Part shown: positions 1 through 64,000 of the stretch, piece by piece
Position numbering within the stretch: the stretch's first letter is position 1
Layout of the letters: every line of letters starts with the position of its first letter
Assembly (NCBI RefSeq): GCF_041821085.1
Contig: NZ_JBGUAZ010000001.1
Location: forward strand, 496,001 to 560,000
Direction: 5' to 3'
DNA: 64,000 nt
From: Natrinema sp. HArc-T2
GTDB lineage: Archaea > Halobacteriota > Halobacteria > Halobacteriales > Natrialbaceae
The notes under the pieces: generated by a model
The model's database searches: none
Seen by the model: only the letters and a program-made list of their open reading frames with translations
Told to the model about the DNA's origin: nothing
Position numbers and translations under genes: made by a program

Positions 1-410
1 GTTTTGGCCTTCGCATCGTAGATCCCGGAAGCGAAGCCGGCAACAGTGGCGAGTGCCGTCAGGATGAGGATCGTCGACAACTCGTCGACGACCTCGCCGG
101 GCTGGAGGCTGTAGACGACGAGGACGGCGATCATTGCCGCGAAGCCGCTGAGACACCAGCCCGCGATCGTCGTGTAGAACACGGGGTCGATGTCGAACGT
201 GGGCACTCGATAGCCTCCATAGAGGAGGACGGCCCCGGGACCGGCGATGAGCAGCGACGTAATGAACACGTTGCCAAGCGGCGTCCCCACTGTCAGTTCA
301 GTGAGTGCCAACCCTGTTGCGAGCCCGACATAGAGGACGCCAAGGACGACGACGAGACGCCGTCCACCGACGACCGAGAGCGTGCGGTTCCAGGAAACCA
401 CTGATTCCAT
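1..410 (-). CDS. Sensor histidine kinase, N-terminal membrane region (partial)
   Basis: The gene is read leftwards and leaves the window, so only about 136 N-terminal residues are visible. They form roughly four hydrophobic segments (GVLYVGLATGLAL, FITSLLIAGPGAVLLYGG, IAGWCLSGFAAMIAVLVVYS, ILILTALATVAGFASG) ending in a charged GIYDAKAK stretch. This arrangement is known from the four-helix membrane domain that precedes the kinase module in haloarchaeal sensor histidine kinases. The kinase core lies outside the window, so the function is inferred from this domain alone. An in-frame ATG at 428 would add six residues. Confidence 0.6.
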   Translation of the reverse strand, partial: MESVVSWNRTLSVVGGRRLVVVLGVLYVGLATGLALTELTVGTPLGNVFITSLLIAGPGAVLLYGGYRVPTFDIDPVFYTTIAGWCLSGFAAMIAVLVVYSLQPGEVVDELSTILILTALATVAGFASGIYDAKAK

Positions 411-515
411 TCGGACGACGATGACCATTAGAATTGTGCCGTCTGGTATGACAGTACAGGACGTGCTACCGGCGAGACACCACTGGCAATCGACGGCCCG
501 ATATCATTGACTCGC

Positions 516-1877
516 TCACTCGGTGGCCACGAGCTTGTAGCCGCCGCCGTCGGTGTCGATCCCCTCGTCCGTCGGGCCCTCACCGTCTTCCGGCGGGTTC
601 GGCGCACGTTCGGCGTAGTAAATCGCGCTGTCGATCACGCGCGGCGTACTCGAGACGATGCCGTCGTTGTCGACCGTCCAGACGATCTCGCCGGTGCGTT
701 TCTCGAGCGCGTAGACTGTCCCTCCTCTCGAGCCAACCAGAACACGATCGTCGCAGACGGTCGGACAACCGTAGAGCCAGCCGTCCGTCTCGACCGACCA
801 GTGGCGCTCGCCGGACTGGGCATCGAGGGCGTACAGGTTGCTGTCGTGACTGCCGATGAAGACCGTATCCAGCGTGGGATCGATCGCCGGCCCCGACATC
901 ACGAGATCCCCCGTCTCGAACGACCAGTCTTCGGAGCCGTCCTCGAGATCGACCCGGTAGACGCGGTGGTCCCACGAGCCGAAATAGGCTCCACCGTCGT
1001 AGGTCGCGATCGGCCCCTTGATCTCGCCGTCGTTATCGCGAGGCTCGGTTTCGAACGACCACTGGAACTCGAGGTCTGGATAGGACCATCCGTAGAGCAC
1101 CCCGTCGTTCGAACCACACACGAGGCGACCGGCGGCGAGGTCGATCGCCGGCGTCGAGTGAGGGTGGTCGGTGGGCCGGCCCTCGGGATCTTCCCAGACG
1201 ACATCCCCGGTTTCCGCGTCGACGACGAACGTGCTCCCCTCCGGATCGGGGTACTCGACTGCCACGACGAGCCGTCCGTCGTGATACAGCGGGCTCGAGC
1301 CGATCGAGCCGCCGAGTTTCGTCTGCCAGTCGATATTGCCCGTCTCAGCGTTGACGGCGTAGCACACGCCGTCGTACGCGCCAACGTAGACGCGACCGTC
1401 GGCGACCGCCGGCGTGCCGTGGATCCCTCTCCCCTCGGTGTCCGTCCCGGTTCGCCAGCGCTCCTCACCGTCGGCGTCGAGGGCGATGAGATAGCCGGTG
1501 TCACCCGGGAAGACGACCCCGTCGTCCGGAAGCGGGACGGCGCTGGCCTTCGCTGCAGTGTGCGACCCCGTGTTGAGTTCGTCGAACCGCCAGTCCTGTG
1601 TCACCTCGTCGGGTACCGTCGCGTCGGGGTAGTAGCCCCACCGCTCGAGCGAGTGTCTGAACTGGGCGACGCCGCCGGGAACGGTCTGCTCGAGGCCGGT
1701 CTCGGCGAGGGGGATCTCGTCGGTTCTGCCTGCCCCGCCTTGGCCGAGACAGCCTGCGAGCCCGGCGATCGATACCGTCGCGCCGCCGACCGCCTGCAGC
1801 ACCTGCCGGCGACTGTGGCTTGTCCGTCGTCGCCGGTCGGTCACGTGCGAGTCGTCCGTCATCGTCACGACGCTCAC
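516..1877 (-). CDS. PQQ-like beta-propeller lipoprotein, Tat-exported
   Basis: The protein has 453 residues. The N terminus has a twin-arginine signal (about residues 16-43: RRRRTSHSRRQVLQ, then a hydrophobic run) ending in a LAGC lipobox, so it is probably exported folded by Tat and lipid-anchored outside the membrane. The rest is a series of propeller-blade repeats with the recurring pattern 'YALDAxTGxxxW', as in BamB/PQQ-enzyme propellers. No catalytic dehydrogenase residues were recognised, so a scaffold or binding role is more likely than an enzyme. A second ATG at 1862 is an alternative start. It stands alone between a kinase and a MaoC gene. Confidence 0.85.
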   Translation of the reverse strand: MSVVTMTDDSHVTDRRRRTSHSRRQVLQAVGGATVSIAGLAGCLGQGGAGRTDEIPLAETGLEQTVPGGVAQFRHSLERWGYYPDATVPDEVTQDWRFDELNTGSHTAAKASAVPLPDDGVVFPGDTGYLIALDADGEERWRTGTDTEGRGIHGTPAVADGRVYVGAYDGVCYAVNAETGNIDWQTKLGGSIGSSPLYHDGRLVVAVEYPDPEGSTFVVDAETGDVVWEDPEGRPTDHPHSTPAIDLAAGRLVCGSNDGVLYGWSYPDLEFQWSFETEPRDNDGEIKGPIATYDGGAYFGSWDHRVYRVDLEDGSEDWSFETGDLVMSGPAIDPTLDTVFIGSHDSNLYALDAQSGERHWSVETDGWLYGCPTVCDDRVLVGSRGGTVYALEKRTGEIVWTVDNDGIVSSTPRVIDSAIYYAERAPNPPEDGEGPTDEGIDTDGGGYKLVATE

Positions 1878-2000
1878 GCCCGAGAAGCACCTGCTTTGTG
1901 TTTTGTCGACACGTCGCCGGAACGAGAGATTCGCCGGCTACACTGTCACTACCGGTCGATCGCGCCCTCTCCCGTTCGGGTAGAGGGTGGTGGGGGACGG

Positions 2001-2639
2001 CTACTCGAGTTCGTTGATCATGACGACGGCCTCGCCGTCGATGACCGTCTCGTCGCTCTCGTCGACGACCGTCGTGTGCAGCCGGAACCGATCGTCGCCG
2101 AGGTCTTCGATGATCTCACACGCTGCCGTGACCGTCTCACCGATCTCGACCGGTCCCGTGAACTCGAGGTCCTGCGAGAGGTAGACCGTCACGCCGGGAA
2201 AGCGGGCCAACGCGGCGCTAATCGTCCCGGCGACGAGCGTGCCGTGGGCGATTCGGCCGCCGAACTGCGTTTCCTCGGCGAACTCGGACTCGAGATGGAG
2301 CCGGTTGGCATCGCCCGAGACCTGTGCGAACGCGGTGACGTCCGTGTCCGCGATCGGCTTCCGAAAGCGAACGTAGTCGCCGACACCGAGTGCGTCGGCA
2401 TCGTCGGTCGAGCGTTCCATGGTCCAGTTCTCGTCGCCGAACGCGATTTCGCCGACCGCCCCCGAGGTCGTCGTGTCTGTGTCGGACGAGGGTTCGCGCG
2501 AGCGCGTCAGCCCCATTGCCGCGAAGAGGGCGTTGTTGGCTTCGACGTAGCTGTTGAAGACGTGTTTCGAAACACTACTCCAGTGGTCAGTCGGTGGTAC
2601 GGGGTCGACGCTGCTGGCGTCCGGGCGTTGGCTACTCAT
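2001..2639 (-). CDS. MaoC-family (R)-enoyl-CoA hydratase, PhaJ-like
   Basis: The protein has 212 residues. Residues about 85-205 form a hot-dog fold with the hydratase-2 signature FAQVSGDANRLHLE followed by GRIAHG, which supplies the catalytic Asp and His. The family hydrates trans-2-enoyl-CoA to (R)-3-hydroxyacyl-CoA, feeding beta-oxidation intermediates to polyhydroxyalkanoate synthesis. The N-terminal extension (HWSSVSKHVFNSYVEANNAL) is helical and resembles that of haloarchaeal MaoC proteins encoded in PHA clusters. No phaC, phaE or phaP gene is next to it here, so the PHA role is inferred. Confidence 0.8.
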   Translation of the reverse strand: MSSQRPDASSVDPVPPTDHWSSVSKHVFNSYVEANNALFAAMGLTRSREPSSDTDTTTSGAVGEIAFGDENWTMERSTDDADALGVGDYVRFRKPIADTDVTAFAQVSGDANRLHLESEFAEETQFGGRIAHGTLVAGTISAALARFPGVTVYLSQDLEFTGPVEIGETVTAACEIIEDLGDDRFRLHTTVVDESDETVIDGEAVVMINELE

Positions 2640-2836
2640 AGGCCAAGGGTGTGCTCAACTAGCGGTGCCGTCGCCTTTGTGGTGGTGCCAAATCACATTG
2701 GAACGACCACGACTCGTGTGACCCCCATCCGATCTCGGACTCTCAACCGACCGCTCCGATTCGTGGTACCGGGCCACTCCGGTGGAGCAACCGGACCCGA
2801 CTCGAGCCGAGACCGCTGTTCGATGACTGGTGCCGG

Positions 2837-3664
2837 CTAGGCCGCGGAGAGGGAGTCGAGAAAGTCAGCCGCGGTCGCGTTGAACGCACGCGGGCGGTCC
2901 TGATTGACCAGATGGCCCGAGTTGGCCAGTTCCACGCGTGCGCCGTTGGCGACCGCTGCGGCGATCTGTGCACCCTGTCGCTTGACGAGCGGGGCCTCCT
3001 GTTCGCCGTGGACGACGAGCGTCGGCGTCTCGACGCCAGTTAGCTCAGGTGGGTCGTACCGGTAGAGCGCGTCGAAGATTTTGCGATACTCCGCCGATGG
3101 GATGTCACCGACAGTGTCGATCGCCTCGGCTCTGACCGCGGAGTCGACCGACAGCCACCGCTGGCCAGTCGTCGCCTGAATCGACTGGAGCATCGACTGG
3201 AAGGTCCCCGCCGAGCCCGTCATCGACAGCGATGCGGACACCGCCGGCAGCGGCGACCAGAACGGCTTCATCCCCGTCGGCAGTTCGACCGGCGGCATCG
3301 ACCGCACCGCCCCGCCAAGGATCGCACCCGCCGCACGATCCGGGTGGCGATCCAGATACTCCTGGACGACCATCGACCCCAGAGAGAGCCCACAGCAGAT
3401 CGGCCGCTCGACCTCGAGGTGTGAAAACAACGCCTCGAGGTCGTCAGTGAAGAGTTCGATCGAGTACTGGTCGGCGTCAGTTGCGCCGGTGTTGCCGTGG
3501 CCGCGAACGTCGAGCGTGATAGTCCGGTACTCGTCGGCGAAGTGTTCGACCTGTGGCTGCCAGGCCGTTCCGTCCATCCACCCGCCGTGGACGAACACCA
3601 GCGGCTGGCCGTCACCGGTCGTCTCATAATGGATCGTCCCGTCGTCGAGCTCGAGTGCTGCCAT
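2837..3664 (-). CDS. Alpha/beta hydrolase
   Basis: The protein has 275 residues and the complete alpha/beta-hydrolase layout: an oxyanion-hole HGGWMD near residue 26, a nucleophile elbow GLSLGSM near residue 93, an acid after the strand TLVVHGEQEAP, and the catalytic His in NSGHLVNQDRP near the C terminus. The substrate cannot be deduced; esterases, lactonases and haloperoxidase-like enzymes share this pattern. It is read in the same direction as the MaoC gene downstream but separated by about 200 bases without a gene, so co-transcription is uncertain. Confidence 0.85.
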   Translation of the reverse strand: MAALELDDGTIHYETTGDGQPLVFVHGGWMDGTAWQPQVEHFADEYRTITLDVRGHGNTGATDADQYSIELFTDDLEALFSHLEVERPICCGLSLGSMVVQEYLDRHPDRAAGAILGGAVRSMPPVELPTGMKPFWSPLPAVSASLSMTGSAGTFQSMLQSIQATTGQRWLSVDSAVRAEAIDTVGDIPSAEYRKIFDALYRYDPPELTGVETPTLVVHGEQEAPLVKRQGAQIAAAVANGARVELANSGHLVNQDRPRAFNATAADFLDSLSAA

Positions 3665-3842
3665 ACAGTGGTTGGTGGCTGCTCGCTCTTAGAACACCGG
3701 GTTGCGGTAGCACGGACTGAAAACCGGGCTACGAAGGTATGTTTATACGACCGATCCCCGCTTATACTGTCTGACAACAGTCAGTGAACACTCGATCGTG
3801 TCTCGAGTTCGATCGATGTGTGAGCCGTGTTGTCCGGCAGTA

Positions 3843-5414
3843 TTAGTCATCGGCTTCGGTTCGAATCCAGCGGTCCCAGACCGAGTCGAATTCGGAGTCG
3901 TCTTCGGAGATGCGATCCCACGCCGCGAGACCGCGTTCCTCGCGAGTTCCCGGGACCGTGTTGTCGAGGACGAGCGCCGCAAGTCCGCCGACGGCCATCC
4001 CGGTCGAGCCGATGATAAAGATAGTGTCGACGACGGCCTGTGCCGCGGCTTCGACTCCAGCCGCGACAGCCGTGTTCGCGAGGCCGGTCGCGCCGATCAT
4101 GGCCTCGAGCCCGACGGCGTCGCGGAACGCGATCGTGCTCTCGAAGTTGCCCATGTACGCCGGGATCGCCAGCCCGACGAAGAGGGCGAAGCCGATGATG
4201 AAGGTGTTGCGCGAGGAGTCGAGATCGACGTGACGCAGGTTCGAGATGCCAACGGCGACGATCTGGCCGAACATGGCGATAAAGAGTCCGCCGACGATCG
4301 GATCGGGGATCGTCGCGATCAATTGTCCGAAGTAGCCGATGAAGCCGACGAACAGCATGACGACGGCACCGATCTGGACGACGTACCGGGAGGCGACGCC
4401 GGTCAGGCCGATCGCGCCGATATTTTCAGAGTACGAGGTCGAGCCGGCGGTCCCCATGATTCCCGAAAAGACGTTCATCAGCCCTTCCATGCCGATGCCG
4501 TGGTTGATCCGCTTCTCGCTTGGCGCGCCCGCCCCCGAGATGTTTGCCACCGCGTAGTAGTCGCCGATACTCTCGACGATCGAGGCCAGCACGCCGGCGA
4601 ACATCCCGATGACGAACGCCGTCGTAATCTCTGGCGTTCCCCACTGGAAGGGATAGATCGGCAGCAGCGGTCGGGTGGCTGCGACCGCGCCGAGATCGAC
4701 ATAGCCCGGGTGCCCGTCACCGATCACACCTCCCACCGAGAGGGACGCCGCGGCGACCCAGGCGATGACCAGCGCGAGAATCACCGGATAGAGCCGGAAC
4801 GCTTTGTGTTTGACGTCGAGGTACTGTGAGAACAGCAGGATGAGCCCGAGCGTGAGTCCGAGCAAGAGCCAGCTCTGCTCGTCCGTCGTGATCTGCGGGG
4901 CGCTGAACAGCGACAGACCGATCAATGCGATCGTCGGCGCGATGACCACCGGGGAGAGATACCGGCGGAGTTTCCCGACCAGTCCGAAGTAGCCCATCGC
5001 AACCTCGACGAGTGCGGCGACGATAATCGCCCCCTGAAGCTGTACCAGCGCGGCCTCCCAGCTCGGTTGGCCCGAAACACCGCCGGCGGTGACGACGCCG
5101 ACGATGGCCAGCGCCGGCGCGAGCATCGAGAACGGCGCGCCCTGGACGATCGGATACCGGTTGCCGAACGTCGTCTGGGCGAGCGTCGCGATTCCAGAGA
5201 CGACGAAGAAGGTTCCGATGAACCGGGCGGTCACGCCGGGTGGCATTCCCATCGCGTCAGCCAGGATCAGCGGCACCGCGATGTTCGCGCCGACCATCGT
5301 CAGGTAGTGTTGGACTCCAAGCACCACCGATTCACCCAGCGGCGGCTGTTCGTCGATTCCGTATTCGACCGCATCACCGACGGATCCGTCGGCGACTTGC
5401 TCATCCCCCGTCAT
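3843..5414 (-). CDS. NCS2-family uracil/xanthine permease
   Basis: The protein has 523 residues with 12 or more hydrophobic segments. It carries the NCS2 signature SENIGAIGLTGVASR in the second half and a conserved N-terminal GVQHYLTMVGANIAVPL stretch as in UraA/PbuX proteins. The family imports uracil or xanthine by proton symport through the cytoplasmic membrane. The acidic C terminus (DDSEFDSVWDRWIRTEADD) is typical of haloarchaeal proteins. The substrate cannot be assigned from sequence, and no purine or pyrimidine catabolic gene is adjacent. Confidence 0.9.
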   Translation of the reverse strand: MTGDEQVADGSVGDAVEYGIDEQPPLGESVVLGVQHYLTMVGANIAVPLILADAMGMPPGVTARFIGTFFVVSGIATLAQTTFGNRYPIVQGAPFSMLAPALAIVGVVTAGGVSGQPSWEAALVQLQGAIIVAALVEVAMGYFGLVGKLRRYLSPVVIAPTIALIGLSLFSAPQITTDEQSWLLLGLTLGLILLFSQYLDVKHKAFRLYPVILALVIAWVAAASLSVGGVIGDGHPGYVDLGAVAATRPLLPIYPFQWGTPEITTAFVIGMFAGVLASIVESIGDYYAVANISGAGAPSEKRINHGIGMEGLMNVFSGIMGTAGSTSYSENIGAIGLTGVASRYVVQIGAVVMLFVGFIGYFGQLIATIPDPIVGGLFIAMFGQIVAVGISNLRHVDLDSSRNTFIIGFALFVGLAIPAYMGNFESTIAFRDAVGLEAMIGATGLANTAVAAGVEAAAQAVVDTIFIIGSTGMAVGGLAALVLDNTVPGTREERGLAAWDRISEDDSEFDSVWDRWIRTEADD

Positions 5415-5495
5415 CGATTTCCGTCGGATAACAGCCGAGGGAGTTCAAAGGGGTGTTGATCCGCCTTCACCTTCGTTTCGGGCGGTTGTCCTGTC

Positions 5496-7685
5496 TTATG
5501 AGCGCTGGCTCTCGTCGGCCACGCGCTCGGCGGCGGCCCGAACCCGTTCGACTGACAGTCTCGAGAGATCGACCACCTCCCCGTCGGTCTCGTTCGCGAC
5601 GAGTTCCGAGAGGCCGGCACGGGAGTCGTCACCGGCGTCGACGACGATCACGCGCGTATCATCCATTGCGAGCGCACGAGCTGCCTTGCGAGTCGCAGCC
5701 GTCGGACTCCCGTCGGCGACGTTCGCCCGACCGTCGGTGACGAGGACGACGACCGCGGCGTCGGTGTCGGCACGCTCGAGGACCTGCCGCGAGGTCTCGA
5801 GTCCTGCCGGCAGCGGTGTTCGATCGCCCGAAGGGAGGTCCTTGAGGTGGCGGGCGGCCAGCGAGACGCTGTCGGTCGGCGGGAGCAAGACGTCGGCGTC
5901 CTCGCCGGCGAAGGCGACGAACGCGACCTGATCGCGGTGTTCGTAGCTGTCGCGCAGTAACTCGAGGACGACGCCCTTGGCGGTCCGCATCGCCGGGCGC
6001 ATCGAGGCACTGGCGTCGACGGCAAAGACGATGGTCACCGACGTCTCGCCGGCCCGAACCGACTGCCGGAGGTCCTGTTTTGCGACGCGGGACTCGCCGC
6101 GAGCTGCCGCCGACCGGACCGACGCCGCGGCGTCGATTGAGCCCTCACCCGAGGCGGGCTCGGTACGGACGCGCGCACCACGGTTGTCCGTGCTCGGTGC
6201 CGTACTCGCCCGCGACCCCGTCGCGGTCGGACCCTCAGTGCCGTCGATGGTCGGCGTCTCGAGGTCCGGCGCCGCCGCCTCGCCGATCTCGGCGCGTTGC
6301 TGGCCTGGGACGAGCGGCTGGGCGGTTTCGTCCTCCTCATCGTGGGGTGACTCGTCCGACTCGGAGTCCCGATCGCTCGAGTCGTCGTCCGATCCTCCGT
6401 CGCCGGTCTCAGCCGGTGACTGATTCGCTGGAGCCGGTTGCTCCCCGCGCTCCGGTCCCCGTTCGGGGCCGTCGTCGCTCTCCTCGCCATCGCCGCCGTC
6501 GCTCGCGTCGTCTGCCGCCTCGTGGTCGCCACCTTCGTCTCCTTCCCCGGCTTCGGGTTCCAGATCGCTCTCATCGCCGTCGCCGTCACCGTCACCGTCA
6601 TCGTTGTCCCCGTCACCCTCGCTGTCGGCCTCATCCGGCGATTCCTCGTCGAAGCGGTCCTCGAGCAGATCGTCCAGATCCGGTTCGTCCTCGAAGGGGG
6701 TGCTCCGGAGCCGGTGAGGGAGCGTGTACGTCGCCGCCTCATGGATGTCCGACTCGATGACCGTCTCGCGGCCCTCGAGTGCGGCCAGCGTCATGGCGGT
6801 TCGAGCCGTCGCGACGTCGCCCCGGTGACCGTCGACGCCGGCTGCGAGACAGAGGTCGGCGATCTCGGCTTTGAAATCGTTCGGGAGCTCGACGTTTGCG
6901 AGGCGCTCGCGGGCCGCCGCGAGGTCGTCACGAAGGGCTGCAACCTCGTCGGCGTACGCTGTCGCTGGATCCGGATCGCTGCCTGGTCCGTCGTCGAGGT
7001 CGAGCGTCCGATCGATAATCTCGACGCGGTCGTCAATCTCGCGACAGCCCTCGACGGTGGCCTGCAGCGCGAAGCGATCGCGCAGTTGGGGCCGAAGTTC
7101 GCCTTCTTCGGGGTTCATCGTCCCGATCAGAGTGAAGTCCGCCGGGTGGGAGACGCTGATCCCGTCGCGTTCGACGGTGTTGACGCCGCTGGCGGCCGCA
7201 TCGAGGATCACGTCGACGAGGTGGTCGTCCAGCAGGTTGACCTCGTCGACGTAGAGAATCCCGCGGTTCGCGCGGGCCAGCAAGCCGGGATCGAAGTCGG
7301 CCTCGCCGGCCAGCGCGTCCTCGACCGAGAGGGTGCCGACGACGCGGTCTCGCGTCGCACCGAGCGGGAGAGTGACGAGCGGAACGGGTCGCGTCTCGAC
7401 CGGTAACTCCTCGGGGTCGCGCTCGCGGCAGTCCTCGCACTGCTGGCTCGAGTCGTCGGGCGAACACCCATATGGACAGTCGGCGACGGCCCGCTGTTCG
7501 GGCAGGAGATCGACAAGCGCCCGTACCGCGGTGGATTTTGCGGTCCCTTTCTCGCCCGTGATCAGGGCACCGTCGAGGCCGTCGTTGGCCGCGACGGCGA
7601 GCAACACTCGTTTCAGCTCGTCCTGTCCGACGATCGCCGGAAAGGGGAGTGACGACAGCTTTTTGCCCCCGGCGTTTGCAACCAT
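5496..7685 (-). CDS. ChlI/ChlD-type AAA+ and VWA chelatase subunit
   Basis: The protein has 729 residues. An N-terminal AAA+ ATPase has a Walker A GEKGTAKST at about 44-52 and Walker B ILYVDEVNLLDD, as in magnesium-chelatase ChlI. A very acidic Asp/Glu/Gly-rich linker follows (about 345-460), then a VWA domain with a MIDAS motif DASAS near 557 and VLVTDGRANV. Such fused I+D subunits are the ATPase partner of CobN in metal insertion, and cobN starts 34 bp away on the other strand. Four cysteines (CPYGC and CEDC, about 70-88) are inserted in the AAA+ domain and could bind metal or a cluster. The cobalt role is inferred from the neighbourhood. Confidence 0.88.
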   Translation of the reverse strand: MVANAGGKKLSSLPFPAIVGQDELKRVLLAVAANDGLDGALITGEKGTAKSTAVRALVDLLPEQRAVADCPYGCSPDDSSQQCEDCRERDPEELPVETRPVPLVTLPLGATRDRVVGTLSVEDALAGEADFDPGLLARANRGILYVDEVNLLDDHLVDVILDAAASGVNTVERDGISVSHPADFTLIGTMNPEEGELRPQLRDRFALQATVEGCREIDDRVEIIDRTLDLDDGPGSDPDPATAYADEVAALRDDLAAARERLANVELPNDFKAEIADLCLAAGVDGHRGDVATARTAMTLAALEGRETVIESDIHEAATYTLPHRLRSTPFEDEPDLDDLLEDRFDEESPDEADSEGDGDNDDGDGDGDGDESDLEPEAGEGDEGGDHEAADDASDGGDGEESDDGPERGPERGEQPAPANQSPAETGDGGSDDDSSDRDSESDESPHDEEDETAQPLVPGQQRAEIGEAAAPDLETPTIDGTEGPTATGSRASTAPSTDNRGARVRTEPASGEGSIDAAASVRSAAARGESRVAKQDLRQSVRAGETSVTIVFAVDASASMRPAMRTAKGVVLELLRDSYEHRDQVAFVAFAGEDADVLLPPTDSVSLAARHLKDLPSGDRTPLPAGLETSRQVLERADTDAAVVVLVTDGRANVADGSPTAATRKAARALAMDDTRVIVVDAGDDSRAGLSELVANETDGEVVDLSRLSVERVRAAAERVADESQRS

Positions 7686-7707
7686 ACTTGCGCTAATACA
7701 ATAGAGG

Positions 7708-7713
7708 TTTAAA
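7708..7713. promoter_or_regulatory. TATA-like TTTAAA in the divergent cobN/chelatase spacer
   Basis: The palindromic TTTAAA lies 23-28 nt upstream of the leftward ATG at 7685, the spacing expected for a leaderless haloarchaeal transcript. It is only 6-11 nt from the rightward cobN ATG, so cobN must use another box, possibly CTAATAC at about 7692. The whole divergent spacer is 34 bp. Confidence 0.45.
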
Positions 7714-7719
7714 AGTACG

Positions 7720-10700
7720 ATGACACGGATCGGGATCTATACTGCGACGGAAAACGAACTCGGCTCGATCGGACAGGCCGCCGAGCGCCTCGAGGGGATC
7801 GAGCTGGTCGTCCGCTCGGAGAGCGACCTCGACGAGGAAGCCGACGTCGAGGAGTTCGTCGAGGAATTGCGCGACGCCGCGGCAGCGATTTTCTGGCTGC
7901 ATGGGGCCGAAGACAGCATGCCGGGCTACGACTACGCGACGGGCGCGCTCGAGGACGCGGGCGTCCCGCTGATCGTCAAGGCGACCGGCGACGCCTACGC
8001 CGTCGAGGACACGACGGTCGCGACTGAGCACCGCGAGCTGGCCTACGACTATCTCGAGAAGGGCGGCACGATCAACGTCGCGAACCTGTGTCGGTTCCTC
8101 GCTGCCGAGTACGAGGGCCGGGACGTCGACTACGACGAGCCCGCCGAACTCCCAACGGAGGGCGTCTACCACCCCGATCATCCGGGGATCGAGTACGAGG
8201 AGCTGCTCGCGACCCACGACCCGGACAGGCCGACGGTCGCGGTCTGGTTCTACGAGTCCCACTGGACCCACGAGAACACCCGCTATGTCGACGCGCAGGT
8301 CCGCGCGCTCGAGGAACAGGGTGCCAACGCCCTGCCGATCTTCTGCAATCCGGCGACGGATACGGACGAACAGGAAGACGCCGAGTGGGTGACCGACAAC
8401 TGGCTCTTGGACGATGCGGGCAAGCCGGTCGTCGACGCCGTACTCTCCTCGTTTATGTTCTCGCTGTCGATGGACGAGCGTGGCCGCAGTGCCGATGACG
8501 AAGGCAGTTCTGCAGAGGACGTTTTCCTCGACCGACTCGGCGTGCCAGTCCTGCAGACGGTCACCACGATGCGCTCGCGGTCGCGCTACGAGTCCAGCGA
8601 TACGGGCGTGATGGGATTCGAACTCGCCCTTTCGGTCGCGCTGCCGGAGTTCGACGGCAACGTGATTACGCACCCGATTTCCGGCAAAGAGCGCACCGAC
8701 GACGAGGCCGGTATCGGCTCCGCGCCGAAACACCACTTCCCGATCGAGGATCGAATCGACCACGCCACGCGGCTGGCCGTCAACTGGGCCGAACTGCGAC
8801 ATACACCAAACGAGGACAAGCAAGTCGCCGTCGTCCTCCACAACTACCCGCCGAGCGACGACGGGATCGGGACCGCGTTCGGCCTCGACTCGCCTGAGTC
8901 GACCGTGAACCTGCTCGAGGAACTCGACGCTCGCGGCTACGATTTAGGCGACGATATGCCCGAGGACGGCCAGACGCTCGTCGAGAAACTGACCGCCCAG
9001 CTCACGCTCGAGGATCGCTGGGTCGCACCGGAAGACGTCCGCGATCTCTCGGTCGACGTGGTTGCGCCGGACACCTACGCGGACTGGTTCAGCAACACCG
9101 ACGAGCGCTTCCAGGAGAACATCATCGAGGAGTGGGGCGAGGTCCCCGACCGACCGTTCGCGATCCCCGGTGTCGAGTTCGGCAACGTCCTCGTCACCGT
9201 CCAGCCGCCACGCGGGTTCGGGATGGACCCTTCGAAGGTCTACCACGACTCGGACCTGCAGCCACCACACGACTACTACGCGTTCTACGGCTGGCTCCGG
9301 AACACGTTCGAGGCAGATGGCGTCGTGCATCTCGGAACCCATGGGAGCCTCGAGTGGCTCCCCGGCAAGACGGTCGGCCTGAACGGCGCGAGCGCGCCCG
9401 ACCAGCTGATCGACGACATTCCGAACGTCTACCCGTACATCGTCAACAACCCCGGTGAGGGGACCCAGGCCAAACGCCGCTCGTATGCCGCCATCGTCGA
9501 CTACCTCACGCCGGTCATGCGAAATGCTGGGACGTACGACGAACTCTCTGAACTCGAGGAACTGGCCAACCAGTACCGGGAGGCAGGGATGGAAGACGCC
9601 CGCGCCGACGACGGCGAGCATCTCGAGACGCTCATTCGAGAGAAAGTCGCGGACCTCGATCTCGCAGTCGAACTCGGTATTGCGGGCACGATCGACGAAA
9701 AAGCCGACGTTCGTGGACCCGACGAGGCCGGCACCACGCTCGCCGAGGGCGACGTGGACGGCGACGACCTCGCGATCGATGACCTCGTCGAACGCGTCCA
9801 CGAGTATCTCACTGACGTGAAGACGACCCAGATCCGGCTGGGACTGCACACGATGTCCGAGCCGCCGCAAGGCGAGCGCCTCGTGGAGTACCTCGTCGCG
9901 CTCACGCGCCTCGAGAACCCCGGTTCGCCGAGCCTGCGCGAGAGCGTAGCCGGTGCGCTCGGTGTCGACTACGAGACGATGCTTGACTCGCCGGGCACCT
10001 ACGACGACGACCTGGGCATGACCTACGCCGAGGCCGCCGATATCGTCTACGAGACCAGCGTCGACCTGCTCGAGACGCTGGCCGCACACGACTTCGACGT
10101 GCCGGTCTCCGAACTCGAGGGCGGGCCGGACGACGAGGTCAACATCAACCTCATGATCGTCGACCTCGAGACGATCGGCGACGCGAAGGCCAAACCGGGT
10201 GCCCACGACGACCTGCGCGAAGTGCTGGCGTACGTCTGCGAAGAGGCTCAGCCGCGCGTGCAGGGAGCCGAAGACGAGATTCCGCGCACCGCCGACGCGC
10301 TGTCCGGCGAGTACGTGCCGCCGGGCGGGTCGGGTGCACCCACCCGCGGCGGCGTCGACCTGCTGCCGACCGCGCGGAACTTCTACACGCTCGACCCGCG
10401 GAAGGTGCCCGCGAAGGCTGCCTGGCAGGTCGGGAAGGAAGTGGCGGAGGGGGTCCTCGAGCGCCACCACGACGAGAACGACGAGTACCCCGAGGAGATC
10501 GGTGTCGTCGCGTGGGGAACCCCAACCGTGCGCACGCGCGGTGAGACGATCGCCCAGGTGCTCGCGATGATGGGCGTCGAGCCCCAGTGGACCGATGCCG
10601 GTCGGATCGACGACGTCGAGCCGATCCCGCTCGAGGAACTCGATCGGCCGCGGATCGACGTGACGACGCGCGTCTCCGGGCTGTTCCGCGACGCGTTCCC

Positions 10701-11616
10701 CGCGGCGGCAGGCGTCATCCACGACGCTGTCGACGCGGTCGTCGATCTCGACGAACCCCACGAGATGAACTACGTGAAGAAACACGTCGAGGAGGAGGCA
10801 GAGGAGTTGCAGGACGAGGAAGACCTCGACGAGAGCGACGCGCGAAAAGCAGCGAAACACCGCGTCTTCACGACCACACCCGGCGGCTACGGTGCCGGGA
10901 CGAACAAGGCCGTCGACGAAGGGAACTGGGACGACCGCTCGGACCTCGCGAGCGTCTACGTCCAGTGGGGCGGCTACGCGATGGGGTCGCGCGGTCGCGT
11001 CTCGGACGCCCACGACGCCTTCGAGCGCCGGCTATCGAGCGTCGACGCCACCGTCAAACTCGAGGACACGATGGAGCAAGACGAGTTCGACTCCTCGGAC
11101 TGGTATGCCTTCCACGGCGGCTTCATCTCAGCCGTCTCCGAGATCTCGGGCGAGGAACCGGCTTCCTACGTCGGCGACTCCTCGGATCCGGACAACGTGG
11201 ACGTCTACACCAACGAGGAGAAGGTCCGCAAGGCCATGCGCTCGCGCGTGCTCAACCCCGACTGGCTCGAGTCCATGGAGGAACACGGCTACAAGGGCGC
11301 GGGCGATCTCTCGACGACGGTCGACGTGACGCTTGGCTGGGACGCCACCACCGGTGTCGTCTCGGACACCCTTTGGGAGGAGGTCGCCGAGAAGTTCGCC
11401 TTCGACGAGGAGCGCCAGGAGTGGATGCGCGACGTGAACCCGTGGGCGCTCGAGTCCATCACGGATACCTTGCTCGAGGCCATCGACCGGGATCTCTGGG
11501 ACGCCGACGACGAGACGATCGACCGACTGCGCGATATAAATCTCGAGGTCGAAGGCGATCTCGAGGCACAGACGACCAACGAGGCCGTCGGCGCGGAGGT
11601 GACTACCGATGATTAA
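7720..11616 (+). CDS. cobN: Cobaltochelatase subunit CobN
   Basis: The protein has 1298 residues, the usual length for CobN. CobN is the large catalytic subunit that inserts cobalt into the corrin ring with the help of an ATPase of the ChlI/ChlD type. Family motifs are visible: DGVVHLGTHGSLEWLPGK near residue 535, NNPGEGTQAKRRSYA near 580, a GGVDLLPTARNFY stretch near 880, and a GVVAWGTPTVRTRGE block near 927. The likely ATPase partner is divergent 34 bp upstream. The gene ends with a near-perfect Shine-Dalgarno sequence serving the next reading frame. Confidence 0.95.
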   Translation: MTRIGIYTATENELGSIGQAAERLEGIELVVRSESDLDEEADVEEFVEELRDAAAAIFWLHGAEDSMPGYDYATGALEDAGVPLIVKATGDAYAVEDTTVATEHRELAYDYLEKGGTINVANLCRFLAAEYEGRDVDYDEPAELPTEGVYHPDHPGIEYEELLATHDPDRPTVAVWFYESHWTHENTRYVDAQVRALEEQGANALPIFCNPATDTDEQEDAEWVTDNWLLDDAGKPVVDAVLSSFMFSLSMDERGRSADDEGSSAEDVFLDRLGVPVLQTVTTMRSRSRYESSDTGVMGFELALSVALPEFDGNVITHPISGKERTDDEAGIGSAPKHHFPIEDRIDHATRLAVNWAELRHTPNEDKQVAVVLHNYPPSDDGIGTAFGLDSPESTVNLLEELDARGYDLGDDMPEDGQTLVEKLTAQLTLEDRWVAPEDVRDLSVDVVAPDTYADWFSNTDERFQENIIEEWGEVPDRPFAIPGVEFGNVLVTVQPPRGFGMDPSKVYHDSDLQPPHDYYAFYGWLRNTFEADGVVHLGTHGSLEWLPGKTVGLNGASAPDQLIDDIPNVYPYIVNNPGEGTQAKRRSYAAIVDYLTPVMRNAGTYDELSELEELANQYREAGMEDARADDGEHLETLIREKVADLDLAVELGIAGTIDEKADVRGPDEAGTTLAEGDVDGDDLAIDDLVERVHEYLTDVKTTQIRLGLHTMSEPPQGERLVEYLVALTRLENPGSPSLRESVAGALGVDYETMLDSPGTYDDDLGMTYAEAADIVYETSVDLLETLAAHDFDVPVSELEGGPDDEVNINLMIVDLETIGDAKAKPGAHDDLREVLAYVCEEAQPRVQGAEDEIPRTADALSGEYVPPGGSGAPTRGGVDLLPTARNFYTLDPRKVPAKAAWQVGKEVAEGVLERHHDENDEYPEEIGVVAWGTPTVRTRGETIAQVLAMMGVEPQWTDAGRIDDVEPIPLEELDRPRIDVTTRVSGLFRDAFPAAAGVIHDAVDAVVDLDEPHEMNYVKKHVEEEAEELQDEEDLDESDARKAAKHRVFTTTPGGYGAGTNKAVDEGNWDDRSDLASVYVQWGGYAMGSRGRVSDAHDAFERRLSSVDATVKLEDTMEQDEFDSSDWYAFHGGFISAVSEISGEEPASYVGDSSDPDNVDVYTNEEKVRKAMRSRVLNPDWLESMEEHGYKGAGDLSTTVDVTLGWDATTGVVSDTLWEEVAEKFAFDEERQEWMRDVNPWALESITDTLLEAIDRDLWDADDETIDRLRDINLEVEGDLEAQTTNEAVGAEVTTDD
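11595..11602 (+). promoter_or_regulatory. Strong Shine-Dalgarno GGAGGTGA at the end of cobN
   Basis: An eight-base match to the complement of the archaeal 16S rRNA 3' end, placed six nucleotides before the mini-ORF ATG at 11609. It is one of the few strong ribosome-binding sites in the window, where most genes appear leaderless. Confidence 0.6.
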
Positions 11617-11671
11617 CGAAGATGTTCGTCCGAGAGCCGATATGCGAGCCACGGAGAGTGATACCCGATGA
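11609..11671 (+). CDS. 20-codon mini-ORF linking cobN and cbiC (possible coupling leader)
   Basis: The frame starts inside the cobN stop (ATGATTAA) and ends by overlapping the cbiC start (ATGA). It encodes MINEDVRPRADMRATESDTR. GGAGGTGA at 11595-11602 lies six nucleotides before the ATG, a full match to the anti-Shine-Dalgarno. By contrast, cbiC itself has only a weak GGAG about 12 nt upstream. This suggests ribosomes pass from cobN through the mini-ORF into cbiC. A conserved peptide function is not evident. It could be a chance frame, although the strong ribosome site argues against that. Confidence 0.45.
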   Translation: MINEDVRPRADMRATESDTR

Positions 11672-12414
11672 GCGACAGTCAGGAGTTCGAGAAGGAGTAC
11701 GCCGATCTGGGCGCAACGACACAGAACGCGATGGACATCGCGGAGACGAGCATGGACATCGTCCGGCAGTTCGTGCCGGACGAGACGCTCGCGGACCGGG
11801 TTCGACAGAAGTCGGTGCACTCGATGGGCGACATCGAGTTCCAGCATCTGATCGAGTTCACCGGCGGTGACGACCTCGGCGACGACGAGGATGCTCCCGT
11901 CCGAGCGGGCGCGCGAGCCGTCCTCGAGGAGGCGACCATCGTCACGGACATCACGATGTCGAAAGCGGGCATCACCGGCCGCGGCCACAACTGCGAGAAG
12001 CGCAAGGCGATCGGTAACGGGACCGAACTGGCGAAGGAGACGGGAATGACCCGGACCGCCGCCTCGGTGCTCGAACTAGACAAGCAGGGCGTCTACGACG
12101 GCGCGATCGCGACGATCGGTAACGCGCCGACGGCTGCGTTCGCACTTGCCGACTGTATCGAAAACGGTACCCGGCCGACCGCCATCGTCGCGACGCCGGT
12201 CGGCTTCGTCAAAGCAGAGGAGAGCCGCCAGCGCATCCGCGAGGTCAGTGAGGAGTACGACGTGCCGGCGATTACAAACGTCGGTCGCCGCGGCGGGAGC
12301 GGACTCGCCGCCGCGCTGACGAACGAACTGATCCACGTCGCCAAAGACGTGCGAACGGACGACCTCGAGCTAGACCTGACGGCTGCCGATCGGGCATCGC
12401 TGGAGGACGAATGA
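11668..12414 (+). CDS. cbiC: Precorrin-8X methylmutase CbiC/CobH
   Basis: The protein has 248 residues. CbiC moves the C-11 methyl group to C-12, turning (cobalt-)precorrin-8 into (hydrogeno)cobyrinate. The family pattern is clear: RQKSVHSMGDIEFQHLIEF supplies the conserved active-site His region, followed by DITMSKAGITGR, IGNAPTAAFALADCIENG and ATPVGFVKAEESR. The stop overlaps the next ATG in an ATGA arrangement, so cbiC and cbiE are very probably translationally coupled. Confidence 0.95.
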   Translation: MSDSQEFEKEYADLGATTQNAMDIAETSMDIVRQFVPDETLADRVRQKSVHSMGDIEFQHLIEFTGGDDLGDDEDAPVRAGARAVLEEATIVTDITMSKAGITGRGHNCEKRKAIGNGTELAKETGMTRTAASVLELDKQGVYDGAIATIGNAPTAAFALADCIENGTRPTAIVATPVGFVKAEESRQRIREVSEEYDVPAITNVGRRGGSGLAAALTNELIHVAKDVRTDDLELDLTAADRASLEDE

Positions 12415-13250
12415 GCGACGAGTACGACCTCGATGCCGGGCCGGACCCGGCGACGTTCGCAGCCGCAACGGCGGAGCCAGACATCGATGAAGCGGCGGAC
12501 GATCCCGTCTACGCCGTCGGCGTCGGTCCCGGGAATCAGGAGTATCTTACCCCGCGGGGCGAACGCGCGATCCGCGAGGCCGACGTCGTCGTCGGCTTCA
12601 CGACGGTCGTGGAGTTCGTCGAAGACCTGACCGACGCCGACCTACTGACCTGCGGGTACAAAGACGAAGCCGAAGCACTCGAGGAATTCGGCGAGCGCGT
12701 CGCTGCCGGCGAATCGGGTACTGCGGTCGCGATGGGCGATCCGAATCATTCTGGGTATCAGTTCGTCGGGAAGGTACAGGACGCTGTAGAACAGGCTTCT
12801 ACAAGCCCTGACTCGCAAGCTCGTCAGGACGCGGTCGAGTCCGAGGACCCCGAGATTCCGGTTCGCGTAATTCCGGGCATTTCGGCGATCCAGATGGCCG
12901 CCAGCCGCGCCCGGACGCCGATGGAGGACACGGAGTTCGTCACGCTGCACAAAAGCGGCGACCTCGAGTCCGACATGGATCGCCTCGTCGATGCCGTCAC
13001 GGACGACGAGCGCCATCTGCTCACGTTGCCCCGGCCCTACGACCGGATGCCCGGCGACATCGCCGCTACCTTACTCGAGGCGGGTGCCGACCCCGACCTC
13101 GAGGCGCTGGTGCTCGAGAAGCTGACTCACGACAAGGAGGAGATCCATCGGTTCACGCTGGGGGGGCTCTCGGAACACGCCGGCGGGAACGGACCCGACG
13201 AGACGCCGTTTTCCGATCTGGTCGTGCTCGCGGTTCGACAGCCGGTGTAG
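12411..13250 (+). CDS. cbiE: Cobalt-precorrin-7 C5-methyltransferase CbiE-like
   Basis: The protein has 279 residues of the tetrapyrrole methylase family, which use S-adenosylmethionine. Family motifs are VYAVGVGPGNQEYLTPRGERAI near residue 30, TAVAMGDPNHSG near 105 and IPGISAIQMAASRA near 152. The neighbouring cbiC and the sequence support CbiE, which methylates C5. Other precorrin methylases share the fold, so the exact position is inferred. An insert of about 18 residues (ASTSPDSQARQDAVESED) separates the two lobes. The start overlaps the cbiC stop by four bases. Confidence 0.82.
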   Translation: MSDEYDLDAGPDPATFAAATAEPDIDEAADDPVYAVGVGPGNQEYLTPRGERAIREADVVVGFTTVVEFVEDLTDADLLTCGYKDEAEALEEFGERVAAGESGTAVAMGDPNHSGYQFVGKVQDAVEQASTSPDSQARQDAVESEDPEIPVRVIPGISAIQMAASRARTPMEDTEFVTLHKSGDLESDMDRLVDAVTDDERHLLTLPRPYDRMPGDIAATLLEAGADPDLEALVLEKLTHDKEEIHRFTLGGLSEHAGGNGPDETPFSDLVVLAVRQPV

Positions 13251-13554
13251 TCGCCGCTGTCGTAGCGGGTCGTATCAGCAGTTTTCTCCGGTGGCCGACG
13301 AATAAGCGGGACGGACTCACGGCGATCGCAGCGCGAACGTACGTGACGGACCCGACGCTCACCGGCCCAGTGTACCGGAGGTGTTTTATGGCGGCCCAAG
13401 AGAGGTGCGGGTAGACGGCACGGTCAGACAGTTACCTTTCAGCGCCCGTGGTTTCCACGTGCGTTCACCTGCTGACCTACCCCGTCTTTCCAACATCCAC
13501 GAGCGGTTGCTATTGCGATCGCGAAAATACCGACAACCAGCCAGAGACCTGTTT
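13251..13554. other. Intergenic stretch with no supported gene
   Basis: This interval separates the convergent cbiE and SRPBCC genes. The only hint of coding is a leftward hydrophobic frame (ETGLWLVVGIFAIAIAT) directly after the SRPBCC stop, which has no ATG or GTG start of its own. No repeat or RNA gene was seen. Confidence 0.5.
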
Positions 13555-13977
13555 CTATTGCACAGCCACGGCGTCGTCCTCGAGCAACGTCTCGAGGTTC
13601 TCCAGAGCTCGGAGGCTGACCGGCGTGTATCCGGCCTGATGGAGCGGCAGTTCGAACGCGACCCGGCAGCGCCCATCGCCGAGGTCGTCGACGCGATGAC
13701 CGGCGGCCGGAATCCCGGTCACGCGCCAGGTCCACCGCCGCTCCGTACACGACGTGATCTCGAAAGGGACCCAGACGCCAGGCAGTCTAACTCGGCCGGT
13801 CGTTCCGGTTCGGATCCGGCGATCCGTCGACTCGACGCCGTGGATCGTCGGCGACCAGTCGGGCCATGTCGTGGTGTCGATAAGTGCGTCCCAGGCGACC
13901 CCTGCGGGGATGGACATCACGTGCGAGACCTCGAGCCGACGGCCGTCCGGCGTTCGCGTGGTCCGAACTCGAGTCAT
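13555..13977 (-). CDS. SRPBCC-family lipid/ligand-binding protein
   Basis: The protein has 140 residues with the SRPBCC (START/polyketide-cyclase) pattern: an N-terminal strand HVMSIPAGVAWDALIDTTTWPDWSPTI, where the WP-x-WSP motif is diagnostic, a middle TGRVRLPG region, and a C-terminal amphipathic helix ending in ALENLETLLEDDAV. Members bind hydrophobic ligands or catalyse cyclisations; no catalytic residues can be assigned here. It reads leftwards, away from the FNT gene. Confidence 0.8.
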   Translation of the reverse strand: MTRVRTTRTPDGRRLEVSHVMSIPAGVAWDALIDTTTWPDWSPTIHGVESTDRRIRTGTTGRVRLPGVWVPFEITSCTERRWTWRVTGIPAAGHRVDDLGDGRCRVAFELPLHQAGYTPVSLRALENLETLLEDDAVAVQ

Positions 13978-14186
13978 ATCTCATACTACGCGGGCCCGAC
14001 GTATGTGGGTTGCTGCGAGCACAGGATGGTCGACAGCCGCCTCGAACCGGAGCGATCGTCGCTCGACGATCAGTTCGGTGGCTGTCGGGCCGGACTCGAT
14101 CTACCGACCGATAACATTCACGATCGGTTATGTGTCATGACGGCAGATGCTAAACGCTTAGTTCCTCTAGAGGCGCGTACCTGATA

Positions 14187-16028
14187 ATGAACACGCCCGA
14201 TTCGCCCGATCAGCCGCAACCAGACCGCGATCCCCCCGAACAGGAACAGGTTAGAGAGGCAGTCGAGCGCTCACGGAGTGGCGCTCCAGCGGTCGGTGCG
14301 GTCGTCCGCGATCGCTTCTCCTCCGACGAGATCTTCCAGCGGATCGTCGCCGCGGCCGACGAGGAGATTACCTCCGGGAGTCGCGAACTGTTCTTCAGCG
14401 GCCTCGCCGCCGGCTTCGCGATCACCATCACCTTCCTGTTGTACGCGTCGCTAACGGCGTCGACCGACGGGCATCCGATCCTGAGCAAGCTCCTGTACCC
14501 GCTTGGTTTCATCTACATCATCATCGGCGGCTACCAGCTCTACACTGAGAACACGGTGCCGCCCGTCGCGCTAACCATAGAGCGGCTGGCCAGCATCCCC
14601 GCCCTGTTGCGCCACTGGTCGATCGTCCTCGCGGGCAACTTCGCGGGCGGTGCCCTCGGTGCGGTCGCGCTGACGTGGGGTGGGGTCTTCGACGAGCCAG
14701 CGGCCACCGCAGCGATGGAACTGGCCGAAAAGGGCGTCGCAACGCCGTGGTGGTCGCTGTTCTCCAAGGCGGCGTTCGCGGGTCTGATCGTCGCCGGTGT
14801 CGTCTGGATCGTCTACGCCTCACAGGACACCATCTCGCGGCTCGTCGTCGTCTACATGGCCTTCCTCGCGATCCCGCTTGGGAATCTGTTTCACGTCGTC
14901 GTCTCCTTTACCGAGATGGTCTACATCGTCCTGGCCGGTGAACTCGCTTTGCTGGTCGGCATCACCGATTTCGTCCTGCCGGTCTTGCTCGGCAACACCA
15001 TCGGCGGTATCGTACTGGTCACTGTCGTCAACTACTTCCAGACAAGTGAGCATCGCCTCGAGTCGGCCCGCTTCGAGGGCTCCGACCGCCAACTCTCGAT
15101 CCGGGAGTGGCTGTTCGGGAACTACGTGGGCCGGTCGTACGTGCCGTTGATCGACACCGCCGAGACTCACGCGACCGGCAACGGTGACTACCGCGTGGTC
15201 GTGCCGATCGCGAATCCGCGAACCGAGTCGACGATCGTCGACCTCGCCTGTACCCTGGCCAGTGGCCACGAGAACGCGACGGTTCACGCCGTCCATATCG
15301 TCCAGATGCCGGGCCGTGCCTCGATGCGCTACGGGGCCGGCCAGACCGACCGAATCGTCTCCCAGTCCGAACAGCGGATGGAAACCGTCCGCCAGCGAGC
15401 GCGATCCTACGACGTCGACTACGAGACGTCGACGGTCGTCTCCCACCGCTCGTTCGAGGACGTCTTCCACACCGCGGAACGCGAGCGCGCCGACCTCGTG
15501 GTCCTCGGCTGGGGTGACGATCGACCGTGGGGCGAGGGGCGTGCCGAAGGCCGGCTGGACGAACTGACCAGTAACCTCCCCTGTGACTTCCTCATCCTCA
15601 AGGATCGGGATCTGGATACCTCGCGTGTCCTCCTCTCGACCGCTGGCGGACCGGATTCGGATCTGAGCGCCGAGGTCGCGCGGACGCTTCGCGACCAGGC
15701 CGACGCGGAGATCACGCTCCAGCACGTCGTCGCCAGCCCGGCCGACCGCGAGCGTGGCGAACAGTTCCTCACCGAGTGGGCCACAGAACGCGACCTCGAG
15801 GACGCCGAGATCGTTGTCGACGACTCCGGCGACGTCGAACGGGCAATCTGTCGACAGGCCGAAGATCACTCGCTCATCCTCATGGGCGCGACCGAGGAGG
15901 GTGTAATCTCGCGGCTGATGAGCGACTCACTGCACATGGACGTCGTCAACGAGGTCGACAGTTCGGTGTTGCTCGCCGAGCGACCGAGCGATCGTACCGT
16001 CCTCCAGCGGCTGTTCGGCCACTGGTAG
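14187..16028 (+). CDS. Formate/nitrite transporter fused to universal-stress-protein domains
   Basis: The protein has 613 residues. After a soluble N terminus of about 55 residues containing ADEEITSGSRELFFSGLAAGFAI, typical of FNT proteins, there are six hydrophobic segments to about residue 290. These include the pore-type NLFHVVVSFTE, whose His fits the central FNT histidine. Residues about 325-455 and 475-600 resemble two UspA domains (VVPIANPRTESTIVDLA, then VLLSTAGGPDSDLSAEV and LILMGATEEGVISRLM). The membrane part should pass small anions such as formate or nitrite; the cytoplasmic part may sense nucleotides or stress. The TATA-like CTTAGT near 14158 fits a leaderless start. Confidence 0.88.
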   Translation: MNTPDSPDQPQPDRDPPEQEQVREAVERSRSGAPAVGAVVRDRFSSDEIFQRIVAAADEEITSGSRELFFSGLAAGFAITITFLLYASLTASTDGHPILSKLLYPLGFIYIIIGGYQLYTENTVPPVALTIERLASIPALLRHWSIVLAGNFAGGALGAVALTWGGVFDEPAATAAMELAEKGVATPWWSLFSKAAFAGLIVAGVVWIVYASQDTISRLVVVYMAFLAIPLGNLFHVVVSFTEMVYIVLAGELALLVGITDFVLPVLLGNTIGGIVLVTVVNYFQTSEHRLESARFEGSDRQLSIREWLFGNYVGRSYVPLIDTAETHATGNGDYRVVVPIANPRTESTIVDLACTLASGHENATVHAVHIVQMPGRASMRYGAGQTDRIVSQSEQRMETVRQRARSYDVDYETSTVVSHRSFEDVFHTAERERADLVVLGWGDDRPWGEGRAEGRLDELTSNLPCDFLILKDRDLDTSRVLLSTAGGPDSDLSAEVARTLRDQADAEITLQHVVASPADRERGEQFLTEWATERDLEDAEIVVDDSGDVERAICRQAEDHSLILMGATEEGVISRLMSDSLHMDVVNEVDSSVLLAERPSDRTVLQRLFGHW

Positions 16029-16116
16029 CTCGGTTACACGTCTCGTCGCCGTTTTCGCGTCCAAAAAACGGACACGGCATTCGGACGTTGGTGACCGATC
16101 TCCGATGCCGTTGCGA

Positions 16117-16212
16117 TCAGTTGCGGGTGAACACGTTCTTGATTCGCGAGACGATACCGTTGTCGTCGGTGCGGTTCGTCTCTCGATCGTCGTGTTCGTC
16201 CGCCAGAGGCAC
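16117..16212 (-). CDS. Small acidic/basic-tailed protein, 31 aa, GTG start
   Basis: A short leftward frame encodes MPLADEHDDRETNRTDDNGI followed by VSRIKNVFTRN. The support is indirect but consistent: third codon positions are almost all G/C, the first 20 residues are acidic as in halophilic proteins, the C terminus is a short basic amphipathic tail, and a TATA-like TTTTTAG lies 24-30 nt upstream of the GTG, the leaderless spacing. No family was recognised. The basic tail could bind membrane or nucleic acid, but that is a guess. Confidence 0.45.
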   Translation of the reverse strand: MPLADEHDDRETNRTDDNGIVSRIKNVFTRN

Positions 16213-16235
16213 GCGGGCGTACGATCACCGTTCCA

Positions 16236-16242
16236 CTAAAAA
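16236..16242 (-). promoter_or_regulatory. TATA-like box for the 31-aa small gene
   Basis: TTTTTAG on the minus strand, 24-30 nt before the GTG at 16212, is the expected distance for a leaderless haloarchaeal promoter. Confidence 0.4.
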
Positions 16243-16316
16243 CGACGGGGATCCGACAGCTGTCGTCGATTGTGTTACCACGTACTGTTTTTTCACCCGC
16301 CCGCGTACGGCCTGTT

Positions 16317-17291
16317 ATGGAGTATACGACCCTCGGTTCCACCGGAATGGAAGTCAGTCGCATCTGCCTGGGCTGTATGAGCTTCGGCTCGAGCGACTGG
16401 CGCGAGTGGGTCTTAGACGACGAAGAGAGCAAAGCGATCATCGACCGGGCGATCGACCTGGGGATCAACTTCTTCGATACCGCGAACATGTACTCGAAGG
16501 GCGAATCCGAGCGGATCTTAGGTAAAGCGCTCGAGGGCCACCGCGAGGAGTCGGTCGTCGCCACGAAGGGCTACTTCCAGATGCGCGAGGACGACCCGAA
16601 TTCGGGTGGCCTCTCCCGAAAGGCGATCGAACAGGAACTTGCGGCCAGCCGCGAACGACTGGGGATGGACACGATCGATCTCTACCAGATTCACCGCTGG
16701 GATGACGAGACACCGATCGAGACGACGCTGCGCGCACTCGACGACGCCGTTCGTCGTGGTCACGTTCGCTACATCGGTGCCTCCTCGATGTGGGCCCACC
16801 AGTTCGCCGACGCGTTACACACGAGCGACCGGTTCGGCCTCGAGCGGTTCGTCACGATGCAAAATCACTACAACCTCGTTTACCGCGAGGAAGAACGCGA
16901 GATGCTGCCGCTCTGTGCGAAGGAGAACGTGGGCGTCGTCCCGTGGTCGCCGCTGGCCCGTGGCTATCTGACGCGCCCCCACGAGGAAGTCGACGCGACG
17001 ACCCGCGGCGAGACCGAGGAGCACCTGTACGACCACCCCTATCGCGACGGCGGTGGGCCGGAGATCAACGACCGCGTCGCGGAAGTCGCCGCCGATAAGG
17101 GCGCGACGATGGCTCAGATCGCCCTCGCGTGGTTGCTCCACAAAGACTGGGTCGACGCCCCCATCGTCGGGACGACCAGTGTCGAACACCTAGAGCAGGC
17201 CGTCGAAGCCCTCGAGATCGACCTGTCGGCCTCGGATATGGCCTATCTCGAGGAGCCCTACGAGCCGGTGCCGGTGTCCGGTCACAGCTAA
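16317..17291 (+). CDS. Aldo/keto reductase
   Basis: The protein has 324 residues. The (beta/alpha)8 NADPH-dependent aldo/keto reductase family is clear: GINFFDTANMYSKGESERILGKAL gives the catalytic Asp and Tyr, VVATKGYF the Lys, and DLYQIHRWD the His, with GTTSVEHLEQAVEAL in the cofactor-binding C terminus. The substrate is unknown. The ATG at 16317 starts the conserved MEYTTLGSTG motif; an upstream in-frame ATG at 16272 adds 15 residues unlike the family and was rejected. Confidence 0.92.
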   Translation: MEYTTLGSTGMEVSRICLGCMSFGSSDWREWVLDDEESKAIIDRAIDLGINFFDTANMYSKGESERILGKALEGHREESVVATKGYFQMREDDPNSGGLSRKAIEQELAASRERLGMDTIDLYQIHRWDDETPIETTLRALDDAVRRGHVRYIGASSMWAHQFADALHTSDRFGLERFVTMQNHYNLVYREEEREMLPLCAKENVGVVPWSPLARGYLTRPHEEVDATTRGETEEHLYDHPYRDGGGPEINDRVAEVAADKGATMAQIALAWLLHKDWVDAPIVGTTSVEHLEQAVEALEIDLSASDMAYLEEPYEPVPVSGHS

Positions 17292-17320
17292 CTCGGTTCG
17301 GGAGCCGAGTTCAGTGGTTC

Positions 17321-18217
17321 CTATTCGTCGGCCGCTTCGTTCGAGGAGACCGCGAGAACCGGGGCCGATGCGTGTCTGAGCAGCCGTTCGGTCGTGCTTC
17401 CGAGTAACAGCCGATCGAGGCCGCTTCGACCGTGCGTTCCCATCACGACCAGATCGATCCCGTGGTCGTCGATGTACTCGAGCAGTTCGGTGCCGGGCCG
17501 ACCCTCGAGCACGGCGGTCGTAGCCGCCAGTCCATCCTCTCGAGCCCGCGCTGCGATCTCGTCCGTCGCGTTCTGGCGCTCGGTCTCGAGCTGCTTCACG
17601 ATCTCCGTCGGCGGTGAGAGTGTGGGACTGGCCGCCATATCACCGGTGTCGAGGACGGTGACGGCGTGGACGCGCGCATCGGCTGCGCGTGCGAGCTCGA
17701 GGCCGTGGTCGACTGCGGCCCCTGCGGCGTCGCTGCCATCGGTCGGGACGAGGATCTCTTCGTAGCCGTCGCTCGGCTCGGCCTGTTCGGTCCCTCGAAC
17801 GGTCAGGACGGGGCAGTCTGCGTTGCGAACGACGTGTTCAGTGACGCTGCCGGCCACGAAGCGACTCACACCACTTCGACCGTGGGTCCCCATTACGATC
17901 AGGTCGGCGTCGATATCAGCCGCGTACGAGATGATCTTCTTTTTGGGTTCACCCTCGAGAACCGCAGTCTGAACCGCGATCGAGTCGTCGGCCATCGTCT
18001 CGATCGCCTCGACGGCGCGTTCGGCACCGTCCTCGAGTTGGCTGATGAACTCTTTACGGACGCTGCCGGAACTGAGCAGGCCACTCGCGGCACTCGTGTC
18101 GACGACGCTGACCGCATGGACCGTGGCGTCGAACCAGTCTGCGAGCGTCAGGGCCTGCTCGACCGCTCGAGCGGCGTGGTCGCTCCCATCAGTCGGGACG
18201 AGAATGGTATCGTACAT
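17321..18217 (-). CDS. Tandem universal stress protein (two UspA domains)
   Basis: The protein has 298 residues made of two UspA domains (about 1-140 and 150-290). Each begins with ILVPTDGSD and carries the ATP-binding pattern G-2x-G-9x-G-S/T (GTHGRSGVSRFVAGSVTEHV and GTHGRSGLDRLLLGSTTERL), so both are probably nucleotide-binding. The ATG at 18217 opens the conserved MYDTILVPTDGS; the frame stays open upstream but enters an unrelated frameshifted gene, so longer starts are rejected. Tandem Usp proteins are common in haloarchaea and are linked to stress responses. Confidence 0.9.
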   Translation of the reverse strand: MYDTILVPTDGSDHAARAVEQALTLADWFDATVHAVSVVDTSAASGLLSSGSVRKEFISQLEDGAERAVEAIETMADDSIAVQTAVLEGEPKKKIISYAADIDADLIVMGTHGRSGVSRFVAGSVTEHVVRNADCPVLTVRGTEQAEPSDGYEEILVPTDGSDAAGAAVDHGLELARAADARVHAVTVLDTGDMAASPTLSPPTEIVKQLETERQNATDEIAARAREDGLAATTAVLEGRPGTELLEYIDDHGIDLVVMGTHGRSGLDRLLLGSTTERLLRHASAPVLAVSSNEAADE

Positions 18218-18291
18218 GAACGAACGTACTCGAGATTCGCCTCGCAACCGCATAAAGGCGGTTTGCCGTTCCCGATCGCTGCAAGTGTCGG

Positions 18292-18577
18292 TTAAAATCC
18301 AGCGACGAGAGCGACGCCCACCACGGCATGCCAGTCGACGGTGGCAGCCACGTATTTCGGCTCGGATGTCGGGGCCGGTGGGCGACGGACGATCGCATCC
18401 CACAGAAACACCGTTGCGACCACCGCGCCGGAGCAGTCCGACGGTGAATGCTACCGAAGGATGGAGTCCAACAGCGGCTCCGACGAGCAGTGCTGCAAGC
18501 ATCCCGCCGAGAAGACGATCGTAGTTGTCGATAGGTCTGTCGTCTTTCAGACTCGAGACGGAAACGGAACCGCACAA
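18292..18577 (-). pseudogene. Small membrane protein gene broken by a one-base frameshift
   Basis: The leftward frame from 18577 reads ...YDRLLGGMLAALLVGAAVGL then HPSVAFTVGLL. After the bases CTCCGGCG the coding signal moves to the next frame and continues GAVVATVFLWDAIVRRPPAP, then TSEPKYVAATVDWHAVVGVA up to LVAGF and a stop. The interval is 286 bases, one more than a multiple of three; removing one C from CTCCGG restores a 94-residue protein with three hydrophobic segments. The break is either a true inactivation or a sequencing error. The family is not recognised. It lies directly upstream of the Usp gene. Confidence 0.65.
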
Positions 18578-18611
18578 TTGCCGGTTTGGCGAGCGTCGGC
18601 GGTCGGACCGA

Positions 18612-19151
18612 TCAGGACAGCCGTGCGGCGATGTCGGCTTCGGTGATGATACCGACGGTTTCGCCGGCCTCGGTGATCATCACGGCCTTGTAGTGCTCGA
18701 GCAGGTTGCTGATCTCGTCCAGCGTGGCGTCTTTCGAGACGGTCGGGAAGCTCTCGCTCATGTGGTCTTCGACGGGTTCGTCGCGGGCCTCCGAGTCGAG
18801 GTGGACAAGATCGGTCTGGCTGATCGAGCCGACCGGAATCCCGTCCTGGATAACCGCAAGCTGTGAGTAGGCTTCTTCTTCCATCTTCCGGGCGGCCTCG
18901 CTGACGGGGTCATCGGGAGAGACGTTAACGACGGCCTCGTTCATCAGGTCTTCGGCGCGGATGACGTCGCTTTCGGCCTTCTCCAGGGCGTTGACGATTC
19001 GCCGGAGCGTCGAGAGGCGCGGATCGACGTCACCACCCTCGATCCGGGCGATCAACGGCTGGGAGACGTCGGCGGTCTCCGCGAGTTCGCTCTGAGTGAG
19101 TCCGAGTTCGGTACGGCGTTGCCGGAGGTCGGCAGGCGTCGGGAGTTCCAT
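18612..19151 (-). CDS. XRE helix-turn-helix protein with two CBS domains
   Basis: The protein has 179 residues. An N-terminal Cro/C1-type helix-turn-helix (about 8-60: LRQRRTELGLTQSELAETAD, VSQPLIARIEGGDVDPRLST) is followed by two CBS motifs (about 66-120 and 125-178: MNEAVVNVSPDDPVSEAARK and MSESFPTVSKDATLDEISNL) that usually bind adenine nucleotides. This pairing is a known archaeal regulator type, so it probably represses or activates genes in response to AMP, ATP or SAM. A TTG three codons upstream is an alternative start; the ATG at 19151 was preferred. Confidence 0.88.
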   Translation of the reverse strand: MELPTPADLRQRRTELGLTQSELAETADVSQPLIARIEGGDVDPRLSTLRRIVNALEKAESDVIRAEDLMNEAVVNVSPDDPVSEAARKMEEEAYSQLAVIQDGIPVGSISQTDLVHLDSEARDEPVEDHMSESFPTVSKDATLDEISNLLEHYKAVMITEAGETVGIITEADIAARLS

Positions 19152-19309
19152 ATCGTACAATAACTACGGGTTATAGAAAGAACTTTGGGTGGGTCCACCA
19201 CCCCACACCGGCCCGCGCCGTAGACGATCGAATGCCAGTAAGACGATAGCAGTCGCAAAAGACGGTCGAGTCTACACGACTGACCTTCGGATAGCGGTAT
19301 CCGTCGGTA

Positions 19310-19663
19310 TTATTCGTCGTCCGGAACTTCGACGACCTCGACGACCGACAGTGGGACATCCCGCAGTGCCCCGCCGACCTCGCTCTTTGCGATCCGGGAG
19401 GCGTGTTCCTCGCTATCAGCGTTGAAGACCTCCATCTCGAGTCCGAGGCCGACGAGTGCGGTGTCGGCTGCAATAAAGGCGGAGTCGAACGGTTCGCCAC
19501 AGGCCGGACAGCCCGTCGCGCCGACCTCGACCTCGACGTAGTCCATGTCTTCGCTGTTGAGTCGCTTCCCGGCTTCGCTGACGGCGACACCGATCGCGTC
19601 GTCGATCTGCTCGACGTCACGAACGAGCCATGCCGCTTCCATCGCGACGAGATAATTGCCCAT
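19310..19663 (-). CDS. DUF555 (UPF0212) family protein
   Basis: The protein has 117 residues starting MGNYLVAMEAAWLVRDVEQI, which matches the archaeal DUF555/UPF0212 family as I recall it. A single CPACGEPF motif near residue 53 suggests half of a metal site or a redox pair. The family is widespread in Euryarchaeota and has no established function. The frame is open a further 240 bases upstream, but the conserved start at 19663 sets the family length. Confidence 0.78.
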   Translation of the reverse strand: MGNYLVAMEAAWLVRDVEQIDDAIGVAVSEAGKRLNSEDMDYVEVEVGATGCPACGEPFDSAFIAADTALVGLGLEMEVFNADSEEHASRIAKSEVGGALRDVPLSVVEVVEVPDDE

Positions 19664-19932
19664 ACAGCGTAGTCGGTCCGGGGGGTTTCCTGTCTTGCGG
19701 TTCGTCGGCGCTGTCGCCCGCTCGACGCGCGCGCCGCCGATTCCGACGCGCACGTCAGTCGGATGATTCCCATAAGTTACGAGAAATCCCCGGATCAATT
19801 GCCGTCGACATACCCGTACATCGACGCGAGTGTGACTCGAGTTGCTCCCACCACAACTGTAGTTGAATCGCAAGCAGGCGCCGACCCAATAGCTAATTAA
19901 CAATCATTATGTATTCTATGTTTCAGCAATGC

Positions 19933-19940
19933 TTATATAT
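19933..19940 (+). promoter_or_regulatory. TATA box of the 56-aa membrane protein gene
   Basis: TTATATAT ends 29 nt before the ATG at 19970, which fits a leaderless transcript. Confidence 0.55.
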
Positions 19941-19969
19941 GGCCTCCGTCTGAGCACGACTGAACGCTG

Positions 19970-20140
19970 ATGATATCCCGCGCGTACCACGCGACGCTGT
20001 TCGCACTGTACCAACTCTGTATCGTGATCGGCATCGCGGCGATGCCGCTCGCGATCGCCGCCCGACAGGCCGGGTTCACCCTGCCGATCCACCGCGTCCT
20101 CGCCACCGTCGAAGACGCGTACGAAGCCACGCAGCGCTGA
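19970..20140 (+). CDS. Small hydrophobic protein, 56 aa, upstream of psmB
   Basis: The frame encodes MISRAYHATLFALYQLCIVI followed by GIAAMPLAIAARQAGFTLPI and an ending of HRVLATVEDAYEATQR. One long hydrophobic helix (about 8-31) and a short amphipathic tail point to a single-pass membrane protein. Codon use is haloarchaeal, and a good TATA box precedes a leaderless ATG. It ends about 160 bp before psmB, which has its own promoter. I do not recognise a named family. Confidence 0.7.
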   Translation: MISRAYHATLFALYQLCIVIGIAAMPLAIAARQAGFTLPIHRVLATVEDAYEATQR

Positions 20141-20270
20141 TCGACGCTGACTGATTTTCGGACCGCTGGCCGACGAGCCACCGCCCTCGCGGGCACACGC
20201 CGAATAGTCGCTTTGAGCCGCCGCTCTGCTCGCCGGACGGAAGCGGAAACGACGGTGGTGACCGCCGGTG

Positions 20271-20278
20271 TTTTATAC
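20271..20278 (+). promoter_or_regulatory. TATA box of psmB
   Basis: TTTTATAC lies about 24-31 nt before the ATG at 20302, indicating a leaderless transcript starting at or near the start codon. Confidence 0.55.
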
Positions 20279-20301
20279 CGTCCCGGCGTACGACTCGGGT
20301 A

Positions 20302-21033
20302 ATGCGTACGCCCACACACGACTCCGATTTCTCCCGGACGGTCGACCAGTTGGCCGACGATCCGAACCCCTACGAGCCGGAGCTCGGCTCCCTCCCGCAG
20401 AACGATCTGACCCAGGCTGATCTGGACAACGTCAACAAGACCGGCACGACGACGATCGGCATCTCGACCGCTGACGGCGTCGTCATCGCGACAGACATGC
20501 GCGCCAGCCTCGGCGGTCGCTTCGTCTCGAACAAGAACGTCCAGAAGGTCGAACAGATCCACCCGACCGGCGCACTCACCCTCGTCGGCAGCGTCGGTGG
20601 CGCACAGTCGTTCATCTCGAGTCTTCGCGCGGAGGTCAACCTCTACGAGGCCCGCCGCGGCGAGGGGATGAGCATCGACGCGCTCGCGACGCTTGCGGGT
20701 AACTTCGCCCGCGGCGGCCCGTTCTTCGCCATCCACCCGATTCTGGGCGGTGTCGACGACGAAGGCAGCCACGTCTACAGCATTGACCCCGCCGGCGGCG
20801 TCATGGAAGACGACTACACCGTCACCGGCAGCGGGATGCAACTGGCCTACGGGCACCTAGAGCAGGCCTACGAGGAGGACATGTCCAACGAGGAAGCCAA
20901 GACGGTCGCCGCCCGCGGCATCAAATCCGCCGTCGAGCGCGACACCGGCTCCGGCAACGGCGTGTTCCTCTGTGAGATTACCGACGAGGGCGTCGACATC
21001 CACGGTCATCACGACTTCGACGAAGTCCTCTAA
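20302..21033 (+). CDS. psmB: Proteasome beta subunit
   Basis: The protein has 243 residues. It has an unusually long N-terminal propeptide of 48 residues, as in haloarchaeal beta subunits, and a processing site KTG|TTTIGI that exposes Thr49 as the catalytic nucleophile. The following ADGVVIATDMRASLGGRFVSNK supplies the conserved Asp17 and Lys33 of the mature protein. Beta subunits form the inner rings of the 20S core and carry out proteolysis. The alpha subunit is about 40 kb away in this window. Confidence 0.96.
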   Translation: MRTPTHDSDFSRTVDQLADDPNPYEPELGSLPQNDLTQADLDNVNKTGTTTIGISTADGVVIATDMRASLGGRFVSNKNVQKVEQIHPTGALTLVGSVGGAQSFISSLRAEVNLYEARRGEGMSIDALATLAGNFARGGPFFAIHPILGGVDDEGSHVYSIDPAGGVMEDDYTVTGSGMQLAYGHLEQAYEEDMSNEEAKTVAARGIKSAVERDTGSGNGVFLCEITDEGVDIHGHHDFDEVL

Positions 21034-21177
21034 ACCGGTCGAAACGGGCGGATTTTCCGATTTTGTCCTGCGACCAGTGGCGGCGCTCTTCGATCAGTTC
21101 CCGTCGGTACCATGTCAAGTCGCGTTCGATAGCGTCTGGAACCCCATGCCGAAACCTGCGCTTCGAGAAATCGCCGG

Positions 21178-22302
21178 TCAGTCGAGTCGCGTCGCTTCCT
21201 CGAGTTGGGCGTCGCTGACGCGAGCGTCGGCGAGCGTCACCGACCGTTCGGCCTCGTTCGAGCGATAAATCGCGTCGATCACGCGCTGGACGGTCAGCGC
21301 TTCGTCGATGGTGTTGGTCTCCGGTGGCACGCCGGTCGCGACGGTCTCGAGGAACGCCTCGTCCTGTTCGGCGTAGCCGGTCAGCGTGTCGTCGGCGCTC
21401 ATGCTGACGTCGGCGTAGTGATCGCGACCGGTCGTGCCGGCCTCGAGAACCCGAAGGTCGGTGTCACCGATATCGAACTGGGCACCTGCCTTCGTTCCGC
21501 GAACGCGGAAGTCCATGCTCTCCTCGCGGTTGGTCGCCCACGCGGCCTCGAGCGAGATCGTCTGACCGCCGGCACAGCGGATGAAGGCGCTGACGGAGTC
21601 GTCGACCTCGTAGCGTTCGGCATCGGCATCCCAGTTGTCACCGAACCCGTCGGGATCGGCGTACTCCTCGCGCGTTCCGAACGTGGTCCGCGTGACACCG
21701 CTGACTTCGACGATCTCGGGAAAGTCCAGCGCGTAGAGCGCGAGATCGAGGGCGTGAACGCCGATGTCGACCAAGGCACCGCCGCCAGAGAGTTCGGGGT
21801 CGGTAAACCACGAGCCGGGGCCGGGGACGCCACGTCGGCGGACGTAGTTGGCTTCGACATGGGTGAGCTCGCCGAACCGGTCGCGGGCCCGTTGTTCCTC
21901 GAACATGGCCATCGATGCGGCGTGACGGTTGTGGAACCCGACCATACAGATGCCCGCCGATCGAGCCGCCGCCTCGGCGATGCGTTCGGCGCTCTCGAGG
22001 GAGTGAGCGAGGGGTTTCTCCACGAGGACGTCCAGTCCTGCCTCGAGGGCTGCGACCGCGATGGGTTCGTGAAAGCGGTTGGGCGTCGTCACGATGACGG
22101 CATCGACCGTCTCATCCGCGACGAGTTCCTCGTGCGTTTCGTAGGTCCGTGCGTCGAACTCGGCAGCGAACCGCTCGCGTTGCTCCGGGACAAGATCGAC
22201 GCCGGCGACGACCGCTGCGCCGAGGTCGCGAACACTTCGCGCGTGGAGCGTCCCCATTCCGCCGAGGCCAACGATTCCGACACCGATGTCGTCACCGATC
22301 AT
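21178..22302 (-). CDS. Gfo/Idh/MocA-family oxidoreductase
   Basis: The protein has 374 residues. The N-terminal Rossmann fold has GIVGLGGMGTLHARSV near residue 8 and the family EKPLAHSLESAERI segment (about 92-106) with the catalytic-site Lys of EKP. The C-terminal domain carries GGALVDIGVHALDLALY with the conserved Asp/His pair. Members oxidise or reduce sugars and inositols with NAD(P). The ATG at 22302 fits the family; an ATG 33 bases upstream adds a non-homologous peptide. A ThuA-domain gene follows divergently, and such pairs are often linked to sugar use. Confidence 0.92.
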   Translation of the reverse strand: MIGDDIGVGIVGLGGMGTLHARSVRDLGAAVVAGVDLVPEQRERFAAEFDARTYETHEELVADETVDAVIVTTPNRFHEPIAVAALEAGLDVLVEKPLAHSLESAERIAEAAARSAGICMVGFHNRHAASMAMFEEQRARDRFGELTHVEANYVRRRGVPGPGSWFTDPELSGGGALVDIGVHALDLALYALDFPEIVEVSGVTRTTFGTREEYADPDGFGDNWDADAERYEVDDSVSAFIRCAGGQTISLEAAWATNREESMDFRVRGTKAGAQFDIGDTDLRVLEAGTTGRDHYADVSMSADDTLTGYAEQDEAFLETVATGVPPETNTIDEALTVQRVIDAIYRSNEAERSVTLADARVSDAQLEEATRLD

Positions 22303-22653
22303 TGCCACCCCTCCGCGGTCGCTACAGCGAAGCAAAACGTGTCGTGAGAAACAATCGATTTCGCTGTCGTTTGTGCTCGATCCTGTTCCATAGGAAGTGG
22401 CAGTCGGCGATCGAAATAAGGGTTATGACCGATTAATCTATACAGGCGTGCTGTATTTCACCTATTATTATACTATTGTGGTCTCCATTTCAAATTTATT
22501 GAAAGTTCGTTATCTCCCATTCGGCAATTTTCGCCCACGATCCAATCGGAAGAATTCATTGATAGGCTGCTGTTCTCGATCGGTGGATCGCACTTGCGCA
22601 GCCATCCGACGACGACCGACAGTATAAGCCATCGGCGGGTGGACAGGATTGCC
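22303..22653. other. AT-rich divergent intergenic region
   Basis: This gap between the divergent Gfo/Idh and ThuA genes contains a strongly AT-rich core (about 22420-22520, e.g. TTATTATACTATTGTGG and TTTCAAATTTATTG) that contrasts with the GC-rich chromosome. No coding frame with haloarchaeal codon use was seen. It probably holds promoters for both genes; the TATAA at 22623-22627 serves the ThuA gene. Confidence 0.5.
22623..22627 (+). promoter_or_regulatory. TATA box of the ThuA gene
   Basis: TATAA lies 27-31 nt before the ATG at 22654. Confidence 0.45.
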
Positions 22654-23349
22654 ATGGTCGCAGTCACCATCTGGAACGAGTACCGCCACGAACGCGAGGA
22701 CGACGCGGTCGCTGCTGTCTATCCCGACGGGATCCACGCGACGCTTGCCGATACACTTGCCACAGACCACGAGGTTCGAACCGCGACGCTCGAGGAGCCG
22801 GCCCACGGGCTCACCGACGATGTCCTCGCATCGACTGACGTCTTGGTGTGGTGGGGCCACGACGCCCACGAGGACGTCGACGACGCGGTCGTCGACCGCG
22901 TTCAGGAGCGTGTACTCGAGGGTATGGGCTTCGTGCCGCTTCACTCGAGTCATTACTCGAAGCCGTTCAAACGACTCATGGGGACGTCCTGTAGCCTGCA
23001 GTACCGCGAGGACGGCGGCACCGAGCGCCTCTGGGTGGTCGATCCTGGTCATCCGATCGCCAACGGGCTCGACGAAGCGATCGAACTCCCGGAGACGGAG
23101 ATGTACGGCGAACCGTTCGACGTTCCCGAACCCGACCGATTGGTATTCGTTAGCTGGTTCGAGGGTGGCGAGGTGTTCCGGAGCGGCTGCTGTTACCAAC
23201 GCGGAAAAGGGCGGATTTTCTACTTCCGTCCCGGCCACGAGACGTATCCCATCTACGAGAACGAAGCGATCCAGCGGGTCCTCCGAAATGCGGTCGCGTG
23301 GGCTGCCCCGCCCGAGGGCTCGCCGCGGACGTTCGGCGAACGAGACTAG
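22654..23349 (+). CDS. ThuA domain-containing protein
   Basis: The protein has 231 residues of the ThuA (trehalose utilisation) class-I glutamine-amidotransferase-like fold: [13 protein letters not shown] at the start, [30 protein letters not shown] and the C-terminal [16 protein letters not shown]. ThuA proteins occur with Gfo/Idh oxidoreductases in sugar catabolism, and one lies divergent next door. The catalytic activity of the family is not well defined. The stop overlaps the stop of the convergent eIF2B-like gene by four bases (CTAG). Confidence 0.88.
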
Positions 23350-24197
23350 AACGTCTGGCGGCCTTCGTCCGTAATGACACTTTCGAGCAACGCGACCGGC
23401 GTCGCGTCGTAGGCAGGGTTTGCCACGTCGAACCCCTCAGCGGGTTCGGCCATGACCTCGCTGGCCGACCGGAACTCGTTTTCGAAAACGAATCCCTCGC
23501 CGACGAGCTTCGAGGCCGAGCCGAGGACGGTCACTGGCACGTCCAGCCGGTCGGCCGTCGACGCGATCGGGAACGTGCCGACGCGATTGTAGAGGGTGTC
23601 GTCGACGATACAATCCATGCCGACGACGACCCGGTCACACTCCTCGAGGTAGAGCCCGTGAGCGCTGTCGGTGATCAGCGTCGCCTCGACCCCCTCGAGG
23701 TCGGACAGCGCCCGAGCGGTCTTGCGTCCGATGTACCGCGGGCGGGCTTCAGTGACGTAGACGTCGAACGTCTTGCCGGCCTCGACCGCCTGCTCGATGG
23801 CCTCGAGCACTGTCGAAGAGTAGTCGTGGGTCAGCAGCGTTGCACCGTCCTCGAGGACGTCGACGGCGTTTTCGGCTGCCAGTCGCTTGCCGGATTCGAT
23901 CCGTGCGACGACCGCCTCGATCGTCTCGCTCGTGAGCCGTTTTGCGTCCGCGACGCTGTCGGGATCGGCGTCGGTCACGTCGCCGACGATCTCCCGGACG
24001 GCGTTCTGTAAGGAAGCGTGCGAGGGGTTCGCCCGCCGCAGGACAGTGCCGTTTCGCTCGAGCGCCCGCGTATATTCTTCGACGGTAGCGAACTCTCGGT
24101 CGGTCAGTTCCTCGAGGGCCTGCGCTGCGCGGACCGCAACCACCGAGGAACTGTGCGTCTGCATCTCCTGAATTTCCTCGGCCGTCTCGTCGATCAT
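23346..24197 (-). CDS. eIF-2B alpha/beta/delta-like protein
   Basis: The protein has 283 residues of the superfamily containing eIF2B subunits, ribose-1,5-bisphosphate isomerase and MtnA. Diagnostic segments are [54 protein letters not shown] and the C-terminal [15 protein letters not shown] region. In the isomerases a catalytic Cys follows TH; here the sequence reads THDYSS, as in eIF2B-alpha, so isomerase activity is doubtful. It could instead be a regulatory or structural homologue. The ATG at 24197 was chosen because the upstream in-frame peptide is unlike the family. Confidence 0.85.
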
Positions 24198-24276
24198 ACT
24201 GTGATGGTTTCCCGTCAGCGGCAAAGGTGTTCCGGGTGTTGTCACCCGTCGCCGTCACGCGACTTTCGACGCGAGC

Positions 24277-24600
24277 TTATGCCGCGTCGTCGAAGTCGAA
24301 TCGCTGTCGCAACTCGGCCTCGATTCGGTCGACGAACGCCTCGAGGACGGACTCGAACTGCTCGTGGTCTGCGACCGCGCCGACCCGCTCGCGTGGCTTC
24401 TCGGGCAGTTCGACGCGGAACTCGCCGTTGCCCTCGTAGAACGGCTCACTTTCGCTCAATATCTGCCGATCGATCGCCCGAAGCACCGTCGAGTCGTACT
24501 TGCCGTGGAGCTGTTGGTACGCACTCGAGTACGCCGCCTCGAGTTCCTCGAAGTAGTGGACGTACTTTTCCTCGAACTTCTCGGGGTCGAACTCAGTCAT
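24277..24600 (-). CDS. DUF5783 family protein
   Basis: The protein has 107 residues beginning MTEFDPEKFEEKYVHYFEEL and continuing with LSESEPFYEGNGEFRVELPE, which I recognise from memory as the haloarchaeal DUF5783 family. It is highly acidic, probably soluble and mainly helical, with no visible catalytic motif. The function is unknown. The frame extends further upstream but the conserved start is at 24600. Confidence 0.72.
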   Translation of the reverse strand: MTEFDPEKFEEKYVHYFEELEAAYSSAYQQLHGKYDSTVLRAIDRQILSESEPFYEGNGEFRVELPEKPRERVGAVADHEQFESVLEAFVDRIEAELRQRFDFDDAA

Positions 24601-24715
24601 GGACGGTCCTGCGTCTGCGATCGGGTAAACGGTTCGGAACACGACGCGGTCGTCAGTCAGCCGGACGACCACCGCCGCCCGCAGGCTTACGGTCTCGAGG
24701 TCCCTAGTACCGTCG

Positions 24716-25036
24716 ATGACCGTCACCGTCCGGTACACCTGTCCACACTGCGACGCCGTGGTGAGCGTCGAGCGACAGCCTGATCTCGCGGATCGATCCG
24801 TGACCACGATCTCCCAGCCGGGATGGGAGTACGTCAGTCCGGACGAGGATTTCGAAGACGCGGATGGCATCGCGTTCCACTGTGGCGAGGACGGCCCCGT
24901 TACCGACCTCGAGGGCGAACCCGTCGAGGGCTGTGGCCGGTCGTTCTATCTGAACTTCGTGCGCTACGAGCAGGGCGTGGAACTCGAGCCGGATCCGCCG
25001 ACTTACGGCGGGCCGCGGTTCGATTTTAACGCGTGA
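24716..25036 (+). CDS. Small zinc-ribbon-like protein
   Basis: The protein has 106 residues. It starts MTVTVRYTCPHCDAVVSVER, a CPxC knuckle; later single cysteines (AFHCGEDG near 55 and EGCGRSF near 72) could complete a zinc site. Acidic and soluble, with strong haloarchaeal codon use. No family name was recognised. It lies divergent from the DUF5783 gene across about 115 bases. Confidence 0.7.
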   Translation: MTVTVRYTCPHCDAVVSVERQPDLADRSVTTISQPGWEYVSPDEDFEDADGIAFHCGEDGPVTDLEGEPVEGCGRSFYLNFVRYEQGVELEPDPPTYGGPRFDFNA

Positions 25037-25208
25037 AAGTTCATCCGGTGTTATCACGTTGGGAGCGATTCACCCGCGAACTACTATTGGGAGTGGGCGG
25101 CTTTTTGATCCAGATCTTTGTCGGGGTTCGAGGGCGGCGACGCCGCCCGAGACCCCGATAAAAAGGTGGGAACACAACGCTTTTCGACGCCGGGCAGTAC
25201 CTACGGAC

Positions 25209-26285
25209 ATGGACGAAGCCGCCGTACGCGACCGCCTCCGGACGGTCGACGATCCCGAACTCGGCGACGATATCGTGTCGCTCGGACTCGTCAACGACAT
25301 CAGCGTCGACGGCGACGAGGTCGACATCGATCTCGCGCTGGGTGCGCCCTACTCCCCGGCCGAAAGCAACATCGCCGCCGCGGTTCGCGAGGCCCTGACT
25401 GCCGAGGGGATCGACCCGAACCTGACCGCGAGCATTCCCGATCGCGACGATCTCGCAAGCGAGGAGCAGGTGCTCCCGAACGTCAAGAACGTCATCGCCG
25501 TCGCCTCCGGAAAAGGCGGCGTCGGCAAATCGACCGTCGCGGTCAACCTCGCTGCCGGCCTCTCGCAACTCGGGGCCCGCGTCGGCTTATTCGACGCCGA
25601 CGTCTATGGACCGAACGTCCCGCGGATGGTCGACGCCGACGAGCCGCCGATGGCCACCGAAGACGAGACGCTGGTCCCGCCCGAGAAGTACGGCGTGAAG
25701 CTGATGAGCATGGCCTTCCTCACCGGCGAGGACGACCCCGTCATCTGGCGCGGCCCGATGGTTCACAAGGTCATCACCCAGCTCACCGAGGACGTCGAGT
25801 GGGGCCACCTCGACTACCTCGTCGTCGACCTCCCGCCGGGAACCGGCGATACCCAGCTGACGATGCTCCAGACCATGCCCGTCACCGGCGCGGTCATCGT
25901 CACGACGCCACAGGAGGTCGCGCTCGACGACGCCCGCAAGGGCCTCGAGATGTTCGCCAAACACGACACCGTCGTGCTGGGGATCGCCGAGAACATGTCG
26001 ACGTTCGCTTGTCCCGACTGTGGCGGCGAACACGACATCTTCGGCTCCGGCGGCGGCGAGGAGTTCGCCGACGAACACGACCTGCCATTTTTGGGCTCGA
26101 TCCCGCTCGATCCGGCCGTCCGGGAGGGCGGCGACGGCGGGAAGCCGACGGTGCTGAAAGAGGAAGACGGAACTAGCGATGCCTTGCGGACGATCACTGA
26201 AAACGTCGCGAACAATACGGGGATCGTCCACCGGCAGGGCATCTCCCAGTACCGACGCAGCGAGGCCGCCTCGCCGGATCGATAA
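25209..26285 (+). CDS. Mrp/NBP35-family Fe-S carrier ATPase
   Basis: The protein has 358 residues. An N-terminal DUF59/MIP18 domain (about 1-80, RTVDDPELGDDIVSLGLVND) is followed by a deviant Walker A GKGGVGKST near 101-109 and the Mrp switch motif LVVDLPPGTGDTQLT near 205. CPDCGGEHDIFG near 265 gives the CxxC that holds a bridging 4Fe-4S cluster in the dimer. Members load iron-sulfur clusters onto target apoproteins. The ATG at 25209 opens the DUF59 domain; upstream in-frame sequence is not conserved-looking. Confidence 0.93.
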   Translation: MDEAAVRDRLRTVDDPELGDDIVSLGLVNDISVDGDEVDIDLALGAPYSPAESNIAAAVREALTAEGIDPNLTASIPDRDDLASEEQVLPNVKNVIAVASGKGGVGKSTVAVNLAAGLSQLGARVGLFDADVYGPNVPRMVDADEPPMATEDETLVPPEKYGVKLMSMAFLTGEDDPVIWRGPMVHKVITQLTEDVEWGHLDYLVVDLPPGTGDTQLTMLQTMPVTGAVIVTTPQEVALDDARKGLEMFAKHDTVVLGIAENMSTFACPDCGGEHDIFGSGGGEEFADEHDLPFLGSIPLDPAVREGGDGGKPTVLKEEDGTSDALRTITENVANNTGIVHRQGISQYRRSEAASPDR

Positions 26286-26378
26286 GCGCTAACGGCGATG
26301 GAGCCGCAGCCGGAGGACGACTCCATCCGCGGCGTCTCCGGGCGCGTCGTTTTTGCGTCTCCCATACGAGACACGACT

Positions 26379-27020
26379 GTGGACGCGAATCAACAGTCTC
26401 GAGCGAACCCCTTCGGCATGGACGAGGAGTGCCAGAACTGTCCGGCACTCTGTGAGACGCGCAGCCAGGTCGTCCACGGCTACGGCGACGTGGACGCGGA
26501 CTTCCTGTTCGTCGGTGAGCGGCCGACGGTGCGGGCAGACGACACCGGCGTTCCGTTCGCCGGCGAGGGCGGCAGCGACGGCGACGGTGGCCTCCGACGA
26601 GTTCTCGAGCGACTCGGGCTCTGTGACGTGACCGCTCCGGCCGACGAGCCGGTCCTCGAGAACGTCTATCTGACACACCTCACCCGCTGTCGCGATCCAG
26701 ACCGGGAACCAACCGACGAGGAGATCACCACCTGCGAGCCCTATCTCAACGCCGAGATCCGGATGATCAACCCCGAAATCCTCGTCCCGATTGGCGAGCG
26801 TGCGCTCGCGGAACTCGGAACGGAATATACGACGACCCCGGTCGAAGACCTCTCGTTGCTCGACGATCACGCCACTCGAATCCGCGGGCGCGGGTTCGAA
26901 CTGGTTCCGATGATCGACCCTCGAGAAGGGACCGACGAGCAGACACAGGCGTGGCTCGAGGCATTCGCGGAACTGATGGCAACGGATTATCGCCAGACGA
27001 AAGGACGGCAGGAACGGTAG
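26379..27020 (+). CDS. Uracil-DNA glycosylase-superfamily protein, divergent
   Basis: The protein has 213 residues. Cysteines in CQNCPALC (about 18-23) and two later ones (LTRCRDPD, TCEPYLNAEI) match the 4Fe-4S ligand pattern of family 4/5 enzymes. The fold motifs are present but altered: FLFVGERPTVRADDTGVPFA stands where GEAPG...G.PF is usual, and the C-terminal HP motif reads MIDPRE. It may be a repair enzyme of changed specificity or an inactive relative. The GTG at 26379 is preferred because a TATA-like GTTTTTGC lies about 28 nt upstream; ATGs at 26298 and 26418 are alternatives. Confidence 0.75.
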   Translation: MDANQQSRANPFGMDEECQNCPALCETRSQVVHGYGDVDADFLFVGERPTVRADDTGVPFAGEGGSDGDGGLRRVLERLGLCDVTAPADEPVLENVYLTHLTRCRDPDREPTDEEITTCEPYLNAEIRMINPEILVPIGERALAELGTEYTTTPVEDLSLLDDHATRIRGRGFELVPMIDPREGTDEQTQAWLEAFAELMATDYRQTKGRQER

Positions 27021-27042
27021 CGGTCGGACCGGACGCGTTCGA

Positions 27043-27261
27043 TTACCAGTAGGGGTTTGCCCGCCAGCGTTTCGAGCCCGCGCCGAGCGCGATCAGCGCC
27101 CCGACGACGACGACCGCGACGACGAGGACGCCGATCGTCGCTGTGACGTACTCGCCGGATGCGGCGATGAGCGTGCCGTCTACGAAGCCGACGACACCGA
27201 TAGCTGCCAGCGCCACGATGACGAGCGTCCCGAACAGGCCGGCGATCGAGAGGTTGTCCAT
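27043..27261 (-). CDS. Small two-helix membrane protein
   Basis: The protein has 72 residues with two hydrophobic helices (about 5-28, IAGLFGTLVIVALAAIGVVG, and 40-62, ATIGVLVVAVVVVGALIALG) and a basic tail ending GSKRWRANPYW. This is a double-spanning hairpin with the C terminus probably inside. No family was recognised. It converges on the UDG-like gene with a 22-base gap. The ATG at 27261 gives a typical start; a start 36 bases upstream is possible. Confidence 0.7.
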   Translation of the reverse strand: MDNLSIAGLFGTLVIVALAAIGVVGFVDGTLIAASGEYVTATIGVLVVAVVVVGALIALGAGSKRWRANPYW

Positions 27262-27371
27262 ACCGGTCGAAGGCGCTACGTCACTATAACTTGTCACGAT
27301 TTTGGGCCGCAGTTGAGCACCCGATCCCCGGAAGCGCCGCGTTCAAGGACCGCGCGCCCCGAGTAGCGGGT

Positions 27372-28112
27372 ATGATCGTCGTCGTTCCGGTCACACCCCC
27401 GCGAGAGGGACTCGTGCTCTCGTCGCTCGTCGAGCAGTCGCCACTGTCGGCCACCGAGGCGGTCTCGCTCTACGAGGCCGCCGTCGCCGACGTGTTGTGG
27501 GCTGTCGCCTCGAGCGGCGGCGACCTGCTAGTTAACTACCGTGACGCCGACACGCTGCCCGACGGGCACGCTGACGGCGACCCCGAAGCCGAGGTCCGCG
27601 CGCTCGTCCTCGACGCGCTCGGCGAGGATGCGGAGGTTCGATTCGAGCGCCAGGTCGGCTCGAGCCGCGCCGCCCGCATCGGCAACACCGTCACGCACTT
27701 GCTCGAGCGCGAGGTGGCAGACAGCGTGGGTGTGCTCGAGCCGACAGCCCCGCTAGTGGCCCGCACGGAGATCGACGGCGCGGCGATGTCGTTGCGGCGC
27801 CACGACGTCGTGTTGGGGCCGAGCGAGCGAGGACAGACCTACTTCGCCGGCTTTGCCGAACCGATCGATTTCACCGATGCGTACGCAACGCCCGACCTGT
27901 CGACGTTAGCCCAGCAGGCGGCCGACGACGGCCTCGGTGTCGGGTTCGCACCGATGCTCCCGACTGTGACGACGCCGACCGGACTGCAAGCAACCGTCGC
28001 GAGACTCGCAGCTCAGCAGGCTGCCGACCGGCCAGGTGCCGAGGCAACGGCGACACTGGTCGACGACCTGGGGATCGTGGTGGGTGAAGACGGTGACCTC
28101 GAGCGCGTTTAG
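27372..28112 (+). CDS. Hypothetical protein, possibly glycosyltransferase-like (DUF2064-like)
   Basis: The protein has 246 residues. It begins MIVVVPVTPPREGLVLSSL and continues TEAVSLYEAAVADVLWAVAS, where the 'LYxAxxxDxL' helix after a short strand recalls DUF2064 proteins of the nucleotide-diphospho-sugar transferase fold. The expected Asp-rich metal motif is not clear, so function is unassigned. The start at 27372 was chosen for this strand; an upstream in-frame ATG at 27291 overlaps the promoter region. tRNA-Ser follows 41 bases downstream. Confidence 0.65.
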   Translation: MIVVVPVTPPREGLVLSSLVEQSPLSATEAVSLYEAAVADVLWAVASSGGDLLVNYRDADTLPDGHADGDPEAEVRALVLDALGEDAEVRFERQVGSSRAARIGNTVTHLLEREVADSVGVLEPTAPLVARTEIDGAAMSLRRHDVVLGPSERGQTYFAGFAEPIDFTDAYATPDLSTLAQQAADDGLGVGFAPMLPTVTTPTGLQATVARLAAQQAADRPGAEATATLVDDLGIVVGEDGDLERV

Positions 28113-28153
28113 ACCGACAACTCTTTTTGAACGTGTGCTGAATCGGAGAGTGA

Positions 28154-28237
28154 GGTGGGGTGGCAGAGCGGCCTAACGCGCCTGCCTTGAGAGCAGGTGG
28201 CTGTCAAGCCTCATGGGTTCAAATCCCATCCCCACCG
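28154..28237 (+). tRNA. tRNA-Ser(UGA)
   Basis: The 84-base sequence folds as a class II tRNA. The acceptor pairs GGTGGGG with CCCCACC plus discriminator G. The anticodon stem CCTGC/GCAGG encloses the loop CTTGAGA, giving anticodon TGA. A long variable arm GGCT/AGCC is typical of serine and leucine tRNAs, and the T-arm is ATGGG TTCAAAT CCCAT. No CCA is encoded. It reads Ser UCA codons. A repeat of its 3' end lies 173 bases downstream. Confidence 0.95.
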
Positions 28238-28410
28238 TTGCTGTCGCGAACAACTCCGTGAGCGACAGCGAGGTCGATGGGTTTGAACGAGACCAGTCGC
28301 GCGCAGCGAAGTCGTTCGAAAGACGCTTCGCGTCTTTCGTGATGACGAGAGAGCTTCGCTCTCTCGAACCACGAGCACGTCTGGGCGTGGTTCAAATCCC
28401 ATCCCCATCC
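28238..28410 (+). repeat. tRNA-derived repeat block with two tetraloop hairpins
   Basis: A 19-base perfect copy of the tRNA 3' part (GGTTCAAATCCCATCCCCA, 28216-28234) recurs at 28389-28407. Between them are an inverted partial copy (GATGGGTTTGAAC, 28276-28288) and two perfect hairpins with the same CTTCG loop: CGAAAGACG/CGTCTTTCG at 28317-28339 and CGAGAGAG/CTCTCTCG at 28346-28366. The remainder to the DUF5804 start at 28555 holds no gene. The block looks like an attachment-site scar or tRNA-derived mobile remnant. Confidence 0.7.
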
Positions 28411-28554
28411 CGCTTTTCCGACGTACTCACTCGCGTCGCTCCTGACCCCTCGAGCCAGCACTGATACCTGACCGGAACCAGCGACGCCTCGAGACCGTCA
28501 CAATCAATCGGAAAGCCGAAACCGACATTACACCGTCGCACCCACCACAGCGTA

Positions 28555-29076
28555 GTGACCCGCGTCTGTCTGCTCGGCGAGGCCGAGAGCAACCTCCAGT
28601 ACGAACTGCTCTCCCGGGAAACGGCTCGAGAGGCCCTTGCGACCTACGATTTGACGCGACCGTTCGAGAACGCCCTCGCGCTGCGGACGGTCAGCGTCGG
28701 CGCTGCCGTCTCACTGCTGAACGACCTCGACTGGTATCTGACCCGGTTCGTCGACGCAGCACTCGTTCAGGAACCCAGCGTCAGCGACACGGAGTGGCTC
28801 TCGCGGTCGCTGGCGACCCAGCTTCGAAACGGTGACGTCGAACCCGCCGAGACGGCCGAGTTTTGCAAGGTGTACGGCCTCGAGCGGATCGATGTGGACG
28901 ACGGCGATGCGGACGACGCAGACGCGAGCGATGACGCGACACCTGCTGGCGGACCGACCTTTCGGCTCGTCGAACCGCTGTACGTTCGTCGAACTAATGG
29001 CGAGTTGCCGGCGTACGATCTCAGAGATATCGAAGAGACCCTCGTCGTCCGAGTGACTGAAGCCGAGTTTTCGTAA
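28555..29076 (+). CDS. DUF5804 family protein
   Basis: The protein has 173 residues starting with GTG: MTRVCLLGEAESNLQYELLS, then ETAREALATYDLTRPFENAL. This matches my memory of the haloarchaeal DUF5804 family. The C-terminal half contains an acidic, low-complexity insert (VDDGDADDADASDDATP) before a conserved RLVEPLYVRRTNGELPAYDL end. It is soluble, and the function is unknown. Confidence 0.75.
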   Translation: MTRVCLLGEAESNLQYELLSRETAREALATYDLTRPFENALALRTVSVGAAVSLLNDLDWYLTRFVDAALVQEPSVSDTEWLSRSLATQLRNGDVEPAETAEFCKVYGLERIDVDDGDADDADASDDATPAGGPTFRLVEPLYVRRTNGELPAYDLRDIEETLVVRVTEAEFS

Positions 29077-29145
29077 CGGATTGGAGGAGTCGTGGCTCGC
29101 TCGAGAGTGACTGCGACGACTGGATCAAGTTGTCCGAGTTGACGA

Positions 29146-29919
29146 CTACGAGTCTGGCGACTGACTCTCGCTGCCGCTTCCCCATTCTGATTCGACGGTC
29201 GAACTCGCGGACGCGGAGCCACTGTCACTGCCCATCGTGGCGCCGTACGTCGACCCATCGTGACCGACGAGCGTGGCCGAAACCGTCGTCAGCGGCTCTG
29301 AGTCGAAGGTCACGCGGACGAGTTGGCCGACGGTCGTAATCGACTGCGCGCAGGCTTGGTCTTCGGCGGTCTCATGGACGGCTGCCTCGAGGACGAGTGC
29401 GTCGTCTTCGACGGCACTGTGCTCGTCACTGCCGCTCGTCTCGGTTTCGCCGGTAGCGCTGTCGTCGCCGCTCTCGCCCGCGTCGATAGCGATCGACTCG
29501 AGGACTACTTCATAACATGGGGTGGGAGCCGCGTCCGAGAGCGACACCAGTATCGACGTCTCGAAGTCAGTTTCGTCGATGAACGTGGCGACCGTCTCGG
29601 CGTCGTGCAGCGACCCTCGGTCATCGAGCCAGTCCGTCGCCCTGTCGGCATCCCGCAGGACCGTTATGTCGGGCTCCCCCGAGGCGGGCGACTGATACGT
29701 CAGCGTCCGACCATCGGCCAGTCCGTCAGGCAGCTCCTCGATCGCATCGCCGAGGGCGTCAGGGTCGTCTTCGGTGCCGTCCGTCGGTGAGCCGTTGTCG
29801 TCGGTGTCGTCGCCATCGTCGTCGGCTGGCTCCGACGCGTCGTCTGCGAGACAGCCAGCCGAGAGGCCGATTGCTGCCGTCGTAGTACACAGCATGGTCC
29901 GTCTGGAGAGACGTGTCAT
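29146..29919 (-). CDS. Tat-exported lipoprotein of unknown function
   Basis: The protein has 257 residues. The N terminus MTRLSRRTMLCTTTAAIGLSAGCL is a twin-arginine signal with an LSAGC lipobox, so it should be anchored outside the membrane. An Asp/Glu-rich linker (about 27-52) is followed by a globular domain with no motif that I recognise, and a Ser/Gly-rich C-terminal tail. Two cysteines (TPCYEV and DQACAQ) may form a disulfide. It converges on the DUF5804 gene. Confidence 0.8.
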   Translation of the reverse strand: MTRLSRRTMLCTTTAAIGLSAGCLADDASEPADDDGDDTDDNGSPTDGTEDDPDALGDAIEELPDGLADGRTLTYQSPASGEPDITVLRDADRATDWLDDRGSLHDAETVATFIDETDFETSILVSLSDAAPTPCYEVVLESIAIDAGESGDDSATGETETSGSDEHSAVEDDALVLEAAVHETAEDQACAQSITTVGQLVRVTFDSEPLTTVSATLVGHDGSTYGATMGSDSGSASASSTVESEWGSGSESQSPDS

Positions 29920-29996
29920 CGTACCTATGCGGACGAGAGGCTACCTAAAGGTGATTTGGCTAGGTGAAACGATTCTTTTCGCCTGTTCGGACAGTC

Positions 29997-30980
29997 TCAG
30001 TCGAAGAGCCCGGTCGAGAGATACCGTTCGCCGCTGTCCCAGAAGACGGTGACGACAAGCGGGCAGTCGTCGGCTTGCTGTCCGCCGTCGGTCTCCGAGG
30101 TGGCCGCCCCGTCGGCATCGTCGAAGGCCGACGACACTTGCGGGCACTCGACGTCCGGGTCGGCGATTTCACTGGCGATCCGCTGGGAGACCAGACTCGT
30201 CGCGCCGCTGGATTGGCCCACGAGGACGCCCTCCTCGCGAGCGAGACGGCGACACTCGTCTTCGGCGTTCTCGAGTCGCACTGTCTCGACGCGGTCGATC
30301 AGGTCGCGATCGAGGTTGTCGCTGACGAAGCCGGGGCCCATCCCCTGGAAGTCGTCGTCGCCGGACTCGCCGGTCGAGAGGACGGCGTTGCGCTCGGGTT
30401 CGACGGCGATAATCTCCATGTCGGGAAACTCCTCGCGGAGCCGTCGACCGGTGCCGGAAAGCGTGCCGCCGGTGCCGACACCGGCGACGAAGGCGTCGAT
30501 TTCGCGGTCGCCGACCTGTTCGATGATCTCCTTGCCGGTCGTCTTGTAGTGGGCTTCGGGGTTCGCCGGGTTCTCGAACTGGCCTAACTGGATCGCGCCC
30601 TCGGCCTCGAGTTCGTCGGCGCGCTCGCGGGCGTCGGACATGTCGCCGTCGACGAGCTCGAGGTCGGCCCCGTAGGCGGCCATGATCTGGCGGCGCTCCT
30701 TGGACTTATTGGCCGGCATGACGATCGTCAGGTCGTAGTCGCGGGCGGCGGCGACGAGCGAGAGGCCAATGCCGGTGTTGCCGCTGGTCGGTTCGACGAG
30801 CCAGTCGCCGGGTTCGATCAGGCCGTCGCGTTCTGCCGCGCGGATCATCTCGCGGGCTGGCCGATCCTTGGCCGAGCCGCCAGGGTTGAACGATTCGATC
30901 TTCGCGGCGACTGTCACGCCATCCGGTGAATCGACCTGAACGAGCGGCGAGCCGACGGTGTCCAGGATACTCCCTTTCAT
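29997..30980 (-). CDS. cysK: Cysteine synthase (PLP-dependent)
   Basis: The protein has 327 residues of fold-type II PLP enzymes that join O-acetylserine and sulfide to give cysteine. SFNPGGSAKDRPA places the PLP lysine at residue 38, EPTSGNTGIGLSLVAAAR binds the substrate, and FVAGVGTGGTLSGTGRRL forms the phosphate cup. A haloarchaeal insert of about 20 residues (FDDADGAATSETDGGQQAD) lies just before the conserved end VVTVFWDSGERYLSTGLF. The ATG at 30980 is the family start. Related cystathionine beta-synthases cannot be fully excluded. Confidence 0.92.
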   Translation of the reverse strand: MKGSILDTVGSPLVQVDSPDGVTVAAKIESFNPGGSAKDRPAREMIRAAERDGLIEPGDWLVEPTSGNTGIGLSLVAAARDYDLTIVMPANKSKERRQIMAAYGADLELVDGDMSDARERADELEAEGAIQLGQFENPANPEAHYKTTGKEIIEQVGDREIDAFVAGVGTGGTLSGTGRRLREEFPDMEIIAVEPERNAVLSTGESGDDDFQGMGPGFVSDNLDRDLIDRVETVRLENAEDECRRLAREEGVLVGQSSGATSLVSQRIASEIADPDVECPQVSSAFDDADGAATSETDGGQQADDCPLVVTVFWDSGERYLSTGLFD

Positions 30981-31145
30981 TGGCGTGTCGTAAGCAGTCG
31001 AGACGTAAACCCATGCTGGACCCAGGCAGGACGTGCCGGTGATCGCTTCTGTCTCCGAACGCGAACAGTCGCGTCTCCACGTGCTGCCGTTGAGCCCACA
31101 CACGTAGCCAGCATCTATTTGTAAGTGAATTTCTGTTATATTTCC

Positions 31146-32777
31146 ATGGGGGAGACGCCTCAGTTTGGTTCCGTTGGCTACAGTAGTAACGTCGATGCGG
31201 GGGATCTCGTCGATCGAATCGGACTCACCGACGACGAAATCGAGTGGCGAAAGCAGTACATCGATTTCACCGAGGACGATATCGAGCGACTTCGCCGATA
31301 CGAGGAGACGTTCAACCTCCGTGGTGACGACGTCGCGGAGATGTTCTACGAGAAAATCGAGGACAACCCCCAAGTTCGTGAGATCCTCGACCGGTCGCCG
31401 CGAAGCGTCGAACAGCTTCAGTGGTCTCAGAAGATGTATCTGGTCACCCTCGCGACGGGAGACTACGACCAGAGCTACTTCGAGAACCGCGCTCGGATCG
31501 GTAAACTCCACGACATGCTCGAGATGCCGATGAAACACTACATCGGCCAGTACGGCGTCTATTATAATCTCCTGCTCCCGATCATCTCCGAGCGGATTCA
31601 GTCGGACATCTCCGAGGCGATCAGGGCGGCGATCGACCGGCAGGCACAGCGCCAGGACGACGGCGACGAGAGCACGGGCCGACTCTCGTCGCTGCTTGGT
31701 CGTGGCGGCACCGATGACGAGGACGACGAAGCGTTCGAAACGACGATCGAAGAACTCGAGGACGAACTCTCCGAACGCATCGACGAGCGCATCGACGAAC
31801 TGCACTCGATTCTGAAGATCATCAATCTCGACATGCAGGTCGCGATCGACACCTACATTGACTCCTACTCGAGCGTCGAAGACCTTCTCGAGCATCAACA
31901 GCACGTGACGAACAGGGTGTCGCACTCGATGCAGGACATTTCGACGGCTGGCGAAGCCATCGGACAGAACGTCGATGACATCAATCGCTCCGTCGAACGG
32001 CAATCCGAACAGACACAACTGGCGTCGTCGGATATGCAAGAGATCAGCGTCGCGATCGAGCAACTCGCGACGACCACGGAATCGATCCTCGAGGGCGAGG
32101 GACTCCTCGAGCGCGTCGAAACCGGCGAAGACCACTGTGAACAGTTGCTCGAGTCGATGGAAGCGGCCACCGACGCCGAAGCAGACGTCTCCAGCGACCT
32201 CGAGACGCTCGAGGAGACGATCGACGAACTCAGCGACATTCACAGCGTGATCGGCGAGGCTGCAGAGAAGACGAAGACGCTTGCAGTCAACGCGAACGTC
32301 GAGGCCAGTCGATCGCGGCCTGACGATAGTTTCACCGTCGTCGCTGACGAGTTCCAACAGCTCTCCGAGACGATACAGCGTCAGACGAAAGAGGCCGACG
32401 AGCGCGTTGCAACCCTTCGTGAACAGACTGACGAAACGAGTCAGACAGTCGATGACAATCAGCAACGACTCGAGCGCAATCTCGAGCAGAGTTCGAACGT
32501 CTACGAGGCAATCGACGACGTTCGGGAAAGCGTAACCGCCTTTACAGACGACGTCAACGAACTCTCGTCGCTCGTCGACGATCAGGCGTCGAACACACAG
32601 GAGATGGCCGCACGGCTCGATGCGATCGACGACGAAATTCAGTCGATTAGCAACGATCTCGAGCGGGTCACCGCCGCGATCGAAGAGCAGTTCTCGAAAG
32701 TCGAGACGGTCGAATCCGTCGTGACCGAACTATCCGAACGAGGCGACCAACGCCGAAACCGGTACGGCGTCCGCTAA
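31146..32777 (+). CDS. HemAT-like globin-coupled chemotaxis transducer
   Basis: The protein has 543 residues. Residues about 20-180 form a globin-sensor domain: RIGKLHDMLEMPMKHYIGQY has His122 at the position of the proximal heme ligand in HemAT. The rest is a long coiled coil resembling a methyl-accepting signalling domain, but the hairpin tip is altered (AEKTKTLAVNANVEASRSRP, DDSFTVVADEFQQLSETIQ) relative to the usual QTNLLALNAAIEAARAGE..GFAVVA. It has no membrane segment, so it is a soluble oxygen sensor. The ATG at 31146 was chosen; an ATG seven codons upstream is possible. Confidence 0.9.
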   Translation: MGETPQFGSVGYSSNVDAGDLVDRIGLTDDEIEWRKQYIDFTEDDIERLRRYEETFNLRGDDVAEMFYEKIEDNPQVREILDRSPRSVEQLQWSQKMYLVTLATGDYDQSYFENRARIGKLHDMLEMPMKHYIGQYGVYYNLLLPIISERIQSDISEAIRAAIDRQAQRQDDGDESTGRLSSLLGRGGTDDEDDEAFETTIEELEDELSERIDERIDELHSILKIINLDMQVAIDTYIDSYSSVEDLLEHQQHVTNRVSHSMQDISTAGEAIGQNVDDINRSVERQSEQTQLASSDMQEISVAIEQLATTTESILEGEGLLERVETGEDHCEQLLESMEAATDAEADVSSDLETLEETIDELSDIHSVIGEAAEKTKTLAVNANVEASRSRPDDSFTVVADEFQQLSETIQRQTKEADERVATLREQTDETSQTVDDNQQRLERNLEQSSNVYEAIDDVRESVTAFTDDVNELSSLVDDQASNTQEMAARLDAIDDEIQSISNDLERVTAAIEEQFSKVETVESVVTELSERGDQRRNRYGVR

Positions 32778-32860
32778 TCGTCACTCGCTCGGACGGGTCA
32801 CTGTGAGCGTTCCGTACCGCGAACGAGGCAGTTAAGCGACTCCCACCGCAAGCACCGCCC

Positions 32861-33244
32861 ATGAGTCTCGAGACCATGCGGCCAAACCCCACGTGGGACG
32901 CGGCCAGCTACGAGGAGGCGGTCGACACGCTTGCAGCACACGACGAACTAGTGTACAAGGTCTGGGGCGGCGACTGGTGTAAGGACTGTCGCGCCCTGTT
33001 GCCAGATTTCGGCGCGGCACTCGAGGCCGCCGCGGTTCCCGACGACCGAATCGAGTCGTTCGCCCTCAATCAGGACAAACAGGGTCCCGGCGTCGAGGAG
33101 TACGACATCGAATACATTCCAACGATCGTCGTCGAAACCGACGACGGCGAGGAAGTGACCCGCTTCGTCGAGGACGAAGCGGTCCCACCCGCGGTCTGGC
33201 TTGCCGACGAACTCGAGGCCGCCCTCGAACCCGACGCAGCCTAA
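32861..33244 (+). CDS. Thioredoxin-like protein
   Basis: The protein has 127 residues. VWGGDWCKDCRALLPDF gives a CxxC active site (Cys40, Cys43) after a beta strand, and IEYIPTIVVET provides the cis-proline loop, so this is a thioredoxin fold, probably a cytoplasmic disulfide reductase. The CKDC dipeptide differs from the usual CGPC and suggests an altered redox potential or partner. It is convergent with a large gene that also carries a thioredoxin-like domain. Confidence 0.9.
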   Translation: MSLETMRPNPTWDAASYEEAVDTLAAHDELVYKVWGGDWCKDCRALLPDFGAALEAAAVPDDRIESFALNQDKQGPGVEEYDIEYIPTIVVETDDGEEVTRFVEDEAVPPAVWLADELEAALEPDAA

Positions 33245-33277
33245 GACCCCGCGTCTGCAGCCGACCGAACTGGTTTC

Positions 33278-35482
33278 CTAAAACGGCGCGTCACCATCCT
33301 GACTCTGAGTGCTCCCACCGTCGGGAGCCCCCTCGCCGTCGAGCCACGCGAGGGCCTCGTCGGCGTCGTGAGTCGGCGGCGAGCACGTCCGATTCCGACA
33401 GACGTACAGCGTCGGCTCGCCGTCGCGGGCCTCGCGATCGGCCCAGATCGGCGGTGCGTCCGTGAGCCCCAGCCGGTCGAGCCACGCCTCGAGCCCGTTC
33501 TCGGTCGGCGGTCGAAGCGCAAGCAGCCGATCAGGGAAGTATCGCGATGTGAACCGATCGCGCCACGTAGCTGGCAGGTCGTCGGCCGCAACCGTCACCT
33601 CGAGCGCACCCGACTCGAGCCGGTCGGCGGCGAGACACAGCGTCGCGTGCTCGAGCGCGTTTGCTCCGAGGGTATTCGCGTGGGTCTCGAGGACGGTCGT
33701 GGCGATTCCCTCGAAGTTTTCGTCCTCGCCAGCGAAGACGTCGAGCGCGAGCAGCGTCTCGACGGCCACGCCGGTCGCGGAGGGCGTCGACTGGTCGCTC
33801 AATTCCTGGGGCCGGGTGACAAGCGACTCGCCGCTTGCGGGCGTAAAGTAGAGCGTGCCCCGATCCGCGTCCCAGAACTCGGACTCGATGGTCCGTGCGA
33901 GCTCGAGTGCAAAGGCGAGATGATCGACCTCGCCGGTGGCCTGGTAGCAGTCCAGTGCGCCACGTGCGAGGAAGGCGTAGTCCTCGAGATAGCCGTCGAC
34001 GGCCACGTCTCGATCTTTGTACCGCCGGGAGAGGCGCTGTTCGTCGTCGTCCCAGAGCCGCTCGCGGACGAACTCGAGGGCATCGACGGCGGTTTCGGCG
34101 TAGTCGTCCTCGCCCAGTACGAGCGCCGCCTCGGCGTAGGTCGAGATCATCAGCCCGTTCCAGCCCGCGAGTACCTTCTCGTCGCGAGCGGGTCGCGGAC
34201 GCTCCTCGCGAGCCTCGAACAGTTGCTGGCGGACCGACTCGAGTCGCTTCAGGACCTCGCTTTCCTCGAGGTCGAAGCCGACGGCGAGTTCCGACACCGG
34301 CGTCACGCGGTTGGGCTGGTTCCGTCCCTCGAAGTTGCCCGATTCGGTGATGTCGTAGCGCTTGCAAAAGAGGGCGGCGTCGGGTTCGTGCTCGACGACG
34401 TCGTTGACCTCGTCGGGCGTCCAGACGTAGAACGCCCCCTCCTCGCGCTCGCCGGTGTCTGGCGACTCGCTCTGGGCGTCGAGGGTGCTGAAGAAGCCGC
34501 CGTCATCGTGGGTCAGCTCCCGCTCGACGAATTCGAGTGTGTCGCCGATGACCTCGGCGTAGCGATTCTCGCCGGTGAGCTGGTAGCCAGCGAGGAACGC
34601 CCGCGGAATCTCGGCGTTGTCGTACAGCATCTTCTCGAAGTGGGGGACCGTCCAGTCCCGGTCGACACAATAGCGATGGAAGCCGCCGCCGACGTGGTCG
34701 TAGAGCCCGCCCGCGGCCATCGCGTCGAGGGTCTCCTCGAGCACCTCGCGGTACGCTGTCTCGTCATCGCTAGTTCGATCATGTGCTCGCGCGAGCACGC
34801 GCAAGCGCGAGGGCTGGGGGAACTTCGGCCCGCTCGAGCCGAAGCCGCCACACCGACGGTCGGCACTGCGCACGATCGCGTCGGCAGCCGTCTCGAGGAC
34901 TTCGCTCGAGGGCGGTCCCGCAGACCCGCCGGCATCGGCGTCTGCGGCGGGTGTCTCCTCGAGTCGATCCTTCGCCGCGTCGGTCCACTTCTCGGCTCGC
35001 GTTTCCATCTCTGGCCGATCCTCAGAACTCTCCCAGGAGTCACTGATTCGCTCACAGAGATCGAGGAAGCCAGGCTGACCGCGCTTTCCCTCCCGCGGGA
35101 AGTAGGTGCCGACGAAAAACGGCTTCCCCTCGGGGGTGAGCCACGCCGACAGCGGCCAGCCGCCCTGCCCGGAGACGAGCTGGCAGACGGTCATGTAGAT
35201 GCTGTCGATGTCCGGTCGCTCCTCGCGGTCGACCTTGATCGGGACGAAGTTTTCGTTGAGTACGTCTGCGACGGCCTCGTCGGCGAAGCTCTCTTCTTCC
35301 ATGACGTGACACCAGTGACACGCCGAGTAGCCGATCGAGAGGAAGATCGGGACGTCGTGTTCCCGTGCCGTCTCGAGGGCCTGCTCGTCCCACGGCTGCC
35401 AGTTGACGGGGTTGTCCGCGTGCTGACGCAGATACGGACTCTCCTCCTCGTCGAGCCGGTTGCGCTGGGTAGGGGCTGTCAT
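33278..35482 (-). CDS. SPATA20/YyaL-type thioredoxin-domain protein
   Basis: The protein has 734 residues, close to the family norm. The N-terminal thioredoxin-like domain begins RLDEEESPYLRQHADNPVNW and contains YSACHWCHVMEEESF with Cys55 and Cys58. The larger C-terminal part is an alpha/alpha-barrel resembling N-acylglucosamine epimerase or glycosidase folds (WNGLMISTYAEAALVLGEDD). The biochemical role is not established. It is read leftwards upstream of aconitase. Confidence 0.92.
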   Translation of the reverse strand: MTAPTQRNRLDEEESPYLRQHADNPVNWQPWDEQALETAREHDVPIFLSIGYSACHWCHVMEEESFADEAVADVLNENFVPIKVDREERPDIDSIYMTVCQLVSGQGGWPLSAWLTPEGKPFFVGTYFPREGKRGQPGFLDLCERISDSWESSEDRPEMETRAEKWTDAAKDRLEETPAADADAGGSAGPPSSEVLETAADAIVRSADRRCGGFGSSGPKFPQPSRLRVLARAHDRTSDDETAYREVLEETLDAMAAGGLYDHVGGGFHRYCVDRDWTVPHFEKMLYDNAEIPRAFLAGYQLTGENRYAEVIGDTLEFVERELTHDDGGFFSTLDAQSESPDTGEREEGAFYVWTPDEVNDVVEHEPDAALFCKRYDITESGNFEGRNQPNRVTPVSELAVGFDLEESEVLKRLESVRQQLFEAREERPRPARDEKVLAGWNGLMISTYAEAALVLGEDDYAETAVDALEFVRERLWDDDEQRLSRRYKDRDVAVDGYLEDYAFLARGALDCYQATGEVDHLAFALELARTIESEFWDADRGTLYFTPASGESLVTRPQELSDQSTPSATGVAVETLLALDVFAGEDENFEGIATTVLETHANTLGANALEHATLCLAADRLESGALEVTVAADDLPATWRDRFTSRYFPDRLLALRPPTENGLEAWLDRLGLTDAPPIWADREARDGEPTLYVCRNRTCSPPTHDADEALAWLDGEGAPDGGSTQSQDGDAPF

Positions 35483-35587
35483 ACGAATGCGTACGGCTGT
35501 AAGTCCTAAAAGCCCGACGTACGACCCGCTCTCGAGGCGGCGACGGCGGCAAAAATCGAGTTGCTATGAGACGTGGGTTCGTGTCCG

Positions 35588-38323
<2,736 letters not shown>

Positions 38324-38627
38324 ACTCCGCTTTCGAACCGGGGGGTTTTCAATCCCCCGAGAATTGTCTGAAGAACCATTATATACCCTTCACGTCACAG
38401 CATGTGATCTAGTGGCACGAATTTGGAGGAGAGAGTCGACCTGAGAGAAAACGATATGCCAATGTACTCGACTGATGGCAGCTATTTGACTGAACGAGCG
38501 GCCAGTAAATCGGTTCGATGTCGGCTGATGGCTCTCACTGGTCGATCGACTCTCGAGTGTCGCGTATTCGGTCGCGCGCTAAAAAACAGATCAATGTGTC
38601 GCGTCAGTTACCAGACCGGGGGTAGCG
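38324..38627. other. Upstream region of acnA; otherwise no gene seen
   Basis: Apart from the acnA promoter, no coding frame, tRNA or clear repeat was recognised. The downstream end of the Gly-rich protein gene forms its left neighbour. Confidence 0.5.
38378..38388 (-). promoter_or_regulatory. TATA box of acnA
   Basis: On the minus strand the sequence GGTATATAATGG lies about 55-65 nt before the acnA ATG, so the transcript should have a 5' leader of about 30 nt. Confidence 0.5.
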
Positions 38628-39227
38628 TTAGTTGCCGCCGCCACCGCCGCCGCCGGCTCCGGTATCGTTGCCGCCAGCACCACCGTTACCGTCGGTGCCA
38701 CCGTCTTCCATGCCGCCGTCGCCGCCGTCACCGCCATCGCCACCGTCACCGCCGTCACCGCCGTTGCCGTTGTCTTCCTCGTCACCGCCGTTGCCGGACG
38801 CGCCGGGGGTCACTTCGACCAGGTCCAGCTGGGAGTCGCGGAACTCTCCATCGTCACCCATCGTCTCGCTGTCGCCCGAGCTGAGGGCGATATCTTCTGA
38901 GAGCAGGAAGCCCCACGTTGGGGCTTCGGCACCTAGATCGTAACTGATGATGTAGGCCTCCCAGTCGTCCGGATCGTCGAAGATGTCGTCTTCCGACCCG
39001 GAGTCCGCGATCAGATCCTCTTTCGTCTGCGTGTTTAGCTCCGAGATGACCTCGAAGTCCTGGCCGGGCCGGTAGTCGTCTCCGTACACGAGCACTTGGC
39101 CGTCCGCCTGAGCGCTGACGGTCCCGGTCGCGCCTGCGCCGAGGGCGAGCGCCGTCGTGGCGACCGCTCCTTTCTTCATGAACGAGCGCCGTGAGTCGTC
39201 GAATAGTCCGCTATCGTCTTCTGTCAT
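38628..39227 (-). CDS. Tat-exported protein with glycine-rich tail (paralogue 1)
   Basis: The protein has 199 residues. A twin-arginine signal (DDSRRSFMKKGAVATTALALG, cleaved after VSA) is followed by a domain of about 100 residues including VYGDDYRPGQDFEVISELNT and IFDDPDDWEAYIISYD. The C-terminal 55 residues are almost only Gly, Asp, Asn and Met, from GASGNGGDEEDNGNGGDGG onward. It lacks a lipobox. A paralogue lies 0.6 kb upstream with the same domain and a shared 5' leader. No function is recognised. A GTG nine bases upstream is in frame, but the ATG at 39227 has a good AGGTGAG ribosome site. Confidence 0.78.
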   Translation of the reverse strand: MTEDDSGLFDDSRRSFMKKGAVATTALALGAGATGTVSAQADGQVLVYGDDYRPGQDFEVISELNTQTKEDLIADSGSEDDIFDDPDDWEAYIISYDLGAEAPTWGFLLSEDIALSSGDSETMGDDGEFRDSQLDLVEVTPGASGNGGDEEDNGNGGDGGDGGDGGDGGDGGMEDGGTDGNGGAGGNDTGAGGGGGGGN

Positions 39228-39839
39228 GTCTCTCACCTAAGTCCCCTGTTCGGGGTGACCTGTTCTTGACCCAATTTTCGCATAAGTCGGCCCGATCGTT
39301 TCACTGTCTAAGACAAACTGAACCCGAAGGATGGTCGTTCTGGATGCCTATACGCCCTGATTTCGACACTTCACGAGCTACCGACCGAATACTGTCAGCA
39401 ATGATTGTTTATCGAGCGAAACGGGCGTCAACGCGCGTGCTTTCTGCCATTACGTTTCGTAACTGATGGGAGTCGCCCGTGCCGACCGGCAGTCGCGTCG
39501 CTGTCGATCCGATATGGCCTGATTCGGGTCGTAGCGGTGTGTCAGTGGGTTTTACACCAGCTGTGCCGTGTGGTCCGAACCCATCGTATAACAAAACAAA
39601 TGCTTTCCTCGGACTGTCCGCGAGAAAACCATCACGAGAAACTGATCACGACCGTGACCGGTCGGCAATTCGACCAGCGATATCGGCCCACGCCGCTGGC
39701 GTGGGTCTCGCGGCCGACAACTCGAGTCTCGATCGGGCCGCGAGTGAGACACGTCACGATCGACGCCACGAGCGGGACCGTCACGCGAGAGAAAAGGTTC
39801 GAACGGGAGACCGCTGTCGGCGAGGTCTCTCGTTTGTGC
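39228..39839. other. Long intergenic region between the two Tat paralogues
   Basis: The right edge of the left gene's leader (39228-39310) is conserved with the leader of the second paralogue: a TATA-like CTTATG, the segment GTCAAGAAC, a CCCCGAACAGGGG hairpin and AGGTGAG. The remaining 500 bases showed no gene, RNA or repeat. Confidence 0.5.
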
Positions 39840-40271
39840 TTACAACTCGGCTTCGATCATGTCCAACTGGGAGTCACGGAACGCTCCGTCCTCACCCATC
39901 GTCTCGCTGTCGCCGGCTTCGAGGCTGATATCCTCCGTAAACAGGATCCCCCACGCCGGGGCGTCCGTGTCCAGATCGTACTTGATTATGTATGCGTCCC
40001 AGTCGTCCGGGTCGTCGAACACGTCGTCCGCAGAGCCGGAGTCCGCCAACACGTCCTCTTTCGTCTCCGGTTGGAGTTCCGAGACGACGTCGAAGTCGGC
40101 ATCGGGACGGTAGTCGTCATCGAACACGACGACCACGTCCTCGTCGTCCTGTGCAGTGGCGGTTCCGGCTGTCGCGCCCGCACCGAGGGCGAGCGCCGTC
40201 GCAGCCAGCGTTCCTCGCTTTGCGAGCGAGCCGCTCGAGTCGCTCGACTGGTCTGTATCGTTTTCTGTCAT
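39840..40271 (-). CDS. Tat-exported protein (paralogue 2)
   Basis: The protein has 143 residues. Its signal region is ESSGSLAKRG-like: only KRG remains where the twin arginine is expected (SLAKRGTLAATALALGAGAT), so export by Tat is weaker evidence than for paralogue 1. The mature domain, VVVFDDDYRPDADFDVVSEL through VFDDPDDWDAYIIKYD and ETMGEDGAFRDSQLDMIEAE, aligns directly with paralogue 1, but there is no glycine-rich tail. Both genes share the leader hairpin and the AGGTGAG ribosome site, implying a recent tandem duplication. Confidence 0.75.
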   Translation of the reverse strand: MTENDTDQSSDSSGSLAKRGTLAATALALGAGATAGTATAQDDEDVVVVFDDDYRPDADFDVVSELQPETKEDVLADSGSADDVFDDPDDWDAYIIKYDLDTDAPAWGILFTEDISLEAGDSETMGEDGAFRDSQLDMIEAEL

Positions 40272-40400
40272 ATCTCTCACCTGATCCCCTGTGCGGGGTA
40301 GAAAGTTCTTGACTCAATCTTCACATAAGCCAGCCCCATTGTTTCGCCGTCAAAGGTGATCTGTACTCGGGGAACGAAACGGTGCTATCCCCGTGTGAAA

Positions 40401-40943
40401 TCAGTCGCGGCGGGCGTACTCTACGAATGCGAACCCGTCGCGCTCGTCGCGTGCAACCGCCCGGAACGACTCTCGATCCCACTCCGGAAAGTGCGTATCG
40501 CCTTCGGGATCGTCGTGGACTTCGGTAACGATCAGCCGATCGACCGCCGGCAGGAACTGTTCGTAGACCGTCGCGCCCCCGGCGACGAAGACGCGATCGG
40601 TTCCGTCGTGGCGCTCACGGGCAGCGGTTTCGGCTGCCTCGAGTGCAGCCTCGAGATCGTGTGCGACGACGACGTTTGCAGGCGTCTCGAGGTCGCGACT
40701 CGTCAGGACGATCGTCGTCCGGCCAGGGAGCGGTTCGCCGAGTGTCTCGAGGATCCCCTCGTACGTGACCCGGCCCATGATGACCGGATGGTCCATCGTC
40801 GTCTCCTTGAAGTGTCGGAGATCGGCGGGGATATGCCAGGGCATGTCGCCGTCCTTGCCGATGACACCGTTGTCGGCGACCGCGACGATGACGACGAGTT
40901 CGCGGTCAGTCTCCAGTGGCGATCCGTCTCGATCCCCGCTCAT
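40401..40943 (-). CDS. folA: Dihydrofolate reductase
   Basis: The protein has 180 residues. It reduces dihydrofolate to tetrahydrofolate with NADPH. Family motifs are IVAVADNGVIGKDGDMPWHI at the start (the PW of the substrate loop), PADLRHFKETTMDHPVIMGR, and RVFVAGGATVYEQFLP with the GG phosphate-binding loop. The start overlaps the thyA stop by four bases, so folA is read after thyA in one operon and recycles the dihydrofolate that ThyA produces. Confidence 0.95.
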   Translation of the reverse strand: MSGDRDGSPLETDRELVVIVAVADNGVIGKDGDMPWHIPADLRHFKETTMDHPVIMGRVTYEGILETLGEPLPGRTTIVLTSRDLETPANVVVAHDLEAALEAAETAARERHDGTDRVFVAGGATVYEQFLPAVDRLIVTEVHDDPEGDTHFPEWDRESFRAVARDERDGFAFVEYARRD

Positions 40944-41956
40944 TCGGCCACCGAAAAGTCGATGCCGTCGTGTGACTCGTAGTCCCGAAGTTCGACGTCG
41001 TCGTAGCTCAGCTCGTCGATCGAGACGTCCGCGACCTCGAGCGTCGGGCGTGAGAGTGGCTCCCGCGAGAGTTGCTCGAGCAGGCCGGGGACGTGATCGA
41101 GCCGTTCGTCACCCTCGTCTTCGGGCGGAGCCTCCGACTTGAGCCACTCGCGGATCGCGAGATACTCCGCGCGGTCGTCGACCGCCGCCAGCTTCGCTTG
41201 CAGCGTCTCGAGGTTGTCGGCGTACCACTCTCCGCGAGCGCCGCGCCCGCAGTAGACGTGAGCGTCGACGACGGTGTGGGCAAAGGTTCCGGGCTCGAAG
41301 CCAGTCTGCTGGGCGATCACCTTCGTCAGGAGCGCGTAGGCTGCAATATTGAATGGGATTCCGAGTGCGGTATCGCCCGACCGCTGGGTGAGATGGCAGT
41401 TCAGCCGATCGCCCTGCACGTTGAAGACGAACGTGTAGTGACAGGGCGGTAGCGTCGAAACGGCTGCGTTGGCTGGATGCCAGGCGTTGACCACGAGCCG
41501 ACGGGAGTTCGGCGACTCAGAGAGCGTATCGATCACGTACTGCAGTTGATCGAACGTCCGTCGGCCGTCAGCCTCCTCGGTGACCCACTGGTGGGCCGCG
41601 TCGGGCCAGGTCTCGCCCTCGAGTTGGGCATTGTCTTCGGGAATCGGATACCGTCGCCAGAAGCGACCGTACGCGGTGTCGAGTTGCCCCTCGTCATCGG
41701 CCCAGGCGTCCCAGATCTTGGTCTCCTCGCGGAGATTCCGGATGTGTTCTTCGCCGGAGAGATACCAGCAGACCTCGTGGAGCATCGAGTTCCAGCGGTA
41801 GCCGTCCATCTCCTTGGTCGTCAACAGCGGATACCCCTCCTGAAGATCCACCTCGTAGTGCTCGCTGAACGACGAAATCGTGTCGACACCGGTCCGATTG
41901 GGCTTGTAGGTCCCCGTCGAGAGAACCGTGTCGACGAGCTCGAGGTACTGTTGCAT
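40940..41956 (-). CDS. thyA: Thymidylate synthase
   Basis: The protein has 338 residues of the classical ThyA family, which methylates dUMP to dTMP using methylene-tetrahydrofolate. STLPPCHYTFVFNV places the catalytic Cys at residue 172; NRTGVDTISSF, TQRSGDTALGIPFNIAAYAL and the C-terminal EVADVSIDEL region fit the family. Translation is probably coupled to folA through the ATGA overlap. The length is slightly above bacterial ThyA owing to a haloarchaeal insert near SEAPPEDEGDERLDH. Confidence 0.95.
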   Translation of the reverse strand: MQQYLELVDTVLSTGTYKPNRTGVDTISSFSEHYEVDLQEGYPLLTTKEMDGYRWNSMLHEVCWYLSGEEHIRNLREETKIWDAWADDEGQLDTAYGRFWRRYPIPEDNAQLEGETWPDAAHQWVTEEADGRRTFDQLQYVIDTLSESPNSRRLVVNAWHPANAAVSTLPPCHYTFVFNVQGDRLNCHLTQRSGDTALGIPFNIAAYALLTKVIAQQTGFEPGTFAHTVVDAHVYCGRGARGEWYADNLETLQAKLAAVDDRAEYLAIREWLKSEAPPEDEGDERLDHVPGLLEQLSREPLSRPTLEVADVSIDELSYDDVELRDYESHDGIDFSVAE

Positions 41957-42054
41957 TGTACGTGGGTTTTGTCCGTCCGATAAAAACGGCTACGTCTCTC
42001 GACGGTTATTGTGCCGGCTTCGGACTTTAGTTCGACGGTGTGTCACTAGTAGTG

Positions 42055-42642
42055 GTGACACTCGAGGACCTCGTCCACGGACAGCGGGCGAACGCCGTCA
42101 TCGGATGGGTACTGACCGGCATTGTGGCGCTAAGTGCCATCTGGAACGGGCTCACGGCCGCCCTCCTCTGGTGCGGGCTCGCACTGCTGGTCGTCGTCGT
42201 GGCGTCGCTGCCGGCGCTGGCGACCCGCGACTGGACGGCGATGCTCCCCTGGCCCGTGCTGTCGGTCGCTGCGATCGCCGTGATCGCCAGGGGGGTCGGG
42301 CTAAGTCCGGAGGCCGCGGGATATCTCATCGTCGCGACGCTGGCGTTGATCGTCGTCGTCGAACTCGAGGTCTTCACGTCGATCGAGTTGAGCCGTCGTT
42401 TCGCTGTCGCCTTCGCGGGTATGACGACGATGGCGCTGCAGGCGCTCTGGACCGTCGCCCAGTTTTACTCGGATCGGTGGTTCGGGACCGCGTTTCTGCA
42501 CTCGCAGACCGAACTCCAGCAGGACATCGTCGTCGTCACGCTCGTTGGCTTCGTCCTGGGTGGGCTCTTCGAATGGTATCTCACGCGGTTCGAGCCTGCC
42601 GGATCCATCGGTCGAGCGACCAACAGTACGGGGCCGACATGA
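42055..42642 (+). CDS. Multi-pass membrane protein of unknown function
   Basis: The protein has 195 residues from the GTG at 42055 (MTLEDLVHGQRANAVIGWVL), with five or more hydrophobic segments and a charged C terminus ending FEWYLTRFEPAGSIGRATNS. The GTG is preferred because the TATA-like CTTTAGT near 42025 gives leaderless spacing; GTGs at 42040 and 42052 are also in frame. The gene overlaps the next by four bases (ATGA), so the two membrane proteins are probably coupled. Both start with a similar MTL-x-DL motif. Confidence 0.75.
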   Translation: MTLEDLVHGQRANAVIGWVLTGIVALSAIWNGLTAALLWCGLALLVVVVASLPALATRDWTAMLPWPVLSVAAIAVIARGVGLSPEAAGYLIVATLALIVVVELEVFTSIELSRRFAVAFAGMTTMALQALWTVAQFYSDRWFGTAFLHSQTELQQDIVVVTLVGFVLGGLFEWYLTRFEPAGSIGRATNSTGPT

Positions 42643-43253
42643 CGCTCGGCGATCTACTCGATGTGTTCGACACCTGGGAGCGACGTCTCGTGTGGCTGCT
42701 ACAGCTCGCACTGGTCGGATTGATCGTCTACGGCACGGTGACGGGGAGGGTTTCAGTTTCCGTGACGGCGGGACTCGCGCTCTGTGTCACACTCTTGCCA
42801 GCGGTTCTGCGGCGGGAATATGGGTACGCGATGGACGCCGGACTCGTCCTCTGGATCACCGCCGCCGTCTTCCTCCACTCACTCGGCTCGATCGGCATCT
42901 ACCGGCAGTATCAGTGGTACGACGAGGTGACACACACCGTGTCGTCGATCGTCGTCGCCGGGTTCGGGTATGCCTCGTTCCGGGCGCTCGAGCTTCACTC
43001 CGACGACGTGGCGGTTCCGTCGGCGTTTCGATCGCTATTCATCGTCGTCTTCGTCCTCGCTGCCGGCGTCCTGTGGGAAGTGTTCGAGTACGCCCTCGGC
43101 GATCTGGTTCCCGTCTATGGAGTCGACGACATCGCCACCGATTTCGTGTTCAACGCGATCGGTGGCCTGATCGTAGCGATCTGGGGAGCAGGCCACGTCG
43201 GCGGTCTCGTCGGCTTCCTCCGGGATCGACTCCGGTCCAATGCCGATCAGTAA
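42639..43253 (+). CDS. DUF2238/YjdF-like membrane protein
   Basis: The protein has 204 residues with about six hydrophobic segments. It contains YDEVTHTVSSIVVAGFGYAS and VLWEVFEYALGD followed by GVDDIATDFVFNAIGGLIVA. This spacing of Asp/His/Glu residues in membrane helices resembles the DUF2238 (YjdF) family, which has no known function. The start ATG overlaps the stop of the preceding membrane gene. Confidence 0.72.
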   Translation: MTLGDLLDVFDTWERRLVWLLQLALVGLIVYGTVTGRVSVSVTAGLALCVTLLPAVLRREYGYAMDAGLVLWITAAVFLHSLGSIGIYRQYQWYDEVTHTVSSIVVAGFGYASFRALELHSDDVAVPSAFRSLFIVVFVLAAGVLWEVFEYALGDLVPVYGVDDIATDFVFNAIGGLIVAIWGAGHVGGLVGFLRDRLRSNADQ

Positions 43254-43379
43254 CCGATCGCCGCCGTCGGCGTCTCGAGACCTCGGAGTCGCCAGTCGCT
43301 CAGAGGTGGCTGCAAACTCCGGCCCGAAACCTATCCACAGACGGGCTGAAGGGACGACCTGAAAAGGCGGCTGATTACA

Positions 43380-44192
43380 ATGACTGACACACCACGCTTC
43401 GAGACGCGACGCCGATTCGTCGGGACGGGTGCGGCGACCGTGGGCGCGCTTGCGTTCGGAGTAACGGGGAATGCGACGGCCCAGGAGTCCGGGAACGAAG
43501 CAGCTGACGCGTCCTGGAAGGACGCGATCTCCACCCGCGAGACGTACTTCTCCGGTGCGATCTTCAGGGTCGTCTCACCGCCGCTCGAGAACGCCCCTGT
43601 GGTACAAAACGAGGAGCCGGTACGGAATCACAGTGTGCGCGTCATCGAGTATTTCAACACGAACGAGGAGGGGTACCTCTTCCTGCCACCGAACGCGCAG
43701 GTCGAGCGCGGGCAGGTCTACGTCTTCGACGACCGACTGGGATCGGAAGCGCCGGAACTTCCGGCTGTGAACCTCATTCGGGTAGAGTACCGACCGGTCA
43801 CACAGATGGATCTACCCTTCAAAATGGAAGAGGACGAGGACTTCGAGTACTTCGAGGGCGGGGGTGGCGAGGCGGCAGTCCGTCCGGACGACTTCTACTC
43901 GAGTGCCCTGTTCGAGATCACCTCCGGCGCGCAGGGTTGGGTACCCCAAGACGTCGAACAGAGCGGGCTGTTCACCGATTACAACACCGTCCACGCTAGG
44001 TACCTTGGCACGAACCAGCGCTTCCTCCTCTTTCCCCAGGAGGCTGCGGGGACGAACACGGGACAGCTCTACGTGATGCGCGACGAATCCGAAATCTTCG
44101 ATCCGGCCGGCAATCTCGTGGCCGCCGAGTTCAGCCCCGTCGACGAGGACAGTCTCACCTTCGACGACGAGTTCCTCCGCTCTCGGACGTGA
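43380..44192 (+). CDS. Tat-exported protein with internal repeat
   Basis: The protein has 270 residues. The N terminus FETRRRFVGTGAATVGALAF is a twin-arginine signal, probably cleaved after ATA, with no lipobox. The mature protein contains two similar halves of about 100 residues: FSGAIFRVVS...YLFLPPNAQVERGQVYVFDD...NLIRVEYRP, and SSALFEITS...RFLLFPQEAAGTNTGQLYVM...LVAAEFSPV. Each half is probably a small beta-barrel or sandwich. Function unknown. Confidence 0.82.
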   Translation: MTDTPRFETRRRFVGTGAATVGALAFGVTGNATAQESGNEAADASWKDAISTRETYFSGAIFRVVSPPLENAPVVQNEEPVRNHSVRVIEYFNTNEEGYLFLPPNAQVERGQVYVFDDRLGSEAPELPAVNLIRVEYRPVTQMDLPFKMEEDEDFEYFEGGGGEAAVRPDDFYSSALFEITSGAQGWVPQDVEQSGLFTDYNTVHARYLGTNQRFLLFPQEAAGTNTGQLYVMRDESEIFDPAGNLVAAEFSPVDEDSLTFDDEFLRSRT

Positions 44193-44321
44193 CCGACGAC
44201 GTGTTGTCTGTGCTGACGGCGGCGTCGAACGTATCCCTTTCGGATAAATACTCCATGAACGTGGATACTTCCAGCCGCCGAAAGAGCAACGCTTACAGGT
44301 TCGTGCGTTCCGCTATCGACC

Positions 44322-45614
44322 ATGCGAGAGAACGTTCTGTTGATCGGGGGTGGCGGCCGCGAACACGCCATCGCCCGCGCACTCGAGGATAGCGAGGCCG
44401 ACCTCTATGCCTGTGCCGGCAACAAAAACCCCGGCATCGCCCGCATCGCCGCCGGATTCGAGACGCTCGAGACGACCGATCCCGACGCCGTCGTCGACTA
44501 CGCCGAGTCGATCGACGCGACGATCGCTGTCATCGGCCCTGAAGCTCCCCTCGAGGCCGGCGTCGCGGACGCGCTCGAGGACGCAGGCATCTACGCCTTC
44601 GGTCCGAAGGAAGCCGACGCCCGCATCGAGACGGACAAGGCCTTCCAGCGCCGGTTTATGGCCGACAACGACATTCCCGGTTGCCCGGACTTCGAGACGT
44701 TCGACGACATGGACGCCGCCTGCGAGTTCATCGACGAGTACGACGGCGATCTGGCGATCAAGCCTGCCGGCCTCACGGGCGGCAAGGGCGTCAAGGTCAT
44801 CGGCGATCAGGTCACGCCCGAAGAGGGCAAAGAGTACATCCGCGAATCGGATTACGAGCGGATCGTCCTCGAGGAACGGCTGATTGGCGAGGAAGTGACG
44901 ATCCAGGCCTTCGTCGCCAACGGTGCGTTCGAAACCGCACCTGCAGTGCAGGACCACAAACGCGCCTACGAGGGTGACGAGGGGCCGAACACGGGCGGTA
45001 TGGGGAGCTACTCCGACGCGACGAACGAGCTCCCGTTCATGACCGACGACGACTACGAGGAGGCCGTCTCGATCATCGAGGCGACCGTCGACGCTCTCGA
45101 GGACTATCGGGGCATCCTCTACGGCCAGTTCATGCTGACCGAGACCGGCCCCCGTGTCATCGAGTTCAACGCCCGCTTTGGCGACCCCGAGGCGATGAAC
45201 ACGCTGCCCGTCCTCGAGACTGACTTCCTCGACGTGCTCACCGCGGCACGGGACGGCGAGGCCCCGCCCGAACTCGACTTTGCCGACCAGGCGACGGTCT
45301 GTAAGTACGCCGTCCCAGAGGGCTACCCGACCGATCCCGAAGCCGGCGCGAAGGTGCAGGTCGACGAGGAAAGCGCGGGTGATGCCCTGCTCTATTACGC
45401 CAGCGTCGACGAGCGCGACGACGGCATCTACACGACGACCTCCCGGTCGTTCGCCGTCGTCGGCGTCGCCGACTCGATCAGCGAGGCCGAGGAGATCGCC
45501 GAAGACGCGCTCGCAGTTGCCGGCGACGAGGGGCTGCACATGCGCCACGACATCGGCAAGGCCGACCTCGTTCAGCGCCGGATCGACCACATGAACGAGC
45601 TTCGCGGCGAGTAA
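44322..45614 (+). CDS. purD: Phosphoribosylamine-glycine ligase
   Basis: The protein has 430 residues. It ligates glycine to phosphoribosylamine with ATP in purine synthesis. The start MRENVLLIGGGGREHAIARA is the family start; the ATP-grasp region shows AIKPAGLTGGKGVKVIGDQ and ERIVLEERLIGEEVTIQAFV, and VIEFNARFGDPEAMNTLPVL holds metal ligands. A TATA-like CTTACAG near 44290 suggests a leaderless transcript. It is isolated from other purine genes here. Confidence 0.95.
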   Translation: MRENVLLIGGGGREHAIARALEDSEADLYACAGNKNPGIARIAAGFETLETTDPDAVVDYAESIDATIAVIGPEAPLEAGVADALEDAGIYAFGPKEADARIETDKAFQRRFMADNDIPGCPDFETFDDMDAACEFIDEYDGDLAIKPAGLTGGKGVKVIGDQVTPEEGKEYIRESDYERIVLEERLIGEEVTIQAFVANGAFETAPAVQDHKRAYEGDEGPNTGGMGSYSDATNELPFMTDDDYEEAVSIIEATVDALEDYRGILYGQFMLTETGPRVIEFNARFGDPEAMNTLPVLETDFLDVLTAARDGEAPPELDFADQATVCKYAVPEGYPTDPEAGAKVQVDEESAGDALLYYASVDERDDGIYTTTSRSFAVVGVADSISEAEEIAEDALAVAGDEGLHMRHDIGKADLVQRRIDHMNELRGE

Positions 45615-45707
45615 CGCCGTCGCTGCGTTCTTTCGGTCCTGTTCTCGTTCCCAGTCCGTGAGAGCGAACGCACGCCTTCATCGTTTCAGCGAGCCGTGAC
45701 GTTGGGT

Positions 45708-46583
45708 ATGGACGCCACGTCACGGTCGACAGCCCAGACGCGAGTGCGGCGGGCGCTCGAGCGCTCGCAGCCGTGGGCCTTTCCGACGCTCTATCTGGGC
45801 TGGGCGTACCTGTTCTGGCTCCCGATCGTCGCCTCCGGCGAGTCGGTGTGGTCGGTTCCGAACGTCGGGCTGTTCCTCGTCGGCGGGATGAGTCCGCTGC
45901 TCGCAGGGCTGGTGTTGCTGTGGCTCGAGGAGGGCCGTGCGGGCCTCGCTGATCTCCGGCGACGGCTGACCGATCGCGACCGCATCGAGCCCCGCTGGTG
46001 GCTGGTCATCGTCCTCTTCTATCCGGCGTTCAATCTGCTCGCCGCCGGCATCGCGCTCGCAACCGGGTACACGTCGGCGCCGCTCGAGGTCATCACGACC
46101 GACCGCCTGCTCGATCCGACAGCACTGCTCCTGTTGGTCGCCGTCGCGCTCGTCTTTCCGACGATAGAGGAGATCGGCCTCCGTGGCTACTGGTTCGATC
46201 AATTGCAGGCGCGCTGGAGCGCGCTGGTGGCGAGTCTGATCCTCGGCGTCGTGTGGGCATCGTGGCACGTGCCACTCGTCTATATGGCCGGCTACTACGA
46301 GGGAACGACCTTCGATCCGGCGCTGTGGTGGTGGCTCCCGAGCATCGTGCTCACCGCCATCATCGCCACATGGGTCTACAACAACACACAGCGAAGCGTC
46401 CTCGCCGTGATCGGGCTGCACTTTGTCGGTAATCTGACTGGTGAGACGATCGGATTCAGTCCCGAGTTGTACCCGGCTGTCCACCTCGGGACTGCCCTCG
46501 TGGCGATCGTGCTGGTCGTCGGCTGGGGCCCTGAGTCGCTTCGTGGCTGGGGGCAGCCCCGTCCCGTGTCAACGCTATCATAA
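45708..46583 (+). CDS. CPBP-family intramembrane protease
   Basis: The protein has 291 residues and about eight hydrophobic segments. [20 protein letters not shown] gives the EExxxR motif, [11 protein letters not shown] the second His, and [12 protein letters not shown] the third motif. CPBP/Rce1-type proteins are membrane endopeptidases linked to prenyl-protein processing or small-peptide modification; the substrate is unknown. The ATG at 45708 gives a start directly before a short basic N terminus; an ATG 12 bases upstream is possible. Confidence 0.88.
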
Positions 46584-46641
46584 TCGTTCCGTCGTGATGG
46601 GCCGGCTCGATCACCGAGTCGAACGCGCCGTTGACGCCAGC

Positions 46642-46685
46642 ACTATAGTAGCCACTGACAGTCACTCGGGACGGCAGACCGTATG
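46642..46685. repeat. Short hybrid copy of two palindromic repeat families
   Basis: The left part ACTATAGTAGCCACTGACAGT matches the end of the element at 54283-54368, while the right part GGGACGGCAGACCGTATGA is an inverted match to the terminus ATACGGTCTGC...CCC of the elements at 49530 and 52679. It looks like an internally deleted element joining both families. Confidence 0.6.
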
Positions 46686-46691
46686 AGAGTG

Positions 46692-48047
46692 TCACATCGG
46701 GTCAGCCGCGGCGGCGTCGATCGCCTCGAGCAACAGCCCTGCACCGAGGTCGATCTCCCGTTCGGTCACGTCCAGCGGTGGCAGCAACCGCAGCGTCTTG
46801 AAGCCACAGCCGAGCGTCAGTAGTCCGCGTGAGAACGCCGCCTCGAGGACCGCATCCCGGCGTGCTTTGGTATCGAACTCGACAGCGAGCATCAGACCGC
46901 GACCGCGAACGTCGATCACGCCCGGGGCGTCGCCGTCGGTGACGGCGTCTGTGAGTCTCGCCCGGAGTTGACTCCCACGTTCGCGGACGTTCGCGAGCAG
47001 CCCCTTCTCGTGGATGACGTCGATCGTGCACACGCCCTGCATAGCGGCGATGACGTCGCCCGCGCCCCACGTCGACGAGAGACGGCTCTGTTCGGTCGGG
47101 AAGATGTCCGTTCGCGAGATCGTCGCGCCCACGCGGAGACCCTTCCCGCTTGCGATGACGTCCGGCGTGAGGTCGAGGTGATCGACGGCCCACAGTTCGC
47201 CGGTGCGACCCAGGCCAGACTGGATCTCGTCGGCGATGACCCGGAGACCGTAGCGCTCGCGAAGCGCCTCGAGGTCGCGGGCGAACTGGGGATGGGCGAC
47301 ACGGTAGCCGCCCTCGCCCTGGATCGGCTCGAGGATCAGGTAGGCGACTTCGTTGGGGTCGACCACGCCGCGGTCGGGATGGAGCATATCGGCGATGACA
47401 TTGCCACCGGGACCGTCGGTCCGCCAGCGGGTCTCGTACTCCTCGTCAGTGGTCGGGTAAGGGAGGCTGACGACGCCCGGAATTTCCGGAAAACCGGTTC
47501 GATGGACGGCTTTCGAGCGGTTGAGCGAGAGTGCGCCCAGCGTGCGACCGTGGAACGCGCCGTCGAAGGTAAACGCCCGGTGACCGCCGGCGGCATAACA
47601 GATCTTGATGGCGTTCTCGACGGCCTCGGCCCCGGAGTTCGAGAGAAAGACCCGATCCATGTCGTACTGGTCCGTCATCGCGACCAGCCGATCCATGAGT
47701 TGGGTCGGACCCGGGAGCTCCGGGTCGTCGGGTGGGCCACCGCCGCTCACGTAGAAGTCCTGGCCGGCGATTTTCAGCGGATCGACGAGGTCGAACGTCT
47801 CGAGGCGCTCGCGGATGGTAGGGTTGTTGTAGCCAAGCGGCGAGGCGGCGACGTGGCTCGTGAAATCCAGTAGGACGTTGCCATCGACGTCGGTACAGAA
47901 CGGGCCCACCGCCTCGTCACCGACGTCCCAGACGAACTCGTAGACGTACGTACTCGGGGCAGCGAACTGGTGGTGGTAGTTGACCCATTCACGTGCCCGC
48001 TCGCCGGGGAGGTCGTCAACCTGTGGTTCGACCGTTGTCCGATCCAT
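46692..48047 (-). CDS. Class III aminotransferase
   Basis: The protein has 451 residues. PLP binding is supported by NSGAEAVENAIKICYAA, the aromatic FDGAFHGRTLGALSLNRSK, LILEPIQGEGGYRV, VIADEIQSGLGRTGELWAVD and the catalytic lysine in IASGKGLRVGA. The family includes 4-aminobutyrate, ornithine and diaminobutyrate aminotransferases; the exact donor cannot be read from sequence and no pathway gene is adjacent. It ends close to the short repeat at 46642-46685. Confidence 0.88.
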   Translation of the reverse strand: MDRTTVEPQVDDLPGERAREWVNYHHQFAAPSTYVYEFVWDVGDEAVGPFCTDVDGNVLLDFTSHVAASPLGYNNPTIRERLETFDLVDPLKIAGQDFYVSGGGPPDDPELPGPTQLMDRLVAMTDQYDMDRVFLSNSGAEAVENAIKICYAAGGHRAFTFDGAFHGRTLGALSLNRSKAVHRTGFPEIPGVVSLPYPTTDEEYETRWRTDGPGGNVIADMLHPDRGVVDPNEVAYLILEPIQGEGGYRVAHPQFARDLEALRERYGLRVIADEIQSGLGRTGELWAVDHLDLTPDVIASGKGLRVGATISRTDIFPTEQSRLSSTWGAGDVIAAMQGVCTIDVIHEKGLLANVRERGSQLRARLTDAVTDGDAPGVIDVRGRGLMLAVEFDTKARRDAVLEAAFSRGLLTLGCGFKTLRLLPPLDVTEREIDLGAGLLLEAIDAAAADPM

Positions 48048-48086
48048 GTGGTATCACTAGACATGGGCGAATAAAGGTACTACTAC

Positions 48087-49385
48087 CTATACGACGACGA
48101 GCACCGACGCGAGCGCGCCGCCGATCAGCAGGATTGCACTGTAGGCTGCGACCCGGTTTCGGAAATCGGTGTTCGTCGACGTCGATGCCAGCAGGGCCTT
48201 GACCACGATGCTCGAGACGGTCGCGAGCAGAATAGCGATGGTTGCCTCCGGCCCACCTAACTGGCCGCCCCGGTAGAGGACGACCGCCGAGGTGGTCGCG
48301 CCGGCACTCGAGACGAAGCCGCTGGCGACGGCCGTCGCATAGAAGCCAAGCGTCCCGAACCACGTCTCGGCCAGCGACCCGAAGACGAGCACGCCGAGGA
48401 AAACGACACCGAATCCGAGCGCGTTTCGCAACGAGAACGGGCTCTCGAGTTCCATCGGGCCGGATTCGTCCCAGTCGGCAGTCAGCGCGGCGACGGCGAA
48501 CGCGAGGACGATCACGGCCCCGAGCGGCACGATGGCCTCGACGAGGATTTTGGAGTCGCTGCCGGCGGTAAAGCCGACCGCGATCGCGAGGTTGCGCGCG
48601 GCCATCGCGGCGTTCGCGAGCAAGATCGCAGCGACGGCATACGAGGCCGCCTCGGGCCGTTGCTTGACGTGATCGAGCATCGTCCCAACGACGGCCGTCG
48701 AGGACGCCAGTCCGCCGAAAAAGCCGGTGATCGCGATTCCACGACCGCCATACGTCGTGACAATCGCGTAGTTGGCGATGCCGATCCCCGCGACGGCAAC
48801 GACCATCAGCCAGATAACCTGCGGCTCGAGCGGAATCGTCAGCCCGGCGAACTCGACGGTCGTTTCCGCTGGAAGGACCGGATAGATGACGAACGCGAGG
48901 ATGGCGAACTCGATGGTCGAACGCATTTCCTCGTGGGACAGTCCCCACGCGAACTCGTGGAGTTCGCGCTTCAAGACGAGCAACAGCGACGAGAGCACAG
49001 CGACGGTGACCCCCTCGAGGATGAAGCCGACAGCGACCAGCGCGCCGACCCCGTAGGCGACGAGCATCGAGACCGACGTCGTCAGTGAGAGCCCCGCCCC
49101 GTCGTCGCTCATGAGCCCCTGAACCGCGAGTAACACTCCCTGAACGATCACGAGGACGCCGCCGAGTACTAGCAGGCCCTCACCGATGGCCGACTCGGTT
49201 TCGACGGCGAGGACGGTAAAGACGGCAGCGAGCAGACTGATCAGCGAGAACGTTCGAATGCCGGCTGACTTCTGGGACCACTCGCGTTCGAGCCCGAGAA
49301 ACATCCCCAGCGCCCCAGCCAGCGCGATCCGAACGACTGTCTCCTCGAACGGCGTCTCAGCGACCTGCAGCACGACCTCGTTCAC
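48087..49385 (-). CDS. MgtC/DUF4010-family membrane protein
   Basis: The protein has 432 residues with about 13 hydrophobic segments. The N-terminal half is MgtC-like (GALGMFLGLEREWSQKSAGIRTF), and the C-terminal half carries the DUF4010 pattern (GFFGGLASSTAVVGTMLDHV). Such proteins are thought to affect magnesium homeostasis or membrane potential; the transport activity is not proven. The GTG at 49385 is chosen because TATA box GCATATAAGC lies about 25 nt upstream and it precedes the first conserved helix. Longer frames upstream carry no family sequence. Confidence 0.85.
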   Translation of the reverse strand: MNEVVLQVAETPFEETVVRIALAGALGMFLGLEREWSQKSAGIRTFSLISLLAAVFTVLAVETESAIGEGLLVLGGVLVIVQGVLLAVQGLMSDDGAGLSLTTSVSMLVAYGVGALVAVGFILEGVTVAVLSSLLLVLKRELHEFAWGLSHEEMRSTIEFAILAFVIYPVLPAETTVEFAGLTIPLEPQVIWLMVVAVAGIGIANYAIVTTYGGRGIAITGFFGGLASSTAVVGTMLDHVKQRPEAASYAVAAILLANAAMAARNLAIAVGFTAGSDSKILVEAIVPLGAVIVLAFAVAALTADWDESGPMELESPFSLRNALGFGVVFLGVLVFGSLAETWFGTLGFYATAVASGFVSSAGATTSAVVLYRGGQLGGPEATIAILLATVSSIVVKALLASTSTNTDFRNRVAAYSAILLIGGALASVLVVV

Positions 49386-49406
49386 TCCCAACCGTTCACC
49401 GTGACC

Positions 49407-49416
49407 GCATATAAGC
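49407..49416 (-). promoter_or_regulatory. TATA box of the MgtC/DUF4010 gene
   Basis: On the minus strand GCTTATATGC is centred about 27 nt before the GTG at 49385, fitting a leaderless transcript. Confidence 0.5.
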
Positions 49417-49529
49417 AACCCGCCGACCCTGACGCGGTTCGGTCGCCGACGTCTATGCTGGATGACACCGATGACAGTGACGCGACCCATCGTGGCCCCA
49501 TCGAACGGGGACGACGACCGACAGGCTTG

Positions 49530-49610
49530 ATACGGTCTGCTGTCCCGATGTCCCGGTGCAACCGCGGTGCGGGTCGCGGTTGCACCGGAATGACTTACAG
49601 TAGTCCGTAT
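49530..49610. repeat. Palindromic repeat family 1, copy A
   Basis: An 81-base element with terminal inverted repeats ATACGGTCTGCTGT / ACAGTAGTCCGTAT and a perfect inner stem CCGGTGCAACCGC / GCGGTTGCACCGG. It lies between the PadR gene and the MgtC promoter. Related copies are at 52679-52759 and 60701-60782. Two nested stems with divergent inner sequences but matching pairing suggest a folded DNA or RNA structure is conserved. Confidence 0.75.
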
Positions 49611-49663
49611 GACACAGGGGTGTCCCGACAGCGGTTACGGACTCAGCGAAACGCGGAGCCGTG

Positions 49664-49939
49664 CTATAGATCGACGTACTGTTCTTCCCACTCCCGGCGG
49701 GCCTCGAGTTCGCGACGGCCACGACGAGTGAGCGTATAGAAGTTCGTTCGGCGGTCGCGACGCCCCTTCTCGACGAGACCCTTGTCGACGAGGGTATCGA
49801 GGTTGGGGTAGAGCCGACCGTGGTGGATCTCCTTCTCGTAGTACTGTTCGAGTTCGTCTTTGATGGCCAGTCCGTGGGGCTCCTCCTCGCCAGCGATGAC
49901 ATAGAGCAAGTCACGCTGGAATCCTGTCAGGTCGTACAT
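49664..49939 (-). CDS. PadR-family transcriptional regulator
   Basis: The protein has 91 residues of winged-helix type: LTGFQRDLLYVIAGEEEPHG, then LAIKDELEQYYEKEIHHGRL, YPNLDTLVDKGLVEKGRRDR and RTNFYTLTRRGRRELEARRE. This is the compact PadR form common in haloarchaea, usually a repressor of stress or efflux genes. The regulated genes are unknown; the intergenic repeat to its left separates it from the MgtC gene. The ATG at 49939 is used, since an upstream ATG adds only six residues. Confidence 0.88.
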   Translation of the reverse strand: MYDLTGFQRDLLYVIAGEEEPHGLAIKDELEQYYEKEIHHGRLYPNLDTLVDKGLVEKGRRDRRTNFYTLTRRGRRELEARREWEEQYVDL

Positions 49940-50389
49940 TGGGAAAGTACCAATCACACTTACTGTCGAATTTTAATAAGGCTATCGGGTTGTTTCGATC
50001 GAAAGAGGGGTATTACCAGCGAGACGTATCGTTTCGAGTGCGAGTGACCCATAACGTCCGTGACGAATCAGCAGGTGAACCACACATAATGCGTGGTTCA
50101 TGTTTACAGTCCAGATATTTTGTTTCGACACAATTATATTGGATCGGCCAGTAGGAGACCGCTCTGTTTGGCCGGGAAAATTATAGCACCACTGCTGGAC
50201 AGTATACCACTCGAAACAGGAAAGCAAATCGCGTGACAGGAAAAGTGTCACGCGATCGCTTGCCGCCCTGAATTGGTCCCCGCTGACGCTTCGGCCCTCC
50301 AAGCGAAGCGTCACGTAGAAGACTTCGTTGTGTGTACTTAAATGTAACGGCAGTGTTGATCGCTGGTGTGGCTACGAGTCGAGCCTCGT
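49940..50389. other. Lower-GC interval with two inverted repeats and a gene fragment
   Basis: No complete gene was found. Two inverted repeats are visible: GCGTGACAGGAAAAGTGTCACGC (about 50232-50254) and TGACGCTTCGGCC...AAGCGAAGCGTCA (about 50282-50311). A leftward GTG frame from 50314 begins VTLRLEGRSVSGDQFRAASD, with acidic haloarchaeal character for about 30 residues, then turns into unlikely sequence; it may be the 5' stub of a decayed gene. The rest is AT-rich and probably regulatory or decayed. Confidence 0.4.
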
Positions 50390-50536
50390 CTAGATATGTT
50401 CCTCCTCGAGCACCCAGCCGAGCGCTCGCTTATAGTAGGTAAACATCTCTTCGACGCCGTCGTGGCGCATCTCGTCGCTCTCCAAGTGCTCTTTGAGGAA
50501 CTCGTACTGTTCGCGGATTTCGTCTTCGTCTCGCAT
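50390..50536 (-). CDS. Small acidic protein, 48 aa
   Basis: The frame encodes MRDEDEIREQYEFLKEHLES followed by DEMRHDGVEEMFTYYKRALG and WVLEEEHI. It is a single predicted amphipathic helix bundle fragment with many acidic residues and haloarchaeal codon use. A T-rich CGTTTTTTCC about 26 nt before the ATG could be its TATA element in a leaderless arrangement. No family is recognised; such helical mini-proteins are common in haloarchaea. Confidence 0.68.
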   Translation of the reverse strand: MRDEDEIREQYEFLKEHLESDEMRHDGVEEMFTYYKRALGWVLEEEHI

Positions 50537-50940
50537 GCTTTCCACTACCGCCCGGGAGCGGAAAAAACGCTGTTACACGGCGTCGGTCACCGTCAGTTCT
50601 CGTCGTTCCGCCGGCTGGTGGCCACACCGTTTCATACGGAAACAGCCGTATTTCTGGCCCGAAACGATAGCGAGTGACAACGTGAACCAGTATGAGACGA
50701 CCTCCCATTATTCTACAGAATCGTTCACACAGCACCCACTGACCGCCACCGCCGGTTATTTCGATGCGACCTGTCGTTGCATCCGTTAATACTCTGTTGG
50801 GCGACAGTCGTCCCATCAGCGCGTTCGCTGTCGACGATCGATCTGTGACCGACTCGAGTGTCTTCCGTCACTTCTACCGGTGACACCACTCTCGAGCCGG
50901 GTCCGGTGGGACTTTTTGTGGTCCGTCCGTAGTGAGAGCC
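50537..50940. other. Intergenic region with no supported gene
   Basis: Between the divergent 48-residue protein and the zinc-ribbon gene I see no coding frame with haloarchaeal codon use, no tRNA and no strong hairpin. It presumably holds both promoters. Confidence 0.5.
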
Positions 50941-51657
50941 ATGAAAATCAGGGGCGAGCGCGAATGTACGGCGTGTGGGACCCGCTGGTCGTACTACGAG
51001 ACCGGAAGTGTGGGCTGTCCGGCCTGTGGCAGTCTCCGGAGCGTCGGCGTCGACGAGCGGACCGAACACACCGACATGCAGGTCGCGTTCGACCTGACGC
51101 CCGTTCGGAACGCCATCGACGAGGTCGACGCCGACGATCTCGCCGAACGGGCTCGCGACCGGTGTCGAGAGTACGTCCGCCGCCGCGGGTTCGTCAATGC
51201 CGGCACCCTCCGCGAACTCGACGATACCTATCTGGCCGCCATCGAACTGCTCCACGTCGCCGACATCGTCGCCCGCGAGATCCACCTCGACGAACGTGAA
51301 GAGCTGTATTTCCTCGCTCTGCTTCGCGACGCTGACCAAGGCGAGCGCCCGCCTCTCGAGGATGTCCCGCAATCGCTTCGCGCCGCTCGCGGCCTCGCCT
51401 ACGCAAACGCCGTCCGCGAGTACCGCCGCGACGTCCGCACGTGGGCCGAGGATCGGGAGCTAACGACGAGCGAACGAGGGGCACTCGAGACGCTCGGCGA
51501 ACACGTCACGCGAGTTCGGATGCTGGATGGCGACATCGAGCCACGGACCGCCGAACGGCTGGTCGAGGCGACTCGCGAGCTAGCAAACGGCCTGCGCGGC
51601 GACGAAATCGCGTTCTCGCAGGCCCAGGAGCGACTAGCTGCCCTCGAGTTCGAGTGA
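50941..51657 (+). CDS. DUF7117-like zinc-ribbon protein
   Basis: The protein has 238 residues. The N terminus MKIRGERECTACGTRWSYYE with GSVGCPACGSLRS forms a four-cysteine zinc ribbon; the rest is helical and acidic (for example VRNAIDEVDADDLAERARDR). It matches what I recall as DUF7117, a haloarchaeal family without known function. The ATG at 50941 is preferred; GTG three codons upstream is possible. It converges on folD with only three bases between the two stop codons. Confidence 0.75.
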   Translation: MKIRGERECTACGTRWSYYETGSVGCPACGSLRSVGVDERTEHTDMQVAFDLTPVRNAIDEVDADDLAERARDRCREYVRRRGFVNAGTLRELDDTYLAAIELLHVADIVAREIHLDEREELYFLALLRDADQGERPPLEDVPQSLRAARGLAYANAVREYRRDVRTWAEDRELTTSERGALETLGEHVTRVRMLDGDIEPRTAERLVEATRELANGLRGDEIAFSQAQERLAALEFE

Positions 51658-51660
51658 AAA

Positions 51661-52554
51661 CTAGGGCAGGTCGACGGCGACGTCTTCCTGCAGGCTCGCG
51701 GCTTTGACGGTATTATACAGCAACATCGCGCGCGTCATCGGACCGACACCGCCCGGAACCGGCGTGATGGCGCTTGCTTTCTCCTTTGCGCTCTCGAACT
51801 CGACATCGCCGACGAGTTCGTACCCCTTCTCGGTGTCCGCGTCGACGCGGTTGACGCCCACGTCGATCACGACCGTCCCCTCCGAAATCATCGAGCCGTC
51901 GACGAGTTCGGGGACGCCAGCGGCAGCGACGACGATGTCCGCACGCTGGGTCTTTTCCGCGAGGTTCTCGGTCCGAGAGTGACAGACCGTCACAGTCGCG
52001 TTGCCGTCGTCAGCCTTCTGGATCAGCAGATTTGCCAGCGGCTTGCCGACGATGTCCGAGCGACCGACGATCGTCACGTCCTTTCCCTCGGTGTCGACGC
52101 CGGCGGACTCGAGCAGTTTCTGGACGCCGTGGGGCGTACAGGGTCGGAAGCGAGCGTCACCGGCGACGAGCCGACCGACGTTTTCGGGGTGGAAGCCGTC
52201 GACGTCCTTCGCGGGATCGACCCGACGGATCACGTCACGGTAGTCGACGTGGTCCGGGACGGGTGCCTGGACGATATAGCCATGCACGTCGTCGTTGTCG
52301 TTGAGGTCCGCGATGGTGTCGAACAGTTCCTCGGCTGGGGCGTCGCCGGCGACGTCGACGTGGTGGCTCTCGATGCCGACCTCCTCGCAGTCGCGCTGTT
52401 TCATGTTTACGTAGGTCTGGCTCGCGGGGTCGTCACCCATGAGGACCGTCGCCAGCCCTGGCCGGGCGCCCGCGTCGGCCAGTTGTTCGATCGCCTCGGT
52501 CAACTCATCTCGAATGTCACTCGCAACCGCGTTGCCGTCGATGATCTCGGTCAT
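51661..52554 (-). CDS. folD: Methylenetetrahydrofolate dehydrogenase/cyclohydrolase
   Basis: The protein has 297 residues. The bifunctional enzyme interconverts methylene-, methenyl- and formyl-tetrahydrofolate. YVNMKQRDCEEVGI places the catalytic Lys at residue 52; GYIVQAPVPDHV, FRPCTPHGVQKLLES and TIVGRSDIVGKPLANLLIQ (NADP site) fit the family. The ATG at 52554 starts MTEIIDGNAVA; an ATG five codons upstream is also in frame. It reads leftwards, followed after about 300 bases upstream by glyA, so one-carbon genes lie together. Confidence 0.95.
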   Translation of the reverse strand: MTEIIDGNAVASDIRDELTEAIEQLADAGARPGLATVLMGDDPASQTYVNMKQRDCEEVGIESHHVDVAGDAPAEELFDTIADLNDNDDVHGYIVQAPVPDHVDYRDVIRRVDPAKDVDGFHPENVGRLVAGDARFRPCTPHGVQKLLESAGVDTEGKDVTIVGRSDIVGKPLANLLIQKADDGNATVTVCHSRTENLAEKTQRADIVVAAAGVPELVDGSMISEGTVVIDVGVNRVDADTEKGYELVGDVEFESAKEKASAITPVPGGVGPMTRAMLLYNTVKAASLQEDVAVDLP

Positions 52555-52678
52555 TACTCGAGTGGGCACCCGCGAGACTCATTAATCCCCGGATTCGTGC
52601 GTAGAATCGCCTTCAATCTGCCCTGGATATACACATCTGTGGATAGACTATCGCAGAACTGACCGCTGAGGATCGGTC

Positions 52679-52759
52679 ATACGGTTTGCTGTAACGATGT
52701 CCCGGTTCACCCGCAGGGCGGTCGCGGTCCCACCGGCACTGACTGACAGTAGACCGTAT
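52679..52759. repeat. Palindromic repeat family 1, copy B
   Basis: An 81-base relative of copy A: ATACGGTTTGCTGTAACGATGTCCCGGT...CACCGGCACTGACTGACAGTAGACCGTAT, with outer termini paired (ATACGGT / ACCGTAT). It sits between folD and glyA, where the remaining 312 bases hold no gene. Confidence 0.7.
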
Positions 52760-52866
52760 CAGTTCGCGTCAATAGCACTCGCCGCTCGTGAGTGGGGACC
52801 TGACGACGAGTCGGCACAGAAAAACGATCGAATTCGGATGTCGGCTATGTGGATCCCGGTCTCGCG

Positions 52867-54114
52867 CTACTCGTAAAGCGGGTTCTCGTCACACAGCGTT
52901 GCGACTTCGTCGCGAACCTCCTCAAGGACGCTCTCGTCGTCGGGGCTGTCGACGACGCGGGCGATCAGGTCGGCGACCTGTCGGCAGTCGTCCTCGTCGA
53001 AGCCACGCGTGGTCAGTGCCGGCGTGCCAGCGCGGATGCCGCTGGGGTTGAACGCCGAGCGCGTCTCGCCGGGTACCGTGTTCCCGTTGAGGACGATGCC
53101 CGCTTCCTCGAGCGCTTCTTCGGCGTCGCCACCACTCGTGTCGGGGTGGCTCTCGCGGAGGTCGACAAGCACGAGGTGGTTGTCGGTGCCCTCCGAGACC
53201 AGGGAGAAGCCGTGTTCGGAGAGACGCTCGCCGAGTGCTTTCGCGTTCGCGACCGTCTGCTCAGCGTACTCTTCGAACTCCGGCTCGAGGGCTTCCTTGA
53301 AGCCGACGGCCTTGCCGGCGACGTTGTGCATGAGCGGGCCGCCCTGTCCGCCGGGGAAGACGGCAGCGTCGATGTCATCGGCGTACTCCTCGTCACACAT
53401 GACGATACCGCCACGTCCCGAGCGGATCGTCTTGTGCGTGCTGCCGGTGACGAAGTCGGCGACGCCGACCGGCGAGGGGTGGACGCCGGCGGCGACGAGA
53501 CCCGTGATGTGAGCGATATCCGCGAGGTGGAGCGCGTCGACCGCGTCGGCAGCCTCCTGAATCCGTTCCCACTCGACCTCACGCGGGTACGCGGAGTATC
53601 CCGAGACAATGATGTCGGGATCGAACTCGGTCGCGTGCTCGGCGAGTCCGTCGTAGTCGAGATAGCCCGTCTCGGCATCAACCTCGTACTGCTCGACCTC
53701 GTACAGTTGGCCCGTGAAGTTGGCCGGGTGGCCATGGCTGAGGTGGCCGCCGTGGGTCAGGTCCAGCGAGAGGATCTTGTCGCCGGGCTCGAGCATCGCG
53801 AAGTAGACGGCCTGGTTGGCCTGCGTGCCCGAGTGGGGTTGGACGTTGACGTGTTCTGCACCGAACAGCTCCGTGGCGCGATCGATCGCGAGTTGTTCGA
53901 CCTCGTCGGCGTACTCACAGCCGCCGTAGTAGCGCTCGCCGGGGTAGCCCTCGGCGTACTTGTTCGTCAGGGCGCTGCCCTGCGCGTCGAGGACGGCCTC
54001 GCTGACGTGGTTCTCGCTGGCGATCATCTGCAACGTCTCTCGCTGGCGCTGTACCTCGCCCTCGAGGGCGTCGGCGACGGCAGGATCGACGTCCCGTACC
54101 TTGTCGTGGTCCAT
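52867..54114 (-). CDS. glyA: Serine hydroxymethyltransferase
   Basis: The protein has 415 residues. It converts serine and tetrahydrofolate to glycine and methylene-tetrahydrofolate. QMIASENHVSEAVLDAQGSA, SGYSAYPREVEWERI, ADIAHITGLVAAGVHPSPV and the PLP lysine in TGSTHKTIRSGRGG near residue 228 are the family motifs. The ATG at 54114 is the conserved start; a longer frame begins at 54162. It is co-oriented with folD downstream. Confidence 0.95.
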   Translation of the reverse strand: MDHDKVRDVDPAVADALEGEVQRQRETLQMIASENHVSEAVLDAQGSALTNKYAEGYPGERYYGGCEYADEVEQLAIDRATELFGAEHVNVQPHSGTQANQAVYFAMLEPGDKILSLDLTHGGHLSHGHPANFTGQLYEVEQYEVDAETGYLDYDGLAEHATEFDPDIIVSGYSAYPREVEWERIQEAADAVDALHLADIAHITGLVAAGVHPSPVGVADFVTGSTHKTIRSGRGGIVMCDEEYADDIDAAVFPGGQGGPLMHNVAGKAVGFKEALEPEFEEYAEQTVANAKALGERLSEHGFSLVSEGTDNHLVLVDLRESHPDTSGGDAEEALEEAGIVLNGNTVPGETRSAFNPSGIRAGTPALTTRGFDEDDCRQVADLIARVVDSPDDESVLEEVRDEVATLCDENPLYE

Positions 54115-54282
54115 ATCCGAAATGCGGTCTGGCGGCTGTATAAGTGTACCCTTCCCCGGCAAGTCGAGCCACTACTGGGCGGGAAGCCATCACGACGACG
54201 TCCGCTAGGCCGAGCCGACCGTCGGACGACAGGCACCGTTCACTCGAGTGGCGTGTCCGCCTCGTCGCTGTCGAACGAGTCT

Positions 54283-54368
54283 CTATAGTAACAACTGAAA
54301 CGGTTGACATACCGATCGCACAGCTGTCGTACGATCAGGTGTGCACTGACTTTCAGTGGCTACTATAG
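54283..54368. repeat. Palindromic repeat family 2
   Basis: An 86-base element with terminal inverted repeats CTATAGTAACAACTGAAA / TTTCAGTGGCTACTATAG (16 of 18 pair) and an inner palindromic core around GATCGCACAGCTGTCGTACGATC. A second CAGCCACTGACAG follows directly. It lies between glyA and the promoter of the CHAT-like gene. A truncated hybrid occurs at 46642-46685. Confidence 0.7.
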
Positions 54369-54470
54369 CAGCCACTGACAGCCGCCATGTGAATCGATCT
54401 TCTTTACAGTCTTCTATACTTATAACATCCCGATACAACTAACTTATCGGAGTGACATTCAGCCAACTAA

Positions 54471-56618
54471 ATGATTGGGTGGGAGGTAGACGGCGACGTC
54501 CTCCACGTCACCGACGCCGACAACGCTGAGCTGAGGGTCGAAGGGGCCGATACCGCCGTCGACAGCGCGATCCTCGACATCCCGCGTCCCGTTGACGAGA
54601 CGGTCGTCGTGACGACCGATGAACTCCGGTTCCCGCACGCGGTCGTGTACGCGTCCGCACTCGGTCTCGATGACCACCGCGAACTGGATCCCGGTGGCGA
54701 ACCACTGTCGCTGTCGTCCGGCGAGTACGTCGTCGACGTCGACACCGAGATCAAGTCCTATCTCCGGTTTTCCGGCGCGGCGACGATCGAACGGACGTCC
54801 GATTACGAGGAGGTCGTCGTCTCCTTTCCAACGCGAACGCGCGTCGGTCTCGGGCTCCGTTGTCGACACGAGTTCCCCGCGGGAACGATCACCGTTCCCG
54901 ACTCCCCGGCTGCTATCGCCGAGGCCATCACACACATGGCCGCCTCACACAAGATCGATGGCCCCGACCGCTCGTATCCCACACTCCGGGGCCACCCAGC
55001 ACTGATCGAGCACGGCGACTCCCTGGAGATCGACGACTGCCTCCGATCTGGAGCCCCCGATCACGGAATCGAACTCGTCGTTCCACCTGACTACGAATCG
55101 CTGTTGGTCACTGCGCCACTCGCCTACTACCTGCAGGCGACGGTCCGGACGACCGACGACTGCCGTCGCAGTTCAACCAGTTCGGAATCGGACCGTCCGC
55201 GGCTCCGACTCCTCGACCGCGGGGCCGACGTGGCGCTCTCGCCGATGCCCGAGTTAGAGCGCGACGTCGCACGGCTGCTCCGGAAGACGTTCTTCCTCGA
55301 CTGTCTCGTCCGCAACGCTGGCCCCTACGGGACGACCCTCGCCGAATGCAGCCTGCTCGAGCCTCTCGAGCTCGACGCCGACACGCTGTACGACGCCTCG
55401 CCGCAAGATCGGCTCGCAACCTATCTCGACGTGCCCTTCGCGGCGATCAAACACCGGTTCCCCGAATGGCATCTCTCGACGTACGTCACACCCGAGTACG
55501 AGCGAATCGAAACGCTGCCGTTCCTGCTCGACCGCCTGAGCATGATCTACACGCCCCGTAGCTCCGAACTCGAGGGACGGGAACTGGTCGAACGCTCGCT
55601 CGAGGATTTCTATCGTGGTCCCGTTCCCGAGCGCAGCCGGGTCGAACCGTCGTGTGCCCCTGTCGAGACCAGATCGACCACCGGGCAGGTCGCTTCGGTC
55701 GACATCGTCAAACCCGACCTCCGGGGCGGCCGGACCCACTGCTGGCTGGCCGACGGCGTCCCGATCGATGTCTTCAAATCCGCCCCCGAGGCCTACGACA
55801 ACCGCCTCGCGTTCCTCGAGCGCGAAAGCGACGCGACCTCGATCTGTGTCGTCCTCAACGATCCGGAAATGGCCGGCGAACACGACCGCGTCGCCGAGAT
55901 CTATCGCCAGCGCTCCGAGGAACTGACGATCGACCTCTCCGTCGAGGAATCGCTCGAGACGGCTGCCCTCGCCCGCGTTTTCGAAGACGACTACGATTTC
56001 GTCCACTACATCGGCCACTGCGAAACCGGCGGACTGTGCTGTCCGGACGGCACGCTCGCAGCCTCGAGCCTCGAGCGCTGTACCGCCCAGACGTTCTTTC
56101 TCAACGCGTGTGGCTCCTTCCATGAGGGACAGACCCTGATCGAGCGTGGCAGCGTCGCCGGCGCGGTGACGTTCACCAAAGTGTTGAACGACCACGCCAT
56201 CAAGGTCGGCTCGACGTTCGCAAAGTTGCTGGTCCACGGCTTTAGCATCGAACGGGCGATGGATCTCGCCCGCCGGCGTATCATGATGGGCAAAGACTAC
56301 GCCGTCGTCGGCGATGGGACACACTCGCTCACGCAGGGTGACCAGCCACCGACCACCGCACGGCTCGAGGAACTCGAGGCCGACGGCTGTGAAACGACGT
56401 ATCTCTTGTGTCTCGACTGTTACTCGACGCGAGCGGCTGGCTCGTACTACTTCCCACACACCGAGACCAACGAGTACGCCTATCTCTGTGGGAACGCCTC
56501 GACGTTCACGCTGGCGGAGTCGGAACTGGTTACGATGCTCAAAGAAACCGAGGCGGCTGTGATCTACAACGGGGACATCTACTGGTCGGGTGAACTCTGG
56601 CCGCGATTCGATCGGTGA
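54471..56618 (+). CDS. CHAT-domain protease-like protein
   Basis: The protein has 715 residues. An N-terminal part of about 470 residues matches no family I know. Residues about 485-620 show the CHAT (caspase HetF-associated) layout: a catalytic-type His in DFVHYIGHCETGGLCCPDG near 508, a catalytic-type Cys in AQTFFLNACGSFHEGQTLIE near 545, then GSVAGAVTFTKVLND and the closing helix FSIERAMDLARRRIMMGKDY. A cysteine-rich C-terminal 100 residues follows (YLLCLDCYSTRAAG). CHAT proteins are cysteine proteases of the caspase clan, sometimes effectors in defence or cell-death systems. Activity here is inferred, not shown. TbsP-like regulator gene follows. Confidence 0.72.
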   Translation: MIGWEVDGDVLHVTDADNAELRVEGADTAVDSAILDIPRPVDETVVVTTDELRFPHAVVYASALGLDDHRELDPGGEPLSLSSGEYVVDVDTEIKSYLRFSGAATIERTSDYEEVVVSFPTRTRVGLGLRCRHEFPAGTITVPDSPAAIAEAITHMAASHKIDGPDRSYPTLRGHPALIEHGDSLEIDDCLRSGAPDHGIELVVPPDYESLLVTAPLAYYLQATVRTTDDCRRSSTSSESDRPRLRLLDRGADVALSPMPELERDVARLLRKTFFLDCLVRNAGPYGTTLAECSLLEPLELDADTLYDASPQDRLATYLDVPFAAIKHRFPEWHLSTYVTPEYERIETLPFLLDRLSMIYTPRSSELEGRELVERSLEDFYRGPVPERSRVEPSCAPVETRSTTGQVASVDIVKPDLRGGRTHCWLADGVPIDVFKSAPEAYDNRLAFLERESDATSICVVLNDPEMAGEHDRVAEIYRQRSEELTIDLSVEESLETAALARVFEDDYDFVHYIGHCETGGLCCPDGTLAASSLERCTAQTFFLNACGSFHEGQTLIERGSVAGAVTFTKVLNDHAIKVGSTFAKLLVHGFSIERAMDLARRRIMMGKDYAVVGDGTHSLTQGDQPPTTARLEELEADGCETTYLLCLDCYSTRAAGSYYFPHTETNEYAYLCGNASTFTLAESELVTMLKETEAAVIYNGDIYWSGELWPRFDR

Positions 56619-57017
56619 CCTGCTTACGGACCGCCGTACGTGCTGACCCGTTCTGTCCGCACAGTGCTGCGTGACGTTCGAGTGTGGTCCGGCTCGAGCC
56701 ACTCTCGGCTGACGATCGCTCGAGAGACCCACCACAGTCGGTTCTGTCGAACACACATACGATAGCAGAGTAACAAGTTGATTGCTTATAGTTATTGGTA
56801 CTAGCAACGAAAACCGACGTTCAGCCGCTCTATTACCAATACTCGTTTCCAATTGTATCTCTATCAACGCACATGTGTATAAGAGATATCGATATTTCGT
56901 CGACGAACTAACGGTTTCTCGGACAAAAATTACCGGTTTGGGTGGGAGACGAGAACTTCTGCTGTGCAGATGGCCGCCAAAATTAAGTACTGTGCTCTCA
57001 ATTACTTCTGTATAGGC
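56619..57017. other. AT-rich intergenic region before the TbsP-like gene
   Basis: No coding frame was recognised. The second half is AT-rich (GCTTATAGTTATTGGTACTAG near 56783; AAATTAAGTACTG near 56980) and probably contains the promoter and binding sites for the downstream regulator. No clear inverted repeat was identified. Confidence 0.45.
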
Positions 57018-57836
57018 ATGACCTCGAATTTACTCAACCATCAGATTGACGATATTCTCGAGTCCGTGCTCGAGGATGCAAGCGGTGATATCTTCATGGT
57101 AAACCCGTCCCACGATGCCATCGAAGAGTTCGTCTCCGTCGCGACCGCGTTCGACGGCGACCTCCCGTCGGTCCATATGCTCGCCGACGAGCGAACGCTC
57201 AAAGACATCATGGACGACTTCATCGTCGCCTCGAACGCCGCCGACCTCATCAGCGAGGGCGCACTCACCCTGCGAACGCTCGAGGAGGCCCCCGAAAACT
57301 CGCTTTTGATCACCGAAGCTCGCGTCGTCGCCGTCGTCCACGCAGGCGACCGCGTCGGCGGCCTCGTCACCGACGATCAGGATTTCGTCGCCGATACCTA
57401 CGCGACCTACGAGGACCGCTGGGCCGACGCGTCCGAATTCAACCTCCGGACACCGCCGATCACGGACGTCCGTGAAACGCTCGCCGACGAGATCAGCCCC
57501 GAGGCCGAAGGCGACTTTACGGCGATTCTCGACTCGCTCGAGACCGCCCGTGGCGACGGCGATGGCTTAGACGAGGTCACCATCTCCTTGCTCGTCGCTG
57601 CGAAAAACGAGGCCCTGCTCTACGATATCAGCAAGTGGGGCGAAGACGTCGGCATTGCCTCCAAGGCCACCTTCTCGCGGACGAAGACCAAACTCGAGGA
57701 CATGGGCCTGATCGACACCGAGAAGGTCCCGATCGACGTCGGTCGCCCGCGGCTCCGTCTCAAGATCGGCGACGATCGCCTCATGGAAGCTGACAACGGC
57801 CAGCTCGCGACGGTGGCGCAGTCGATTCTCAACTAA
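57018..57836 (+). CDS. tbsP: TbsP-type transcriptional regulator (DUF5821)
   Basis: The protein has 272 residues. MTSNLLNHQIDDILESVLED and VNPSHDAIEEFVSVATAFDG at the start match my memory of the haloarchaeal DUF5821 family, whose Haloferax member TbsP works with TrmB at gapII. The C-terminal part holds a winged-helix region (LLYDISKWGEDVGIASKATF, SRTKTKLEDMGLIDTEKVPI). The start at 57018 is the family start; the frame opens earlier but with unlikely codons. It may control the CHAT-like gene next to it, its own promoter, or central metabolism. Confidence 0.72.
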   Translation: MTSNLLNHQIDDILESVLEDASGDIFMVNPSHDAIEEFVSVATAFDGDLPSVHMLADERTLKDIMDDFIVASNAADLISEGALTLRTLEEAPENSLLITEARVVAVVHAGDRVGGLVTDDQDFVADTYATYEDRWADASEFNLRTPPITDVRETLADEISPEAEGDFTAILDSLETARGDGDGLDEVTISLLVAAKNEALLYDISKWGEDVGIASKATFSRTKTKLEDMGLIDTEKVPIDVGRPRLRLKIGDDRLMEADNGQLATVAQSILN

Positions 57837-57907
57837 CGAAATTTTACGCTGCGGTCTATCGCGGTCGCAATACCGCCGCGACCGCGATGTCCCTCGGTAA
57901 AATTTCG
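57837..57907. repeat. Nested inverted repeat directly after the TbsP stop codon
   Basis: The outer arms CGAAATTTTAC (57837-57847) and GTAAAATTTCG (57897-57907) are perfectly complementary, and the inner arms ATCGCGGTCGC (57858-57868) and GCGACCGCGAT (57878-57888) form a second perfect stem with a nine-base loop. Together they make one extended hairpin of 71 bases that begins right after the stop codon. It could be a terminator, an RNA-processing or DNA-level element. Confidence 0.75.
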
Positions 57908-58125
57908 ATCAAAAGCACTCCTCCCTCCCCTACGGGTCGGTCGTCGGCCCGCTCGCTCAGCCTTCGGCTTCGCTCGCGGTGAGGTCGGGTAACGGCCTGC
58001 CCTTCCCCGGGTCGCGCGCCCTCACTATCGTTCGGACGCGCTCCCGGCCACGACATTCTGGCGTGATTCGAGAGGTGCGACTGGATGGCGCAAACCCCAA
58101 GTCGACCCCGTGAGACGGTTCGAGT
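57908..58125. other. GC-rich noncoding stretch before the RNase P genes
   Basis: Runs such as CACTCCTCCCTCCCCTACGG and GCCTTCGGCTTCGCTCGC suggest structured or repeated sequence, but I could not define arms. No gene with a sensible start was found, and it separates the hairpin from rnp3. Confidence 0.4.
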
Positions 58126-58830
58126 ATGTACGAGGCCGTCCACGCCCACCCCGACGGACAGAGTACGGTCGCCAGGCTCGCGAAAACGGCGACCGACTAC
58201 GGCTTCGAGGGCGTGGTCGTGCGCAATCATTCCGACGCTCGAGCCGAGTACGACCCCGAGCGAATCCGCGACGAGTACGGGATCGACGTCGTCGAGGGTG
58301 TCGAGATTCGAGCCGACGACCGACAATCCGCCAGCGGTGCGGTGGGTAACTATCGGACGACAGAAACGATCGTCGCCGTCCACGGCGGGACGAACGCGAT
58401 GAATCGGTTTGCGGTCGAACAGGCGAAAGTCGACGTGCTCGCACACCCGATGGCCGGTGACGGCGATATCAATCACGTCCTCGTGAAAGCTGCCGTCGAG
58501 AACGGCGTCCGCCTCGAGTTCGACCTCTCGGGGGTCCTCCGGCAAAGCGGCGGTCGGCGAGTCCGAACCCTGCAGTCGCTGCGAAAGCTCCGGGAAATCG
58601 TCGACCACTACGACGCGCCGTATGTCGTCAGCGCCGAGCCGGCCTCACATCTCGAGGTTCGGGCTCCCCGCGAACTCAAAGCACTCGGCGAAGAGATCGG
58701 TTTTACGCGAGCGTTCATCGAAGACGGTCTGGCGGAGTGGGGGCAGCTCGCCGAGCGAAACCGCCACGTCCACTCCGAGTCGTTCATTGAGCCGGGCGTC
58801 GAACGGGGCAGGTATGAAGAAGAGTCTTGA
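58126..58830 (+). CDS. rnp3: RNase P protein component 3 (Rpp30/Rnp3)
   Basis: The protein has 234 residues of the TIM-barrel p30 family, a subunit of RNase P that trims tRNA 5' ends. MYEAVHAHPDGQSTVARLAK, DVLAHPMAGDGDINHVLVKA and VRLEFDLSGVLRQSGGRRVR are typical. It overlaps the next gene by 17 bases and is read with rnp2 and psmA, the usual euryarchaeal neighbours. Confidence 0.88.
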   Translation: MYEAVHAHPDGQSTVARLAKTATDYGFEGVVVRNHSDARAEYDPERIRDEYGIDVVEGVEIRADDRQSASGAVGNYRTTETIVAVHGGTNAMNRFAVEQAKVDVLAHPMAGDGDINHVLVKAAVENGVRLEFDLSGVLRQSGGRRVRTLQSLRKLREIVDHYDAPYVVSAEPASHLEVRAPRELKALGEEIGFTRAFIEDGLAEWGQLAERNRHVHSESFIEPGVERGRYEEES

Positions 58831-59446
58831 GGAACACGCCGCTCGGTTCGACGAGAAAGCCGGCGCATACGACGATTCGAAGTCCGAGGAGTACCACGCC
58901 TGTGCGAATTTGGTCATCGAACACGCCGCGCCCGAGTCCGACGATGTGGTCCTCGATCTCGGCACCGGGACGGGTGCGATTGCGCTCGCACTCGCCCCCG
59001 ACGCAGCGCGCGTCGTCGGTCGCGACATCAGCGAGGGGATGCTCGAGCAAGCGCGACGGAAGGCCGACGAAGCGGGCCTCGAGAACGTCGAGTTCGGCCA
59101 CGGAACGTTCCGAGAACCGGACTACGAGGGGCCGGTCGACATAATCACCACGAACTTCGCGTTCCATCACCTCTCGGACGACGAAAAACGCGAGGCGATC
59201 GACGTCATCGCCGCCCTCGAGCCCCGGAAATTCGTCCTCGGCGACGTGATGTTCTTCGGCGATCCCGACCCCGACGACCCCTTCTATACACCCGCTGTCG
59301 ACGATCCGGCGACCGTCGGCACCCTCGCTGACGCCTTTACCGACGCGGGCTTCTCGCTGACGGCGGTCGAACGCGTCCACGACCAGGTGGGCGTGCTGGT
59401 CGCCGAACGGAATCCAACTGGCGGCGACGTTGCGACCAACGAATGA
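58814..59446 (+). CDS. SAM-dependent methyltransferase between RNase P genes
   Basis: The protein has 210 residues. The Rossmann methyltransferase fold shows VVLDLGTGTGAIALALAPDA (SAM-binding GxGxG) near residue 40, the acidic VVGRDISEGMLEQAR, then FGHGTFREPDYEGP and FAFHHLSDDEKREAI. The substrate is unknown. It overlaps rnp3 by 17 bases at its start and rnp2 by four bases at its end, so it is translated as part of the RNase P operon, hinting at a role in tRNA or ribosome maturation. Confidence 0.85.
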   Translation: MKKSLEEHAARFDEKAGAYDDSKSEEYHACANLVIEHAAPESDDVVLDLGTGTGAIALALAPDAARVVGRDISEGMLEQARRKADEAGLENVEFGHGTFREPDYEGPVDIITTNFAFHHLSDDEKREAIDVIAALEPRKFVLGDVMFFGDPDPDDPFYTPAVDDPATVGTLADAFTDAGFSLTAVERVHDQVGVLVAERNPTGGDVATNE

Positions 59447-59928
59447 AACACCTCCCGAAACACCTTCGACCGCGCTGGCGGTATCTCGCCATCGAACTCG
59501 AGAGCTGGCCAGACGAACACATCGGCAGACGCTCGTTCCAGCGCGAACTCTGGTATGCAGGCCAGAACCTGCTCGGGGATCCGGGCAGCGCCGACGCCGA
59601 TCTGACGGTCATGCGGTTTTGGTTCGCCGATGGCCGGGGCGAGGCGATCGTCAGGGTTCGTCGGGGCGAGACCGAGCCCGCTCGCGCGGCGCTCGCGTGT
59701 CTCGACGAGATCGACGGCGCTCCCGTCGGGGTTCGCGTCCGGGGTATCAGTGGCACGATCCGTGCCGCTGAAGAAAACTATTTACGGCGACACGGGCAAG
59801 ATTCCGAAGAGAGAAACGTCGTGTTCGGGAACGAGGAGCGAGTCGCCGTCCTCCGGGATTGCGTTGGGGATGTCCGACTCGATGAGGCGTTCGCGGGCGC
59901 GACAGACCTCGATTACGATTTAGCGTGA
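59443..59928 (+). CDS. rnp2: RNase P protein component 2 (Pop5/Rnp2)
   Basis: The protein has 161 residues of the Pop5 family. MKHLPKHLRPRWRYLAIELE, LWYAGQNLLGDPGSADADLT and the C-terminal GVRVRGISGTIRAAEENYLR fit the family; Pop5 pairs with Rpp30 in the archaeal RNase P holoenzyme. It overlaps the methyltransferase stop by four bases and is followed after four bases by psmA, so all four genes are probably one transcript. Confidence 0.88.
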   Translation: MKHLPKHLRPRWRYLAIELESWPDEHIGRRSFQRELWYAGQNLLGDPGSADADLTVMRFWFADGRGEAIVRVRRGETEPARAALACLDEIDGAPVGVRVRGISGTIRAAEENYLRRHGQDSEERNVVFGNEERVAVLRDCVGDVRLDEAFAGATDLDYDLA

Positions 59929-59932
59929 TACT

Positions 59933-60691
59933 ATGCAGGGACAAGCCCAACAGCAGGCGTACGACCGTGGCATCACGATCTTCTCGCCCGACGGCCGACT
60001 CTACCAGGTCGAGTACGCTCGCGAGGCGGTCAAGCGAGGAACAGCCAGTATCGGCGTCCGAACGAACGATGGCGTCGTACTCGCCGTCGACAAACGAGTC
60101 CCCTCCCCGCTGCTCGAGGACTCGAGCGTCGAGAAGATTCACAAGGCAGACGACCACGTCGGCATCGCCAGCGCGGGCCACGTCGCCGACGCCCGTCAGC
60201 TGATCGACTTCGCCCGCCGCCAGTCGCAGGTCAACCAGCTGCGCTACGGCGAGCCGATCGGCGTCGAGACGCTGACCAAAGAAGTCACCGACCACATCCA
60301 GCAGTACACCCAGGTCGGCGGTGCCCGCCCGTTCGGCGTCGCGCTGATCGTCGGCGGCATCGACAACGGCGAACCGCGCCTGTTCGAGACCGACCCCTCG
60401 GGGACTCCCTACGAGTGGAAGGCGCTGGCCGTCGGTGCCGACCGCGGGGAACTCCAGAACTACTTAGAGGAGAACTACGACGACGAGGCCGACCTCGATG
60501 GCGGCATCCAGCTCGCCCTCGACGCGCTCGCGTCGGTCAACGACGGCTCCCTGCTCCCCAACGAAGTGGGGCTGGCGACCGTCGACGTCGAAACCGAGAC
60601 CTTCGAACAGTTCGACGCGGATCGGATCGAGGATTACCTCACCGAGAACGAGCTTCTCGACACCGGTGAAGACGACGAAGCCGACGAGTAA
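59933..60691 (+). CDS. psmA: Proteasome alpha subunit
   Basis: The protein has 252 residues. The N-terminal gate motif QQAYDRGITIFSPDGRLYQV followed by EYAREAVKRGTASIGVRTND is typical; alpha rings cap the 20S core and gate substrate entry. The C terminus (ENELLDTGEDDEADE) is very acidic, as in haloarchaeal alpha subunits. The start lies four bases after the rnp2 stop. Confidence 0.96.
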   Translation: MQGQAQQQAYDRGITIFSPDGRLYQVEYAREAVKRGTASIGVRTNDGVVLAVDKRVPSPLLEDSSVEKIHKADDHVGIASAGHVADARQLIDFARRQSQVNQLRYGEPIGVETLTKEVTDHIQQYTQVGGARPFGVALIVGGIDNGEPRLFETDPSGTPYEWKALAVGADRGELQNYLEENYDDEADLDGGIQLALDALASVNDGSLLPNEVGLATVDVETETFEQFDADRIEDYLTENELLDTGEDDEADE

Positions 60692-60700
60692 CCCCTACTG

Positions 60701-60782
60701 AGACGGGCTGCTGTCCCGATGTCCCGGTGGGACGCAGGGCAGGTTGGCGGTCCCACCGGCACCCACTGACAGGAGTCCGTAC
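60701..60782. repeat. Palindromic repeat family 1, copy C
   Basis: A relative of copies A and B: AGACGGGCTGCTGTCCCGATGTCCCGGTGGGAC...GGTCCCACCGGCACCCACTGACAGGAGTCCGTAC. The inner stem CCGGTGGGAC/GTCCCACCGG is perfect although its bases differ from copy A. It lies between psmA and the SBDS gene. Confidence 0.7.
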
Positions 60783-60905
60783 GATCCGTTTTCGCGTTCG
60801 CTTACCACTCCTCGAGACCCCTGTCTCGGTCTTGTCGCGCCGATGCCGGCCCGTACCCACCGACGCCCGTCCACACCGATCGGGGTCGCTCGTCGGGAAA
60901 CACTC

Positions 60906-60912
60906 TTTAAAT
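60906..60912 (+). promoter_or_regulatory. TATA box of the SBDS gene
   Basis: TTTAAAT lies 21-27 nt before the ATG at 60933, so the SBDS gene has its own, probably leaderless, promoter. Confidence 0.5.
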
Positions 60913-60932
60913 TGGCGCGGGAATCGTGAGGT

Positions 60933-61658
60933 ATGATTTCGCTCGACGAGGCGGTGACGGCGCGACTCGAGTCACACGGGGCGCGCTTCGAAGTGCTCGT
61001 AGACCCGGATGCAGCGCTGGCGATCAAACGCGACGAGTTCGAGGGCGATCTCGAAGACGTCATCGCAGCCGAGGACGTCTTCGAAAACGCCTCCCGTGGG
61101 GATCGACCGGCCGAGAGCGACCTCGAGAAAGTCTTCGACACGACGGAGCCACTCGAGATAATCCCCGAAGTGATCAAACAGGGGGAGATCCAGATCACGG
61201 CCGAGCAGCGCCGCGAGATGCAAGAACAAAAGCGTAAGCAGTTGATCGACACGATCACGCGCAACGCGGTCAACCCGCAGATGGACAACGCGCCCCATCC
61301 GCCCGAACGGATCGAGAACGCCTTAGAGGAAGCTGGTTTCACCGTCGATCCGATGGAGCCAGTCCAAGCACAGGTCGACGACGCGCTCGACGCGCTGCGG
61401 CCGGTTATTCCGATCCGGTTCGAAGAAGTGACCGTCGCGGTTCAGGTCCCCGCCGACTACGCCGGCAGCGCACAGGCACAGATCCGTCAGTTCGGCGACT
61501 TAGAGCGCGAAGAGTGGCAAAACGACGGCTCGTGGATCGGCGTCCTCACCTTCCCGGCGGGACTGCAAAACGAGTTCTACAACGAGGTCAACGAATACAC
61601 CAGCGGCAAAGCCGAAACGGAGATCATCAAGGACAAAGACGACCTGTCGACCCAATAG
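60933..61658 (+). CDS. Ribosome maturation protein SBDS
   Basis: The protein has 241 residues of the SBDS/Sdo1 family, which helps release the anti-association factor aIF6 from the large ribosomal subunit. The N-terminal FYSH domain contains [20 protein letters not shown] and [20 protein letters not shown]; the central helices include QIRQ-preceding [16 protein letters not shown] and the C-terminal [20 protein letters not shown]. It follows psmA in the RNase P-proteasome cluster, as in many archaea. Confidence 0.93.
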
Positions 61659-61673
61659 CGCTCAGGCGGCGCA

Positions 61674-61988
61674 TTATCCTCGTTTGAAGCCGATCACGAA
61701 GCCGCCGGTAAAGCCCGCACCGAGTGACAGTGTCGAAATGAGTGACTGAACCACGCTGGTCGCTGTGTCCTGTGCCTGTGCTTGTGTTTGCAGGATTCCC
61801 GCCGAGAGTCGGTTCCAGTCGACGATGATGATGTCCTGCGACTCGAGATAGCGAAAGACCATCAACTGGACGCCGACGATGACCGCAAGCAGCTTTGCGA
61901 TCTTTTTCGCGGCAAAGCCCATGAGGCCGCCGATAACGGCACCGCCCCCGAACTCGAGGCCGAGTGCGGTCGGATCGAGATCGATCAT
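61674..61988 (-). CDS. FUN14-family membrane protein
   Basis: The protein has 104 residues with several hydrophobic segments: FGGGAVIGGLMGFAAKKIAK, LLAVIVGVQLMVFRYL and LGAGFTGGFVIGFKRG. The glycine-rich helices and the ending GFKRG match the FUN14 family, known in eukaryotes as a mitochondrial outer-membrane receptor; the archaeal role is unknown. It converges on the SBDS gene. Confidence 0.85.
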   Translation of the reverse strand: MIDLDPTALGLEFGGGAVIGGLMGFAAKKIAKLLAVIVGVQLMVFRYLESQDIIIVDWNRLSAGILQTQAQAQDTATSVVQSLISTLSLGAGFTGGFVIGFKRG

Positions 61989-62352
61989 TATCCGCACCCA
62001 TTCGAGTCGGTTCCTATGTCTGTTGTGATCGCACGATGCGCACGACACTGGTGGATTGGACTCGAGACGTGGCTCCCGCGACACCACGGTGGGGTACACG
62101 TAGGGACACCGAGCAAATCGGACGACAGGGCCGGGCACTGGATTCAAGACGATTCGTCACGTACGAGCGGATATGAGCCACGTCCGTCCAACGGAGGTGT
62201 TCGACCGGCATCGATAGCGGAACCGGGCCACTGTGGCAGTGTCCGTCTCGTCGAGACGCTCGGCGCGTGCAATCGATGCCGTGTCGAGTCGACGAGCAAC
62301 AGCACTTGAGCGAACATGCCCGACCGCGCCCGGCGGACGCAGCTCTCTCTGT
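61989..62352. other. Divergent intergenic region, nothing recognised
   Basis: Between the FUN14 and hflX genes no coding frame, repeat or RNA was recognised. It must hold both promoters; no convincing TATA box was identified by eye. Confidence 0.45.
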
Positions 62353-63654
62353 ATGAACACGATAATCGTCAAACGCGTTGATTCAGGCACGCCCGATACG
62401 AGCGAGATCCGCGATCTGGCCCGGGCGGCGGGGTACACCGTCGTCGGTGAGGTCACACAGTCCAGACGCGCCGACCCAGCCCTTCAGATCGGCGAGGGGA
62501 AAGCCGAGGAACTGGCCGCGCTAGTCGAGGAAACCGACGCGACGACCGTCATCTTCGACAACCGGCTCGGTCCCTACCAGACGTACAACCTCGGCAAGCT
62601 CCTGCCCGAGGGCGTCGAGGTCAGCGATCGATTCACGCTCATCCTCGAGATCTTCGGCCAGCGCGCACAGACGCGCAAGGCCCAGCTGCAGGTCGAACTG
62701 GCCGAACTCAGATACGAACTGCCCCGCGCGGAGGCAAAGACCAGCCTCGCAAAGCGCGAGGAACACCCCGGGTTCATGGGGCTGGGCGAGTACGACGAGA
62801 GCCGCGAGCAGGACATCAAAGCCCAGATCAGCCGGATCAAAGACGAACTCGAGCGGATCGAGCAGACCGAACAGCACCGCCGGGAACGCCGGCGCGATTC
62901 GGGGTTCGATCTGGTTGCACTCGCAGGGTACACTAACGCGGGTAAATCAACCCTGTTGCGCCGGCTTGCGGCTGATCTCGACGTTTCCGAAAACGAAGAT
63001 CTCCATCCCGATCTGGACGCGACGGCCGAATCCAAGGACAAGCTCTTTACCACGCTTGGGACGACAACCCGGCGTGCGGACATCGATCGTCGGGACGTGC
63101 TGGTGACCGACACCGTCGGGTTCATCAGCGATCTCCCCCACTGGCTGGTCGAGTCGTTCAAGTCGACGCTCGACTCGGTCTACCGAGCGGATCTGGTCTT
63201 GCTCGTCGTCGACGTCAGCGAGCCGATCGACGAGATCCACGAGAAGCTCGTAACGTCTCACGACACGCTCTACGAGCGTAACGAGGCGCCGATCGTCACC
63301 GTCCTGAACAAGATCGATCAGGTCAGCGACGCGGAACTGGCCGAGAAACGCGAGGCGCTCGCGTCTCTCGCGCCGAATCCGGTCGCGGTCAGTGCCAAGG
63401 AGGGACAGCACGTCGACCGGCTGCTCGAGCGAATCGACGAGGAACTGCCCGACTGGGAGGAAGAACGGCTGTTGTTGCCGATGACCGACGACACGATGAG
63501 CGTCGTCTCGTGGCTTCACGACAACGCACACGTCGATGATGTCACCTACGGAGACGAGGACGTCGTCGTCTCCTTCGAGGCTCGTCCCGCTGTGGTCTCG
63601 CAGGCGCGCTCGCGCGCAAGCGAGTTGCGGACGGCTGCAGCCGAATCCGCGTGA
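62353..63654 (+). CDS. hflX: Ribosome-associated GTPase HflX
   Basis: The protein has 433 residues. HflX GTPases bind 50S subunits and rescue stalled ribosomes under stress. The N-terminal HflX domain includes QIGEGKAEELAALVEETDAT and a middle coiled coil with FGQRAQTRKAQLQVELAELR. The G domain has Walker A AGYTNAGKSTLLRRL near residue 198, VTDTVGFISDLP (DTVG) and NKID. The ATG at 62353 opens the conserved N terminus; upstream in-frame residues are not family-like. Confidence 0.93.
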   Translation: MNTIIVKRVDSGTPDTSEIRDLARAAGYTVVGEVTQSRRADPALQIGEGKAEELAALVEETDATTVIFDNRLGPYQTYNLGKLLPEGVEVSDRFTLILEIFGQRAQTRKAQLQVELAELRYELPRAEAKTSLAKREEHPGFMGLGEYDESREQDIKAQISRIKDELERIEQTEQHRRERRRDSGFDLVALAGYTNAGKSTLLRRLAADLDVSENEDLHPDLDATAESKDKLFTTLGTTTRRADIDRRDVLVTDTVGFISDLPHWLVESFKSTLDSVYRADLVLLVVDVSEPIDEIHEKLVTSHDTLYERNEAPIVTVLNKIDQVSDAELAEKREALASLAPNPVAVSAKEGQHVDRLLERIDEELPDWEEERLLLPMTDDTMSVVSWLHDNAHVDDVTYGDEDVVVSFEARPAVVSQARSRASELRTAAAESA

Positions 63655-63755
63655 GCCTCGAGTCGGTGTCGACCACGGTCGATTACTGGTGGGTGGTATC
63701 GTGGGCTCATGTTGAAATAGTGAGTCAAGCAGCGAACACTGTCACGACCCCCCAC

Positions 63756-63763
63756 ATATAAAT
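63756..63763 (+). promoter_or_regulatory. TATA box of the thiolase gene
   Basis: ATATAAAT lies 24-31 nt before the ATG at 63787, indicating a leaderless transcript. Confidence 0.55.
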
Positions 63764-63786
63764 CACTGACTAGAGTCACCTGAGAT

Positions 63787-64000
63787 ATGGAACGTGTTGC
63801 GATCATTGGCGCCTCAATGACCCAGTTCGGGCAACGCGAGGGCGAGTGGATCACGGACCTCCTCGCGGAGGCTGGTATCGAGTGTCTCGAGGATGCAGGT
63901 GTCGACGCCGACGACGTCGAACATCTGTACGTCTCGAACATGGCAAGCGGCGAGTTCGAGGGACAGACCGGCGTCCCGAACGCGCTGGCACACGACCTCG
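63787..64000 (+). CDS. Thiolase-family protein (partial)
   Basis: Only the first 71 residues lie inside the window: MERVAIIGASMTQFGQREGE, then CLEDAGVDADDVEHLYVSNM and EGQTGVPNALAHDL. This is the N-terminal strand and loop of thiolase or acetyl-CoA acetyltransferase-like proteins that condense or cleave acyl-CoA. The active-site Cys is beyond the window. In haloarchaea such genes are often followed by a zinc-ribbon/OB-fold partner protein, which cannot be checked here. Confidence 0.82.
   Translation, partial: MERVAIIGASMTQFGQREGEWITDLLAEAGIECLEDAGVDADDVEHLYVSNMASGEFEGQTGVPNALAHDL

Follow-up and report, generated by a model that had tools for sequence, protein, structure and literature searches.

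A 64,000-nucleotide stretch of the genome of Natrinema sp. HArc-T2 (contig NZ_JBGUAZ010000001.1, positions 496,001 to 560,000; hereafter the window) contains three copies of a short palindromic repeat, all on the forward strand and all situated between called genes, as a first-pass annotation of the window had stated. Copy 1 (49530..49610, 81 bp) has intact ATACGG...CCGTAT termini and scored 96.1 bits (E 6e-22) with R1, a covariance model of the family. It lies between two TGA triplets, at 49528..49530 (the A doubling as the first base of the repeat, a reading taken from the sequence and from the family statistics given below) and at 49610..49612, and the left arm of its inner stem, CCGGTGCAACCGC (49553..49565), is fully complementary to the right arm, GCGGTTGCACCGG (49576..49588). 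Copy 2 (52679..52759, 81 bp, R1 score 82.4 bits) also has intact termini and is flanked by TCA at 52677..52679 and 52759..52761, with an inner stem that is mispaired in part. Copy 3 (60701..60782, 82 bp, R1 score 71.8 bits) ends in AGACGG...CCGTAC; its left TGA (60699..60701) is 7 nt past the gene at 59933-60691, which stops with TAA (60689-60691), and the triplet on its right (60782..60784) reads CGA, a T to C change that leaves the middle base unaltered.

The ATACGG...CCGTAT termini originally attributed to all three copies are therefore shared by copies 1 and 2 but not by copy 3. A common CTGTCCCGATGTCCCGG block had been recognised as well, and all three copies are among its matches, copy 2 with two mismatches; when up to three mismatches are allowed, four matches occur in the window against 0.44 expected, a number reached in 0/100 shuffles, and three of the four are copies 1-3. 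The inner stems had been described as perfect or near-perfect, which is correct for copy 1, with 13/13 inner pairs, and for copy 3 (CCGGTGGGAC/GTCCCACCGG), but not for copy 2, where CCGGTTCACCCGC/GCGGTCCCACCGG is interrupted by an internal loop. Fold z-scores were -6.4, -3.0 and -2.4 for copies 1, 2 and 3, respectively, the fold of copy 3 being matched in strength by 5/200 shuffles. At Rfam gathering scores the window yielded a single tRNA only, so the repeat is not a described RNA family. Elsewhere in the window, 38813-39091 and 39851-40129 form a 279-bp direct repeat, 78% identical.

The three copies had been put forward as members of a dispersed family, an idea that depended on further copies elsewhere in the genome, and many were found. 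R1 was built from 27 aligned copies with a structure written by hand (25 of the first 30 loci, with L015, L018, L021, L026 and L030 omitted, plus window copies 2 and 3), and it matched all 150 candidates that were scored out of 3,051 from a first look. One site was reported on both strands, so these represent 149 distinct sites, a lower bound, and the genome holds at least that number. With copy 1 as the query, 40 of 155 candidates were scored and 55 matches were listed; the best 40 matches are separate places (81-100% identity, 76-91 bp), and those beyond them are mostly partial or reverse-strand repeats of the same places. All 149 copies are 75-89 bp in length, 116 of them 81 or 82 bp, which is too short to encode a transposase, and the quasi-palindromic consensus has terminal inverted repeats (ATACGGTCTGCTGT at the left end, ATACGGACTNCTGT at the right end when read as its reverse complement).

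Across 18 other genomes of the genus, match counts ranged from 0 to 149, bearing in mind that such counts may include one site on both strands (the 32 rows of genome G015 are 16 sites). Within the family Natrialbaceae, to which Natrinema and Natrialba belong, matches were present in 93/121 sampled genomes and 25/29 genera, while in other families of the order 2/12 genomes gave one or two weak matches. The hosts among the matches listed were Natrinema, Haloterrigena, Natrialba, Natronorubrum, Natrarchaeobius and two Halococcaceae MAGs, and plasmid matches came from 11 records of Natrinema, Natronorubrum, Halomontanus, Natribaculum and Haloterrigena. Phages gave no match at E 1e-5, and neither of two patterns searched in viral contigs had an exact match. 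No description of this repeat family was recognised among the papers listed from the open-licence PMC literature; the available part of the Natrinema J7-2 genome paper counts 54 insertion sequences and does not mention the term MITE (PMC3402447), and in that of a REP survey archaea are named only among the references (PMC3733652).

Copies are flanked by a 3-bp direct repeat of the form TNA (e.g., TGA/TGA, TCA/TCA), the flanks reading as TN and NA when the repeat is taken as ATACGG...CCGTAT. TNA was present on the left in 138/149 copies, on the right in 124/149, and on both sides in 118/149. The same middle base was found on both sides in 134/149 copies, and among those with a double TNA in 107/118, against 57.7 after permutation (sd 5.05, maximum 78 in 10,000 permutations). 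This match is direct (G-G, C-C) and not complementary, and so is not a product of stem pairing. The duplication was taken as three bases because agreement falls to 30/149 or 25/149 when the repeat is extended by one base on either side; agreement at offsets 2 to 5 (28 to 77 of 149) was put down to biased base composition. Among elements with good ends in titled contigs of other genomes (loci L272-L351, some of which may overlap), the middle base was the same in 74/81. C precedes the T at 57% of 45 non-stop insertions versus 23% of background sites (strand-symmetrised). Insertion occurs at T-N-A, preferably C-T-S-A-G, and duplicates three bases. TnpA-REP/RAYT elements move without target duplication, and the label 'REP-like', which had been offered for these repeats beside 'MITE-like', is in that sense contradicted by the duplications.

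Relatives differ in the sites that are occupied. The two nearest genomes were queried with the joined flanks of ten sites, and a synteny search covered 198 loci of other genomes (L055-L084, L224-L391). Fifty site/locus pairs, covering 25 of the 149 elements, comprised 27 empty-like (a gap of up to 45 bp between the flanks), 20 occupied-like and three other; these pairs are not independent, since some places are covered by more than one locus and many loci were chosen for holding an element. At least one empty-like site was seen for 16 of the 25 elements with a syntenic site, the length was exactly that of a single TNA at the empty sites of five elements, and the TNA could still be read at four. 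In the clearest case, C3:597215, genomes G011 and G016 read GAACAC-TGA, the end of a coding sequence, without interruption, where the allele of the present strain is GAGCAC-TGA followed by the element. Window copies 1 and 2 gave no clean empty site, the spacers of the relatives being too diverged.

Some orthologous sites carried a different element. At C6:78951, G011 and G016 (L264, L265, L301) hold an element of opposite orientation at the same TCA site, either because one stop codon was hit repeatedly or because the palindrome was inverted, and at C5:221211 the TGA stop carries in G016 (L258) a different subfamily with a perfectly paired inner stem, by either independent insertion or replacement through gene conversion. 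The occupancy of these two sites therefore indicates that some stop codons are hit repeatedly, or that the element is exchanged. At the ortholog of C5:156450 (L253, L255), the flanks are 181 bp apart rather than 81, and the flank at the coding end is partly duplicated.

In G015, three copies are identical across 81 bp and have unrelated flanks. Identical sets at unrelated sites were also found in G041 (five, four and three copies), G091 (four) and G047 (three); the 20 copies examined in these three genomes had been picked for equal scores, four of the five equal-score sets being wholly identical and the other having three identical copies out of four, and the same TNA was present on both sides in 18/20. 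Movement has therefore been recent in G015, G041, G091 and G047. In the genome of the present strain the two most similar copies share 97.6% identity, and 7/149 copies have a neighbour at 95% or above, so its own activity looks older. With TNA duplications, empty sites, identical recent copies and a patchy copy number, the description 'MITE-like' is well supported, and the repeats very probably constitute a non-autonomous DNA transposon family (MITE, or small mobile repeat) of Natrialbaceae that moves by a mechanism of the kind proposed below.

The duplicated triplet fell exactly on a called stop codon in 80/149 elements, and stop codons make up 237 of the 3,332 stop-or-intergenic TNA sites in the same stretches. 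Overlaps with called genes never exceeded 30 bp (0/149 elements), the calls coming from a simple codon-usage method whose training set was 36 long ORFs in the window, and the neighbouring genes were convergent in 56 cases, tandem in 74 and divergent in 19. Because all stretches except the window had been chosen for holding an element, the test was repeated within each spacer, using the 107 elements with identical TNAs (42 dropped); 62 of these were at a stop versus 27.8 under uniform placement (sd 3.4). When sites were weighted by target sequence, with weights learnt from the 45 non-stop insertions, the expectation became 40.8 (two flanking bases) or 45.2 (six bases) against the 62 seen. Target sequence explains about 38-51% of the stop-codon excess, and there is a remainder beyond it (62 versus 45.2, sd 2.7). 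None of window copies 1-3 is on a called stop codon.

The 80 elements make 82 stop contacts, 54 in the same orientation as the gene and 28 in the opposite one (binomial p 0.005); the left arm faces the gene in the former and the right arm in the latter. Fresh copies (the 20 above and three of G015) were at stops in 8/23 cases and inside a called gene in 2/23, compared with 80/149 and 0/149 in the present genome, a difference that fits the removal of harmful insertions, in numbers that are small and come from mostly shorter flanks and looser caller thresholds. Copies may persist where they are harmless, above all at TGA stops, where the duplicated TGA would restore the stop and leave the protein unchanged.

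The first-pass annotation had seen in the differing inner stems a conservation of pairing rather than of plain sequence. This holds across subfamilies and source lineages, but upkeep was not evident in individual copies, the altered pairs being mostly one-sided in the three orthologous-looking copies compared. The variable hexamers (R1 model columns 28-33 and 50-55) are exactly complementary in 48/145 copies against a permutation mean of 12.9 (maximum 25 in 2,000); the loss of pairing in additional copies, named at the outset as evidence against the idea, is thus seen in part, in the 97/145 copies without exact complementarity. Across all 149 copies the pairing signal is confined to columns 28 and 30-32 with their partners, and elsewhere in the stem the pairing of each column is no more than 0.05 away from the value for shuffled 3' letters. 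In the 27-copy alignment, 89.2% of cells are paired (shuffled 87.2, sd 0.5) and 23 cells are two-sided against 12.5 (sd 2.3), while a weak signal comes from the number of pairs with a two-sided change (6 versus 4.3, a value reached in 44/500 shuffles) and from that of further pair types (21 versus 19.5, 98/500). The common perfectly paired states correspond to four lineages, TGCAAC, TGGGAC, CGCACC and TGCACC. Two fresh lineages of G041, CCGGCGCACCCGC/GCGGGTGCGCCGG and CCGGCGCAACCGC/GCGGTTGCGCCGG, differ by one inner pair altered on both sides, and also at two positions beyond that stem; in a third fresh lineage, one pair is G-U. Hexamer complementarity and the two-sided step in G041 were taken as selection on source copies.

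In three orthologous-looking copies, 14 altered pairs were one-sided, one was two-sided and paired, and one was two-sided and unpaired. The idea that the inner stem simply decays as copies age was unsupported, as pairing showed no fall with an age proxy (rho -0.07, p 0.38, n 149) and the inner stem was fully paired in 14 of the 37 most deviant copies versus 3 of the 15 least deviant, in a test that is biased toward paired copies because copies were found by a structure model. Since the amplified source copies examined are paired while the stems of the lineages vary, pairing probably matters for mobility and not for the host, even though decay after insertion found no support in the age test.

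A transposase with matching termini, the first-pass annotation's suggestion for a partner, was found neither by end patterns nor by reading of transposase loci. A 16-bp end pattern gave no IS-sized pair in 53 genomes (17 + 36), nor did a 15-bp pattern in G015; matches were judged by their coordinates and 50 loci were read, nearly all of which proved to be short elements, while the others lacked a clear second end. A 508-bp end spacing in G088 was rejected, its flanks being unequal (TGA, TCA) and its right end belonging to a separate short element. Transposases of PF01609 (50 of 70 rows read, from four genomes) had no matching ends, their loci containing three TNA-KACGG end pairs in which the middle base was never equal and the ends were alike at 8-9/16 positions, and PF13586 had 0 matches in six genomes. 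No IS-sized candidate was seen in 569,761 bases of G041 (40 stretches, five of them wholly masked, together a minor part of the genome), where a TNA-flanked pair of 755 bp was discarded since it encloses a reductase-like gene, presumably, from its GGGPAG motif, an FAD-type oxidoreductase. A scan of 1.9 Mb of partly overlapping loci likewise revealed no partner; it gave 18 weak pairs of ends, spaced by 300-3,500 bp, of which 17 were rechecked and 16 agree at 7-10/16 positions, while the pair at L131 (14/16 positions) consists of two elements already among the 149. A possible composite element formed by C4:72566 and C4:74553 (TCA...TCA, 2,066 bp apart) was also set aside, with no transposase recognised between them; the longest ORF there, of 464 aa, is one that we take to encode a DnaG-like primase. 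Matching ends were further noted around 162 bp at G062:C1:780480-780645, with TTA on both sides; this unit is roughly double the element in length and may be nested or dimeric. MITE partners often have only a few terminal bases in common with their elements. The claim was kept at 'MITE-like' without a known partner because these searches were confined to exact end patterns or to portions of genomes.

The mechanism proposed involves a DDE transposase of the IS5/PIF-Harbinger type that would act in trans, recognise the ends (TACGG...) and probably the folded inner stem as well, and excise or copy the unit before inserting it at C|TNA|G through cuts staggered by 3 nt. The one ground for suggesting an IS5-type enzyme is the target site: C|TNA|G and the 3-bp duplication match the habits of the IS1031 group of IS5 elements, which are described as preferring TNA and making 3-bp repeats (PMC12016507), and of NuwaII, a eukaryotic member of the related PHIS superfamily, with its C|TNA|G target (PMC4482050). 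These resemble the present family in their 3-bp TNA duplication, that of PIF/Harbinger being TWA, and the NuwaII target is the same as the one found here (PMC12016507, PMC4482050). However, the IS1031 group, NuwaII and PIF/Harbinger have members that code for a transposase, whereas the present family encodes none and no partner was found. The single published IS1031-group end that was compared, that of ISLrh (GAACCTGTCTAGTATCT), is unlike TACGG (PMC12016507).

Among short repeats without a transposase, ERIC, Correia and RUP duplicate TA. The present family differs from these three in duplicating TNA and in having archaeal hosts. Prokaryotic MITEs of this sort share with it the form of short palindromes, a normally intergenic position and a high copy number, as well as mobilisation in trans (which would apply here under the proposed mechanism) and, for some, a location near gene 3' ends (PMC10969869). 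REP/RAYT elements and PATEs are, as here, hairpin-forming intergenic repeats, but PATEs are described as having neither target duplication nor terminal inverted repeats (PMC3119063). The nearest described kind is represented by SMR-A and SMR-B of Haloquadratum walsbyi (e.g., HqIRS41, 80 bp), which are likewise haloarchaeal, about 80-110 bp long, with prominent inverted ends and no transposase; no matching transposon is known for them, and they reach 54 copies per family with strain-specific insertions (PMC3119063). By description they are set apart, as SMRs are portrayed as lacking target duplication, and SMR-A targets IS605/PATE palindromes, whereas the present family duplicates TNA and targets CTNAG, often at stops (PMC3119063). 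The repeats are thus a new family of a kind already known, unusual in their stop-codon bias, their paired source lineages and their missing partner.

The concentration at gene ends could also be read as the mark of an element used by the host, such as a 3' UTR hairpin, RNA stabiliser or terminator, that is selected there and for which mobility is history only. The 80/149 copies on called stops and 56/149 between convergent genes would be expected of it, as would the orientation bias at stop contacts (54 vs 28, p 0.005) and the strong folds, and by the age proxy the youngest copies are not those with the best pairing; but one genus spans 0 to 149 matches, relatives differ in their sites, and the consensus right end has no T-run. 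Pairing, too, weighs against such a role, the outer-stem and most inner columns being within 0.05 of shuffled pairing and the altered pairs of the three orthologous-looking copies being 14 one-sided and two two-sided, so that this explanation is considered very unlikely. Even less probable, to the point of being barely credible, is descent from IS200/IS605, either as a PATE or as a REP moved by a RAYT-like Y1 transposase, with recognition of a single-strand hairpin and no target duplication: the direct TNA duplication in most copies contradicts it, and PATEs by definition lack the inverted terminal ends seen here (PMC3119063), despite the strong hairpin and the abundance of PATEs and IS605-type elements in Haloquadratum (PMC3119063).

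Other explanations accept mobility but alter the enzyme. If a non-IS5 enzyme required the whole folded element, no longer element with the same ends would exist, in line with 53 genomes and G015 in which no IS-sized element bears these ends, with pattern matches that read nearly all as short elements, and with the Haloquadratum SMRs, which are also without a partner (PMC3119063). Partners sharing few terminal bases would, however, escape pattern searches, and the C|TNA|G target with its 3-bp repeat is the habit of IS5/PHIS (PMC12016507, PMC4482050), so that such an enzyme is judged rather unlikely. A more speculative reading, and a distinctly doubtful one, is of a hairpin-only transposon family, in which the enzyme, an uncharacterised and possibly domesticated IS5-like protein of Natrialbaceae, would read the inner stem, mobile lineages would need both arms altered together, and stop-biased insertion would spare the protein.

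The preferred reading, of a small non-autonomous transposon family, bears on a wider question, as the mobilisation of the Haloquadratum SMRs has been called enigmatic (PMC3119063). A recently moving element with defined ends, a defined target and fresh insertions offers a handle on the archaeal enzyme that moves transposase-free repeats, and the exact use of stop codons suggests a route by which such an element may reach more than 100 copies in a gene-dense genome. By inference, its spread across the family could serve as a strain-typing marker, and could also cause false calls of 'conserved RNA structure'.
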